Of a DNA stretch of 40,428 nucleotides, positions 1-40,428 are shown piece by piece. The stretch is from IMG/VR virus record IMGVR_UViG_3300042565_001438, positions 1-40,428 of that record; one strand, 5' to 3'. The notes beneath the pieces were generated by a model. The model worked only from the letters and a program-made list of their open reading frames with translations. It was not told the DNA's origin and ran no database searches. The DNA is from a virus. Numbering within the stretch: position 1 is the first letter of the stretch; the number at the start of each line of letters is the position of its first letter. The translations under genes were made by a program, and so were the position numbers.

Positions 1-949
1 GGATGGGATGCCTTTGAACTGGCGGCTGTCGAAGCGAAGGAACGCCAGGGCGCTGTTGGGATACCTGAACTTTTCGTCAATGATCTCGGTGTAGCTGAAC
101 CAGAACGTGCGGTTCTGCCGGCGGGCGCTTGACTCATCAGCGCTGATGCGCTCCAACCTGATGTCAACCGGAAACGCACCGCTCAGGCTGATGATGTAGT
201 CCCGCTGATAGGCGTTGGTGGTCTTGCCGCTGATCGTGTCCTCAAACATGGTCGTGTAACCACCGCCGTTGTACTGCACCCTGCAGCGGATGCTGACCTC
301 GTGACCAACGATGTCACCGTCATCCTCGATGATCTGCAGCGCTGGCACCTGCACCGTGATGCGGGCGCGGTCCACATCCGAGTCAGTGATCTGCCGGGTG
401 ACAGATGCAGCAGCCGTGATCTCGACGTTGACGGCTTTCTCGGATTCAGTGCCGTTGGCGTCTGGGATGTAGCTCTGCGCCTGCGTGCCAGTACGGGTGA
501 CGACGGTGTAACCAGTGAAGTTGTCAATGCCACCTGCGCTCTGGACTGGCGTCCCATCCAAGTAGATGCCTTGCACACCGTTCTCGATGCCTTGGATCTC
601 ACCCTCGCTGATCAGGTCAAGGACGCTGGCAAATTGGACTGACTGCAGGCTGTCGTCAGCCTCTGATGGGACGTGGGTTGTACCACCGCCACCTTTGCCG
701 CCACCGCCGCCACCTGCGCCCTGCAGCACGCCAAGGCCAGCGTTATGGACGCGGATCCCGCCAGCGATGAAGGTATGGTGCCCCTCGACGGTCAGGTTGT
801 AGACGGTGCCAGCAGGTAGCTCTTCACGGCTAACGATGGGACGCAGGTGATTGTTCTCGTCCACCAAGCAGTCATCAGCGCCAAGGCTGCCGATCGCAAC
901 GAAGGCATTGAACTGGTTCAGCACCCAGTGATTCGGGGTTGCATCCAGT
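1..949. repeat. Left copy of terminal overlap (about 90% identical to 39480-40428)
   Basis: Bases 1-949 align without gaps to 39480-40428 (constant offset 39479). I count roughly 90 substitutions by eye, mostly silent, then an exact 99-base match (851-949 with 40330-40428) that ends at the last base of the window. The pattern suggests a circular or permuted genome assembled through a region where two strains differ, with a k-mer-sized exact overlap at the contig end. Confidence 0.85.
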
Positions 950-1176
950 GACGCGCCGCCCCAAAGCTGGTAGCGATAGACGCGTTCGTTCAGGTGCTCA
1001 TGCACCTTCAGGATCGTCGCCTCGTGCAGCGTGCCCTTGTCGTCAAAGCTCAGGACTTGATCGCCAGCCTGCAGCTCATCAATGCGATGCTGCCCGTCAG
1101 GCGTGCGCACCAACGTGTGCCCTAGGAAGCATCCGCCGCCACCACCGCCACCACCGGAACCTTGAAGCTGCGTCAT
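1..1176 (-). CDS. Tail tip / host-specificity protein J, N-terminal part with Hint domain (runs off window edge)
   Basis: This is the N-terminal 392 codons of a lambda J-like tail tip protein, the central fibre that contacts the host receptor. It starts at an ATG that overlaps the stop of the tail protein I gene (ATGA), which suggests coupled translation. Residues 1-15 are a short glycine-rich leader. Residues 16-145 are an intein-like Hint domain. The J protein proper resumes at residue 146 with a second glycine-rich stretch and the family-typical segment SVLDLISEGEIQG. The reading frame is open at base 1. The right end of the window carries a second allele of this part plus the rest of the gene, so the full protein would be about 1245 residues across the junction. 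The J-family call is based on position and on the ISEGEI region. Confidence 0.9.
   Translation of the reverse strand, partial: MTQLQGSGGGGGGGGCFLGHTLVRTPDGQHRIDELQAGDQVLSFDDKGTLHEATILKVHEHLNERVYRYQLWGGASLDATPNHWVLNQFNAFVAIGSLGADDCLVDENNHLRPIVSREELPAGTVYNLTVEGHHTFIAGGIRVHNAGLGVLQGAGGGGGGKGGGGTTHVPSEADDSLQSVQFASVLDLISEGEIQGIENGVQGIYLDGTPVQSAGGIDNFTGYTVVTRTGTQAQSYIPDANGTESEKAVNVEITAAASVTRQITDSDVDRARITVQVPALQIIEDDGDIVGHEVSIRCRVQYNGGGYTTMFEDTISGKTTNAYQRDYIISLSGAFPVDIRLERISADESSARRQNRTFWFSYTEIIDEKFRYPNSALAFLRFDSRQFKGIPS
742..1131 (-). other. Hint (mini-intein / bacterial intein-like) domain within the J-like protein
   Basis: Residues Cys16 to Asn145 (130 aa) have the Hint blocks in order. Block A starts CFLGHTLVRTPDG and continues IDELQAGDQVLS. 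Block B is DATPNH (Thr80, His83). Block F is YNLTVEGHHTF followed by GGIRVHN (His144, Asn145). There is no room for a homing endonuclease. The residue after Asn145 is Ala, not the Cys, Ser or Thr that standard splicing needs. This fits an A-type bacterial intein-like domain, or one that only cleaves. Both flanks are poly-glycine, so excision would leave a continuous glycine-rich N-terminus on the tail protein. The second allele at the right end, bases 40221 to 40428, has the same block F. Confidence 0.88.
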
Positions 1177-1850
1177 TTCAGTTGCGCCACGTCAAGGCCG
1201 CTGGACAGGACAGCCGAGCCAACGAAAGCGCGGCCATAGACGATCGGCACCGGCATTCCCTGCTGGCTGGTGTTGACGATGCCGCTAAAGCTGAATGACT
1301 CCAACCGGGCTGCCTCTTTGCCGCGTTGCAGACCACTGATCGATGCCTGGGGCGAGATCATGCTGGCAACGCCACCAATGATCAAGCTGGCGCCAGCAAG
1401 GCCGATTGCGCTTGCAAGCCCACCACCAATGATGCCCATGGCCGCGCTGCCAGCTGCTGCGCCTGCAGTGACACCGGAAAGCCCCATGCCCAAGCCGAGA
1501 AATCCACCGGCTGCCGGGCCCAACACGATCGCCAGCGCCACCAGGCCGATGCCAGCGAAGATCTGCCCTGCGCCTCGACCAGCACCAGCCACCACAGGCG
1601 CAATGCTGAACACATCCCGCTCAGACCATGGCAGCACGGCCACGCTGGCGTCCTCAGGTGTGATGCGCTCCTTGCCAACCGTGACGCGGAAACCCATTCC
1701 GGTCTGCTCAGAGTCGATGAGCCACTTGTCCAGGCCGGGGAAGTTGACGCACAGCGCCTTGATCGCCTGCGCGGGCGTGTCCACTTCAAACTCGAACCGG
1801 CACTGTCCGAGTCGCTTGCGAAGTGCGCCGTAGACCTTAACGACTTTCAT
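1173..1850 (-). CDS. Tail assembly protein I (lambda gpI-like)
   Basis: The product is 225 residues. The N-terminal half (MKVVKVYGALRKRLG, then a segment with VLPWSERDVFSIAP) looks like the ubiquitin-like fold of lambda-type tail protein I. The second half is a long Gly/Ala-rich hydrophobic stretch of the kind found between this fold and the short C-terminus in the family. Proteins I, K and L assemble the tail tip on which J is built. I prefer the ATG at 1850, 14 bases inside the end of the K-like gene. A GTG six codons upstream is also open. The gene sits between K- and J-like genes exactly as in lambda, and its stop overlaps the start of J. Confidence 0.85.
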   Translation of the reverse strand: MKVVKVYGALRKRLGQCRFEFEVDTPAQAIKALCVNFPGLDKWLIDSEQTGMGFRVTVGKERITPEDASVAVLPWSERDVFSIAPVVAGAGRGAGQIFAGIGLVALAIVLGPAAGGFLGLGMGLSGVTAGAAAGSAAMGIIGGGLASAIGLAGASLIIGGVASMISPQASISGLQRGKEAARLESFSFSGIVNTSQQGMPVPIVYGRAFVGSAVLSSGLDVAQLK

Positions 1851-2550
1851 GCCGCAAGACCATGGCACTGCTTTTCACATAGTAGCCGCCGAAGACATCA
1901 CGGCTAGAGAGCCTGCCTTGAACGTGATGCAGGATTTGCTGATCGCCTAGGTAGATCGCCGCGTGGTTGGGCAGCCCTGCGAACAGTTGCATCAGGATCG
2001 CGTCGCCGTATTGCAGCTCCTCAAACGGCACCTGCCGGAAGCCCTGCGAGCGATAGCTGTCGAGGTACAGGTTCTCGCCCCGTTCCCAGAACCGATCACG
2101 GCGGTCGAAGTCCGCCAGCGTCAGACCCCACTCGCGCTGATACCAGTCCCGCACCAGCGAGTAGCAATCGACCACGCCGAACACAAACTCGCGGCCGACG
2201 TAGGGCAGCTCAAACGCGGCAGGCTCGCAGCCGCCCCATGTCTCCGTCTTGGGGTTGACGATCACCCACGGCAGGCCGCTGTTGTTGCACCCGATCTGAT
2301 CTGCTGCTGATGGGACTGGCTGCGTCACCGGGTGGCTATGCACCACGGCCACGATCTCGCCCAGATCCTCGGCTGCTGCGTAGTCCGCCGGGTCAAGGAT
2401 GAAATGCTCATCCGGTGTGGCGGCAATGTTGCGGCACTGGTAATAGCGGCGCCGGCCTTTGACCACATGGATCAGGCCGCAGCATTCGCGGGGATCCTCA
2501 GCCTGCGCGTGCGCCAGGATGTCAGCCTTAAGCGTGTCGGTCAGCTTCAT
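1837..2550 (-). CDS. Tail tip protein K: JAB/MPN plus NlpC/P60 domains
   Basis: This 237-residue protein has the two-domain layout of lambda K. The N-terminal JAB/MPN metallopeptidase-like domain shows Glu22 next to Cys-Cys, then His71-Ser-His73 and Asp84, which together match the HxH...S..D zinc signature. The C-terminal NlpC/P60 cysteine peptidase domain shows the catalytic Cys in VVDCYSLVRDWY (about residue 129) and a His in LPNHAAIYLG. In this family the enzymes act during tail-tip assembly or local cell-wall entry. The ATG at 2550 overlaps the TGA of the L-like gene (TGATG). A GTG one codon earlier is possible. It is flanked by L- and I-like genes. Confidence 0.92.
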   Translation of the reverse strand: MKLTDTLKADILAHAQAEDPRECCGLIHVVKGRRRYYQCRNIAATPDEHFILDPADYAAAEDLGEIVAVVHSHPVTQPVPSAADQIGCNNSGLPWVIVNPKTETWGGCEPAAFELPYVGREFVFGVVDCYSLVRDWYQREWGLTLADFDRRDRFWERGENLYLDSYRSQGFRQVPFEELQYGDAILMQLFAGLPNHAAIYLGDQQILHHVQGRLSSRDVFGGYYVKSSAMVLRHESR

Positions 2551-3443
2551 CACTGGGTCAGGCCAGCGCCTGGGAAGGAGCCGAACGGCAACTCAGCCGT
2601 TGCACCGAAGCGCAGCTTGCAGCTCTCCACCCGCTTGCCGCACACATCAGCCGCCAAGGTGCCAACCTCTTGGTCGTTCACGTTCCAATAATTACTGCCG
2701 GTGTAACCGCACTCGGCACCGCGATACTTCCATTGGCAGACATTGGCGATGATCTGCCGCTGAGGCAGCATGACGCCTGCCAGGTCAAACTTGCTAGCCA
2801 GCTCGAACTCGACCAGATCGCGGTTCTCGTTGGACTTCCGGTCGACGTACCAGATCTCCGTCGGGAAGCGGGCATTAGGGTCGGCCGCCGCCTCGCCATC
2901 GAGGAACTTTTTCAGCGTGCGGATCCGCCGCACTGTGGCGCCGCCCAGATCGTTGCCAGGGGTTGTTGCGTTAACCAGCAGCAGCAGCGTGGTCATGTCG
3001 CTGAACAGGTTGCTGATCCGCAGCGTCGGACGCGGCAGGCTGCCAGAACTGGTGTAATCGAACCCCGTCGCCTCAACCGGAAGCCTGATATAGGTGTTGC
3101 TGGCAAAGACGATATTGCCTGTCACGGCTGCGTTCACGCCGTTGTGCCAGTAGTAGGTCGTACTGGCGCCATGCAGCGTGGTGTCAAGCTGCAGCTCGAA
3201 CAGCTCGATGATCGCGTTCGGACCCAGGACCGCCAGCTCTTCGTAAACGCTGCTGATCGCTGTCCATGTGACGCCGCCGTCTGCGATCGTGCTGCCGATG
3301 TCCGTCGGCCATGCTGGCTGTGTGCTAGCGCTGGTGCCAGCCACAGTGCAGCGGAACACCAGGCCGCTGGCCTGCGTCGTCGTGGCGCGGACAATTGCGC
3401 CGACCGCGTAGCTGGTGCTGGCTTGCCAGGCTGCGTAGGCCAT
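2550..3443 (-). CDS. Minor tail protein L with four-cysteine C-terminus and extra N-terminal domain
   Basis: The C-terminal 200 residues match lambda-type minor tail protein L. They end with cysteines at 236, 245, 268 and 275 and a tail of the form CKLRFG...LPFGSFPGA, as in the family members that bind an iron-sulfur cluster. The first 65 or so residues are additional. They have the pattern AWQASTSYAVGAIV, a Cys, TQPAWP and DGGVTWTA, which is the short carbohydrate-binding-like repeat common in phage tip and fibre proteins. The start ATG overlaps the stop of the M-like gene (TAATG). Its order M-L-K-I-J is that of lambda. Confidence 0.9.
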   Translation of the reverse strand: MAYAAWQASTSYAVGAIVRATTTQASGLVFRCTVAGTSASTQPAWPTDIGSTIADGGVTWTAISSVYEELAVLGPNAIIELFELQLDTTLHGASTTYYWHNGVNAAVTGNIVFASNTYIRLPVEATGFDYTSSGSLPRPTLRISNLFSDMTTLLLLVNATTPGNDLGGATVRRIRTLKKFLDGEAAADPNARFPTEIWYVDRKSNENRDLVEFELASKFDLAGVMLPQRQIIANVCQWKYRGAECGYTGSNYWNVNDQEVGTLAADVCGKRVESCKLRFGATAELPFGSFPGAGLTQ

Positions 3444-3784
3444 TAGGGCTCGAACACTTGGCGGAAGGTGGCGTCGATCTTGCTGCGCTGGAACTCGAAG
3501 AGTTCGCGGGTCCAGCTATCACAGACCCACTTGTAGCTGGTGTTGCCGTCGGGCGGGGTCCAGTCGAAGGCTTGGGAGTCGGCAGCGCGGGCGTTAAGAA
3601 ATGTTTCGACCTCGTTGGCCTCGGTGTCGGTGAGGTTGAAGCTCACGGTCCACTCTTTGGGGTCTTGGTTGAGGCCGTAGGTGAGGCGTTGTTCGTAGCC
3701 ATCGCCGAAACGCACCACGCGCTTGTTGGGTTCGCTGCGTTTGGTGGCCGAGTAGTTCGGGTTGTAGGCGGGGAAGGTGGCCAT
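3443..3784 (-). CDS. Minor tail protein M (lambda gpM-like)
   Basis: This 113-residue protein matches the phage minor tail protein M family in length and in features: RVVRFGDGYEQRL near residue 25, a central WTVSFNLTD strand, and a C-terminal segment TFRQVFEP. It forms part of the tip ring at the distal end of the tape measure. The gene lies directly after the tape measure gene. Its first codon overlaps the tape measure stop (TAATG), and its own stop overlaps the start of L in the same way, so the three genes appear translationally coupled. Confidence 0.9.
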   Translation of the reverse strand: MATFPAYNPNYSATKRSEPNKRVVRFGDGYEQRLTYGLNQDPKEWTVSFNLTDTEANEVETFLNARAADSQAFDWTPPDGNTSYKWVCDSWTRELFEFQRSKIDATFRQVFEP

Positions 3785-6393
3785 TAGCGAGTACTGGCGA
3801 GAAGGCCGCCTGGGCGTTGTTGTTTGACGAGTTCGGCTTGGACTGCGGCCGAGATGACGCGTCCCAGCTGGTTGGCGTTGGGGCTGTCGCCTTGTACTGT
3901 ACTGCCGCTTGCGTCGACATTTACGACGACGTTTGTTGTCCCACTGAGAGCGTGGTTCGGGACGATGGTGCCGCTGCTGCGAGGCACGAAGAGTTCGGGG
4001 CCGCGTTCGCCGACCATGTAGGTCGAACCAGAAGCGACGGGGCCGCCGGCTGCGCGGGCACCACCGAAAGCCCCTACTGAGAAGGAAGGGCCGCCAGCAC
4101 CGAAGAAACTGCTGAAGTTATCGACGCCTCTAGGGAAGATGGTGCTTCCGCCGGGCAGCAGACTTTGTGCCAGGCCGAGGATTTGCATCTGGATCCACTT
4201 GGAGATCATCTGGGCTGCCATATCGGCAAAGTGGTCGGCTATCGACTGGAAGAAGTTGGCTAAGGCTTCTTGGGCGGTCATCGTGCCAGTGATGACGCCT
4301 TTCAGCGAGGTGCCGAAAGCGTCACCAATGCTCTTGGCGGCTTGAATTACTTGATTCTCAACTTTTACGAGTTCTTCTAGTTCGGTTTTAAGTAGTGCAA
4401 ACTGTTCACCGATGACACCGTTGGTCAAGCCGGGCATCAAGTTGATGTCTGTGCGGAAAGCTCCAGCGCCTCCGGCTGCACCGGGTGCATTACCGAACGC
4501 GGATTCCCGTGCCTGTTTGGCCGCATTACTAATACTTTCTGTAAGTCCAAAACGTTCAAAATAAAGTTGATTTTTACGTCGCTGTGCCTGTTGTTCTTCT
4601 ATATCGTTTTGTCTTTGCAGTAGATCAAGCCGTGATTTATACAGAATGTTTATTAGAAAAATTTCCGCTTTTGTATCCGCTGCCAATAACGCTGCTTTTT
4701 TATCTGCATTTAGTGCTTTTAATCTAGTTTCATTTAGTTCATCTTGCTTACTAAGTTGAACTTCTAGAGCAGCTTCCTCGCCTTTAGCTAGTGTTTGTTG
4801 TTCTAGATAGGCTTTTGTTTGTTGATCAAACAAATTTAAGATCTGACTTTCGAGTGTCAGCGCCTTTATTTCTTCTTGGATGCGTTTGTCATCGGCTTGT
4901 TTCCGGGCTCGCTGAGCTTCTTCAGTTCTTCTGCGTATTTCTTCTACTCTGGAACGTTCAATTTCACCTAACTGTATAGATAATTTTAGGTTAGCTCCGC
5001 GAATAAGTTGTTCATTTTGGGCTAGATTGATTTCTTTATTTTTAAGCTGAATACTAATTTTTGTTAGCTCATTTTCATATTCTTTCTGTGCTGTCTGTCT
5101 TTGTAGCGTTACGTATCTATCTAAATCGGTTTTTGCGCTAACTGTTGTAAGGGCAAGTTGCACACGCAGAAGTTCATTTGAGCGTGTAAGTTCGGCTGTA
5201 CGCTGCGTAGCGGCTGCTGTCTCGGCCGGTGTTGCTGCATTAGGTGCAGGTCTAAATTGTTGCGGCAGTAGATCCATAACGGATCCACCGGGGCCAAATT
5301 TTGCTTCTTGGAAAAATTTATTGGATGCATAACCAGCACCTATAAATCTATCAATAAGCAAACTTAGTGATCTGTTTGCCTGTTCGGACTGTTTACCTAT
5401 TTCTAAGAAAGCGCTGGCGCCCTCTGTTCCCATAGTTTTGGCTAGTTCAGAAAAAGCCAGTTCGGCAGCTTTTGCTGTCTGTCCTGATGCTTGTAAATTC
5501 TGTAGTTGCGTTTTTATGACCGGATTTAAGTAACCGATACGCTGCTCTAAGTAAGAGGCAGCATCTCCACCTTCCCGTAAAGATTTAGCAAAATCTCTAG
5601 CGGATTGAATTGTTTGATCCAGTGAAGCGCCTACTGCTGTACCAACGAGGGACAATCCAAAACCGAATTGACCGCCAGCCATACCACCGGCAAAACCACC
5701 GATACCGCCGCCTACAGATGCGCCAAGGCCTTGACCGAACAGTAGTGGAAATGCACCACCAATAATCGCATTACTTGTTGCCTCACGAGTTTGTGTCTGT
5801 TGTTTTGCGCGTGCTGCGTTGCGTTCGCGGATTACACTCAAACGTCGCTCGAAATCTTCTGCTCTTTTTTGCTGCATAAATTCTGCAGCAGCAAGCTCGC
5901 GTTGTTGGCGTAAACGCCCGCTTTGGATAGTATTTATACGGCGATAATACTCAAAGTCACGTTCTGCTTGCGGCTGTAAACCTTTTGCGGTTCGCGCAAG
6001 GTCATTTTGAGCCGCAGAAAGTCGAGTAGCCTGTTTCTCGGCTTCAGCAAGAGCATTGGCGTACAGTTTTACCGACGCTGACTGTTTTTCGTAACCGCCT
6101 GCAGCTACTTTTACGTTCTCTAGGACGGTGCGGAATACGTTTGCTTGTTGGACTGCACCAGCAAAAGTATTGGAGATTTGTTTATTACCATTCTGTATGC
6201 TGCGAGCAAAATCGTTTATTGGTTTTATCGCTAGGCGAATTGAGTCGCCCAGCTTTCCGCCGCCAGGTGCAAGTAAATTTAGCGGTTTTAGATTTTGACT
6301 TAAGTTATTTAAACGTTCGACGGAAGCTGTTACTGCGTTCAGGCGCGACGCACCAGCAACAGTGATGTTGATGTTGGCGTTGTAGTTGGCCAC
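3784..6393 (-). CDS. Tape measure protein
   Basis: This is an 869-residue protein, the longest complete ORF of the tail module and in the usual place after the G/GT chaperones. The N-terminal part is helical and Gln/Ala-rich. Residues of about 205-260 are a glycine-rich hydrophobic patch (GGAFPLLFGQGLGASVGGG), typical of tape measures. Long charged helices with many KQ/RR/EE runs follow, then a C-terminal region with GGPVASGSTYMVGERGPELF, a conserved motif of this class. It sets tail length and probably passes the membrane during DNA entry. The start is a GTG (no better codon nearby), downstream of a terminator and a TACACT -10 box. Bases from about 4500 to 6380 are clearly AT-richer than the neighbouring genes. 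Confidence 0.93.
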   Translation of the reverse strand: MANYNANINITVAGASRLNAVTASVERLNNLSQNLKPLNLLAPGGGKLGDSIRLAIKPINDFARSIQNGNKQISNTFAGAVQQANVFRTVLENVKVAAGGYEKQSASVKLYANALAEAEKQATRLSAAQNDLARTAKGLQPQAERDFEYYRRINTIQSGRLRQQRELAAAEFMQQKRAEDFERRLSVIRERNAARAKQQTQTREATSNAIIGGAFPLLFGQGLGASVGGGIGGFAGGMAGGQFGFGLSLVGTAVGASLDQTIQSARDFAKSLREGGDAASYLEQRIGYLNPVIKTQLQNLQASGQTAKAAELAFSELAKTMGTEGASAFLEIGKQSEQANRSLSLLIDRFIGAGYASNKFFQEAKFGPGGSVMDLLPQQFRPAPNAATPAETAAATQRTAELTRSNELLRVQLALTTVSAKTDLDRYVTLQRQTAQKEYENELTKISIQLKNKEINLAQNEQLIRGANLKLSIQLGEIERSRVEEIRRRTEEAQRARKQADDKRIQEEIKALTLESQILNLFDQQTKAYLEQQTLAKGEEAALEVQLSKQDELNETRLKALNADKKAALLAADTKAEIFLINILYKSRLDLLQRQNDIEEQQAQRRKNQLYFERFGLTESISNAAKQARESAFGNAPGAAGGAGAFRTDINLMPGLTNGVIGEQFALLKTELEELVKVENQVIQAAKSIGDAFGTSLKGVITGTMTAQEALANFFQSIADHFADMAAQMISKWIQMQILGLAQSLLPGGSTIFPRGVDNFSSFFGAGGPSFSVGAFGGARAAGGPVASGSTYMVGERGPELFVPRSSGTIVPNHALSGTTNVVVNVDASGSTVQGDSPNANQLGRVISAAVQAELVKQQRPGGLLASTR

Positions 6394-6416
6394 CGGCGCC
6401 TGAGTCCTGTTTTACC

Positions 6417-6422
6417 AGTGTA
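6417..6422 (-). promoter_or_regulatory. Promoter -10 box TACACT before tape measure gene
   Basis: On the minus strand, TACACT (a TANNNT-type -10) lies 6 bases after the T-run of the preceding terminator and 23 bases before the GTG of the tape measure gene. The same box recurs before other minus-strand genes (6995, 9780, 18571, 33869). I see no good -35 hexamer. Confidence 0.5.
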
Positions 6423-6428
6423 CGCGAG

Positions 6429-6455
6429 AAAAAAGCCGCCGGGGTTAGCGGCGGC
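6429..6455 (-). terminator. Intrinsic terminator after G/GT chaperone gene
   Basis: On the minus strand, GCCGCC, a 9-base loop, GGCGGC, then six T. The stem overlaps the stop codon of the GT frameshift product. Confidence 0.8.
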
Positions 6456-6971
6456 GTTTGGCTTTGTCTAGCTCTTTTTGTTGGTCCTCGTTGAGGATCT
6501 GGAAGTAAGCGCTCCAGCCGATCAGTTCTTCGGCGGTCATTGAGGCGCGGACCTCGCGCAGGGATTTGCCTAGCTCTTTGGCGACTCCGAACTGGAGCAT
6601 GAGCCAGTTGTCCTTGCGGAGTTCGGCGCTCAGCTCTTTGGGTCGATGGGCTCGGCGTCGTCGGTGATGATGGCCAGCATCAGGGCTTGGAGGTCCTTAT
6701 CCTTGACTTCGTTCTTGAGGACATCGATCTCGCCTGCGCTGAAGAGTTTGGTGCCGGATTCGTCCAGGGCTTTGGTGATAAGCAGCTGGAGGGCGAAGGC
6801 GTTGGCGTCGTCGGACTTGGCCTGCTTTTGGGCGCGTTCGCGCTCGGCCATGGTCAGGGGAGTGACCCACAGCTCGAAGGTGGTGCCGTCCGAGAGATCG
6901 ACGGTTTTTTTGACGGGCTCCAGGTTGGCGGCCTTGCGGAGGCGGTCAATGGCGCGGACTGGAACTGGCAT
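6445..6971 (-). CDS. Tail assembly chaperone GT, produced by -1 frameshift
   Basis: The short product G ends at 6630. A ribosome that slips one base back at the heptamer CCCAAAG (6642 to 6636) continues for 66 codons to the TAA at 6447-6445. The extension contains MTAEELIGWSAYFQILNEDQ and ends in a basic tail, as expected of the T part. G and GT are made in a fixed ratio and chaperone the tape measure before tube polymerisation. Frame conservation, length and position between the tube and tape measure genes all agree. No alternative start for a separate T protein is evident before the overlap. Confidence 0.85.
6630..6971 (-). CDS. Tail assembly chaperone G
   Basis: This 113-residue, acidic and helical protein has a strand-rich start (KTVDLSDGTTFELWVTPLTM) and then a charged helix ERERAQKQAKSDDANAF, typical of siphovirus tail assembly chaperones. 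It binds the tape measure protein and recruits tube subunits. The zero-frame stop lies three bases past a perfect -1 slippery heptamer, so the longer GT form is made by frameshifting. It is preceded by the tail-tube terminator and a TACACT promoter box, which lets the chaperone and tape measure be expressed separately from the tube gene. Confidence 0.88.
   Translation of the reverse strand: MPVPVRAIDRLRKAANLEPVKKTVDLSDGTTFELWVTPLTMAERERAQKQAKSDDANAFALQLLITKALDESGTKLFSAGEIDVLKNEVKDKDLQALMLAIITDDAEPIDPKS
6636..6642 (-). other. -1 slippery heptamer CCCAAAG
   Basis: On the minus strand the zero-frame codons are GAC CCA AAG AGC TGA, giving the X XXY YYZ heptamer C CCA AAG. Slipping gives CCC AAA and enters the open T frame. 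Confidence 0.88.
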
Positions 6972-6994
6972 ACAACGAGGGTGTTGATGCTTCT

Positions 6995-7000
6995 AGTGTA
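6995..7000 (-). promoter_or_regulatory. Promoter -10 box TACACT before chaperone gene
   Basis: On the minus strand, TACACT lies 14 bases after the T-run of the tail-tube terminator and 23 bases before the ATG of chaperone G. The surrounding plus-strand sequence GTAGCGGAGTAGACA (6998-7012) recurs with one mismatch at 30611-30625, next to the ribbon-helix-helix gene. Confidence 0.5.
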
Positions 7001-7014
7001 GCGGAGTAGACAAT

Positions 7015-7038
7015 AAAAAAGCCCCACCGAAGTGGGGC
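7015..7038 (-). terminator. Intrinsic terminator after major tail protein
   Basis: On the minus strand, GCCCCAC, loop TTCG, GTGGGGC, then six T. This is a strong stem with a stable tetraloop, 20 bases past the tail-tube stop codon. Confidence 0.92.
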
Positions 7039-7057
7039 CTCGTACTTGTTGGGTGAT

Positions 7058-7828
7058 TCAGCTCTTGCTGAAGTCGAAAGTGGGGGTGCCAGCGGGGCGG
7101 AAGTTGACGGTGACGGACTGGGCGTCGTCGGGGTTGATGTTCAGACTGGCGGAGGTCAGCACGGCATCGAAGGAGATCGAGCGGCTGAGGGTATCGCTCA
7201 GAGTGCCGCCGCTGAAGACGCGGTCGGTGTAGAGCTTGAAAGCGGCGCCATCTTGCTGGCGCTGGAGGACGTCTTCGATCATCCGGTTGGAGAGGGCGGC
7301 GTCCTCGTTGGTCATGTAGACCGTGGCGGTGCCAGTGCCATCGCCGAAGCCGCTGATGTAGGTGCGGAAGGGCACGTACTGGCCAGGGGTTTGACCGATG
7401 GTGGTGACGTCGATCTCGGCGCGGCTGATCTCGAAGCTCCAGTCGCGGACTTGGCCGACGACGGCGAAGTCGGCGTAATACACCTCAAACTCATTGGGTG
7501 CTACAGCAGTGCCGTCATCGGTGATGGCAAGGATAGTGCCGCCTAGCGTGCCTGAAACGGTCAGCGCACCAGTGGATGCCGTGTAGGTCAACACGAAGTA
7601 GGTAGTGGCCGCATCAATCGGCGAAGGCAAGGTGCCAGTGCCAGATCCGCCGGTTTGGCTGTTGATTACGCGGAATTTGACCGGATCGCCAGCTTTGAAG
7701 TTCAGATACGGCTGAACGGTGATGACGTCGGTGCTGGTGTTGACACCGGCTTCACCGAAAGAGCCGGTGGTGCCAGCGGGCTTGTAGTAGAGGGCGCCGG
7801 ACGTGCCGGACAGGACAGTGGTGGCCAT
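7058..7828 (-). CDS. Major tail protein (tail tube)
   Basis: This 256-residue protein lies between the tail terminator and chaperone genes, where the tube subunit of siphoviruses is encoded. The N-terminus (TTVLSGTSGALYYKPAG) and C-terminal half (WSFEISRAEIDVTTIGQ, then SFDAVLTSASLNINPDDAQS) fit the beta-sandwich tube fold. Residues 27-112 form an extra beta-rich insert with the pattern FKAGDPVKF...DAATTYFVLTY...ALTVSG, which may project from the tube. It has its own strong terminator, as expected for a highly expressed structural gene. No clear promoter box was found in the 69-base gap upstream, which does contain a small GGGCAGTGCCC hairpin. Confidence 0.88.
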   Translation of the reverse strand: MATTVLSGTSGALYYKPAGTTGSFGEAGVNTSTDVITVQPYLNFKAGDPVKFRVINSQTGGSGTGTLPSPIDAATTYFVLTYTASTGALTVSGTLGGTILAITDDGTAVAPNEFEVYYADFAVVGQVRDWSFEISRAEIDVTTIGQTPGQYVPFRTYISGFGDGTGTATVYMTNEDAALSNRMIEDVLQRQQDGAAFKLYTDRVFSGGTLSDTLSRSISFDAVLTSASLNINPDDAQSVTVNFRPAGTPTFDFSKS

Positions 7829-7897
7829 AGGGGCGTACCAGGGAGTTTATGCAGTGGGGCGGGCACTGCCCGGCTTTTACAACAATAGCAAGAGTCT

Positions 7898-8329
7898 TTA
7901 AGGGAGGACTGTTGCTACCCAGTTGGTGTCGATGCGGCCCATGAAGTGAGGGGCATCTTCGGTTGTTGAGAAGATTGGGCCAGTGATTTCGCCAAGGCGG
8001 AAGAATGTTCCAGTAGAAGATTTTGCAGTGGCGTTGATTGTTTCGAGGGTGTTGACGGCTGTGGTCAGCAAGGTTTGGTTGCGGGAAGGGCCGCGGCCTT
8101 TTTCGGTAAAGATGCGGATGATGAGGGCACCGCGGGCGTGGTCGACGCTGTTGGTCAGAGTCGGTTCGTTCGTGATGCCGAAGGTAATGTTGACGCGGAT
8201 GTACTCGGTGGTTGTGTTGGGTGGGACTGCCGTGATGTTGTCGAAATGGACGGGCACTGGTGGTACCAGTGCATTGAACGCGGTCAGTAGAGGGTTTTCG
8301 ACAGCGGCGCGGATGGCTTGGTAGTTCAT
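7898..8329 (-). CDS. Tail terminator protein (DUF4128 / gpU-like)
   Basis: This 143-residue protein begins MNYQAIRAAVENPLLTAFN and has a central YIRVNITFG strand followed by ALIIRIFTEKGRG and a helix with LLTTAVNTLETIN. This is the helix-strand pattern of DUF4128/gpU-like tail terminators, which cap the tail tube and allow joining to the head. The start overlaps the stop of the HK97 gp10-like gene by four bases. It precedes the major tail protein, as usual. Confidence 0.75.
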   Translation of the reverse strand: MNYQAIRAAVENPLLTAFNALVPPVPVHFDNITAVPPNTTTEYIRVNITFGITNEPTLTNSVDHARGALIIRIFTEKGRGPSRNQTLLTTAVNTLETINATAKSSTGTFFRLGEITGPIFSTTEDAPHFMGRIDTNWVATVLP

Positions 8330-8847
8330 GCTTGAAACTCAGCTTTGATGCCGCGTTCGAGGGCTTTTTGCATTTTGCCGCCTTGTGCGTAGGTTGTGTA
8401 CCAGTCGAGGGGTGCAGTGGAGCGGTTATCGGAGCCGCCTCGGACTTTGGGGCCGATGTCACCGCGGCGGCCGCCGTCGGGACGAGTACCGCGGAAGACG
8501 ACGTCACCTTCTGGCTCGTAGCCGGGATAGCGGAATCCGTCGCTAGGGGCGACCAAGTCCATGGCCACCATGGCGTAGGGGGCGCGGTTTCCGATTACAA
8601 GTTTTGTTACGCGCTGCATCTCCCGTTTGGTGACGGGGAGTTCGGGGATGTCGGAGAGGGTGTAGGGATACTGGCCTGGGATGGCTGCTCCAACGCCGGG
8701 GGCGTAGGCTTCCCAACTATCGCGGAACTCGCCTCCCCAGACGGGACCTGCCTCGGCGAGGTCGTTCATGATGTTGCGAGCGACTGTCCGCACTGATTTA
8801 TTCAGCTTTGTGCGGAGGTCGCGTTCCAGTTGGGATAGGGCGGCCAT
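8326..8847 (-). CDS. HK97 gp10-like neck / head-tail joining protein
   Basis: This 173-residue protein starts with an amphipathic helix (LSQLERDLRTKLNKSVRTVARNI). The segment PVWGGEFRDSWEAYAPG follows, resembling the TGxLRxSI region of HK97 gp10-type neck proteins. The later part includes NRAPYAMVAMD and a disordered Gly/Arg-rich stretch. The function is inferred from its place between the head-closure and tail terminator genes. Its start codon overlaps the previous stop by one base, and its stop overlaps the next start, so it is part of a tightly coupled connector operon. Confidence 0.7.
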   Translation of the reverse strand: MAALSQLERDLRTKLNKSVRTVARNIMNDLAEAGPVWGGEFRDSWEAYAPGVGAAIPGQYPYTLSDIPELPVTKREMQRVTKLVIGNRAPYAMVAMDLVAPSDGFRYPGYEPEGDVVFRGTRPDGGRRGDIGPKVRGGSDNRSTAPLDWYTTYAQGGKMQKALERGIKAEFQA

Positions 8848-9224
8848 TACTGGGGCCTCGCTATGACGGTGTGGAGGACGGGGTTGTCGCCGCGGTAGGT
8901 GGTGATGTTGATGATTTTGGCCTCGCGGGTTACGCCGTCTTGGGTGTATTGGATGCGGTCGGCTTCGGTTGGGTAGTAGGTGCCAAGCTCGGCGGTGCCA
9001 AAGATGACTTTGAGGTCGGTGGTTTGGTAGAGGCCTTCGGATTCGCGTGGTGTGAGGCGGACAATCAGCGCTTTCATGCTGACGTTGGTGTCGGAGCCAG
9101 TAACTGCTCCAGTGGTTGGGTCGTAGGTGCGGGGGGTTGTGGTTTTGATGTAGGTGATCGTTTGGCCCCAGTCGTTGAGGAGGGGGGCCGGGATGGCGGC
9201 GAAGGTGGTGTCGATTAGGCCCAT
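8847..9224 (-). CDS. Head closure protein
   Basis: The product is 125 residues from the ATG at 9224. That start has GAGG just upstream and follows the previous stop with a single-base gap. A longer form from 9266 would overlap the adaptor gene by 41 bases and is less likely. The sequence is beta-rich (DWGQTITYIKTTTPRTYDP, ALIVRLTPRES, VIFGTAELGTYYP, REAKIINITTYRG). This is typical of the small barrel-shaped head closure or stopper proteins that sit below the adaptor ring. The assignment rests mainly on gene order and on size and composition. Confidence 0.65.
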   Translation of the reverse strand: MGLIDTTFAAIPAPLLNDWGQTITYIKTTTPRTYDPTTGAVTGSDTNVSMKALIVRLTPRESEGLYQTTDLKVIFGTAELGTYYPTEADRIQYTQDGVTREAKIINITTYRGDNPVLHTVIARPQ

Positions 9225-9225
9225 G

Positions 9226-9756
9226 TCAGCCTCGGAAGGCGCGGAGTTGGAAGCCGCCGGCGCCACCGATTGTGTAAGCGCCTAAGTATGCCTGCAGCCA
9301 GGGGTAGACGTCGAAGACATTGTTGATCACGCCGTTGGCTTGGCCTTCTTTGTACTGGACTCGCAGTTCGCCAAGTTCGACTTCTTTGTACAGCTGGTCC
9401 GGGTCGTTTTGCGTGTTGGTGATGGCGTCAGTGTCGTTTGCCAGTTCACGCGCCAGTTCGTAGGTGGCGAACTTGATTTCTTTCGGGATGACGTTGCAGA
9501 CAAGTTCGACGCGGTCGATCAGCCAGTTGTTGCGGGGCCACTTCAAGGCCTGGCCGTTATCGCAGCGGTCGCCGTAAAAGTTCAGGCTGTCGATCCAGCG
9601 CGTTGCCGAGATCAAAGCGCGGTTTTTTTGGTCGGTCGTTTTTGTGGTCCAGGTGGACGAGTCTGGAATTGTCTCGAAGTAGGCGTCAGCTTCGGCCAGC
9701 GTTACGTAGCTGTTGGCCGATGCAGAACTCAAAGTGGCGTTAATTGTGGCTGGCAC
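9226..9756 (-). CDS. Head-tail adaptor (DnaT_2-like fold)
   Basis: This 176-residue protein has the signature SANSYVTLAEADAYFETIPD, the hallmark of the family often labelled putative DnaT-like ssDNA-binding protein. In phages that family is the head-tail adaptor docking under the portal. A helical bundle follows (RALISATRWIDSLNF, KFATYELARELANDT). The gene directly follows the major capsid gene, which supports the adaptor role over DNA binding. It is preceded by the capsid terminator and a TACACT box 24 bases before its ATG. Confidence 0.78.
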   Translation of the reverse strand: MPATINATLSSASANSYVTLAEADAYFETIPDSSTWTTKTTDQKNRALISATRWIDSLNFYGDRCDNGQALKWPRNNWLIDRVELVCNVIPKEIKFATYELARELANDTDAITNTQNDPDQLYKEVELGELRVQYKEGQANGVINNVFDVYPWLQAYLGAYTIGGAGGFQLRAFRG

Positions 9757-9779
9757 TGCACGGAGGCCGTCTTTGTTTC

Positions 9780-9785
9780 AGTGTA
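9780..9785 (-). promoter_or_regulatory. Promoter -10 box TACACT before adaptor gene
   Basis: On the minus strand, CCGCTACACT follows the capsid terminator by nine bases and lies about 24 bases before the adaptor ATG. CCGCTACACT is shared with the box at 6995. Confidence 0.5.
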
Positions 9786-9794
9786 GCGGCAATG

Positions 9795-9819
9795 AAAAAG
9801 CCCCACCCGAAGGTGGGGC
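9795..9819 (-). terminator. Intrinsic terminator after major capsid gene
   Basis: On the minus strand, GCCCCACC, loop TTCG, GGTGGGGC, then five T. It lies about 22 bases past the capsid stop codon and is nearly the same hairpin as the one after the major tail protein. Confidence 0.92.
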
Positions 9820-9840
9820 CAGTAAAGATCTGATCGAAGA

Positions 9841-10938
9841 TCAGATGGTGCTGGTGTCTAGGGGGCTGTTGACCACGATGCGCGACAGCGGGATAAGGTC
9901 GATGTCGTAGGTGGCCTGCCAGTTGTCCTTGTCGTACAGGTTGGCGTTGGTCGGGTTGTCCGAGGCCGAGATCCACTTGGTGCCCATCACGTGGTAGGCG
10001 CTGTGGTAGTCGACCGAGAGGACGTCCTGCTTGGACAGGATGTTGCGGTCAGCTTCGATGCGGAGGTCCTGTTGGACGCCCTCAAGGATGGTGCCGCTCT
10101 TCAGCAGGTAGCAGTTGAACTCACGCTGGTCGCCGCTGTCGCCAGGAGCAACAGTGTTGACCAGGGGGTCGATGATCACGCGGCAGCCGGCAAATTCGCC
10201 GATGCTGCGGGCACCGATGCCCACGCCGCCACCGCCCCAAACAACAGCGCCGGAAGCCGCAAGGGCCGAGGTGCTAAAGGTCAGCATACCCACCTGATAC
10301 AGGTAGTAGCCGACGGAGGGGTGGACAACCAGGATGTCCATTTCGTCGCCACGCTCGCCAAGGCGGGCGCGAGCTTCGGCAATGGTGGCAGCGGTCAGGA
10401 AGTTGACTTCGGTGGCACCAGAAGCGCTGCCTTTGCCCTTATACAGACCGTTGGCACCCAGAGGACCGTTGTTGGTGTCGGAAGCACCAAACAGGCCGTA
10501 CAGGTGGCTGAACAGACGCTGGCTGTTCAGTTTGTTGATCGCGTCGGCAAGCTGGTTGCGGATGTGAAGCATGGGGTCTTCACCGGCCGCGAGCATTGCG
10601 ACGTCGTCCACTGCATACGCAAAGCCGCGATGGCAGATGGTGGCGATCTGGGTACCGGTGCCGATCTTCTGAGGGGTCAGATAGCCGGCGTTGCTGGTGC
10701 CCCAGGTGGCCGTCCCGTTCATGATCTCCTCGGTGGGAGCAGTCGGGTTAAATTCGGGGACTTGGATGCGGGTGCCGCCTTCGCGGGCATCCAGCAGAGC
10801 ATTGCGCACAACGGCGCCGCTCTTGATGAAGAGCGAACGCTCTTTGATCGCCTCAGACACATAGGTGCTGAGGTTATTGCGCTTGACGATGTCCGCCAGA
10901 AGGACACCGCCGGAATAGTTCTGGAAAGGAGCAGCCAT
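9841..10938 (-). CDS. Major capsid protein
   Basis: This 365-residue protein lies between the scaffold and the adaptor, the standard place for the coat gene, and is followed by a strong terminator. It starts with an N-terminal arm (MAAPFQNYSGGVLLADIV). Helical spine-like regions follow (LADAINKLNSQRLFSHLYGL), then a segment DEMDILVVHPSVGYYLYQ and a late beta-rich region (ILEGVQQDLRIEADRNIL). The pattern fits the HK97-fold coat family of P22-like or related phages. I could not match it to a named subfamily. It has a good Shine-Dalgarno (GAAAGGAGCAGCC before ATG). Confidence 0.85.
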   Translation of the reverse strand: MAAPFQNYSGGVLLADIVKRNNLSTYVSEAIKERSLFIKSGAVVRNALLDAREGGTRIQVPEFNPTAPTEEIMNGTATWGTSNAGYLTPQKIGTGTQIATICHRGFAYAVDDVAMLAAGEDPMLHIRNQLADAINKLNSQRLFSHLYGLFGASDTNNGPLGANGLYKGKGSASGATEVNFLTAATIAEARARLGERGDEMDILVVHPSVGYYLYQVGMLTFSTSALAASGAVVWGGGGVGIGARSIGEFAGCRVIIDPLVNTVAPGDSGDQREFNCYLLKSGTILEGVQQDLRIEADRNILSKQDVLSVDYHSAYHVMGTKWISASDNPTNANLYDKDNWQATYDIDLIPLSRIVVNSPLDTSTI

Positions 10939-11006
10939 TGGGCCTCCGAAAGGTCAGGGGGTTTGCGTCCCAGTCACAGACTTGGGTGGTGGTGCCTCAC
11001 TGAGGC

Positions 11007-11726
11007 TTAAAGACCGGCTTCCCTCTTCAGCACTGCTGCGAGTTCAGGGTCTTGGGCGGACAGCATCATCTGCTGCGTTAAGTTAATACTACCTTCCTTC
11101 CAGGGGTTGTTCATACCCGGAGCGACGGTAGAGGTGGGGTTGGGCTTGGCGCCCATTCCAGCGGCAGAGCTAGGTTTGAAGTGGTGCTCGAAGCCGGAGC
11201 CTGGGTTCTTCAGGTTGCTTAGATATGCCTGAAGGTCTTGTTCCACGCCGCCATTTAGGACAACGACGCTGCCACCTTCGTTTTTGCGGAGGTTGTTTTG
11301 TAACAACATCAGCATTTGCTCGGCGTTAATTGCGCCAGCTTGGCTGATAGCCGACATCGCAGCTGTGCGCATTGTTGCGGCTTCGTTAGACGTGCGAAGG
11401 TCCTCCAGTTGGCGGTGGAGTTCGGCGATCTGCGTGTCTTTTTCTTGGGCGGTTTTGTTGGCTTCCTCCCAGAGATCTTTCCACTGGCCTTGGTCTTGGA
11501 GGACCTTCTTGCGTTGGTCGTCCTGTTTTTTGTAGACCTCGTCCAGCTTTGCCTTGATGCCTTGGAAACGTTCGTCGGCTTCGGCCGCTTGGACCTTTAG
11601 GGCATTGATCTGGGACTCGTACTCAGCCTTGATGCCCGAGACATCAAGAGTGGGTTGAGCGGTGTCGGCTCCAGCCACAGGCTGGGGTTCAGGCGCCACG
11701 GGCGTCTGGATGACTTGCTCTTCCAT
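11007..11726 (-). CDS. Capsid scaffolding protein
   Basis: This 239-residue acidic protein lies directly upstream of the major capsid gene. A disordered Pro/Gln-rich start is followed by a long coiled coil, residues of about 30-125, with heptad-like runs (SQINALKVQAAEADERFQG, LHRQLEDLRTS). The C-terminus contains GMNNPWKEGSINLTQQM, the short conserved capsid-binding segment seen in scaffolds of this type. Scaffolds direct procapsid assembly and leave before packaging. The start is three bases after the stop of the small ORF upstream. There is no protease domain, so a separate or no maturation protease is expected. Confidence 0.82.
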   Translation of the reverse strand: MEEQVIQTPVAPEPQPVAGADTAQPTLDVSGIKAEYESQINALKVQAAEADERFQGIKAKLDEVYKKQDDQRKKVLQDQGQWKDLWEEANKTAQEKDTQIAELHRQLEDLRTSNEAATMRTAAMSAISQAGAINAEQMLMLLQNNLRKNEGGSVVVLNGGVEQDLQAYLSNLKNPGSGFEHHFKPSSAAGMGAKPNPTSTVAPGMNNPWKEGSINLTQQMMLSAQDPELAAVLKREAGL

Positions 11727-11729
11727 GCG

Positions 11730-11909
11730 TTAGAACTCGGGGGTTTCGGTAGTGGGTTCGACCAAAACAGGCTCGCTGATGGCCTTTTTCGGGGCCCGGC
11801 GAGCGGGTTTTTCGGGTTCAGGCTTTGCAGCCCGCGCAGCTTCGTCCATCTCGACCATTTCCCAGCGGAAATTGCCGTCCGGTTGCTGCACGTAATCCAG
11901 GCTCTTCAC
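11730..11909 (-). CDS. Small hypothetical protein upstream of scaffold
   Basis: The product is 59 residues if it starts at the GTG at 11909; an in-frame stop lies a few codons further up. It begins VKSLDYVQQPDGNFRWEMVEMD and ends in a Lys/Pro/Glu-rich tail. The family is not one I can name. It is likely real because it fills the gap between the collagen-like gene and the scaffold and stops three bases before the scaffold start. No strong Shine-Dalgarno was seen, and an internal ATG would shorten it to about 42 residues. Confidence 0.55.
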   Translation of the reverse strand: MKSLDYVQQPDGNFRWEMVEMDEAARAAKPEPEKPARRAPKKAISEPVLVEPTTETPEF

Positions 11910-11954
11910 CAGCGGACTGTAAATAGTGCAGTCCTAGTCTACAACAAAAGAAGA

Positions 11955-12845
11955 TTAGGTAATCGTTGCGCCAACGTCGTCGATGTTGGCCGGGGACAAA
12001 TTCACCCACGCGGTGCCGGTGTAGCCCTCGAAGGTGCCAGCGCTGGTGTTGAAGCGGATCATGCCCGTGGCTGGGGTGTTCGGGCGCTGTGCGGTTGTGC
12101 CAGTTGGTAGTTGGACGAACTGGTTTGTTGTAAGAAAGCTGGAGTTCAGGGAAACAACGCCGTCGCTGACTGCGATGCCGTTGCCGGCGGTCACAGTAGC
12201 GTTGCTGCCGGCAGGTCCTGTAGCACCAGTAGGGCCGGCGGCGCCCGTGGCACCTGTAGCGCCCGTTAAACCTTGGGGACCTGTCTCGCCTTGTGGGCCC
12301 GTGGGGCCGGCAGGGCCTGTTTCGCCTTGTGGACCTGCTGGGCCGGTCAGACCAATTGGGCCTTGTTCGCCCTGGGGGCCTTGGGGACCTGTTGCTCCAG
12401 TTGGGCCGGTTGGTCCGGCGTCGCCTTGTGGACCTGCAGGTCCCGCAGGGCCGGTTGCGCCAGTTGAACCTGTTGGGCCGGTTGCGCCGGTTGGGCCAGC
12501 AGGTCCGGTGGGGCCGGCAGGGCCAGTAGCGCCTGTTGGTCCTGCAGGGCCTGCGTCTCCCTTGGCGGCCTCCGCTTGGTTGCCGCTGATTGTTAGTTGC
12601 GTGGTGCGGAGGCGGCCGTTCGTGTCTTTTGTGCCAAGTGCAACGGGCTCGCTAGGCCAGCCGTTGCTGGATTTAGGGCCGTAAAGCTGTTTCGTGCGGC
12701 GGTCGATGTACCAGTCGCCGGAACTGCCCGTGTCGTCTGGGGGACCGTCGCCGGATAGCAGCGTCGTGAGATTTTTGAGTTTTTTGCTGAGTTTGACGAG
12801 CGCGGTGACTTGGGCCAGCGTCAGGTAGTCCTGTTTGGTGGCCAT
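11955..12845 (-). CDS. Collagen-like structural protein (Gly-X-Y repeats)
   Basis: The product is 296 residues. An N-terminal domain of about 95 residues has a helix ([19 protein letters not shown]) and a [15 protein letters not shown] segment. It is followed by roughly 35 Gly-X-Y triplets, mostly GPT, GPA, GAT and GPQ, with single charged variants such as GDA and GEQ. The C-terminal 80 residues end in a beta-rich cap ([18 protein letters not shown]). This suggests a trimeric triple-helical fibre. Its place between portal and scaffold points to a head or neck fibre rather than a tail fibre. It starts four bases after the portal stop. The GC-rich repeat DNA makes a long antisense ORF, which I regard as a shadow. 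Confidence 0.85.
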
Positions 12846-12849
12846 CCCG

Positions 12850-14400
12850 TCAGCCCATCATTGCTTGGATTAAACGCTCCATCTGGTCGGCAGATATTCC
12901 GTCGGAGGAATTTTCTTCCTCTTCTTCGCGGGCTTCTTCCTCTGCAGACTCGGTGGCTTCGTTATCGCCGTCCATTGAGACGCCGGCTGACAGGATTTCG
13001 CCTTGGCGCAGGATGTCGCGGAACTCTTCGCGGTCGATTACCTGCTGCGTAAACAGTGTCGTCAGGGCGGTAATGTCTTGGCCGATCAGGCGGTCGATGT
13101 CGAAGTCGCGGCTTACGTAGACCTTGGGGGGCTCCAGTTGGAGGTAGTTGGCGGCCAGGTTGAAGGCGCCTTGCAGCGTTTGCTGTAGATCCATCGAGAC
13201 CATCGACAGCATCGAGTTGGTGTCGACGCGGTCCAGGCGGCGGGCGTCGGCAGATTCGGCGACAAACTTTTGCTGGCTCAGAGTGCTGATGCCCAGCGTC
13301 GCCATCTGCATCTGCAGTTCTTTTATTTCGTTTGACTGGGCCTCGAAAGCGCTAGACGCAGGCTCCACGTAATAAGCCTTGTTACCGGGCTGCATCGCCA
13401 ACGCATAATTAACGCTAATGGCAAGGTCCTTGGTTTGGTCGTCCCAGCCTTCGAGGACAAGCATGGGTTGGCTGGCGACATGCAGGCTGTGGATCAGGTC
13501 GGCTTGGCGTTGGAAATGGGCCAGGTTTAGGTAGGCGATGTCCAGCAGCGGGGGTTTGCTGACCAGCGTGTCGGTCTTGTTCGAGTAAAGGGTTACGAGG
13601 GGAATTTCGCCCAAACTGTAAGCGCCAGTTTCAACTAGCTCGTAGTTGCCGCCCGTGGGGCCTGTTACGTCAAACGAGTTGGGGTACGGCATTTGGCCGT
13701 ACATGTCCTTGCGGCTCTCCAGTTGGCGGTAGATCTCGTAGCGGCCGGGCTCGATGACGCGGATCTGGTCGTACACTTTTTCGCCGAAGCGGCCGTCGGG
13801 GACGATCGCTTTCTCCGCAATGCGGACCTGGATTAACTTGCCGTAGTTGGCCTCGCGGTCCAAGCGCCAGCCGTACACATTCTGCGGGTCGACCTCGATC
13901 CAGTACGGGCGGCGGTTTAGGGCGCGTTCTTCCGCCAGGCTTCGGGCGCCAGTTGGGGCTGGAAAATCGACCAGTGTGTGGCAGTGGCCGTAGGTAAGGG
14001 CGCAGATAAGTAGGCGGCGGGCATACTCGTCCAGGTCCGAGCCGCAACCGTCGACGTCCTTGGCGAAGATTTCGCTCCAGTAGGGGTCGCCTTCGAGGAC
14101 GATCGGTTTGCGCAGGATCAGGCCGGCAGCGGCGCGGACCAGTCGTTGGGTGAAGGGTGAGAAGATGGCGCGGTTGACGCGGGCCAAGTAGGCCGTGTAG
14201 TCCTCGCGGGGTTCCAGGGGGAGGAAGGTTTCGCTGTTTTCGCGCAGGTATTCGGTACCTAGGCTGACCGCTTTCATGATTTCCCAGCCGCGCATCATGT
14301 CCAGCACGGCGCGGGTGCGCGTGAAGGGTGAGTCAGTCGGGCCTTCGAAGGTCGAACTGACAAGATGGGTGCGGATTTGGCCGGGAACTGCGTAGGTCAT
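12850..14400 (-). CDS. Portal protein (DUF4055-type)
   Basis: This 516-residue protein has features of DUF4055 portals: [20 protein letters not shown] near the N-terminus, then [20 protein letters not shown], then [15 protein letters not shown], and a long helical second half ending in a disordered acidic stretch ([15 protein letters not shown]). It forms the twelve-subunit ring at one capsid vertex through which DNA is pumped. It lies downstream of the terminase and small structural genes and upstream of the collagen-like gene. Confidence 0.9.
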
Positions 14401-14404
14401 CGGG

Positions 14405-14677
14405 TCACCATTTCACCTTATCGGCCCAGTAGGCGGCGGACATTTTACCTTTTGCTATGTTACTTGAGTGGCGGGCTTTGAACGATGCCCTTCTGGCCTT
14501 CGCTGCTTCTGTTTCTCCTGTTTTTGGTGGTGAGCCAGTTACGCCCTGTTGGCCGAAACGGATAAGTTTTACTTTGTCGCCGTCTTTTGCGAGGACGACG
14601 TGTGATTTTTCGGGGTGATTTGGGGTGCGTTTGGGTTTGTTGTAGCCCTCGAAGCGTTCGCCGCGATACTCAATCAT
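14405..14677 (-). CDS. Small basic structural-module protein (DUF5872-like)
   Basis: This 90-residue basic protein contains GYNKPKRTPNHPEKSHVVLA, then KLIRFGQQGV, and ends with NIAKGKMSAAYWADKVKW. I recognise this pattern as a conserved small protein in head modules of aquatic phages. Its role is unknown. A virion or packaging-associated role is inferred from its place between terminase and portal. The start overlaps the end of the preceding gene by eight bases. Confidence 0.8.
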   Translation of the reverse strand: MIEYRGERFEGYNKPKRTPNHPEKSHVVLAKDGDKVKLIRFGQQGVTGSPPKTGETEAAKARRASFKARHSSNIAKGKMSAAYWADKVKW

Positions 14678-14870
14678 CGTCTTCGGGCTCCTCGTCGTCG
14701 GGATCGGGAAGGGGCACCAGCACTTCGATTCCGTGGGCGAGCATTGTGATAAATCCGCCCAAAGTTTCGGGTATTGATGGAGTTTTGAAGGCGAATGTGG
14801 CGTGGGTGAGGCCGTCTTCCGCGTCGATTTCGATGTGGATGCAGCCGCCGTTAATGGTTTGGATTGCCAT
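14670..14870 (-). CDS. Small acidic hypothetical protein
   Basis: The product has 66 residues, with a beta-rich core (GCIHIEIDAEDGLTHATFAF) and a very acidic C-terminus (DPDDEEPEDDD). I do not recognise the family. It overlaps its neighbours by one base upstream and eight bases downstream, so it is part of a translationally coupled chain of small genes between terminase and portal. No membrane segment or catalytic motif was seen. Confidence 0.7.
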   Translation of the reverse strand: MAIQTINGGCIHIEIDAEDGLTHATFAFKTPSIPETLGGFITMLAHGIEVLVPLPDPDDEEPEDDD

Positions 14871-15214
14871 TAGCCGTGGTACGCAACTGAGATGTATGGG
14901 GTTACGTCGGGAGTACCAGAGTTGACTTCCGAGATGCGTAGTCTGACTTTGGCTGCGGGTTTGCCGTCGTAGAAGTAAACGTAGGCTCCAGCGGAGTTGA
15001 TGGTTTTAGCAGTTTCGATGGTGAACCAGTTGCCGTTGAAGCTGCACTCGATGGCGAGTTTGAAGTTGGCGGAGCCGACCACGGTGGCAGCCATGCTGTA
15101 GCTGCCCGAGTGAGCAGGGATCTCGAACCAGTCGTCGAGGGCGGTGAGTTTGGCGCCGGTGTATTCGACGATGTTTGTGTGGCGGTCGGTGGCGGTGATA
15201 GCTTTGGCGGCCAT
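14870..15214 (-). CDS. Small beta-rich head-module protein
   Basis: This 114-residue protein is almost entirely beta-strand-like (TNIVEYTGAKLTALDDWFEI, KLAIECSFNGNWFTIETAK, VYFYDGKPAAKVRLRISEV), with little charge clustering. Such proteins in head modules often decorate or stabilise capsids, but this is inference from composition and place only. It starts two bases after the stop of the small basic protein upstream. Its final base is shared with the next start. Confidence 0.72.
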   Translation of the reverse strand: MAAKAITATDRHTNIVEYTGAKLTALDDWFEIPAHSGSYSMAATVVGSANFKLAIECSFNGNWFTIETAKTINSAGAYVYFYDGKPAAKVRLRISEVNSGTPDVTPYISVAYHG

Positions 15215-15216
15215 GA

Positions 15217-15396
15217 TTACTTGCTCCGTTTTTTGGCGGGTTTAGCCGGTTTGGCGGTTTTGGCGGCAGCCTTGAAGGCGGCGGCAGTTGGGGCGCCCTT
15301 GCTGCCCGGTTTACGCATCTTTTCGCCCGAGCCAGCCTCGATGCGCTTGCGTTTGGCGGCGATGTTGGCGTACAGACCCGGTTTTTTCGGTGCCAT
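15217..15396 (-). CDS. Small basic protein (KRKRIEAGSGEKMRKPG type)
   Basis: The product has 59 residues. The first half reads KPGLYANIAAKRKRIEAGSG followed by EKMRKPGSKGAPT. The second half is Lys/Ala-rich with AKPAKPAKK repeats. I recognise the first half as a short protein conserved next to terminase in many aquatic phages. Its high charge suggests DNA or RNA binding, perhaps in packaging, but the function is unknown. It lies four bases after the stop of the 26-residue gene and just before the beta-rich protein. Confidence 0.8.
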   Translation of the reverse strand: MAPKKPGLYANIAAKRKRIEAGSGEKMRKPGSKGAPTAAAFKAAAKTAKPAKPAKKRSK

Positions 15397-15400
15397 GGGT

Positions 15401-15481
15401 CTACTTCTTGACGGGTTTCGACTTTTTGGTGCCCTTTTGGCCCTTAGCGGGCATTTTCTTGTCGCCGTAGTGTCCGGGCAT
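15401..15481 (-). CDS. Very small basic protein (MPGHYGDKK type)
   Basis: The product has 26 residues, starting MPGHYGDKKMPAKGQKG and ending KKSKPVKK. Short proteins starting MPGHYG are common directly downstream of terminase genes in related phages, so I accept it despite its length. It starts 14 bases after the terminase stop. The function is unknown; the composition suggests nucleic-acid binding. Confidence 0.6.
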   Translation of the reverse strand: MPGHYGDKKMPAKGQKGTKKSKPVKK

Positions 15482-15495
15482 AGGAGGCAGGCTGC

Positions 15496-16746
15496 TTACC
15501 ACACACGATAATTGGTCGAGCCGATGTTTTCCGGCTTGGCCAAGTTAAATTGCTGTAGGCACAAGTAGCCAAAAGCGTCGAAGGCGTGATCTACGCCAAG
15601 GTTTTTGTTTGGGAGGCCCGTGCCGGGGGCATAGGTCAAGGTTCGGAGGGATTTGATGAGTTCTTTGCAGCGGGGGTGGATGAGGGTGCGGCGTGTTCCA
15701 GCAGCGTCCAAAAGGGCGGTGTTGACGCACGTGACCTTGTCGCGGATTTTCCAGGGGGATTTGGGGCTGGAGACCGTGAAACCGCTGCGGCGGAGGATGT
15801 TGTGGTCGGTGAGTCCCACGCCGCTGGTTTTGCGGGCGCCGCCGGTGGGGTCTGGGCAGGCAATAATGCGGCGATCCACGCCGAAGCGGCGGGTGACCTC
15901 CTCGGCAAAGTCCCACGTGGTGGCGCCACCCGTCATCATGATTTCGTCGAAGACGTAGAGCGTGTCGTCTTTTTTGACCGCGCAGATGCCCGACATCGGG
16001 TCCACGTTGAAGTCCACCCCCAGCAAAAGGGGCAGGATTGGGATGTCGGCGGCCTCGGGGTTGATGTTGCTGTCTCCGAAGGAGACCGCCACTAGGCCGG
16101 AAAGATTCTCGAAGCTGGCTTCAAATTCTTGGCGGAAGGTGCGGGCGTCGAGTTGGCCTCGGGCGGCTTCGATTTCTTCCGGTGGGACGTTGTCGCCTTC
16201 GATTGTCGTGAATTGCCAGCGGTTCCAGTCGTTGTCGCCGCTCTCGGCGTATTGCCATAGTTCGTAGAACCAGCTGGCGGTGCCGTCGGGGGTGGAGATG
16301 AAGAGGGCCCAGCCCTGTTTGTCGGCGAGGGCGGGGCGGATGACCTCGAACCAGACCTCGGAGTCCATGAAGGCGGCTTCGTCCAGCACCACGCCGGCCA
16401 AACTGCGGCCGCGCAACGCCATTGCGTTTTCGGTGCCCTTTAATTCGATCGTGCTGCCGTTTACCAGCTCAATCTTCAGGTCGGTTTCGTTCTTGCTCTT
16501 GATCCAGGCCTTTGGGACGAGCTTTTTCATCACCTTCCAGGCGATGTCCTTCGCCATTCGGTATGTAGGGGCCGCGTAAAAGAACGTTTCGCCCGGCCGC
16601 TCGATCGCCCCACGCAATAATTCGATACACGAGAGGTAGCTTTTTCCGAAGCGGCGGCCTGCGACCAACACTCTGAAGCGTTTGCGGCTGGAGAAAACCT
16701 CGCCTTGGGCGTATCTGAGGGTTAGCGCACCAGCAGAATCGGGCAT
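15496..16746 (-). CDS. terL: Terminase large subunit (TerL)
   Basis: This 416-residue packaging motor has both domains. The ATPase has Walker A AGRRFGKS at residues 29-36, a Walker B GVVLDEAA near residue 120 and a coupling motif FISTPDG. The RNase H-like nuclease begins LLGVDFNVDPMS (first acidic residue about 240), followed by acidic sites in FAEEVTRRFGVDRR and the GVDHAFDAFGYLC region near the C-terminus. It pumps DNA through the portal and cuts concatemers. The ATG is preceded by 176 bases without a convincing gene, which contain TGTAACA and TGTGATACAG words and probably the promoter. Confidence 0.95.
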   Translation of the reverse strand: MPDSAGALTLRYAQGEVFSSRKRFRVLVAGRRFGKSYLSCIELLRGAIERPGETFFYAAPTYRMAKDIAWKVMKKLVPKAWIKSKNETDLKIELVNGSTIELKGTENAMALRGRSLAGVVLDEAAFMDSEVWFEVIRPALADKQGWALFISTPDGTASWFYELWQYAESGDNDWNRWQFTTIEGDNVPPEEIEAARGQLDARTFRQEFEASFENLSGLVAVSFGDSNINPEAADIPILPLLLGVDFNVDPMSGICAVKKDDTLYVFDEIMMTGGATTWDFAEEVTRRFGVDRRIIACPDPTGGARKTSGVGLTDHNILRRSGFTVSSPKSPWKIRDKVTCVNTALLDAAGTRRTLIHPRCKELIKSLRTLTYAPGTGLPNKNLGVDHAFDAFGYLCLQQFNLAKPENIGSTNYRVW

Positions 16747-16922
16747 TTGTATTTTTGGGGGTACTTTCTAGGGTATTACAGGAATCGCAACCCTGCCCCC
16801 CGGTGTGATACAGGAGAGGGAATTGCGGATATGTCAGTAGGTTCCCTGGGACCCGCCTGGCACGCCAGAAAACCGGAGGTTACCCCCCGGCTTGTAACAC
16901 ACTGTAACGTGGTGGGTTTGTA

Positions 16923-17042
16923 CTAGTCCGCCGGAACCGTGGCACCAATCGCCAGCCCGCCAGCCGCGAGAGCCACGGCAAGGGGGAGGTTAGCGGTCGA
17001 TGTGGCCAGAGCCAGCAGAGCGAGTGCAGTGATCGTGCGCAT
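16923..17042 (-). CDS. Small hydrophobic protein
   Basis: The product has 39 residues and is almost wholly hydrophobic: MRTITALALLALATSTANLP, then an Ala/Gly-rich stretch ending VPAD. It could be a single membrane segment or a cleavable signal-like peptide. GGGAG lies about ten bases before the ATG, and the gene starts three bases after the stop of the preceding small ORF. No family is recognised. Confidence 0.5.
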   Translation of the reverse strand: MRTITALALLALATSTANLPLAVALAAGGLAIGATVPAD

Positions 17043-17045
17043 GGC

Positions 17046-17222
17046 TCAGGCTCCCAGCTCGCGAGCCAGTCGGATTAGCCGCCATAGTTCGGACACGTCA
17101 GCGGCGCCACGGGTGCAGTCGACGCCGATACGGGCGGCAAGGGCGGCGACGTCGCGGCTCAAATCGGCGCGAAGTTTAGCCTCGGCGAGCCAGTTGCGGT
17201 TTGCGGTTTCGAGAGTTTGCAT
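17046..17222 (-). CDS. Small helical hypothetical protein
   Basis: This 58-residue, mostly helical protein (ETANRNWLAEAKLRADLSRD, then VSELWRLIRLARELGA) has a single Cys. It is not recognised. Coding is supported by the tight spacing to the next small ORF and by its position in an otherwise empty 400-base stretch between the small and large terminase genes. A -10-like TAGTGT lies about 30 bases upstream. Confidence 0.5.
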   Translation of the reverse strand: MQTLETANRNWLAEAKLRADLSRDVAALAARIGVDCTRGAADVSELWRLIRLARELGA

Positions 17223-17320
17223 GGCGTTGTGTGCCTGGTACCCTCACACACTACAGCAGCCTGGGACCGTGGCAAGGCTGCAACGTCCCAGGCTTAACAC
17301 TTTGTAACACCCGCAGCGGC

Positions 17321-17779
17321 CTAGGTCTGCCGCTTGTCTTCCACCGTGATGTTGAGCGTGGGGGCCGCTGCGGCTGCGGCTTCCGGGGCGACCTCCCCAA
17401 CGACCGCGCCAAGGTCGCGCATGAGCAGTTGCGCAGAGCCGATCTGGCCTTTTCGGATGGCTGCGTCAATTGCGCGTAGGCGCATACCCTGCAGACGTGA
17501 CACTATGGCTTCCCTATCTTTCTTCCAGTCCTGTTCATTCCAGACCGAGACTGCTTCCCAGTCGCGCCAGGCTGTTGCTTCGGCGATACTCTCACGGTCC
17601 GCGTGTTCTAGCACCAGTTGCCGAACAGTCAGACCCGTCAGTTGTCGCTTGTAAAGCCGCTTGCGCCGCTCTTCAATCACAGCGTCAGGGTTCCGCTTCC
17701 CATAGGGTCGCGGCTTTTTCTCTACAGTCTCCGGAAGATCTTCCGGAACCTCGTTGATAGCTTCCGGCTGATCCGTCAC
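17321..17779 (-). CDS. Probable terminase small subunit
   Basis: This 152-residue protein starts at a GTG with GGAG nine bases upstream. An upstream extension would run through a terminator and is rejected. It has a basic segment (KKPRPYGKRNPDAVIEERRK) and a helix-rich DNA-binding-like N-terminal half (LTGLTVRQLVLEHADRESIA). The C-terminus GQIGSAQLLMRDLGAVVGE followed by an Ala-rich linker and LNITVEDKR resembles small terminases and HTH packaging proteins. TerS recognises the packaging site and hands DNA to TerL. The 400 bases between it and TerL are unusual. The assignment is by pattern and place. Confidence 0.65.
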   Translation of the reverse strand: MTDQPEAINEVPEDLPETVEKKPRPYGKRNPDAVIEERRKRLYKRQLTGLTVRQLVLEHADRESIAEATAWRDWEAVSVWNEQDWKKDREAIVSRLQGMRLRAIDAAIRKGQIGSAQLLMRDLGAVVGEVAPEAAAAAAPTLNITVEDKRQT

Positions 17780-17821
17780 TGTTACAGTCTCCAATCTTTG
17801 GTTCAATCTTAAGCGCCCAGC

Positions 17822-17846
17822 AAAAAGCCCGGCAGTCTGGCCGGGC
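17822..17846 (-). terminator. Intrinsic terminator after ArdA-like gene
   Basis: On the minus strand, GCCCGGC, a six-base loop, GCCGGGC, then five T, 25 bases past the stop of the ArdA-like gene. Confidence 0.85.
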
Positions 17847-17870
17847 CCGTAGGGTTTGCAGTGTGCCAGA

Positions 17871-18539
17871 TCAGACGGCCCGGAAGACCAGCCATTCGCC
17901 ACCGCCTATGTCATGCAGCCTGTATCCGTCGCCCATTTCAAGCTCACGCCATGCAGCGTCCCAGTCGACATGTCGATGGGGCCAAGGGATTGACCCGGTA
18001 CGGTCAAGTTCAAAGCTCGGACTAAGTTCTTCCGCCAGCTGCTGGGCGTAGTCGGCTCCGGCCCGTTCCTCTGACCAGCCTTCGGCCCGACCCTGATAGG
18101 CGTCCTCGATGTTGTCGGGGTCCAAACCGTCAGATTCCAGCCGCGCCACAAGCTCAGCCCAGCCGCTGGGATCGTCGTTTCCGAAGCCCAGAACCTCTAG
18201 CGCGTCACACCACTCCGGCGTCAGCCAGAACCCAAAGCAAGCGCCATCACCTTCGGATGCGCCAAACGAAAAGCCCGCCGGCGCCCAAGCCTGCAGCAGG
18301 TCGAAAAGCTCAGCCAGGGTATCGGCTGCCAGATCGTCGTTCCAGTCAGTCTCGCGGGAATCCTCGCCTACCAGTAAGGTCAGAGGTTCCAGCAGGTTGG
18401 AAGGGATCCGTTCCTGTAGAACTTGGGCCAGCTGTTCTGCCGTGGTCCAAAACCTAGGGAGCAGGTCCTCTGCCCGTAGCGTGTCGCTGCTGACGATCCA
18501 AGGAAAGACGGCCAGCTGGTCGGAAGTGTAGTGGGTCAT
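17871..18539 (-). CDS. ArdA-like antirestriction protein
   Basis: This 222-residue, strongly acidic protein has a C-terminal third matching ArdA. It contains NIEDAYQGRAEGWSEE, then YAQQLAEEL, then HVDWDAAWRELEMGD, and ends with GGGEWLVFRA, the family's closing pattern. ArdA mimics bent B-DNA and inhibits type I restriction enzymes. The middle carries GFWLTPEWCDALEVLGF, which may be the preceding ArdA domain. The N-terminal 90 residues are not recognised, and the protein is longer than the usual 165-170 residues. It has its own TACACT promoter box and terminator. Confidence 0.68.
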   Translation of the reverse strand: MTHYTSDQLAVFPWIVSSDTLRAEDLLPRFWTTAEQLAQVLQERIPSNLLEPLTLLVGEDSRETDWNDDLAADTLAELFDLLQAWAPAGFSFGASEGDGACFGFWLTPEWCDALEVLGFGNDDPSGWAELVARLESDGLDPDNIEDAYQGRAEGWSEERAGADYAQQLAEELSPSFELDRTGSIPWPHRHVDWDAAWRELEMGDGYRLHDIGGGEWLVFRAV

Positions 18540-18570
18540 GATGGGAGCCTAAGGGTGGGGCTTGTGTGAG

Positions 18571-18576
18571 AGTGTA
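18571..18576 (-). promoter_or_regulatory. Promoter -10 box TACACT before ArdA-like gene
   Basis: On the minus strand, TTTCTACACT lies 31 bases before the ATG of the ArdA-like gene. It is the same box as before the tail and adaptor genes. No clear -35 was seen. Confidence 0.45.
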
Positions 18577-18595
18577 GAAAGAATCGGGCCGGACG

Positions 18596-19213
18596 TCAAG
18601 CGGCGCAAGTGGGGTATTCGTTGAGATAGGACGTCAGCGAGTCGCGCAAGGCGTCAAGCTCCCACGGTGCCGAATCACGACGAGCGGCAAAAACGCAAAG
18701 CCCCAGGTCCTGTAGGGTCCTGACACGAGACGAAATAGATTCGTCAGCCCATAACGCGGCGACACCGTCCCACTCAAGCCGCGAGTGCTCGTCGTCGCTG
18801 ATCAGCGGATACGCTTCCAAGGCTTCAATTGATTCGATCACGTCAGCCGGAACCCGTAGCAGGTCCAACACGACGACGCGACCGTTCCAGCCGTAACCGA
18901 CCTCTAGGATCCCGTTATGGGGGTCTGGCGTGCTGGCAGGATCAGTCAGGACGCGATAATTGGCCAGCCCCACTAGGCCTGTATTGCCGTAGTCGCTGAA
19001 GCCGCAATAGGACGGCACAAAACCCAGCGAGACGCCGCGCCACCTTTGCTCCAGACAGACTGCCAGATGGTCGTCTGGGGATTGGTGCCATTGGTGGCTG
19101 CAGTCAGTTTCGGGTTCACCGTCGCGGATCAGGACCCAATGGCCCTGGCATCCTGCGAGACGGTCGATGCGCTCCAGCAGAGCGGGGCTGGCCTTGGCTT
19201 GTGTGGTCTGCAT
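18596..19213 (-). CDS. Hypothetical protein partner of ArdA-like gene
   Basis: The product is 205 residues from the ATG at 19213; nine more codons are open upstream. It is acidic. It contains HWVLIRDGEPETDCSHQWH, then RWRGVSLGFVPSYCGFSDYG, then a helical acidic C-terminus. The CGFSDYG region resembles proteins found beside antirestriction genes in phages and plasmids, but I cannot name a family. Its size, acidity and adjacency to the ArdA-like gene make a DNA-mimic or defence-related role plausible. The region upstream, up to the plus-strand gene at 19352, is a shared divergent promoter region. Confidence 0.7.
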   Translation of the reverse strand: MQTTQAKASPALLERIDRLAGCQGHWVLIRDGEPETDCSHQWHQSPDDHLAVCLEQRWRGVSLGFVPSYCGFSDYGNTGLVGLANYRVLTDPASTPDPHNGILEVGYGWNGRVVVLDLLRVPADVIESIEALEAYPLISDDEHSRLEWDGVAALWADESISSRVRTLQDLGLCVFAARRDSAPWELDALRDSLTSYLNEYPTCAA

Positions 19214-19275
19214 GGCTTGTAAGCCTGGGGACCTGCCCACTATGGGTCCCAGGCCTGCCTGCAGCCTGTCGTTGT

Positions 19276-19333
19276 TGTAACACTTAACAGTCTGGCCCGG
19301 CTAGCTTGACGGTGCTGTTACTGTGCAAGGGTT
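19276..19333 (+). promoter_or_regulatory. Divergent early promoter region with operator-like words
   Basis: The 111-base gap between divergent genes holds TGTAACA (19276-19282), TAACAG and CTGTTA as an inverted pair (19285-19290, 19315-19320), a TTGAC (19306-19310) and TACTGTGCAAGGGTT (19319-19333). The last 15 bases recur exactly before the ssDNA-binding protein gene (22126-22140, minus), so TACTGT may be an early -10 box. The exact transcription start cannot be read from the sequence. Confidence 0.45.
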
Positions 19334-19351
19334 CACCCATACCACGGGACC

Positions 19352-19600
19352 ATGCACAGCATGATGACCACGTGCCAGGCACCGTTGCAGGTCAGTCTGG
19401 CTGCCGTCGAGCGAGTGCCCGGCGGCCATCCTGAGCCGATCGTTGAGTTCAGGCGCTCAGGCGGCTGGCTGATCAGTTCCTACTACCTTTCAACATTCCA
19501 GGCAATTTCACAGGGTCTCACCCTTGACGGTGACGGAACCTATCTCAGCGCAGCCAGCGTCAAAGCGTGCCAGGCATGGCTGCTGGAGGTTCTGGCATGA
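19352..19600 (+). CDS. Early hypothetical protein
   Basis: The product has 82 residues. It contains a beta-like segment (EPIVEFRRSGGWLISSYY) and ends in a helix (KACQAWLLEVLA). It is not recognised. It is the first gene of a short plus-strand early operon, 18 bases after the shared TACTGTGCAAGGGTT element. It overlaps the next gene by four bases (ATGA). A second ATG lies three codons in. Confidence 0.65.
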   Translation: MHSMMTTCQAPLQVSLAAVERVPGGHPEPIVEFRRSGGWLISSYYLSTFQAISQGLTLDGDGTYLSAASVKACQAWLLEVLA

Positions 19601-20007
19601 CCGGGGGCCAGTGGACAACGCAACGGGAGCGGCGCCAGACACGGGACGATGCCAGGGAGGCTAAGCGTCGTCTGGTGATCGAGTGGGCAGATAAGCTCTG
19701 GCTGGCCCAGAATCACCCCTGTTCCGATTCTGTGCTTGTGTGGCTGTCTGAGAATCGGGCGGAGGCTAGCAAGATTGGAGCCAGTCGCTGGAATCTTGAG
19801 ACTCTGCCGGGGTTGGTTAAGTCCCAGGAAAAGCTAAGGCTGGCTGAACAGTTCGAAGCTGTTCTGAAGCGGGCGGAAGTCTCGCACCAGACCCTGACAA
19901 CGGATCAGGTCCTAGCGGGTTTTCCACAGAATCAGCCTGTGGAAAACAACAAGCGGCGCCGCGCTGATTCTGGCAAGGCCCGCAAGCGTCCCAGGCAGAC
20001 TGCCTGA
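19597..20007 (+). CDS. Early basic hypothetical protein
   Basis: This 136-residue, basic protein starts at the ATG that overlaps the previous stop (ATGA). It is helix-rich with long charged runs (RERRQTRDDAREAKRRLVIE) and a Lys/Arg-rich C-terminus (NNKRRRADSGKARKRPRQTA) that suggests nucleic-acid binding. No catalytic motif or family is recognised. It is followed by a stable hairpin at 20026-20053. Confidence 0.7.
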   Translation: MTGGQWTTQRERRQTRDDAREAKRRLVIEWADKLWLAQNHPCSDSVLVWLSENRAEASKIGASRWNLETLPGLVKSQEKLRLAEQFEAVLKRAEVSHQTLTTDQVLAGFPQNQPVENNKRRRADSGKARKRPRQTA

Positions 20008-20025
20008 CTGATCCCAGCCAGCACC

Positions 20026-20053
20026 GCGGGGTTCCGGTTTGCCGGGATCCCGC
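20026..20053 (+). terminator. Possible terminator hairpin after early operon
   Basis: GCGGG-gtt-CCGG-tttg-CCGG-gat-CCCGC, followed by TTTG only. It is a stable stem with a weak T-tail, so it may attenuate rather than terminate. Confidence 0.4.
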
Positions 20054-20078
20054 TTTGCTGTGCTCCAGGTTGAGACTC

Positions 20079-20201
20079 ATGAGATACACCCCGAGACACC
20101 GTGGCCGGTCTGGCCGCCTACGCCCCAAGCACCAGGGCAACTACCGGAAATCCCGGTGTTTAGGTGTTGGTGCGAGGTATGAATGGAAATCCAGGGCATG
20201 A
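20079..20201 (+). CDS. Very basic 40-residue ORF
   Basis: ATG at 20079, stop at 20201. It starts MRYTPRHRGRSGRLRPKHQG and stays Arg/Lys-rich to the end, with no acidic run. It continues the plus-strand operon after the hairpin. It may be a small nucleic-acid-binding protein or a chance frame. Support is limited to composition and position. Confidence 0.35.
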   Translation: MRYTPRHRGRSGRLRPKHQGNYRKSRCLGVGARYEWKSRA

Positions 20202-20315
20202 ATGGGTTTTGAGGCCTTGAATGGCGTTTAGTGCTTCGTGCAGTACGCCTGGGTGCCGGTGCTCCAGCTCAAGGGACATGTACCAGCCCTTTGAATGGCG
20301 GGGCGGCTTGAATGG
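20180..20315 (+). repeat. Cluster of five TGAATGG heptamers
   Basis: TGAATGG at 20180, 20199, 20218, 20292 and 20309, all on the plus strand. Three are 19 bases apart (start to start). Three more copies occur up to 21003 within the nuclease gene. The spacing and density are iteron-like. Confidence 0.5.
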
Positions 20316-20416
20316 CTTGCCGGGACGCAGTACCCCGCAGATGAGTACCAGCCAAGGGGGCAGGTGCCGGTTTTGATGACGGGCGGGGTGGTCAGAAGTA
20401 CCAGGTTAAGAATCAC
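20228..20416 (-). CDS. Small Cys-rich protein (CPLGWYSS...GYCVP type)
   Basis: This 62-residue protein has a repeated module: GTCPLGWYSSAGYCVP and then GTCPLSWSTGTQAYC. Each has two cysteines with the same spacing style, probably two small disulfide or metal-bound units. I recognise the first module as a recurring small phage protein. Its function is unknown. The start is a GTG that overlaps the stop of the RecB-like nuclease gene (GTGA), so it is translated from the same mRNA. A hydrophobic N-terminus (ILNLVLLTTPPV) could be a short signal or membrane segment. Confidence 0.72.
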   Translation of the reverse strand: MILNLVLLTTPPVIKTGTCPLGWYSSAGYCVPASHSSRPAIQRAGTCPLSWSTGTQAYCTKH

Positions 20417-21240
20417 GAGGCTTCGAGCTTCTCGAAATACTGTACTACTCTAGCCATGAATGACTCCTCTGCCTCTCTTAAGTCGCGAAGCGACATTGAA
20501 TGGACATTGGGGGCACCACAGCGGCGGGCTAGGACGACGACTGCTCCAGTGGGCTGGAGGCCTGTGAGGTGTTTCAGGCCGAGGCTGTACGCCCCGCACT
20601 GGTCGATGTATGAATGGCCTTCCGGGAGGCGCTCCAGGCCGTCCTCGTCGGGGGTGGTTTTGCGGCCCACGCTGGTCTTCCAGTCGGCTAGGACCAGCTC
20701 GTTGTTCTTCATGCCGATCAGGGCGTCGCAGGTTCCAGCGAAGCCGGCCGGGTGATGTATGGAAAACTCCGAGGCGAAAATTTCGGTCGTGTTAGCGACG
20801 ATCCAGTCAGATAAGCCGCGAGCATAACCAGAGGCGCTCCAGCCAACACGAGGCACATTCGGCCGTACTTTGTGGAGAGCCCACTGTGTGATTTTAGAAG
20901 GAATACGAGCTAGCCCCTGTTCGTCCCAGTGAATAGCGTTGCGCTTGTTTGCTGTATTGCGTGCCAGTTGCTGAGAACACTTCAGCAGGTATTCGGCTTG
21001 TGAATGGGCCATGTTGCCTCGGGTGGCGGCAACGTTGCGTTGGGTGGTGGCCTCTTCGGGTCCCAGGCGGGCGATCCAACGCTCCAGTCCTGTGGTGTCG
21101 CTTGTCTCTTTGAGGATATGGGTTACTGAGTGGTACACAGTGCCGTTTGCGTCTCGGTAGACGCGGAATGGGCCAGAGTTGTCTTGTACCAGCCTCCATT
21201 TACGTAGTGATGCCAGGGTGTCTTGTGTGTTGGAGGCCAT
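20413..21240 (-). CDS. PD-(D/E)XK nuclease (RecB/Cas4-like exonuclease)
   Basis: This 275-residue protein has a RecB-family nuclease core near residues 160-225: GFAGTCDALIGM (first Asp), LVLADWKTS (Asp-x-Lys), and YIDQCGAYSLGL (QxxxY). The N-terminus carries YHSVTHILKETSD, as in related phage exonucleases. It likely resects DNA ends for recombination, working with the ssDNA-binding protein upstream. I prefer the ATG at 21240: the promoter at 21263-21291 would start transcription near 21256, which excludes the outermost ATG at 21258. An ATG at 21246 is also possible. Confidence 0.85.
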   Translation of the reverse strand: MASNTQDTLASLRKWRLVQDNSGPFRVYRDANGTVYHSVTHILKETSDTTGLERWIARLGPEEATTQRNVAATRGNMAHSQAEYLLKCSQQLARNTANKRNAIHWDEQGLARIPSKITQWALHKVRPNVPRVGWSASGYARGLSDWIVANTTEIFASEFSIHHPAGFAGTCDALIGMKNNELVLADWKTSVGRKTTPDEDGLERLPEGHSYIDQCGAYSLGLKHLTGLQPTGAVVVLARRCGAPNVHSMSLRDLREAEESFMARVVQYFEKLEAS

Positions 21241-21262
21241 TTGCATACTCTTTCCCATAACT

Positions 21263-21291
21263 ACATTACCCTGTCAAGCTCGGTTTGGCAA
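21263..21291 (-). promoter_or_regulatory. Sigma70-type promoter before nuclease gene
   Basis: On the minus strand, TTGCCA (21291-21286), 17 bases, TAATGT (21268-21263). It starts next to the T-run of the preceding terminator, giving a terminator-promoter pair. Confidence 0.6.
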
Positions 21292-21292
21292 G

Positions 21293-21316
21293 AAAAAAGC
21301 CCCCGGTGAAGGGGGC
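21293..21316 (-). terminator. Intrinsic terminator after 60-residue ORF
   Basis: On the minus strand, GCCCCC, loop TTCACC, GGGGGC, then six T. It lies directly after the stop of the gene at 21324. Confidence 0.9.
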
Positions 21317-21323
21317 CGGTAGC

Positions 21324-21506
21324 TCATAGTTCCTTGTCTTTTCTGGACAATATTAACTTTGTTAGCTGGTAAATAAGTACTGGATCTAGTTCAAGTTCCA
21401 GCACTTTGAGTTTGGTGACTACGGTTTCAGCCGTGTCCAAGACATCGACGGTAGGTCCTTTCCATCCATACGGAATAAATTCAAGTCGAAACTCAAAGGC
21501 ATCCAT
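21324..21506 (-). CDS. Small hypothetical protein
   Basis: This 60-residue protein has a beta-like start (MDAFEFRLEFIPYGWKGPTV) and a helical Leu/Lys-rich end (LIYQLTKLILSRKDKEL). It is not recognised. It starts three bases after the ssDNA-binding protein stop and is followed by a strong terminator, so the two form an early transcription unit. Confidence 0.7.
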   Translation of the reverse strand: MDAFEFRLEFIPYGWKGPTVDVLDTAETVVTKLKVLELELDPVLIYQLTKLILSRKDKEL

Positions 21507-21509
21507 AAA

Positions 21510-22091
21510 TCAGGCGGCCTTGAAAGGGTTGCCGCCGGTGAGGAGGCGGCTGATGTCGAAGCCTTCGGACTTGGATTCCAGCCAGGCGGCGTCGACGTGT
21601 TCTTGGGCGCCTTTCTTGCGGGGGACGGGGCGGACGGTGTACTCGGTGGTGAGGCCGCTGCCCTTCTTGCTGATGTTGAAGTCCCAGGAGAGCAGGTCTT
21701 CGTAGTCCTCCATTTGGGAGATCGAGTCCAGCTCTTTGAGGATGGACTTTTGGGTGATCTGGAGGACTTGGACTTTGCCGGACTCGTAGTTGTAGACGGG
21801 GACGGCGATGGCGAACTTGACGTCGACGGTGCCAGGGCCGCCGCGGCCTTCGCGGGGCTCGAAGTCACCCATCTCGGAGGTGATGTCTTCGGGGGTGGGC
21901 TCGTAGTCGAAGCGGAAGGGCTTGGAGGCGCCGTCGCAGGAGCCCCAGCACTCGTAGAACTCCAGGGGTTGGTCGGAGAGCATGGCGAAGCGGACGGAGC
22001 CGCCGTCGGGGAGTTTGCTCAGAGTCAGATAGCCGCCGCCTGCTCCAGTGCTGGAGACTGCTGCTGAGGCTTGCTTGGAAAGGAAGGCCAT
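21510..22091 (-). CDS. Phage single-stranded DNA-binding protein
   Basis: This 193-residue protein starts at the ATG at 22091; 15 more codons are open upstream. Aromatic-rich and basic patches alternate (RFAMLSDQPLEFYECWG, KPFRFDYEP), followed by VQVLQITQKSILKELDSISQ and DLLSWDFNISKKGSGLTTEY. This is the pattern of the phage OB-fold ssDNA-binding proteins. It protects ssDNA in replication and recombination and is co-located with a RecB-like nuclease and a primase. The C-terminus (NPFKAA) lacks the usual acidic tip. Confidence 0.8.
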   Translation of the reverse strand: MAFLSKQASAAVSSTGAGGGYLTLSKLPDGGSVRFAMLSDQPLEFYECWGSCDGASKPFRFDYEPTPEDITSEMGDFEPREGRGGPGTVDVKFAIAVPVYNYESGKVQVLQITQKSILKELDSISQMEDYEDLLSWDFNISKKGSGLTTEYTVRPVPRKKGAQEHVDAAWLESKSEGFDISRLLTGGNPFKAA

Positions 22092-22125
22092 AGTTGGTTG
22101 TGTGTTTTGGCGTCGCCTGAGTGGC

Positions 22126-22140
22126 AACCCTTGCACAGTA
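22126..22140 (-). promoter_or_regulatory. Early promoter element TACTGTGCAAGGGTT
   Basis: On the minus strand, TACTGTGCAAGGGTT is identical to the element at 19319-19333 upstream of the plus-strand early operon. It is 35 bases upstream of the ssDNA-binding protein start. TACTGT fits a TANNNT -10; the rest may be an initiation region or operator. Confidence 0.5.
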
Positions 22141-22169
22141 GCACGGGGTTGCCGGTGGGGCTACCCTAC

Positions 22170-22202
22170 AAAAATGCCCCAGCGTGGAATGGCGCCGGGG
22201 CA
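22170..22202 (-). terminator. Hairpin with T-run between divergent early genes
   Basis: TGCCCC-a-GCG-loop-CGC-c-GGGGCA (22175-22202). On the minus strand it is followed by ATTTTTG. It lies upstream of the ssDNA-binding protein promoter, so it could insulate it from antisense transcription. It could also be part of the primase mRNA leader. Confidence 0.45.
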
Positions 22203-22234
22203 GAGAAAACCAACTTCTGTAGGAGTCTAACATC

Positions 22235-24646
22235 GTGTCTCACGCGACGCAAGAGTTGCTGGCGTTTGTGCGCCAGTTACCGGTGGGGATGGCGTATGCG
22301 CCCATCTACGCCAGGAAGTACGCAATCCAGTCGGGGAAAATTTCAAAGGGCAAGACGCCGCTGGAGAAGTCGCACCATGTGGTGATGACGCCGGCGGATG
22401 TGGCGTTGCAGATCGAGCGCAAGCCGGATGTGTTCCAGGCGGTGGGGGTGTTTACGGGGCCGCGGAGTCAGGGGCTTGTGATCCTTGACGTGGACAGGAA
22501 TCTGGCCAAGTTGCGGAAGAAGTGGGGCGAATCGCTGGAGGGTGCTCCAGTGGTGACGAGCACCAAGGCCAACGCGGCGAAGTTCCTGTATCGCGTCCCA
22601 GAGGCTCTGTGGGGCGAGGTAAGGGGTTTTGGGTTGTCGGATACCGGGGCGGGATACGAGGTCCTCTGGGGCCGTCAGGGGGTCCTCTACGGGGCTTATC
22701 CGGGCTCCAGTGATGGGAAGGCGCCGGAGGGGGCTTACGGGTTCGAGGGGGATCTGGATGCGATTCCAGAGGCTCCTGAGTGGCTGCTGGCAGAGATGCG
22801 GGAGCACGCCGGTAAAGAAATTCAGGATGCGGGGTTTATCAAAAACCGTACGGCGCTGAATTTTTCTGGTCGGGATCCAGCTGAAGTGGCTGAGATTGTT
22901 CAGTCTGCCCTTCGAGTTATCCCTGGGCAGGGTGCGGGTAGCCGGGACCACTGGGTGAAGGTGGGGATGGCGATCCACTCGGAGTTGCCGGACGAGCTTG
23001 GTTTAACGCTGTGGAGTGCGTGGTCGGCTGACGATCCTGAATACTCGGAGGAGTGGGTTGATTCCAACCCGTGTGAGGAGGTGTGGAAGTCGTTCAAGAA
23101 AGGGCCGGTGAGCCTGGGGACGCTGTTCTGGATGGCGGACCAGCAGATGCCGGGGCGGTTGTGGCTGTCGGAGGATTTGCGGAAGGTTGTTGAAAAAGTA
23201 GAAGCTGACAGCGTCACGCGGTTTAGGCAGGTAATCCTGCCGTATGCCGAAGTAATCAAGCGGGCGAAGGAACTCCAGGACTTGGCTAACCCGGCGGAGA
23301 TGGCCCACGCCATGCACGTGCTGGCGCTTGAGGGTGGCTATCGGGATGCGGGGGCGCTTGAGCGGTTGCTGATCAGCCAGATCCAGTATGAGCAGCAGGA
23401 TGATGAGATTGGATTGGACAGGTTCTTGGACAAGGATCTGAAGTTCGAGTACCTGATCCCGGATCTGTTGCCGTGTCCGGGGACGGTGATGGTCCACGGG
23501 GCTGGGGGTGACGGTAAGTCGATGTCGGCTTGGACCATTGCCAAGCATGTGGCGAGGGGGATTCCGTTCTCGGTGCGGGGGGATCTTGTGCCAGTGGAGG
23601 CGGGGCCGGTGTTGATCCTGAATGGGGACCAGAGCGAGGTGCAGGTCCAACAGCAGATGCGGGATCTGGAGTTTCGGCGGACGGATCCAGTGACCGTGGT
23701 GATGGGGTGGGACCTGAACTGGTACTACCGCTTCGTCAAGCTGATCGAGAAGCACCAGCCGAAGCTGGTGATCATCGATTCGATCACGGGGTGCTCCAGG
23801 GGTTCGGCGTTCGATGAGAACAAGAAGGAGTTTGCGGGGCCGATCTACTGGTTAAGCAACAACAACGGGCGGTTGTTCCCGGCCTGCACCATCCTGCTGA
23901 TCCATCACGCCAACAAGACGGGTGGATTCCGGGGCAGCACGGCTATTAGGGACGCTGTGGACGAGGTGTGGGGCCTCAGGAGGCCCGATAAGCGCCAGGT
24001 GGAGCAGGTGGGCTACAACGCCCGTCTGATCACCGTGGAGAAGTCCAGGGCGGGCAGGGACGGCTCCAAGCTGCTGATGAAGCTGGAGCATGACCTGACG
24101 TTCTCGCTGGCGGACTACGTCGAGCTGGACGTGGAGAGTGCCAGTCCGGCCTCGATTGTGGATCGGGTGCTCCAGCGCTTGAGGGCGGCTCATCCGCGGG
24201 CGTTGAGTCGGCAGGACTTGGCGGCTGATCCGCTTTGCGGAGGCAGCGTGTCGGCGATCCAGAAGGCGACCCAGCGCTTGCTGTCGAGGGGGCTGCTGGA
24301 GATGGCTGGAACCAGCCCCAATCCTTCGGGGGGTTCTCCCCTTGTTTTGTTCCAAGCAGTTCTCTCGCGTGGAGAGTGTCAGAAAGTGTGTCCAACTGAG
24401 GCAAAACCCTTGGTAGGACTGGAAAACACAGTTGGACAACCCCCTGACGTGTCCAACTCGTGTCCAACTGGTGCCGAGCAGCTGGACAAGCAGCTGGACA
24501 CTCCTACCCCCTGTCCAACTGTTAAATCCAGTCATACCAATGGATCTGCCCCAGTTGGACACGTTTTGGATGTATCCCCAAGGGCAGAACGCTCGGACGA
24601 GGAGCTGGAGGCCCTGAAAGGGGCGGCCATGGACACCTGGAGTTGA
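22235..24646 (+). CDS. Replicative primase-helicase (PrimPol-like plus RepA-like AAA ATPase)
   Basis: This 803-residue protein starts at a GTG with AGGAG nine bases upstream. Residues 1-200 are a PrimPol-like domain: VGVFTGPRSQGLVILDVDRN with its acidic pair, then VVTSTKANAAKFLYRVP. A linker of the type ending in DPEYSEEW follows. From about residue 400 there is a RepA/DnaB-like ATPase with Walker A GAGGDGKS (422-429), Walker B LVIIDSI (511-517), and FRGSTAIRDAVDEVW. The last 150 residues are a winged-helix-like part (RALSRQDLAADPLCGG) and a disordered tail whose DNA holds the iteron-like repeats. It should unwind DNA and prime synthesis for the family A polymerase. Confidence 0.88.
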   Translation: MSHATQELLAFVRQLPVGMAYAPIYARKYAIQSGKISKGKTPLEKSHHVVMTPADVALQIERKPDVFQAVGVFTGPRSQGLVILDVDRNLAKLRKKWGESLEGAPVVTSTKANAAKFLYRVPEALWGEVRGFGLSDTGAGYEVLWGRQGVLYGAYPGSSDGKAPEGAYGFEGDLDAIPEAPEWLLAEMREHAGKEIQDAGFIKNRTALNFSGRDPAEVAEIVQSALRVIPGQGAGSRDHWVKVGMAIHSELPDELGLTLWSAWSADDPEYSEEWVDSNPCEEVWKSFKKGPVSLGTLFWMADQQMPGRLWLSEDLRKVVEKVEADSVTRFRQVILPYAEVIKRAKELQDLANPAEMAHAMHVLALEGGYRDAGALERLLISQIQYEQQDDEIGLDRFLDKDLKFEYLIPDLLPCPGTVMVHGAGGDGKSMSAWTIAKHVARGIPFSVRGDLVPVEAGPVLILNGDQSEVQVQQQMRDLEFRRTDPVTVVMGWDLNWYYRFVKLIEKHQPKLVIIDSITGCSRGSAFDENKKEFAGPIYWLSNNNGRLFPACTILLIHHANKTGGFRGSTAIRDAVDEVWGLRRPDKRQVEQVGYNARLITVEKSRAGRDGSKLLMKLEHDLTFSLADYVELDVESASPASIVDRVLQRLRAAHPRALSRQDLAADPLCGGSVSAIQKATQRLLSRGLLEMAGTSPNPSGGSPLVLFQAVLSRGECQKVCPTEAKPLVGLENTVGQPPDVSNSCPTGAEQLDKQLDTPTPCPTVKSSHTNGSAPVGHVLDVSPRAERSDEELEALKGAAMDTWS
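24391..24560. repeat. Iteron-like array of GTCCAACTG in the primase gene end
   Basis: Copies of GTCCAACT(G) or its complement lie at 24391, 24429 (reverse), 24451, 24462, 24513 and 24552 (reverse). CAGCTGGAC variants lie at 24479 and 24491. They fall in all three coding frames and both orientations, so protein repetition alone does not explain them. This suggests a binding array, perhaps an origin. Confidence 0.7.
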
Positions 24647-24649
24647 CCG

Positions 24650-24994
24650 ATGAGAGTTCCTAACGTTTTGCTATGGCTGCTCCAGGCGCTGCCCTGGGTG
24701 TACTGGAGACCTCCGATGGCGACTCAGACCAAGCCCAAGCGCGAGCCACGGCCTCCTCGGAGGCCCCGCTTCACCTTCTCGCAGTACCCGATGCCCGAGG
24801 AGGTCCACAGCGTCATCCGCACCACTTGGTACCGCAACGGCAAGACCGTGGAGGTGGACGAGATCCAGGTACTGGAGTGCGCGGATGCCACCGACATCTT
24901 CCACTACGTCTGCGGTGGGGCGCTTCGGCAGGGCTGTGACGTCACGGTGCTGACGACGTACTCACCCGAGGCCTTGGGGGTGCCCCAGTCATGA
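24650..24994 (+). CDS. Small hypothetical protein after primase
   Basis: This is 114 residues from the first ATG (GGAG upstream) or 92 from the ATG at 24716 (GGAG also upstream). The longer form adds a hydrophobic stretch (VPNVLLWLLQALPWVYW) that could be a membrane or signal segment. The core has a basic Arg/Pro-rich region (KPKREPRPPRRPRF) and a beta-rich half (HSVIRTTWYRNGKTVEVDEI). It is not recognised. It lies four bases after the primase and is followed by a hairpin and a terminator. Confidence 0.65.
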   Translation: MRVPNVLLWLLQALPWVYWRPPMATQTKPKREPRPPRRPRFTFSQYPMPEEVHSVIRTTWYRNGKTVEVDEIQVLECADATDIFHYVCGGALRQGCDVTVLTTYSPEALGVPQS

Positions 24995-25000
24995 CCTCAG

Positions 25001-25039
25001 GCAGGTATTAGGTCGCTGCGCCAATCGGCCAATACCTGC
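25001..25039. repeat. Long inverted repeat (GCAGGTATT...AATACCTGC)
   Basis: A perfect 9-base inverted repeat (25001-25009 with 25031-25039), followed inward, after a one-base bulge, by GGTCG with CGGCC (one G-U pair). It forms a 14-pair hairpin with no T-run, 19 bases before a true terminator. It may be a structured RNA or operator. Confidence 0.6.
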
Positions 25040-25057
25040 GATTGTTACAGAGTGTGA

Positions 25058-25085
25058 ACAGGGGGCTCGCGGGTCCCCTGTTTTT
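25058..25085 (+). terminator. Intrinsic terminator after primase unit
   Basis: ACAGGGG, ten-base loop, CCCCTGT, with five T (25081-25085). It separates the primase unit from the second half of the replication operon. Confidence 0.85.
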
Positions 25086-25141
25086 GTGTCACAGTATGGG
25101 AGTTCAACCAAACGGGAGGCGCCTGTCTCCCTAACACACAA

Positions 25142-25378
25142 ATGGACATCCACACCACAATCCCATCCGAGCAGCTAAACAACTGGTTCTTTGCCGTGCG
25201 CTGGGGCCGTATGGCAGTGCAAGAACGCATCGAGCAGCAAGCCAAGTACGGCTGGTCGACCCAGTACGACGACGATGTCGTGTCTCGCCTTGAGTATCTT
25301 GAGTCTTACCTTGAGGTCGAGCACCAGAAGTTCGTCAAGGCCTTGCGTTTGCCTGTGGCAGAGGTGAGCAATGTCTGA
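25142..25378 (+). CDS. Small hypothetical protein
   Basis: The product has 78 residues and is mainly helical: LNNWFFAVRWGRMAVQERIE and RLEYLESYLEVEHQKFVKAL. No family is recognised. It begins the second plus-strand block after the terminator, and its stop overlaps the start of the next gene by eight bases. A short GGGAG/CTCCC hairpin precedes the start; no clear Shine-Dalgarno was seen. Confidence 0.65.
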   Translation: MDIHTTIPSEQLNNWFFAVRWGRMAVQERIEQQAKYGWSTQYDDDVVSRLEYLESYLEVEHQKFVKALRLPVAEVSNV

Positions 25379-25622
25379 GATCCTTCGTGTTGACAGCGTC
25401 GAGGTTGAGGATGACAGGGTCTGTGTTGTTGCTCTGGTGGACGATGCTCTGGTGGCGCAGCCGCAGACTTACTTTGAGCCAGTCGAGTATGGAGCTGCCT
25501 TGTGCAGAGGCGCCTTCTACCTGGATCATGAGGAAGTGATTCCAGAAGACGATGACAGCCTCCGACAGTTCGTCGCCGACCACGTTGGCTACTGGGAAGT
25601 ACTTGACGTTTCAGATTCGTAG
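25371..25622 (+). CDS. Small acidic hypothetical protein
   Basis: The product has 83 residues and is acidic, with strand-like repeats (ILRVDSVEVEDDRVCVVALV) and ending DVSDS. It contains a Cys pair. It is not recognised; acidity suggests an inhibitor or DNA-mimic type but this is only inference. It overlaps the upstream gene by eight bases. Confidence 0.65.
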   Translation: MSEILRVDSVEVEDDRVCVVALVDDALVAQPQTYFEPVEYGAALCRGAFYLDHEEVIPEDDDSLRQFVADHVGYWEVLDVSDS

Positions 25623-25638
25623 CGCTCTGGCACGCTCC

Positions 25639-25869
25639 ATGCGAAATGACGCTGACTATGACGACTGGGAGTACGGGACCGAGCCGATCGAGAAGGACAC
25701 GAGCTGGGTGCCAGCCGGCAGTGTGCTTCACCTGTACTCTCGGTTGCTTCAGCGGTTTCAGGAGGAAGAGACCGTGAATCATGCGCGGCTGGCCGCCCTG
25801 GCCATCACCGAGATTCTCACTCTCCCGCCTGAGACTCTGCTGAGACTCTCTAAAACTTTCGTTCCCTAG
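25639..25869 (+). CDS. Small hypothetical protein
   Basis: The product has 76 residues from the ATG at 25639; the frame is open to 25552 with overlap to the previous gene. It starts MRNDADYDDWEYGTEP and ends in a Leu-rich helix (LAALAITEILTLPPETLLRL). No family or motif is recognised. The start choice is uncertain, since no Shine-Dalgarno is seen before the ATG. Confidence 0.5.
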   Translation: MRNDADYDDWEYGTEPIEKDTSWVPAGSVLHLYSRLLQRFQEEETVNHARLAALAITEILTLPPETLLRLSKTFVP

Positions 25870-25875
25870 TACACT
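25870..25875 (+). promoter_or_regulatory. Promoter -10 box TACACT before HTH gene
   Basis: CTAGTACACT lies 21 bases before the ATG of the HTH gene and uses the same box as the minus-strand promoters. A -35 is not clear. Confidence 0.4.
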
Positions 25876-25896
25876 AACCAAGTTCTTTTTACGACC

Positions 25897-26289
25897 ATGC
25901 TCACACTTCTCTCATCCAAAGACAGCAACCAGCTCCAGGCCTACCTCACCGAGATCGGTACTGCACTGGAGAACCTGACCCAGATCCTGGAGCACGCGCA
26001 GACCGTTGAGGTCGAGGTGGACGCTCCAGTCCGTCAGAAAGCCGTGCAAGTTTCTGACACTCCGAAGTCTCAAGGTAAGACTCGTGTGTCTCGCCGCAAG
26101 AGCAGGAGGGGGCGTAAGGCGCTGACGGTTGAGCAGGTGGCGCACATCAAGGGGGCGCTTCTGCGGGGGCGGACTGGTTTGTCGCTGGCACGGGCGTACA
26201 ACGTGCATCCCACGACGATCAACCACATCAAGCTGGGTAAGACCTGGAAAAATGTTGCTCCAATGGAAACCGGTGAGGTTGTGGCGTGA
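25897..26289 (+). CDS. Helix-turn-helix DNA-binding protein
   Basis: This 130-residue protein has a helical N-terminal half (AYLTEIGTALENLTQILEHA) and a basic linker (KTRVSRRKSRRGRKALTVEQ). A C-terminal HTH follows: VAHIKGALLRGRTGLSLARA, then YNVHPTTINHIKLGKTW. It resembles the DNA-binding part of resolvase-like or NUMOD-type proteins. Its own promoter box and position ahead of nucleotide-metabolism genes suggest a regulator, possibly self-regulating, but this is inferred. It could be the lysogeny or early-gene regulator, as no other repressor candidate was found. Confidence 0.75.
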   Translation: MLTLLSSKDSNQLQAYLTEIGTALENLTQILEHAQTVEVEVDAPVRQKAVQVSDTPKSQGKTRVSRRKSRRGRKALTVEQVAHIKGALLRGRTGLSLARAYNVHPTTINHIKLGKTWKNVAPMETGEVVA

Positions 26290-26801
26290 TTCTGTGTGAT
26301 ACAGAAATACGGGCCCTCTGTAGTGAGGGCCTTGTTACTCCGTATGACCCGAGGCTGGTGAATCCAGCGAGTCTCGATGTGAGACTCGGGTACGAGCTGA
26401 TGGTGGAGATTGCGGATTTTCCCGACATGATTCCGGTGGACATCACTGGGCATACGCAGGCGAATCCGTTTTTGTTGACGCCGGGCGAGTTCGTGCTCGG
26501 TTGCACGCTGGAGACGTTCCGGTTGCCGGTGGATGTGGCGGCGCAGTTTGCGCTGAAGAGCACCCGCGCCAGGCAAGGGCTGGAGCACTTGATGGCTGGT
26601 TACTGCGATCCAGGCTGGACGGGGTCGAAGCTGACGCTGGAGCTGCAAAATGCCCGGCGGATGCACGAGGTGCCGTTGTGGCCGGAGATGCGTATTGGGC
26701 AGTTGGTGTTCCATCGCATGTCGCAAACACCAGCAAGAGATTATTCCATTACTGGACATTACAACCATGACATTTCCGTTCAAGCTGCTAAGTATGTCTG
26801 A
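26286..26801 (+). CDS. dcd: dCTP deaminase
   Basis: This 171-residue protein has the dUTPase/dCTP deaminase fold with its family motifs: NPASLDVRLGYEL, ALKSTRARQGLEHLMAGYCD, PGWTGSKLTLELQN with its Glu, and MRIGQLVFHRM. It converts dCTP to dUTP (or hydrolyses the pair), feeding thymidine synthesis or removing dCTP. The start is a GTG overlapping the stop of the HTH gene (GTGA). The phage has no thymidylate synthase here, so it must use the host's. Confidence 0.9.
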   Translation: MILCDTEIRALCSEGLVTPYDPRLVNPASLDVRLGYELMVEIADFPDMIPVDITGHTQANPFLLTPGEFVLGCTLETFRLPVDVAAQFALKSTRARQGLEHLMAGYCDPGWTGSKLTLELQNARRMHEVPLWPEMRIGQLVFHRMSQTPARDYSITGHYNHDISVQAAKYV

Positions 26802-27021
26802 CTTAGTGAACAAGCCGGCGCATTATGCGGACGGGCGTGCTTTTGAGGTGATTGATGTCATTGAGGATTCTGTGCAGTTTGCGCCAGATCCTGTGCTTGG
26901 TGGGTTGCAGTGGCAGGTGCTGAAGTATGTGCATCGCTGTTGGAACAAGGAAAATCCGCGTCAAGACCTAATGAAGGCCCAGTGGTATCTGACGCGGTTG
27001 ATTGATTCACTGGAGGAATGA
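26794..27021 (+). CDS. DUF3310 protein
   Basis: The product has 75 residues from the ATG at 26794, overlapping the dcd stop. It matches DUF3310: NKPAHYADGRAFEVIDVIED near the N-terminus, LQWQVLKYVHRCWNKENP in the middle, and a helix KAQWYLTRLIDSLEE. It is a common small phage protein of nucleotide metabolism regions and its biochemical role is not established. An upstream ATG at 26767 would overlap dcd more. Confidence 0.85.
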   Translation: MSDLVNKPAHYADGRAFEVIDVIEDSVQFAPDPVLGGLQWQVLKYVHRCWNKENPRQDLMKAQWYLTRLIDSLEE

Positions 27022-27022
27022 C

Positions 27023-27211
27023 ATGGAGAACTACAAGTTTGAGTTTATTCGGGCGGATGAGTCCCAGCAGATTACATTCGTGGTAACTAGCAGGTTTCAG
27101 GCTGTGACGGCTGATCAACTATTGGATGGGTTTGTGGATTTTGCTGCTGGGTGTGGGTTTGCCCGCGAGGCGTTGCTGAACTCCATGCAGCGATGTATAG
27201 AAGAGGGATAA
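27023..27211 (+). CDS. Small hypothetical protein
   Basis: The product has 62 residues, starting MENYKFEFIRADESQQITFV and ending FAREALLNSMQRCIEEG. It has a mixed strand-helix layout and is not recognised. It starts just after the DUF3310 stop, with GGAGGA upstream as Shine-Dalgarno, and its stop overlaps the next gene (TAATG). Confidence 0.75.
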   Translation: MENYKFEFIRADESQQITFVVTSRFQAVTADQLLDGFVDFAAGCGFAREALLNSMQRCIEEG

Positions 27212-27582
27212 TGCCGTTTAATAAACAGCTTCTTCCTATATGCCCCAGCTGTAAAGAGCCGGGGCTTCGTGTAATCGAAACCAGGGTCACCTTAAGCTCC
27301 ACGCGCAGGCGGAGGCAGTGTGACTTCTGTAAGCATCGCGTTACTACGCACGAGGTTAGCGAGCAGTTTTTGAACGAGGCGAAAGACAACGCTTCCGCTT
27401 TGGTAAAAATACGCTCGTGCCTTGGTTACGACGGTGCCAGCAGCAGTAGTAGCAGCAGCAGCAACGACTACGCCCGCTGTTTTGAGTGCGAGTTTGAGGA
27501 TGACAATAAGTGCTCGCTGGGGCTGCCGGAATTTGGTACCAGCGAAGCGGCCGACTGCAACCTTTTTGAAGAAGTTCGATGA
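27211..27582 (+). CDS. NrdR-type zinc-ribbon protein A with second four-Cys module
   Basis: This 123-residue protein's N-terminus CPSCKEPGLRVIETRVTL, then RRRRQCDFCKHRVTTHE is the zinc ribbon of NrdR (two CxxC, Arg-rich centre, TT.E). A poly-Ser linker (eight Ser) follows, then CFECEFEDDNKCSLGLPEF and a further Cys 14 residues after the third: C-x2-C-x7-C-x14-C. NrdR represses ribonucleotide reductase genes through an ATP-cone that is missing here. This looks like a DNA-binding ribbon fused to a second metal site. It overlaps its paralogue by four bases. Confidence 0.78.
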   Translation: MPFNKQLLPICPSCKEPGLRVIETRVTLSSTRRRRQCDFCKHRVTTHEVSEQFLNEAKDNASALVKIRSCLGYDGASSSSSSSSNDYARCFECEFEDDNKCSLGLPEFGTSEAADCNLFEEVR

Positions 27583-27896
27583 CGTGTCCTGTTTGCAACG
27601 GAAAGCGCACCAGGGTGGTTAGTTCGCGTGTCACCGCTGGCGGTGATCGGCTCAAGCGTTACGAGTGTGCGGTCTGTCGGTATCGCTGGGGATCCAGGAA
27701 CGGGACTATTGAGTCTCATCTTGAGAGGTGGACGGAGATGGATTGGCGGGTGCCAGCTGTGGCTGGGGCGTGCCAGCAGTGCGTGCATTACCTGAAGGGG
27801 TTTTGCTCGCTGGGGTTGCCGGAGGCGCGGGATCCTGAGTTTGTTACAGAGTGTGAAGCCCGCGTGGTGCAGGGCGATCTTGCTGTGATACAGTAA
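27579..27896 (+). CDS. NrdR-type zinc-ribbon protein B with second four-Cys module
   Basis: This 105-residue paralogue of the preceding protein has the same two-module order. Residues 3-37 hold CPVCNGKRTRVVSSRV, then RYECAVCRYRWGSR, an NrdR-like ribbon. The C-terminus holds CQQCVHYLKGFCSLGLPEA and a last Cys after 15 residues: C-x2-C-x7-C-x15-C. The shared CSLGLPE core between the two is strong evidence of duplication. Neither has the ATP-cone. The roles are unknown; regulation of nucleotide metabolism or metal-cluster binding is plausible. Confidence 0.78.
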   Translation: MTCPVCNGKRTRVVSSRVTAGGDRLKRYECAVCRYRWGSRNGTIESHLERWTEMDWRVPAVAGACQQCVHYLKGFCSLGLPEARDPEFVTECEARVVQGDLAVIQ

Positions 27897-27924
27897 GCGA
27901 GTTCTAGACCCGCAGGTCAACACC

Positions 27925-28104
27925 ATGATGGAGTTCGAAATCACCTACGCCGATGGCGAGGTGGAGACTGGTTTGTGCTGGGAGGGTATAGATGAACTTC
28001 ATTTTGTTCTTCAACAGGCTTACCGCAACAGCGAACCGATAACGGTGCGATTACTCGATCACGATCCGACGCCGGAGATCATGCCGATTGGGGATATGTT
28101 CTGA
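27925..28104 (+). CDS. Small acidic hypothetical protein
   Basis: This 59-residue protein starts MMEFEITYADGEVETGLCWE and ends PTPEIMPIGDMF. It is acidic with a beta-rich front half. It is not recognised. It lies in a 207-base gap between the zinc-ribbon and basic protein genes, with a stop overlapping the next ATG (TGATG), which supports coding. A TGTGATACAG word lies about 30 bases upstream (27884-27893) and might be promoter or operator DNA. Confidence 0.65.
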   Translation: MMEFEITYADGEVETGLCWEGIDELHFVLQQAYRNSEPITVRLLDHDPTPEIMPIGDMF

Positions 28105-28355
28105 TGTCGGTTAGTGATCGGCGTCCTAATGGGAAGGGGCGGAATTTTACGGTCAATTTGAGGTTGAGTCGGGAGGAAATCGAAGAGGCGAGGAGGTTGG
28201 GGGAGGGGAATGTATCCATGGGGGTGCGGTGGGCGTTGCGTTTTGCGACTAAACGGAAGATGCGGCCCATCACGCTTTCTACGATGCTGAGGTCGGCGGC
28301 TGTGTTGGCTGTCGAGCTTGAGGAACGCGCCAAGAGCGAACCAGATCCCGAATAA
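28104..28355 (+). CDS. Small basic protein, ribbon-helix-helix-like
   Basis: The product has 83 residues. A basic strand region (GKGRNFTVNLRLSREEIEEA) is followed by helices (RRLGEGNVSMGVRWALRFAT) and a helical end (LRSAAVLAVELEERA). The strand-helix-helix order fits ribbon-helix-helix DNA-binding proteins, but I cannot assign it firmly. It sits 35 bases before the DNA polymerase gene. Confidence 0.6.
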   Translation: MSVSDRRPNGKGRNFTVNLRLSREEIEEARRLGEGNVSMGVRWALRFATKRKMRPITLSTMLRSAAVLAVELEERAKSEPDPE

Positions 28356-28390
28356 GTTCGGGCACACTTATTCACACAACGATCCACACC

Positions 28391-30226
28391 ATGGACACAA
28401 AGTTTTTGTTTGGCCTGGAGTATTTGCATACGCTCCAGAACGCGACGACTGTTGCGTTTGACTGTGAGACGACTGGCTTACAGCCGAAGTTCGGAGGTTT
28501 GAGGCTGCTCCAGTTGGCGGCCTTGGACCGGTTGCCGGTGGTTATTGACTGCTGGGCGCTGGAGGATCACGACTGGGTTGAGCTAGAGGAGTTTTTTGCC
28601 ACCAAGCGTTATTGGGTGGCGCACAACGCGGTGTTTGACCTGGGGTGGTTGCAGGAGCACGAGCTGTATCCCGAGGGAGAGGTGCTCTGCACGATGCTGG
28701 CGAGTCGGATTCTGACCAATGGGATGCCGAACGTGAAGCACGGGCTCCAGCACGTGGTGAAGCGCTACCTAAAGGAGGAGATCTCGAAGGAGGAGCAGAG
28801 GAGTGACTGGAGTGCGGAATTGACTGACTCGCAGTTGCTGTATGCCGCGAAGGACGTGCAGTTGCTGGTGGATTTGGATGGGCCGATCAACCAGCGGATG
28901 GCGGAGGCGAATCTGCACCATGCGTGGTTTTTGGAGTGCAAGGCGTTGCCGGCGATGGCGCAGCTTTGGCGAACCGGCCTGCCGTTTGATCGCAAGTCAC
29001 TGCAGGCGCTCCAGGTGGATTTGACGGTTGAGCATGAGGAGAGGGGGCGGGAGTTTCTGGTGGCACTGGACGAGGCATTGCCGGCGGACTCAAAACTACC
29101 GAGAGATGCAGATGGCAGCATCAACACGCGTTCCAAGGCAACGGGAAGTGTGCGAGCTGGAACAAAGCTGGAGGCGGGCTTCAATCTGAATAGCCCCAAA
29201 CAACTGTTGGATGTCTTTACAAAGTTGCTGGGACGGAAGCCGGTTGATGCGAATGGAAAGCCCAGTGCCAGCAGGCAGGCGTTGCGGGAGTATGCCGGTG
29301 ATCACCCGGTGGTGGCGGAGTATTTGGCGTGGAAGCGGGTGGAGAAGAGGCGGCAGATGGTGGAGGCGCTGATTAAGCATCTTGGGGCGGATGGGTTTAT
29401 TCGTGCCAGCTATATGCAGTTGGGGGCGGATACGGGACGTATGTCATGTATTAGTCCGAACCTGCAGCAAATTCCAAGAGATTCAAGATTTCGGGCATGT
29501 GTACGGGCTCCAAAGGGGTGGAGACTGGTGGTGGCCGATTACGCGCAGATGGAGCTGAGGCTGGCTGCCGCCGAGGCTGAGGATGCGTTGATGATTCAGG
29601 CGTTCCAGCAAGGGATGGACTTGCACACACTGACTGCGATGCAGATTTATGGGGTGGATGAACATGAAGTCACAAAAGAACAGCGGCAGGTGGCTAAATC
29701 TGCGAACTTCGGTCTTCTGTATGGATCGGGAGCCCGAGGATTACGCAACTATGCAGCAGGAATGGGGATACAAATGGATCTTGCTGAAGCTGCAGAGGTG
29801 CGAGAAAAGTTCCACGCAGCGTATGCAGGAATCAGCCGGTGGCAACGCAAAAATGCTTTGGCAGCTGATGCGTGTAAGGGAAATGCCGCGATCAGGATTC
29901 GTAAGTCGCAACTGCGGAGGTTTTTACCGGGCGAGCACAACAAACTGACGACGAGGTGCAATACGCCGATCCAGGGAGCTGGTGCGGCTGTGTTGAAGCG
30001 GACGCTCGGGAAGTTGTGGCCGATGCTGAAGAAAGAGAGCGAGGAAGTTGTGCGTTTGGCTGGTGTGGTGCATGACGAAGTGATCTTGCTGGTGCGGGAG
30101 GAAAGTGCGGACAAGTGGGCGCTCCAGTTGGCCAAAACGATGGAGGAAGCGGAGGCAGAATGGTTGGGTGTGGTGCCGGCGTTGGCGGAGGCGCATGTGG
30201 GTGACTCGTGGCTGGAGGCGAAATGA
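28391..30226 (+). CDS. DNA polymerase I, family A
   Basis: This 611-residue protein has a 3'-5' exonuclease domain (DCETTGLQP near residue 25, HNAVFDLGWL, and an AKDVQLLVDL Asp). A family A polymerase domain follows: DYAQMELRLAAAEAED near 383 (motif A), VAKSANFGLLYGSGARGLRN near 433 (motif B), and VVHDEVILLV near 560 (motif C). It is T7-like in size class but smaller, with no 5' nuclease domain. It should replicate the phage genome with the primase-helicase and the ssDNA-binding protein. Confidence 0.95.
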   Translation: MDTKFLFGLEYLHTLQNATTVAFDCETTGLQPKFGGLRLLQLAALDRLPVVIDCWALEDHDWVELEEFFATKRYWVAHNAVFDLGWLQEHELYPEGEVLCTMLASRILTNGMPNVKHGLQHVVKRYLKEEISKEEQRSDWSAELTDSQLLYAAKDVQLLVDLDGPINQRMAEANLHHAWFLECKALPAMAQLWRTGLPFDRKSLQALQVDLTVEHEERGREFLVALDEALPADSKLPRDADGSINTRSKATGSVRAGTKLEAGFNLNSPKQLLDVFTKLLGRKPVDANGKPSASRQALREYAGDHPVVAEYLAWKRVEKRRQMVEALIKHLGADGFIRASYMQLGADTGRMSCISPNLQQIPRDSRFRACVRAPKGWRLVVADYAQMELRLAAAEAEDALMIQAFQQGMDLHTLTAMQIYGVDEHEVTKEQRQVAKSANFGLLYGSGARGLRNYAAGMGIQMDLAEAAEVREKFHAAYAGISRWQRKNALAADACKGNAAIRIRKSQLRRFLPGEHNKLTTRCNTPIQGAGAAVLKRTLGKLWPMLKKESEEVVRLAGVVHDEVILLVREESADKWALQLAKTMEEAEAEWLGVVPALAEAHVGDSWLEAK

Positions 30227-30408
30227 GACACAAACCATTGCGCTTGTACGTTGTGGTGACGCGCCATGAGAGGGGGTCTCTGCATGAGGTCAAGGTGGAG
30301 GCGGAGGATGCGTTTGTGGCGCACCAGCGGGTGAAAGAGTTGTTTCCTGGCGAGAGAGTGGTGAGAATTGCACCAGCGCCGCACTGGGACGATGCCGAAG
30401 ACGGGTAG
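30223..30408 (+). CDS. Small hypothetical protein after polymerase
   Basis: The product has 61 residues, starting MRHKPLRLYVVVTRHERGSL and ending HWDDAEDG, with an alternating strand and helix layout (VEAEDAFVAHQRVKELF). It is not recognised. Its ATG overlaps the polymerase stop (ATGA), so it is coupled to it. It may be a small accessory or recognition protein. Confidence 0.65.
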   Translation: MRHKPLRLYVVVTRHERGSLHEVKVEAEDAFVAHQRVKELFPGERVVRIAPAPHWDDAEDG

Positions 30409-30418
30409 GGAAATCATC

Positions 30419-30595
30419 ATGGAGCGGCTGTACGCTGCCATTCGCCGTTCCCGAACAGCGGATATTCAGCGTGCAGCCATGTTTTTGGAGTGGGCTTACG
30501 AGGTAAGGCTGGGCTCCAAGCGCCAGCGGGCAACAGCTAGGCAGGCTCAGGCCACGGCTTGGGAGAACAAGGTGGACCAGCCAGCGCGGTGGTAG
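30419..30595 (+). CDS. Small basic helical protein
   Basis: The product has 58 residues from the ATG at 30419 (AGGG upstream); an ATG at 30392 would overlap the previous gene. It is basic and helical (MERLYAAIRRSRTADIQRAA, then GSKRQRATARQAQA). It is not recognised, but composition suggests nucleic-acid binding. It precedes the ribbon-helix-helix gene by 38 bases. Confidence 0.5.
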   Translation: MERLYAAIRRSRTADIQRAAMFLEWAYEVRLGSKRQRATARQAQATAWENKVDQPARW

Positions 30596-30602
30596 CGGCG
30601 GT

Positions 30603-30615
30603 GCTACTATGTAGC
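30603..30615 (+). promoter_or_regulatory. Palindromic operator over the -10 of the RHH gene
   Basis: GCTAC-tat-GTAGC is a perfect inverted repeat. It encloses TACTAT (30605-30610), a TANNNT -10 box, so a bound dimer would block transcription of the ribbon-helix-helix gene that starts 18 bases later. Confidence 0.55.
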
Positions 30616-30633
30616 AGAGTAGACAGCTTGGGT

Positions 30634-30900
30634 ATGCCGCTGAAGCACGGATCTAAGTTCTATTGCCAGGTTTTGCTGGATCCGAACCGGTATGGATTGC
30701 TGGTGAAGGTGGCTGAGAAGGAGAACAAAAGACCCACGGCACTGATGAGGGAGATGATTTATGCGGCGTTGGAGAAGATCTCGTTGACGTCGGACTACAA
30801 GGCGGCGGAAGCTGCGGATCATGCGACGTGGGCCGAGTCGGTAAAACGACGAGTAGAAGGGCGCCAGCGCTCCAAGCACCAAGAGGGAGGTGCGGCATGA
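30634..30900 (+). CDS. Ribbon-helix-helix DNA-binding protein
   Basis: This 88-residue protein starts at the ATG at 30634. It has a strand-helix-helix pattern typical of Arc/MetJ-type repressors: SKFYCQVLLDPNRYGLLVKV, then AEKENKRPTALMREMIYAAL. The C-terminus is basic and polar (SVKRRVEGRQRSKHQEGGAA). A palindrome covers its own -10 region, which fits an autoregulator. It may also act on the sequence at 6998-7012, which shares 14 of 15 bases with the operator flank. Its stop overlaps the next ATG. Confidence 0.75.
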   Translation: MPLKHGSKFYCQVLLDPNRYGLLVKVAEKENKRPTALMREMIYAALEKISLTSDYKAAEAADHATWAESVKRRVEGRQRSKHQEGGAA

Positions 30901-31121
30901 CGAGGTACAGGATTTTGTGTGGTGATAAGTATGTAGCAGCCGTGCAAACGGACACCAGGAAGATCTTGTTGACGACGGAAAAAGAGGATGCTGGATCGTG
31001 GGTGACTTACGAGCGCACGATCAAAGCGGCGAGGTTTGTGCATGACACGACTGGTAATGCAGTGGTAATTCAGTCGGTCCAAGAGCCCGATTACCCGAAG
31101 TCGTGGGGTGGACGTGAGTAA
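30897..31121 (+). CDS. Small hypothetical protein
   Basis: This 74-residue protein starts MTRYRILCGDKYVAAVQTDT and ends EPDYPKSWGGRE. It is predominantly beta-like, with ERTIKAARFVHDTTGNAVVI. It is not recognised. It is coupled to the ribbon-helix-helix gene by an ATGA overlap. Confidence 0.65.
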   Translation: MTRYRILCGDKYVAAVQTDTRKILLTTEKEDAGSWVTYERTIKAARFVHDTTGNAVVIQSVQEPDYPKSWGGRE

Positions 31122-31350
31122 GCAGTGGTTTGAGGTCGAGGTGTGGTTGCCGGGCAGGGGACCACTTCGCACAGTTGCGAAAGGCGAAACCTGGGAGGAA
31201 GCCAAGACCTATGCGGAATCTCGATACCCGCGATCTATCGCGTTTCCTGCTGAGAACGCCGCAAAGCCTGAGCTGGTGCGCTCCAAGAACGGGCCGAAGA
31301 AGACGGCGCAGGAGAAGCGAAGGCTGACTCAGCAGGAATCGCGGTCGTAG
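31114..31350 (+). CDS. Small basic hypothetical protein
   Basis: The product has 78 residues from a GTG at 31114 or 80 from a GTG at 31108. Its front half is strand-rich (QWFEVEVWLPGRGPLRTVAK) and its C-terminus is basic and disordered (RSKNGPKKTAQEKRRLTQQE). It overlaps the preceding stop by eight bases. It converges with the minus-strand lysis genes and overlaps the end of the ORF at 31329 by 22 bases. Confidence 0.55.
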   Translation: MSKQWFEVEVWLPGRGPLRTVAKGETWEEAKTYAESRYPRSIAFPAENAAKPELVRSKNGPKKTAQEKRRLTQQESRS

Positions 31351-31553
31351 CCGCAGAGTTCGGAGAGGTTGTTGGCGGCTTCGCGGATGGCCCAGTCGAC
31401 CTTGGTGCGTTCTTGGAAGTAGAGCGTGTTTAGGAGAAGGGCCGCTTTAAGGAGGTCGTCGTACTGACGGCCTTCGTGGAGTTTGCGGAGGAACTGGTCC
31501 TGGGCGTGCTGGGTGAGCTGGTGCTCCAGGCGTGGCTCAAGTGGGTTGTGCAT
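31329..31553 (-). CDS. Small helical hypothetical protein downstream of endolysin
   Basis: This 74-residue protein starts at the ATG at 31553, one base after the endolysin stop; 30 further upstream codons overlap the endolysin and are rejected. It is helical and charged (LEHQLTQHAQDQFLRKLHEG, then LLKAALLLNTLYFQERTK) with C-terminal Cys. Its size and helix content brought NblA to mind, but I see no real match. It is the last gene of the lysis operon. Confidence 0.65.
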   Translation of the reverse strand: MHNPLEPRLEHQLTQHAQDQFLRKLHEGRQYDDLLKAALLLNTLYFQERTKVDWAIREAANNLSELCGYDRDSC

Positions 31554-31554
31554 G

Positions 31555-32676
31555 TCAGGCGGGGCGGATTTGCAGGAGCCAGCCGGAATCGGGGCCGTCG
31601 ACGAGCCAGCGAGGGAGCCAGTTCTTGCGGGAGTATGCGACACCGGCGCCGCCTTTATTGCTTATGTAGCCACCTTTTACGAGGTCGGCCTCTCCGTTGG
31701 GGTCGTTCTGGATGAAGTGTGTCGGCGTGAAACCAGTGGCCACGCTCCAGTGACCAGAGCCGCTCGGAGCAGATACAGGACCGCGGTGGAGCCAGCCGAC
31801 TGGGGTGGGGTGGCCGTTTTTGAGTTCTTCCTCCAGGGTGGCAGCAGTCGCATCTTGGATGAAGGTGGCTTTTAGGCCGAGGGAGCGGAGAGCGCCGAGC
31901 TGGGCGTTGACGTCGGTGGTGTCGCCGTACTTGCGGCGGATCACGTTATAGGAATCGTCATTGCCGATGCGGCCCCAGTAGCGGGCAACCATGGCGCAGC
32001 TGGAACTGAAACACTCGCGGTAGCCGGTGCCGCTTTTGTTGTCGAGCTGGTATTCGTAAGGAACTTTTAAGGTGTGCGCTCCAGGGGTTTCGATTGCTGG
32101 GGAGTTTTGGCTCATCAGTTTGATGAGTTTTTCGGGGTAGTTAGGGTCGGTGGCGTAGCCCTGTTTGTGGAGCATACGGGCGGCGTCTTCGCGGGTTTCT
32201 GCGTTGTTGACGCCTTTGAAGGTTTTGAAGTCTTTGTACCAGTGGTCGACTAGATAACAGACGCAGGTCTGGATGTCGGGGAAGTCGATGAAGGAGTCAG
32301 TGATCGTGACCCATTGGTTATTGAGAAATTCTTGAGTTGTGGTGGCGGTTCCATCGCCTTTGAGGCCGAAGAAGTTATTGCGGCCTGAGACGGCAGTGCC
32401 GTGGCTGGATTCCAAGGCCCACTGGGCTGCCACCAGTTCGGGGAATTTGGCGCCGGCGATGCGGGCGGCTTTGGTGATGCCGCTCCAGTCGTTGGCGACG
32501 GCGAGGATTTTGCCGCTCTGGCTCCAGGTCTTGAACCAGGCTTGGTTGCGGCCGAGGATGTGCGGGTTGCACTTGTTGATGGCTTCCTCCAGTTCTTGGA
32601 GGGCGGCCATCTGGTGCGGGAGGGCGCGGTAAAACCGGCAGATGTCCAGCAGACGGATGGTGTTGGAGTTAGTCAC
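31555..32676 (-). CDS. Bifunctional endolysin: glucosaminidase-like plus C39-like peptidase
   Basis: This 373-residue protein has two lytic domains. Residues of about 60-195 match a GH73 / FlgJ-type glucosaminidase (AAQWALESSHGTAVSGRNNF with its Glu, then ITDSFIDFPDIQTCVCYLVD). Residues 200-373 match a C39-like cysteine peptidase: YRECFSSSCAMVARYWGRIG with the active-site Cys, GHWSVATGF with His, and QNDPNGEADLV with Asp. It should cut both glycan and peptide bonds of peptidoglycan. There is no signal peptide, so release likely depends on a holin. The GTG start overlaps the stop of the frameshift extension upstream (GTGACTAA). Confidence 0.85.
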   Translation of the reverse strand: MTNSNTIRLLDICRFYRALPHQMAALQELEEAINKCNPHILGRNQAWFKTWSQSGKILAVANDWSGITKAARIAGAKFPELVAAQWALESSHGTAVSGRNNFFGLKGDGTATTTQEFLNNQWVTITDSFIDFPDIQTCVCYLVDHWYKDFKTFKGVNNAETREDAARMLHKQGYATDPNYPEKLIKLMSQNSPAIETPGAHTLKVPYEYQLDNKSGTGYRECFSSSCAMVARYWGRIGNDDSYNVIRRKYGDTTDVNAQLGALRSLGLKATFIQDATAATLEEELKNGHPTPVGWLHRGPVSAPSGSGHWSVATGFTPTHFIQNDPNGEADLVKGGYISNKGGAGVAYSRKNWLPRWLVDGPDSGWLLQIRPA

Positions 32677-33009
32677 GGCGCCAGGGGGCGTGGATGGACA
32701 TGGGGCCGCCGAGCTTCTGTGACTCTCCAGTCTGCAGCTCGGTATCTATGGGGTGGTCAACGATCGTGGGTGAAACTGTGTTTGGCGGTTGGCTGGCGTG
32801 CCAGTGTTTGATTTCCGCGTCGATGTTGCCCCGGATCTTGCGTTCCAGGGCAGGCGTGTCGATGCGGGTCAGCGCTTTTTTGCTTTGAGCAGATTGAGGA
32901 TCTGGAAGACCAGCTGGATGATGCTGTTGCTCTTGAGGGGAGACAGGGCAATCAGCTCGGAGGCGGCTGCCACGACGATCCAGAAGGCGGGGTGGGACAG
33001 GAAGTCCAT
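32669..33009 (-). CDS. Predicted -1 frameshift fusion of holin-like protein
   Basis: If ribosomes slip at AAAAAAG (32881 to 32875), translation leaves the 46-residue frame after KAKK and continues for 68 codons (starting ALTRIDTPALERKIRGNID) to the TAA at 32671-32669. This makes a 113-residue membrane-anchored protein with a charged tail. No ATG or GTG in the extension frame precedes this region in a useful place; a CTG overlapping the stop is an alternative. The fused tail is hydrophilic and ends HAPWRRD, four bases inside the endolysin start. The product is predicted only. Confidence 0.5.
32869..33009 (-). CDS. Small holin-like membrane protein
   Basis: This 46-residue protein has the pattern MDFLSHPAFWIVVAAASELI followed by a second hydrophobic helix (IIQLVFQILNLL) and a basic end (KAKKR). 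It resembles short cyanophage proteins placed before endolysins that are thought to be holins. It would form pores or make the membrane permeable at lysis. It lies 193 bases before the endolysin, with an ORF between them in the -1 frame that is reached by slippage. Confidence 0.68.
   Translation of the reverse strand: MDFLSHPAFWIVVAAASELIALSPLKSNSIIQLVFQILNLLKAKKR
32875..32881 (-). other. -1 slippery heptamer AAAAAAG
   Basis: On the minus strand the zero-frame codons are GCA AAA AAG CGC TGA, giving A AAA AAG, the same heptamer as in E. coli dnaX. Slipping opens a 68-codon frame. Confidence 0.6.
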
Positions 33010-33111
33010 GTTGTGTGGTAGGGGACTTTCTGTGTAAGTCTAGCTAGGTATGGTTATGGTTTAACAAGATTGCTGTTCCAGTCGCTACTCTTTGGCTAGC
33101 GGCTGCGCGGT

Positions 33112-33420
33112 GTGGACTACATCGACGAGCAACACGGGTTTGTTCGTAAACGCGAGGCTAAGGCAAGGTTTAGAGAACAGATTTTTAAGGGCTGGGACTA
33201 CAAGTGTGCGTATTGCCGCGAGCACTTGGGGAAGTCTGGGACGCTCGATCACATACGTCCCAAGTCGAAGGGAGGGGAGACGGTGCCGTCGAATCTGGTG
33301 GCGTGTTGTCTGTCGTGCAATACGCGGAAGAGTTCCAGCGAATGGACGGACTGGTTCAGGATGCAGGAGTTTTGGGAGCCGCATCTGGAGGATGCGATCC
33401 AGTGGTGGATTGGTCAGTGA
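33112..33420 (+). CDS. HNH endonuclease
   Basis: The product has 102 residues from a GTG. It shows the HNH fold with zinc cysteines: YKCAYCREHLGKSGTLDHIR has the first CxxC and the DH pair, then PKSKGG, then NLVACCLSCNTRKSS has the second CxxC and the Asn. It could be a free-standing homing endonuclease or act with packaging. It is on the opposite strand to its neighbours inside the lysis region, which suggests insertion. It lies in a divergent gap with no clear promoter. Confidence 0.88.
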   Translation: MDYIDEQHGFVRKREAKARFREQIFKGWDYKCAYCREHLGKSGTLDHIRPKSKGGETVPSNLVACCLSCNTRKSSSEWTDWFRMQEFWEPHLEDAIQWWIGQ

Positions 33421-33602
33421 TGTTGCCGGTGAGGTGGGAGCCAGCCCATTGACTCGGCGTACATCATGCAGATGTAGTGATCTTCAGCATATCTACAGAT
33501 TCCGCGGAGGCAGACGCGGTAATAGGTGTGGCCGTGGTCGTTTTGGAGTTGGTCCAGGGTGAAGCCTTGGCCGAGGTCTTCGGTGGTGATTACGTTGGAC
33601 AT
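33414..33602 (-). CDS. Small hypothetical protein
   Basis: The product has 62 residues, with a beta-like front (ITTEDLGQGFTLDQLQNDHG) and a Cys/Tyr/His-rich end (YRVCLRGICRYAEDHYICMM). It is not recognised. It converges with the HNH gene by seven bases and overlaps the end of the membrane-coiled-coil gene by 13. Confidence 0.6.
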   Translation of the reverse strand: MSNVITTEDLGQGFTLDQLQNDHGHTYYRVCLRGICRYAEDHYICMMYAESMGWLPPHRQHH

Positions 33603-33847
33603 TGGGGTGAGCGCGATTCGAGGGCGGTTACGCGCTGTTCCACATGATTTAAGCGGCCGAAGGTCTCTCTGCGGTCGGACTTGATGTCTGTGTGTAGGAC
33701 TTCTAACTGAGTGGCGATGTGTTCGACGGCTGCGGTAAGGCGGATGACGGCATCGCGGGCTTCATCGCTGCGGCGCGAGAAGCCCATGGCACCCATAGCT
33801 GCTACGGATATGGAGGCGCCAGCGATGGCCGCGATTAGTTCAATCAT
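33590..33847 (-). CDS. Membrane-anchored coiled-coil protein (XhlA-like topology)
   Basis: This 85-residue protein has one N-terminal membrane segment (MIELIAAIAGASISVAAMGA) followed by a long heptad-rich helix (TAAVEHIATQLEVLHTDIKS, then NHVEQRVTALES). That is the layout of XhlA-like or spanin-like accessory lysis proteins, but no strict family match can be claimed. I chose the ATG at 33847. An upstream GTG would put the start on the promoter box at 33869-33874. Confidence 0.65.
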   Translation of the reverse strand: MIELIAAIAGASISVAAMGAMGFSRRSDEARDAVIRLTAAVEHIATQLEVLHTDIKSDRRETFGRLNHVEQRVTALESRSPQCPT

Positions 33848-33868
33848 GGCAGCGATGGCTACCACTCA

Positions 33869-33874
33869 AGTGTA
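33869..33874 (-). promoter_or_regulatory. Promoter -10 box TACACT before membrane coiled-coil gene
   Basis: On the minus strand, GCTACACT lies 21 bases before the ATG at 33847. It is the same box as the other late-region promoters and would drive the lysis genes. Confidence 0.45.
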
Positions 33875-33881
33875 GCTATCA

Positions 33882-34055
33882 GTGGCCTTGGCCTCTGTAG
33901 CGCTTGCGGCGGCCGTTGCGGCTAGACGCACCAAGGTGAGTGCGGAGGGATTTGCCCTGGCGCGTCTTTTTGGGTGGGCCGGGTTGGTGTTCAATCCGGC
34001 TTGCGCTGCCTTTGGCTTTTACTGCCACGGCATCCCGCTGGCCTTGCTGGGATGA
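33882..34055 (+). CDS. Hydrophobic plus-strand ORF
   Basis: The product has 57 residues from a GTG. It is mostly Ala/Leu-rich with two hydrophobic blocks (LASVALAAAVAA, and LARLFGWAGLVFNPACAAFG). It converges with the DUF7936-like gene by 37 bases. It could be a small membrane protein, possibly lysis-related given its neighbours, or a chance frame. There is no Shine-Dalgarno. Confidence 0.3.
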   Translation: MALASVALAAAVAARRTKVSAEGFALARLFGWAGLVFNPACAAFGFYCHGIPLALLG

Positions 34056-34324
34056 CGCTGCTCGTCAAGCTGCGCCTGCAGGGCGGCCTCGATCTCGGTG
34101 ACCTTTTCAGCACCGAAGGCATCTTGGACCCAGCCGATGACCAATTCTTCGGTCAGGTCAGCAAATGGGATCAGCTTGTCCGGGCGCTCAAAGCCCAGTG
34201 ATCCATACGCGCCGCTGCTGTAGGTGCCGTCTTCGGCCGTGACGGTGTAGTGGGCGGTCATTACAAAACCGTCGGCGGTCTCGCGCTCCAGGTTGGCGAT
34301 GTGCCAGGTAAATACGGTGGCCAT
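34019..34324 (-). CDS. DUF7936-like protein
   Basis: This 101-residue protein has a beta-rich front (TVFTWHIANLERETADGFVM, then AEDGTYSSGAYGSLGFERP) and a helical end (EIEAALQAQLDEQR). I recognise this as a family widespread in phages of marine and freshwater bacteria; its function is not known. It lies just downstream of the integrase gene, with a 27-base gap. Confidence 0.78.
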   Translation of the reverse strand: MATVFTWHIANLERETADGFVMTAHYTVTAEDGTYSSGAYGSLGFERPDKLIPFADLTEELVIGWVQDAFGAEKVTEIEAALQAQLDEQRHPSKASGMPWQ

Positions 34325-34351
34325 GCAATGCCTTGATTCAGTGTCAATGTA

Positions 34352-35212
34352 TCAGATTTCAGGCATTGCGTACTCCTGTGTGGTGTTGCAGTAATGCTTA
34401 AAGATCACCTCGCTGGTATTGCCAGCCCAGGCGGCCACCTGCGGCACCGGGATGCCGGCCTCGATCCAATGGCTTATGGCTGTATGCCGGCAATCGTATG
34501 GCCGGTAAAGGTGTGAGATCAGTCCGGCCTGATGCAGCGGCTGCAGTTTCTTGCGGAAGTAGCTTTGAAATGCCAGCCGGTCCCAGGGGAACAGGTAATC
34601 GGACTCTCGCGGCAGGCTGTCGAGGATTGCCTGGCACTTGCCGTTGAGCGGCACCCATCGCTTCTTGTTGGTCTTGGTGCTGTCCTTCAGGCCATGGGTC
34701 AGGGTCCAGTTCTGATGCACCAGGATCTTGCTGTCCTTGATGTCCGCCCACCGCAACGCCCGCACCTCTCCGGTTCGCATGGCGGTCTGCAGCATGAACT
34801 CTGTGTATTGCGACCAGTTCACGGTCCGATAGGTCAGCTTTGCCTCAAGCGCTGCCAGTACCAGGCCGATCTCGTTGCGTGGGATGACGATGATCTCTTC
34901 GTCACGCTGCGGCGCCTTGGGCATTTTGAAGCTGGCCAGCGGGTTGCGGTCCAGATAGCCGACATCCTCTTGAGCCGCCCACTTATACATCGTCTTGGTG
35001 TACATCGCCACGCGCCGCGATGACAGAACAGGCTTCTGCCCCAACACCCAGATCATCACCTGCCGCGCCTGATCCAGGTCCTGCACCGGGCAACGCCTGA
35101 GCCACTTGGTGACTTGCCTGTAATCAGAGGTGAGGCTGGTCGCGCAGAGCGAGATCGAGCGCTCGGCAACAAAGGCATCCCAGAGTTGGGACACCGAATA
35201 GGATGCGGTCAT
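34352..35212 (-). CDS. int: Tyrosine recombinase (integrase)
   Basis: This 286-residue protein is a phage-type tyrosine recombinase. It has the catalytic Arg in TAMRTGEVRALRW, the RH pair in PYDCRHTAISHWIEAG (Arg242, His243) and the nucleophile Tyr274 in EVIFKHYC. The first residue of the HxxR box is Tyr (Tyr239) instead of His, as in some phage members. An N-terminal core-binding domain is present. It implies integration into a host genome, so the phage is probably temperate. The attP should be nearby; inverted repeats lie on its upstream side. Confidence 0.92.
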   Translation of the reverse strand: MTASYSVSQLWDAFVAERSISLCATSLTSDYRQVTKWLRRCPVQDLDQARQVMIWVLGQKPVLSSRRVAMYTKTMYKWAAQEDVGYLDRNPLASFKMPKAPQRDEEIIVIPRNEIGLVLAALEAKLTYRTVNWSQYTEFMLQTAMRTGEVRALRWADIKDSKILVHQNWTLTHGLKDSTKTNKKRWVPLNGKCQAILDSLPRESDYLFPWDRLAFQSYFRKKLQPLHQAGLISHLYRPYDCRHTAISHWIEAGIPVPQVAAWAGNTSEVIFKHYCNTTQEYAMPEI

Positions 35213-35236
35213 CGTTCCAAAGCAGTGGAGCGGTCA

Positions 35237-35267
35237 TGAGGTAGGCAGTTGGCGCTGCGCTACCTCA
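35237..35267. repeat. Inverted repeat TGAGGTAG...CTACCTCA
   Basis: A perfect 8-base inverted repeat (35237-35244, 35260-35267), 15-base spacing, in the gap between integrase and tail fibre genes. It may be an arm-type integrase site or RNA hairpin. Confidence 0.5.
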
Positions 35268-35311
35268 CAATCCTATACCAGAGCCAGGCCTCGAATTGAA
35301 GGTGACTAGGC

Positions 35312-35340
35312 ACCTCCTAATTAAGAGAAAATTAGGAGGT
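35312..35340. repeat. Inverted repeat ACCTCCTAATT...AATTAGGAGGT
   Basis: A perfect 11-base inverted repeat with a 7-base loop, 15 bases downstream of the tail fibre stop codon (minus). There is no T-run after the stem in that direction. It may be a transcription end or part of attP. Confidence 0.6.
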
Positions 35341-35355
35341 CATTAGGGAGTAGGA

Positions 35356-36894
35356 CTACGACGCCTTGAGGGCTGCGACTTCGGCTTCCAATGTTTCAAT
35401 CCTGGCGGTTGCCTTTTGCAGCGCTTTAAGCATTGGCGTGATTAGCTGGGTGTAGTGAACTCCGCGAAGCTCTGCATTGCCGTCTACATCGTCATAAAAG
35501 CAAAGCTCTGGAGCGACGGTTTCTACTTCTTCTGCAATCAGACCGTATTCAAGCTCGTCATAAGTTTCTTCTGTGTAATTTTCGTTTGCGTCTTTTTTGC
35601 GCCTATTAAAGCTAACAGGATTTAACTGATACAGCCAATCAGTGTTCTCAATAGAATTAATGTTTGCCTTGCTTGCCTTAATTGAGCTTACATAGCCCAT
35701 TAAGCCAGTGTTGTCGATGTATAGGTCTCTATTTGTCCCTCCAACACCGTCATTGTAAACATCGCCCCAGATAACGCTACCGTCGTTTTTAATCGTCAAT
35801 CTGGCAGTCGGACTAGCCGAGCCATCGCTACAGGTGGAGAACACTAAGCGTGACGGATAGTCATTCGTTCCTTGCTGCGCGTCGGCTATGCCTGCAATAC
35901 GCGCACCGACGCCTCCATCGTTGGGGCCGAAATCGATGATGCCCATCGTGGCACCTTCGCCCATCCCAGATGGTGCGACACCACGCCGGAGTGAAATTCC
36001 ACCAGTTCCGGCACTTGCGCCTGTATCTCCTTGGATCTGGAGGTAGTTACTACCAGACCCACTAGACGTGCCAACTAAGAGCCTGCCGGAGCTGTCGATG
36101 CGGGCGCGTTCGGCGTTTGCTGTCAGAAATCTAAGCGGACCAGCGCTTGAAGCATTGCTAATACCGATGTCAAATCCTTGAGTGGTGGAAGAATAAATGT
36201 TTGTATAATTCGAGCCAGTGAACTCAAGTTCGTTTAATGCAGCATCGTTTTCTATTGTTAGTCTTCCGCTGGGGCTAGTAGTGCCAATCCCTAATTTGCC
36301 GTCGTTGGTAAGGCTAAGGCGATATGCCGAAGTATTTACGTTGTAAAAATGCAAACCATTGCTGCCGCCTGAGCCACCACTACCCGTTTGGACAATGAAG
36401 TCTGATACCGAGTTGTCAATCCTGAAATCAGTGCTGGATCCACTGCCAATAATCCTTAGCAGTGTTGTGCTTCCTGAAACAGTGAGGTTGCTGCTAGGGC
36501 TACTAGTCCCCAGACCTACCAGACCATTGGAGTCAACAAACAGCCGACCAGTGCCGCCCGTGCTGATGGCAACCTGATCGGTGCCAGGGCTGTAGATGCC
36601 GGTATCGGTGCCGCTGTCTTTGAAGTAGATGGACGGTGCTGCGGCCGAGCCGTTCTCAATCGCCAGCGTGCTCCACTCGCCGTCAAGCTGGAACAGGGTG
36701 ATCCAGGCGTTGTTCGCAGCGTTGCGCAGCTTGAGCAGGCCGGTGGTCGTGTCTGCCCACCACTGATAGGCGTAGGTGGTGCTGGGTGCCGTGGCGCCGC
36801 TGTTGTTGCTGACGATGGCGGCGAGGCCGTTGTTGATGTCAGATCGGACGGCCGCACCGGTGCCGTTAGCGATGACGTAATCGTGTTGAGCCAT
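35356..36894 (-). CDS. Tail fibre with C-terminal peptidase S74 chaperone domain
   Basis: This 512-residue protein has a fibre-like beta-repeat middle with the pattern GLVGLGTSSPSSNLTVSGST and GKLGIGTTSPSGRLTIENDA, and GRLLVGTSSGS. The last 110 residues are an intramolecular chaperone of the S74 type. The segment GYVSSIKASKANINSI contains the cleavage Ser and Lys, followed by QLNPVSFNRRK and GLIAEEVETVAPELCFYD, and an end coiled coil (KALQKATARIETLEAEVAAL). The chaperone folds the trimer and cuts itself off. It sits between J and the integrase, so it may be a side fibre. Confidence 0.9.
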   Translation of the reverse strand: MAQHDYVIANGTGAAVRSDINNGLAAIVSNNSGATAPSTTYAYQWWADTTTGLLKLRNAANNAWITLFQLDGEWSTLAIENGSAAAPSIYFKDSGTDTGIYSPGTDQVAISTGGTGRLFVDSNGLVGLGTSSPSSNLTVSGSTTLLRIIGSGSSTDFRIDNSVSDFIVQTGSGGSGGSNGLHFYNVNTSAYRLSLTNDGKLGIGTTSPSGRLTIENDAALNELEFTGSNYTNIYSSTTQGFDIGISNASSAGPLRFLTANAERARIDSSGRLLVGTSSGSGSNYLQIQGDTGASAGTGGISLRRGVAPSGMGEGATMGIIDFGPNDGGVGARIAGIADAQQGTNDYPSRLVFSTCSDGSASPTARLTIKNDGSVIWGDVYNDGVGGTNRDLYIDNTGLMGYVSSIKASKANINSIENTDWLYQLNPVSFNRRKKDANENYTEETYDELEYGLIAEEVETVAPELCFYDDVDGNAELRGVHYTQLITPMLKALQKATARIETLEAEVAALKAS

Positions 36895-36917
36895 AACAAG
36901 GCCACTTTGCTACCAGT

Positions 36918-39900
36918 TTAAGCGCCCTTGCCAAATCCCACCGCAGTCCATAGGAAGTTCCTGCTCACTGCCGTGCCAGAGCTGTTTCTGAAGGTCACAT
37001 CAAAGCCGGTATTGCTGACGTTGGTGACGTTGTAGTAGTCGCCTGTCGCCAGGTTCTGCGCCACGATGCCAATGCTGGGCAGGTAGGCATTGCTGCCGCC
37101 CAAGCCGGTGGCGCCGGTAAAGAAGGCTTTGTCGAATGCCACTGAGTAGGTGCCAGCGCCGCTGCTGACGGCTCCAACCGACTGCTCAGTCCTGCGCTGG
37201 AAGGTGGCCTCATAGCCCAGCTCGTCCACCAGGATGCCTTGCGCTGGGTTGTTGCTGATCAGCTCGGCCTTGAACTGGAAGCCGCGCCCGAGGAAGGTGC
37301 CGTTCACGAACTCTTGCCAGCCGGACCATGTAGGCGTGCCGCTGGGGTTGTCAGGCGTGCGGCGCAGATACAGCTTGGCGTTGACCTGGTCGATCACGCC
37401 GCCATCCCAATCTGCCCAGTCGTCAACATTTGCGGTGCGGCTGTCCACCAGATCGCTGGGGAAGTAGCCACGGGTGACGAAGTAGCGCTTGAGATCCAGT
37501 GCAAAGCTGGCACCCAGGTCGAGGGTGTTGGCGAACTCGTAAATGCCGAGCGCCTCCATGGTCCCGTAGAAGTCCAGCGTCGCAATCGAATCGAAGTCGG
37601 GGATGTCATCGAACAGGCCGGTGGCATCCAGCGTCAACGCGTCGAGATCGTCGCTGTAGAAGACATCGGTCTTGGCGCCCTGAAATGGCGGGGTGTCCTG
37701 ATCCTCGCGGCGGGTCTGCACCAGCAGTTGCCCAACGGCATCCGGGAAGTCCACGATCACGCTGGCCTCGGTCGGGCTCTGGCGGCGGCCGTCATCCTCG
37801 AACTTGACCAGGATCTCGCCTTCGACCAATGGGACGATCGCCTCGGTGCTGTAGCCAGCGACCGCAGGGATCAGGTCGACGCTGTTGCTCCAGGTGCCGG
37901 TGCCATCGGTCAGGTTGGTATGGCGGATGTGGACGCGGCCAGCAACGCGCACGTCCAGGTCGACCGTGGCATCCCAGCGCAGCCGAGCGCTGTTGGCGCT
38001 GATCGGTTCGATGGTCAGGTTCTGAACGTTGCCCGGTGGCTCGGTCTTGCCGATCAGGTTGAAGGTCGCTGTCGCTGGGTTGCTGACGCCGCCGAGGCTG
38101 TTGATCGACTGCACCCGAACCTGCAGCGTGCCAGCGTCCAAGCCCTCGATGCGGGTACTGGGGCTGTTGGTGTCGATCTGCGAGAAGTTGTTGTTGCCAA
38201 GCCGGTAGATCACCCGGTAGGACTGCACCAGTTGTGTTGGCGGCACCCAGCTCAGCTCAAACGCGGTGCGGACGTTCTGGCCATCGGTGTACAGGTGCTC
38301 CGTGCCAGTCAGGCCGGTGGGCGACTGCGGCAGGGCGGACAGGTTGCTGATGTCTCGCGTCTGCAGCTTGATGTCCGACTCGATGGCGGCGTAGATGCTG
38401 CTGTTGTACGCCAGCGCTGTCACGCCATAGATGCCGTCCTCGGCCTCGGCCACGCTGACGACTCGGAACTGCTGCGTCTGCAGGCTGGTGTTCTGCATGA
38501 CCCAGATGCTCTCGGCGTTGGGCGCTTCGCTGAATGCGCTCGTGACCGTGACCACACCAGCAGCCAGGGTGCTGACGCTGCGGGTCTCGGCCAGGCCGGT
38601 GGGCATCAGGACGCTGATCGTGGGCGAGGTGCCGAGCGTGATGCCGGTGGCGTCGTCGAGCGTGACGGTCGTGGTTGTTGCTGCTGCAATGCGGCCGCCG
38701 CGCCTGCTGCCAGCCTTGACCGGATCGGCCACGTCGATCACCATGCCAGGGCGTAGCACGATGCCCGAATCAATCGACACTGAGAAGGTGACGGTCTCGG
38801 TTAGGTTCTGCTCGGACAGCAGCGCCCACTTGCCAGCACGGTGCGCCTGCCCTTGCGAATAGCAGCCGACTGCCTTGATGTCTTTGTTGATGATGCCGTA
38901 CTTGGCAACGGCTGACGCATCCTCGACGTACTCATAGGACACCTCGCCCAGATTGTCGTAGTCCTGATAAGCCACCGTTGCCGTGGTGTGCCGTGCCTTC
39001 TGCGATGAGCCGCTGTAGTTGAATAGCCCATCAACCACGTTGGCGGGGGTCAGCAGATACTGCGGATCAGATGGCTTGTCCTGCAGCACCACCATGGCGC
39101 CGGCGCCGTAGTAGGCAATGCCACGGAACAGCGCGACGAACTCTTGGATGACGTTATAAACCTCGTCCCTGCTGTTGATCAGCATGTTGCAACTGAACCG
39201 TGGCTCCTGACCGCCGCGACCGTTGCTGACCAGCGCGTTGCAGTATTGGCTGATGGCGAAAAAGTCGTAACGGTCCAGGCTGCTGGCCGGGATGCTGGCG
39301 CCGTAGCGGGTGTTGGTCAGCAGATCCCACAGGCACCACGCTGGGTCGTTGGTCCAGGTAGCAGCGCCGAAGGTGCCATCCCAGACGCCGCTATAGGTAA
39401 CGCGCCCGAGGTAGGTAGTCGTGTCGACCGTGGCATTGCTGGGCAGTTGCACCTTGATGCCACGCACCAGATACTTGCGGGCTGGGATGCCTTTGAACTG
39501 GCGACTGTCGAAGCGCAGAAATGCCAGTGCGCTGTTGGGGTATCTGAACTTCTCGTCAATAATTTCTGTGTAGCTGAACCAGAACGTGCGGTTCTGCCGG
39601 CGGGCGCTTGACTCATCGGCGCTGATCCGCTCCAGCCTGATGTCAACCGGAAACGCACCGCTCAGGCTGATGATGTAATCACGCTGGTAGGCGTTGGTTG
39701 TCTTGCCGCTGATCGTGTCTTCAAAGACGGTCGTGTAGCCGCCGCCGTTGTACTGCACCCTGCAGCGGATGCTGACGCTGTGGCCGATGATGTCGCCATC
39801 GTCCTCGATGATCTGCAGCGCTGGCACCTGCACCGTGATCCGGGCGCGGTCCACATCCGAGTCGGTGATCTGCCGGGTGACGGATGCAGCAGCGGTGATC

Positions 39901-40428
39901 TCGACGTTGACGGCCTGCTCTGATTCGATGCCGTTGGTGTTGGGGATGTAGCTCTGCGCTTGCGTGCCAGTGCGGGTGACGACGGTGTAACCCGTGAAGT
40001 TGTCAATCCCGCTGCTGCTTTGAACGGGCGTTCCATCCAGGTAGATGCCCTGCACGCCATTTTCGATGCCTTGGATTTCGCCCTCGCTGATCAGGTCAAG
40101 GACGCTGGCAAATTGGACTGACTGCAGGCTGTCGTCAGCCTCAGATGGGACGTGGGTTGTGCCACCGCCACCTTTGCCACCGCCACCGCCGCCTGCACCT
40201 TGCAGCACGCCGAGGCCAGCGTTGTGAACCCGGATGCCGCCAGCGATGAAGGTGTGATGCCCCTCGACGGTCAGGTTGTAGACCGTGCCAGCGGGCAGTT
40301 CTTCGCGGCCGACGATAGGACGCAGGTGGTTGTTCTCGTCCACCAAGCAGTCATCAGCGCCAAGGCTGCCGATCGCAACGAAGGCATTGAACTGGTTCAG
40401 CACCCAGTGATTCGGGGTTGCATCCAGT
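36918..40428 (-). CDS. Tail tip / host-specificity protein J, rest of the gene (5' end beyond window)
   Basis: This is residues of about 77-1245 of the J-like protein, open at the right edge; its N-terminus would be supplied by the copy at 1-1176 across the circle. It carries the Hint block F (residues 125-145), the glycine-rich linker and the J core (SVLDLISEGEIQG, then an SPYA-like beta body including GIPARKYLVRGIKVQLP). Two FN3-like domains follow (FELSWVPPTQLVQSYRVIYR and SARLRWDATVDLDVRVAGRV). The C-terminal part ends with GAGTYSVAFDKAFFTG and SNTGFDVTFRNSSGTAV. It binds the host receptor. This allele differs at several residues from the left copy. Confidence 0.9.
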   Translation of the reverse strand, partial: LDATPNHWVLNQFNAFVAIGSLGADDCLVDENNHLRPIVGREELPAGTVYNLTVEGHHTFIAGGIRVHNAGLGVLQGAGGGGGGKGGGGTTHVPSEADDSLQSVQFASVLDLISEGEIQGIENGVQGIYLDGTPVQSSSGIDNFTGYTVVTRTGTQAQSYIPNTNGIESEQAVNVEITAAASVTRQITDSDVDRARITVQVPALQIIEDDGDIIGHSVSIRCRVQYNGGGYTTVFEDTISGKTTNAYQRDYIISLSGAFPVDIRLERISADESSARRQNRTFWFSYTEIIDEKFRYPNSALAFLRFDSRQFKGIPARKYLVRGIKVQLPSNATVDTTTYLGRVTYSGVWDGTFGAATWTNDPAWCLWDLLTNTRYGASIPASSLDRYDFFAISQYCNALVSNGRGGQEPRFSCNMLINSRDEVYNVIQEFVALFRGIAYYGAGAMVVLQDKPSDPQYLLTPANVVDGLFNYSGSSQKARHTTATVAYQDYDNLGEVSYEYVEDASAVAKYGIINKDIKAVGCYSQGQAHRAGKWALLSEQNLTETVTFSVSIDSGIVLRPGMVIDVADPVKAGSRRGGRIAAATTTTVTLDDATGITLGTSPTISVLMPTGLAETRSVSTLAAGVVTVTSAFSEAPNAESIWVMQNTSLQTQQFRVVSVAEAEDGIYGVTALAYNSSIYAAIESDIKLQTRDISNLSALPQSPTGLTGTEHLYTDGQNVRTAFELSWVPPTQLVQSYRVIYRLGNNNFSQIDTNSPSTRIEGLDAGTLQVRVQSINSLGGVSNPATATFNLIGKTEPPGNVQNLTIEPISANSARLRWDATVDLDVRVAGRVHIRHTNLTDGTGTWSNSVDLIPAVAGYSTEAIVPLVEGEILVKFEDDGRRQSPTEASVIVDFPDAVGQLLVQTRREDQDTPPFQGAKTDVFYSDDLDALTLDATGLFDDIPDFDSIATLDFYGTMEALGIYEFANTLDLGASFALDLKRYFVTRGYFPSDLVDSRTANVDDWADWDGGVIDQVNAKLYLRRTPDNPSGTPTWSGWQEFVNGTFLGRGFQFKAELISNNPAQGILVDELGYEATFQRRTEQSVGAVSSGAGTYSVAFDKAFFTGATGLGGSNAYLPSIGIVAQNLATGDYYNVTNVSNTGFDVTFRNSSGTAVSRNFLWTAVGFGKGA
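39480..40428. repeat. Right copy of terminal overlap
   Basis: The partner of bases 1-949 (offset 39479), about 90% identical; the last 99 bases (40330-40428) match 851-949 exactly. It lies wholly within the J-like gene. Confidence 0.85.

Follow-up and report, generated by a model that had tools for sequence, protein, structure and literature searches.

A mirror-symmetric array of sites inside a phage primase-helicase gene, a putative landing site of the encoded protein and candidate replication origin

The 40,428-nucleotide virus sequence analyzed here (the whole stretch, hereafter the window) carries, in the last 260 nt of a long open reading frame (22235-24646), a dense set of short DNA repeats, raising the question of why a coding sequence should contain such an array and which protein, if any, reads it. 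The original prediction, made from the letters of the window, described an iteron-like array in a primase-helicase gene that might be the replication origin or an autoregulatory site of that gene. From comparison of the sites, the encoded protein, and a large family of relatives, we propose that the primase-helicase lands on the array within its own gene and that the array is most likely the phage replication origin (or a helicase-primase assembly site), a reading to which we assign a probability of about 0.6. Apart from the primase-helicase, Pfam and PHROGs searches identified in the window genes for a family A DNA polymerase, terminase, portal, tail proteins, and integrase, and the terminase is closest to that of cyanophage S-2L (43% identity). 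A terminal repeat of the window sequence was looked for and none was found, and circularity is not supported.

The host gene and the mirrored array

The 803-aa product of the gene comprises a PrimPol domain (aa 37-183), PriCT_2 (223-301), and a RecA-like helicase domain of the AAA_25 family (405-563; Pfam E-value 1.1e-17) that does not qualify as an SF3 helicase, followed by a C-terminal part made up of a winged helix (about 641-708), a disordered tail whose codons include the array, and a C-terminal helix (788-802). Because the full-length AlphaFold2 model is of low confidence outside the winged helix, the C-terminal model alone was used. In this model, the winged helix is predicted with pLDDT of about 84-89 and consists of helices 641-651, 659-664, and 672-684 and strands 688-694 and 703-708. 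The best structural matches are winged helices, with Z up to 10.7; this assignment relies on the fold together with VIA Z of about 9-10, the Foldseek E-values being weak (about 1e-3). The array codons fall in the predicted disordered tail, directly after the confidently modeled winged helix. The relevant features of the gene are as follows.

22235-24646, + strand: primase-helicase gene, 803 aa (Pfam and PHROGs scans, AlphaFold2 models)
24155-24358, + strand: predicted winged-helix DNA-binding domain, aa 641-708 (AlphaFold2 C-terminal model)
24242-24277, + strand: recognition-helix window, aa 670-681 (GSVSAIQKATQR), co-varies with the array motif
24317-24340, + strand: wing loop, aa 695-702, with strands 688-694 and 703-708 on either side, co-varies with the array motif

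A scan of the window located six exact copies of GTCCAACT, in both orientations, at 24390-24560, together with two CAGCTGGAC variants (24479-24487 and 24491-24499), in agreement with the original prediction. The sole further copy of GTCCAACT lies at 12109, so that the window holds 7 copies, compared to 1.08 expected, and at least 7 were obtained in 0 of 100 shuffles. On the GGACA-bearing strand, the full unit of the array reads CAGYTGGACA; seven exact copies of it and one GAGTTGGACA, with the first C replaced by G, are contained within 173 bp, and no exact CAGYTGGACA was found outside the array in the 40-kb window.

24389-24561, no strand assigned: dyad-symmetric array of eight CAGYTGGACA sites, centre at about 24475
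24389-24398, - strand: site 1, CAGTTGGACA, outer left, mirrors 24552
24429-24438, + strand: site 2, CAGTTGGACA, mirrors 24512
24450-24459, - strand: site 3, GAGTTGGACA, mirrors 24491
24461-24470, - strand: inner left extra site, CAGTTGGACA, mirrors 24479, missing from some relatives
24479-24488, + strand: inner right extra site, CAGCTGGACA, missing from some relatives
24491-24500, + strand: site 4, CAGCTGGACA
24512-24521, - strand: site 5, CAGTTGGACA
24552-24561, + strand: site 6, CAGTTGGACA, outer right

The orientations of the eight sites, - + - - to the left and + + - + to the right, form four mirrored pairs with matching half-distances and a common centre, 24475, within half a base, an arrangement obtained in 8 of 20,000 random placements. 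The description of the array as iteron-like thus holds for the repetition of sites but not for direct repeats, given that both orientations occur around a dyad. This mirror symmetry, along with the concerted variation in relatives and the long imperfect inverted repeat described below, goes beyond what had been predicted. A second, short mirrored pair is present inside the dyad, ACTGG at 24408-24424 and CCAGT at 24529-24545, and is nearly invariant in relatives.

The copies occupy different codon frames, encoding CPT, VGQ, VSNS, QLDK, QLDT, CPT, and VGH. Comparison with relatives yielded an amino-acid difference of 0.52 in aa 717-785 vs 0.14 in aa 1-640, with the opposite relation for synonymous codon difference at positions encoding the same amino acid, namely, 0.17 vs 0.43 in the same two regions. 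The codons of the site core are nearly fixed (TGT in 29 of 30, GGA in 30 of 30, and GAC in 30 of 30).

24383-24585, no strand assigned: region of synonymous-site conservation, aa 717-783, covering the array and the stretch after the last site

Because synonymous codons are frozen while amino acids vary, the DNA of the array, and not the protein, is under selection, which bears out the earlier suggestion that it is the DNA that is repeated; the sites are kept where the protein tail differs, and the array exemplifies selection on DNA sites acting through a freely varying protein tail. Directly 3' of the last site, at 24566-24585, codons 777-783 (GTTTTGGAxGTATCCCCAAGG) show almost no synonymous differences among relatives, which may reflect an additional DNA element.

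Two other repeats were noticed in the window. A tandem repeat with a period of 9/18/27/36 (GCCGGTTGC-like) lies at 12429-12551, inside the minus-strand ORF 11955-12845, and six copies of CGCCAAA in one orientation occupy about 210 bp (15149-15358) adjoining the terminase gene, clustered but with a whole-window count not above chance.

Joint variation of sites and winged helix among relatives

The same protein, at 74-100% identity, is encoded at 80 loci in viral contigs; further scans yielded mostly the same loci, for a total of 64 unique complete sequences, all of metagenomic origin. In these 64 unique relatives, too, the array is inside the coding sequence. Exact GTCCAACT is missing from many of them, and every complete relative listed carries its own version of the array; absence of the array from close relatives, which would have refuted the original prediction, was not encountered in any complete relative examined. 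The relatives retain six core sites with TGTCC or GGACA in the order + - + - + -, in many cases at spacings of 45, 16, 46, 16, and 45, of which the central one varies, and this strict six-site geometry is found at 73 of the 77 complete loci. The 4-5 bases next to the core vary between phages (CAGTT, CAGTG, CAGCT, CAATG, AGGTG, AGGGG, AAAGA, ACCG, CACT, and others). Within one phage, the flanks of the sites agree, with z of 7.6-10 for every pair of the six sites in label permutations.

No relatives were detected in bacterial genomes by a pattern scan, and no comparable repeat array was found at the gene end in the nearest cultured phages with similar helicase/primase parts, S-CBS4, the Manatee Spring phages, and ZP6. 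Viral contigs were also scanned for three copies of GTCCAACT in close proximity, which produced at least 120 stretches. In 80 of these (L086-L165), the clusters mostly fall within long ORFs, resemble within-protein repeats, and were rejected as arrays of the same kind; at least four copies of TGTCCAAC within 300 bp were present in 3 of the 80, none of which resembled the array in the window.

The differences between the motifs of different phages bear no relation to distance over the first 690 residues of the protein (r = 0.05). A partial Mantel scan that removed the effect of overall protein distance was run in 11-residue windows along aa 1-699. Its maximum falls on the recognition helix (aa 670-681; partial r = 0.50, permutation p = 0.0005), with a second rise toward the wing, and elsewhere the correlation is flat (mean 0.00, s.d. 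0.10; best value outside aa 645-690, 0.23). The strongest single columns are 700, 696, 676, 695, 697, and 674. Phages with identical key helix residues possess the same motif class, R676, L679, and G674 occurring, for example, with CAGTG, and K676 and T673 with GGGG. Because motif differences track the recognition helix and the wing, and not the overall divergence of the protein, the array is very probably bound by the winged helix of its own gene; the concerted flanks and the co-variation with helix and wing strongly support the binding site proposed in the original prediction. Phages with cores only 6-7% apart can differ in both motif and helix, yet two phages with a 20% core difference (L017 and L080) share CAGTG, and we read this as exchange of the reader and its sites as one cassette. 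The location of the sites in the disordered tail, right after the winged helix, would allow the two to move together.

A candidate origin and its alternatives

Under the preferred reading, several primase-helicase subunits would recognize the 10-bp sites with their winged-helix domains, the flank of 4-5 bp, specific to the phage type, being read by the recognition helix and the wing next to the constant GGACA core. The subunits would assemble as two mirror-image halves around 24475, and the assembled primase-helicase would then melt the DNA and prime synthesis. Inherited or swapped together, reader and sites would endow each phage type with a private replicon specificity. Because a multi-site, type-specific primase-helicase array in the same gene resembles the expected origin, the array probably functions as the origin of replication, which is the best reading of the data. 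The GC skew of the + strand, proposed in the original prediction as a check, does not turn at the array and is positive to either side of it. This skew is positive over nearly the whole window (1-40428), whatever the gene direction, without a clear turning point. An AT-rich unwinding element is not evident at the array at 1-kb resolution (62% GC).

The chances appear about even that this phage family carries a self-contained cassette of reader and origin, with at least 10 specificities through joint exchange, amounting to a replicon-type (incompatibility) system. If so, the family itself would spell out a protein-DNA recognition code for a PrimPol-RecA-type-helicase initiator, with an origin architecture previously unknown. 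The origin, the winged-helix recognition code, and the replicon compatibility of related phages would become testable with small synthetic DNAs because a large natural family appears to present sites and reader in many matched versions.

A rather unlikely alternative is that the winged helix binds the array for copy-number control or autoregulation, by roadblock or titration as in P4 crr or plasmid inc iterons, and that the origin is elsewhere, for example, at TGAATGG. This heptamer indeed forms a separate, strictly oriented array upstream of the primase gene in relatives, with 155 copies in one orientation vs 4 in the other across 88 kb of 23 relatives, located about 1-4.5 kb upstream of the gene; the gene itself and the DNA beyond it hold few. 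In the window, five copies cluster around 20180-20315, where most frames are interrupted by stops; further copies are at 20497, 20611, and 21001. These repeats could be an origin, repressor- or stoperator-like sites, priming sites, or something else. However, TGAATGG stays the same whatever the array type or its reader, which leaves it without a link to the initiator. No array site is present near the primase promoter or the gene start at 22235, and no repeats at all were found in 22000-22260, making classical promoter repression unlikely; autoregulation, the other function originally suggested for the array, is thus not supported at the promoter.

Secondary structure offers another explanation, namely, that the repeats are the stems of a long single-stranded hairpin or cruciform, formed on unwinding or supercoiling and recognized by structure, as proposed for pRN1. 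The array stretch of the window is a long imperfect inverted repeat that folds into one long hairpin (z = -10.5), as is the case in most of 32 relatives (mean z -6.4); the nested pairing of sites 1-6, 2-5, and 3-4 shows the highest within-phage identity of the 15 pairings (p = 0.0001), and non-site positions across the dyad are 45% complementary. A pure structure, however, needs neither one common site sequence nor a match to the recognition helix, and we consider this explanation distinctly improbable as a replacement for the winged-helix landing site, with which a hairpin or cruciform can be compatible.

Linkage without interaction, whereby the adjacent winged helix and array are exchanged together by recombination, is very improbable, even though synonymous distance over aa 641-700 also correlates with motif distance (0.23-0.38), unlike in the rest of the gene, so that the shared ancestry of a short exchanged stretch accounts for some of the co-variation. 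After control for local synonymous distance, the signal falls to about zero at aa 643-663 but still reaches 0.46 at the recognition helix, and it drops at 677-680 and rises again at the wing, also after this control; furthermore, linkage leaves the concerted change at all sites unexplained. Finally, the strong folding energy could come from a structure in the 3'-terminal part of the primase mRNA, serving its regulation or stability. This is hardly credible, because mismatches in the nested pairs do not favor G-U (4) over A-C (16), the opposite of what an mRNA helix should leave, while the array region matches no Rfam family and it is a DNA-binding helix that co-varies with the sites; a better fit is a nucleoprotein complex with dyad symmetry that forms on the DNA, perhaps with the help of a cruciform.

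Relation to known replication systems

Iteron plasmids (RepE, RK2, and P1) share with the window multiple short sites and a replication protein encoded alongside them, but their sites are repeated directly, usually next to an AT-rich region, whereas those in the window form a dyad inside a gene where the 1-kb GC content is 62%. The alpha protein of phage P4, likewise a primase-helicase, binds origin repeats through its C-terminal winged helix (described in PMC4234260). In this architecture, P4 alpha, which acts with ori1 and crr, and the window protein are alike, and they differ in the primase family, which is Toprim in P4 and PrimPol in the window. In P4, moreover, the sites are located outside the gene for alpha.

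In pRN1, replication needs a stem-loop beside the gene for a PrimPol-helicase-winged-helix protein, and this stem-loop is the origin; Bordetella phages BPP-1/BIP-1 were proposed to be organized similarly, with a large inverted repeat adjoining the gene (PMC4234260). In these systems and in the window alike, a single protein combines PrimPol and a hexameric-type helicase with a winged helix at its C terminus, and in the phages also with PriCT_2; the helicase is SF3 in pRN1/BPP-1 and AAA_25 (RecA-like) in the window, where the large inverted repeat is inside the coding sequence and not 3' of the gene. The element in the window also carries clear repeated sites, unlike pRN1 as described, and no repeat array was found at the end of the BPP-1 gene. 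For PrimPol-helicase replicons including pRN1, the origin-bound motifs were reported as 'not yet identified' (PMC4234260); the family described here appears to show such origin sites directly, together with their reader.

A close parallel in organization comes from lambdoid phages. The lambda ori lies inside gene O (PMC4488673), gene 18 of phage L contains TGTCCAACGGA repeats that are a putative origin inside the initiator gene (PMC8022706), and from phage to phage the repeats change along with the specificity of the initiator (PMC4488673, PMC8022706). Lambda O and the gene 18 of P22 and phage L thus resemble the window gene in harboring origin repeats inside the initiator gene, and the phage L repeats follow shortly after the DNA-binding part, as the window array follows the winged helix. 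The repeats of Salmonella phage L (L339, gene 18, 31650-31737) even share the TGTCCAAC core with the window array, although a profile comparison of the window tail region with phage L O revealed no similarity. As in the lambda O type, the window family has its sites within the coding sequence of the presumed initiator and a site sequence that co-varies with the DNA-binding domain by phage type. In lambda and L, however, the repeats are direct and the initiator lacks a helicase or primase domain, whereas the window sites are mirror-symmetric and the putative initiator is itself a primase-helicase. What is new here is most likely a cassette of the lambda O kind, with the origin inside the initiator gene, on a PrimPol and RecA-type-helicase protein and with a dyad replacing the direct repeats.

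Follow-up and report, generated by a model that had tools for sequence, protein, structure and literature searches.

A small gene beside the endolysin gene of this phage is predicted to give rise, by -1 programmed frameshifting, to a short and a long form of a lysis-region membrane protein, and this reading, which rests on sequence comparison, is assigned a probability of about 0.88. The window analyzed was an IMG/VR viral record in full (40,428 bases), and the gene is located on its minus strand. Two products of 46 and 113 residues had been foreseen in the original prediction, and they now have strong comparative support from the coupling of the slippery heptamer to the tail, purifying selection, a downstream hairpin, and the lack of a usable start codon for the tail.

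The 0-frame ORF (32869..33009, minus strand) was characterized by its translation, a match to phrog_22542, and an AF2 model, and it encodes a small hydrophobic, holin-like protein of 46 residues, MDFLSHPAFWIVVAAASELIALSPLKSNSIIQLVFQILNLLKAKKR. It ends with the codons GCA AAA AAG CGC TGA (32883..32869, minus strand), in which the slippery heptamer A AAA AAG (32875..32881, minus strand) is read in the 0 frame, with a single sense codon between it and the TGA stop at 32869..32871 (minus strand). The site had been reported at 32869-32885 and its heptamer described as being in the correct frame; the site and the frame were both borne out by reading on the minus strand, but the span was 2 nt too long and the strand had not been stated. 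From the heptamer, the -1 frame (the tail, 32672..32875, minus strand) is open for 68 codons, as had been claimed, contains a conserved C-terminal domain (...LQTGxSxxLGGxMSIxAPW), and is closed by TAA at 32671..32669 (minus strand). It does not end exactly at the start of the endolysin gene but overlaps that ORF by 8 nt. The endolysin (31555..32676, minus strand) has glucosaminidase and C39-like peptidase domains and a GTG start at 32676. The predicted fusion is 113 residues in length (45 + 68). The A6G motif occurs 8 times in the window, compared to an expectation of 4.1, and since it is not rare, a function for it is demonstrable by comparison only.

Relatives were identified using tblastn with the predicted 113-residue fusion as the query. 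The second half of the protein was found in the -1 frame in the cultured phages S-CBS3, S-CBS1, S-EIVl, and KBS-S-2A, and also in the T7-like phages WH11-B, 7B11-B, and S-B28. Scans of IMG/VR produced 111 loci with the query from the window and 80 loci with the query from S-B28. A AAA AAG was present in 112 of the first 120 loci, directly abutting the 0-frame stop or separated from it by one codon, and the other eight had A AAA AAC (2), A AAG AAG (2), G GGA AAG (1), GGG AAA AAG (1, the non-representative locus L112), or no heptamer (2). The ranking of most loci of the second set (L131-L202) used only the N-terminal part, so that the tail played no role in their selection; A AAA AAG was present in 61 of these 72. 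Each set was thinned at 85% nucleotide identity, which left 71 representatives, including a few near-duplicate pairs between the sets. A homologous tail was encoded in 65 of the 71, and a heptamer of the form X XXY YYZ was kept together with the open -1 frame in 64 of these 65 (A AAA AAG in 62; G GGA AAG in S-EIVl and A AAA AAC, one each), the exception being L027 with A AAG AAG. None of the six tail-less representatives (L005, L118, L156, L183, L192, and L204) had the heptamer. Comparison thus shows the putative slip site and the predicted tail to be kept, or absent, together. The Lys-Lys pair at the site is written AAA AAG in 62 of 66 cases, compared to approximately 50:50 usage of AAA and AAG for Lys elsewhere in these genes, and the codon preceding the pair ends in A in 66 of 66. 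The codons of the predicted heptamer are fixed although the amino acids allow others, as under synonymous constraint. The alignment of related phages that had been suggested as a check was favorable, and none of the findings that would have spoken against the original prediction, namely a broken heptamer, an interrupted -1 frame, or a conserved independent start, was encountered. Occurrence of the heptamer by chance was excluded by its conservation together with the tail, and a sequencing error splitting a single ORF was excluded by the presence of the same layout in more than 150 contigs and seven cultured phages.

Several variations of the site were observed among the relatives. In phages resembling MedDCM-S37-C6 (L005, L156, L158, L165-L167, L169, L174, L183, L191, and L194), the same short protein is encoded, CCA AAG AAA/G CAG replaces the heptamer, and a homologous tail is lacking; judged by these features, the group is a natural frameshift-less comparison group. 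Both the MedDCM-like and the P60-like relatives manage without the frameshift tail. In many relatives, among them L016, L017, L020, and L029, the stop is preceded by AAAAAAGGGC, where the first slip heptamer is followed by another one in frame, A AAG GGC, that overlaps it. A scan of genome contigs returned relatives in only three MAG contigs, and therefore no clear cyanobacterial prophage.

The tail has the properties of a coding sequence in the -1 frame. Its median dN/dS in that frame was 0.11 (350 pairs), compared to 0.09 for the 0-frame ORF, third positions held 63% of its differences, and the tails were alike across siphoviruses and T7-like phages. By this comparison, the predicted tail is shown to be under protein-coding (purifying) selection in the -1 frame. 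The two halves of the fusion were modeled separately and not as a single 113-residue chain. The model of the tail consisted of a helix followed by a small strand-helix-strand unit (pLDDT 88), and a Foldseek search with it returned the S-PM2 protein Q5GQH8 (E 0.008, probability 1.00). Profile alignment with hhalign matched the tail to the C-terminus of the same protein (E 2.7e-7, probability 93%). Q5GQH8 belongs to phrog_3316 (S-PM2 GC 852), which is encoded by a single ORF in T4-like cyanophages and has a Lys-rich N-terminus, one hydrophobic segment, and then the shared domain. The phrog_3316 gene adjoins wall hydrolase genes in S-B68, MA01, DSL-LC03, and DSL-LC02 but not in S-CREM1. The domain is therefore carried by two unlike membrane anchors and tends to be encoded near lysis genes. 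Application of the positive-inside rule suggests that the T4-like proteins would export it. Comparison of the tail with the PDB gave no known fold at E < 1, and a match to Colicin B (E = 1.2) was dismissed as noise. S-SSM4 CYXG_00090 and P-HM1 PHM1_175 were considered as further homologs; each has the short C-terminal motif only (hhalign probability 5.7 for P-HM1), and homology is therefore not claimed.

A stem-loop is predicted at 32815..32867 (minus strand), separated from the 3' end of the heptamer by a 7-nt spacer, on the basis of folding and of compensatory changes in L012-L015. A 58-nt stretch of the window folded at -27.8 kcal/mol (z = -5.0), and none of 200 shuffled sequences was as stable; a search for such a structure had been proposed with the original prediction, as had one for an upstream Shine-Dalgarno stimulator, of which the 24 nt preceding the heptamer showed no sign. 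The pairing of the stem is kept by paired changes, with TGCCCTGG..CCGGGGCA in the window corresponding to TGCTCTGG..CCAGAGCA in L012. Folding z scores were approximately 0 upstream of the site and peaked just after it (mean -3.18 for 100 nt from +6 in 42 representatives). The stability exceeded that of dinucleotide shuffles as well as of synonymous-codon shuffles; against shuffles that kept both the tail protein and its codon usage, the mean z was -2.37 and the value was negative in 95% of 39, although the sequences are related and nominal P values therefore overstate independence. It follows that the need to encode the tail protein does not account for the structure, and comparison shows the predicted hairpin to be selected beyond the codons. 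The hairpin was assessed by pairing counts for named structures. It was able to pair in 84% of cells, compared to 27-47% for slid versions (44 ungapped sequences). The outer helix is able to pair in two registers, and for the alternative register, in which this helix is shifted, 39 two-sided changes were counted versus 22.9 in shuffled data (0/500). Covariation relative to shuffles was mixed between the two registers, and RNAalifold on A2 returned part of the hairpin but not the long form, so the claim made here is that a propensity for strong stem formation is conserved, and not that one exact structure is. Folding was weaker in marine relatives, with a mean z of -1.8 at +6 and a further low of -2.3 at +60. 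A search for Rfam motifs returned none.

The short protein matched phrog_22542 strongly and phrog_15106 weakly, both of which are unnamed, and gave no match to a holin family in PHROGs, Pfam, or NCBIfam. Its AF2 model contained two short helices at residues 7-22 and 29-45 (pLDDT 80). The single Met of the window protein is at the N-terminus (MDFL..), and the dual-start pattern of two in-frame starts a few codons apart is absent from it. For the short protein, the basic KAKK sequence at the end points to a cytoplasmic C-terminus. Neither the fusion nor the tail gave a spanin (Rz/Rz1) match; in the T4-like relatives, an N-terminal anchor and a number of Cys residues are present. A conserved partner gene encoding 91 residues, with an N-terminal hydrophobic segment and a coiled-coil-like region (phrog_26178), is located upstream at 33590..33865 (minus strand), and a partner of the same coiled-coil type precedes the gene in S-CBS3 (gp20), KBS (06), S-B28 (gp06), and P60 (gp38). 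The coiled-coil partner showed weak, sub-threshold similarity to hemolysin/XhlA-like proteins, and no similarity to XhlB was found. An HNH endonuclease gene (33112-33420, plus strand) splits the coiled-coil gene from the frameshift gene in the window; the two are adjacent in relatives, and in S-CBS3 the HNH gene follows the endolysin instead. Across the whole set, the endolysin gene comes next in 164 tail-bearing siphovirus loci. The frameshift gene of T7-like cyanophages is flanked by the tail-fibre gene and TerS, the place taken in T7 by holin gene 17.5. Comparison shows this placement, beside the endolysin or between tail fibre and TerS, to be constant for the predicted frameshift gene.

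Explanations in which the frame is not changed by the ribosome were weighed against these data. The tail might be a separate small gene with a start of its own, perhaps a non-canonical CTG, at which ribosomes would reinitiate after terminating at the 0-frame stop. This reading could draw on the CTG that overlaps the stop (as CTGA) in many relatives as well as the window, together with the internal starts assigned to the tail by the annotators of S-CBS3 (gp22), S-EIVl (AHV82131), and S-CBS1 (gp23). However, those annotated starts fall within the conserved tail, the CTG becomes CTA in relatives ending in TAG and is absent where TAA or TAG directly follows AAG, and the fixed AAA AAG codons and the hairpin would be left unexplained. 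In 31 of 39 representatives, moreover, the stretch from 20 codons before to 15 codons after the junction contained no ATG, GTG, or TTG, and none was present in the whole tail of L017, L111, and L026; the only such codon in the tail of the window is an ATG located 57 codons in. The earlier statement that the tail has no credible start of its own agrees with these counts, comparison shows a usable tail start to be absent from the predicted frameshift genes, and a separately initiated tail is regarded as very improbable. Slippage of RNA polymerase on the A run would likewise change the frame without the ribosome, and A-run slippage of this kind, for which 6-7 A residues are available at the site, is a known mechanism (PMC5009743). 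The run is short, however, and transcriptional realignment needs neither a stop directly after the site nor a hairpin at ribosomal spacing. Since the variants G GGA AAG and A AAA AAC keep the tandem-slip pattern and not the length of the A run, ribosomal slippage is favored, and a transcriptional origin of the frame change is hardly credible.

Other explanations accept the frameshift or the gene and differ as to its purpose. In most loci, the end of the tail overlaps the start of the next gene by 4-59 nt, as it does by 8 nt in the window, and the main purpose of a real frameshift could therefore be the delivery of ribosomes to the endolysin start, with the tail itself incidental; translational coupling of this kind was once proposed for MS2 lysis. 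An incidental tail is at odds with its strong purifying selection and with the homologous, separately encoded domain in T4-like phages, overlaps are general in phage operons, and in S-EIVl the tail is present though the downstream neighbors are on the opposite strand. Coupling as the main purpose is accordingly thought improbable, and coupling to the endolysin may be an added effect of the frameshift. It is somewhat easier to suppose, though still unlikely, that the gene is not a lysis gene and encodes, for example, a virion or membrane-remodeling protein that is near the endolysin by chance. No functional family was matched, and there is no adjacent wall hydrolase in S-EIVl, nor beside the domain or motif in S-CREM1, P-HM1, and S-SSM4. 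Against this stand the conserved placement of the gene (next to the endolysin gene in the siphoviruses, flanked by tail fibre and TerS in the T7-like phages), the same type of coiled-coil partner upstream, and the wall hydrolases that adjoin the T4-like relatives in the four phages named above. A lysis role for the gene, which is based on its position and on the company kept by the homologous tail domain, is considered well supported.

The site was compared with described systems, and its type is very likely that of the -1 frameshifts of dnaX, IS3, and lambda G-GT. It is like E. coli dnaX in its A AAA AAG heptamer, the stem-loop after a short spacer, and the two forms with a common N-terminus, and unlike dnaX in that the frameshifted form is the long one here and the short one in dnaX. 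The gene described here is also a phage gene with no visible Shine-Dalgarno stimulator and an unrelated protein product. The lambda-type heptamer is G GGA AAG, the variant present in S-EIVl. In the -1 frameshift of the tail assembly chaperones G/GT of tailed phages (Xu et al. 2004, as cited by PMC3556154 and PMC10885494), a C-terminal domain is likewise added, in that case upstream of the tape measure gene and not in the lysis region. The same phage has a G/GT-type site of its own at 6642-6636 (minus strand), where ORF 6971..6630 has an in-frame C CCA AAG, separated from its TGA by a single sense codon, and the -1 frame is open for 63 more codons; the tape measure gene is downstream at 3784-6393. 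Dual-start holin/antiholin pairs, such as lambda S and SPP1 24.1/24.1* and 26/26* (PMC6316719), are similar in that one gene close to the endolysin yields a small membrane protein in two forms. Those pairs differ at the N-terminus by choice of start, whereas the forms predicted here differ at the C-terminus, by approximately 70 residues, through the reading frame, and by analogy frameshifting may stand in place of dual starts. The two-component holin XhlA/XhlB of PBSX, and SPP1 gp24.1/gp26 (PMC6316719), resembles the present arrangement in having two small proteins by the endolysin, one a coiled coil and one a predicted helical hairpin, and differs in that only the sub-threshold similarity to XhlA/hemolysin, and none to XhlB, was seen here. 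The phrog_3316 proteins have the homologous C-terminal domain, a membrane anchor, and frequently a place beside wall hydrolases, but they are read from a single unbroken ORF, with no frameshift, and their N-terminal anchor is a different one, rich in Lys. Finally, phrog_15106 (P60 gp39, S-CBP1) has the same hydrophobic core, SEVIGASKLKENS in P60, where gp39 follows the coiled-coil protein and precedes TerS; it has a short in-frame C-terminal extension and neither heptamer nor tail domain.

In the literature searched, phage frameshifts were found in tail chaperone and other genes, and dual-start holins were described. In PMC10885494, lysins are named, with no particulars given, as genes in which frameshifts are known, and the early proposal for MS2 is mentioned again; these are different genes. 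The original prediction knew of no described case. In the full-text literature searched, which lacks most subscription papers so that absence is no proof, neither holins nor other membrane proteins of lysis were described as products of frameshifting, nor was any frameshift reported for cyanophage lysis.

Elsewhere in the window, a direct repeat of about 950 nt (90.8% identical) was observed at the contig ends (1-949 and 39480-40428), over the start of a large tail gene, and could be a true second copy, the result of mixed strains, or an assembly join. The tail gene at 1..1176 (minus strand) encodes a Gly-run, then CFLGHTLVRTPDGQHRIDELQAGD..TVYNLTVEGHHTFIAGGIRVHN, and then another Gly-run, and from this sequence its protein has a predicted Hint/intein-like domain. 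The copy at the other contig end gave Pfam intein-splicing and PT-HINT matches below the cut-off.

In the mechanism that we infer, which includes slippage itself and its efficiency, most ribosomes would terminate at the 0-frame stop and so make the small hydrophobic protein, the 46-residue form in the window. The downstream hairpin would pause a fraction of ribosomes with two lysyl-tRNAs on A AAA AAG, and these would slip back one base and append the conserved domain of approximately 70 residues. The resulting long form of 113 residues would have a membrane anchor identical to that of the short form. The short form might act with the upstream coiled-coil protein as a holin or holin subunit, an assignment for which the chances are about even. 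The tail domain would tune lysis, either in its timing or through contact with the wall-degrading machinery, and it is tentatively proposed that the long form is a regulator that tunes the short form or links it to that machinery. The fuller picture, in which lysis in a large and widely distributed group of picocyanobacterial phages would be set by a frameshift-fixed ratio of a short pore-former to a long form that restrains or directs it, a holin/regulator pair arising from recoding and not from dual starts, using a domain that stands alone in T4-like cyanophages, is likewise offered as a conjecture that is somewhat doubtful.

Tail chaperone genes and insertion sequences are the well-known places for phage -1 frameshifting, and the literature searched gave no instance for a lysis-region membrane gene. 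The phages concerned infect Synechococcus in fresh and marine water, and their lysis genes are almost unannotated. The comparison provides an annotation correction for S-CBS3, S-CBS1, S-EIVl, KBS-S-2A, S-B28, WH11-B, and 7B11-B, in which the tail was missed (KBS-S-2A and the T7-like records) or mis-started, and allows a conserved lysis-associated domain to be recognized that these phages share with T4-like cyanophages. If confirmed, the frameshift would give these phages a genetically fixed ratio of short to long forms of a membrane protein encoded beside the endolysin.
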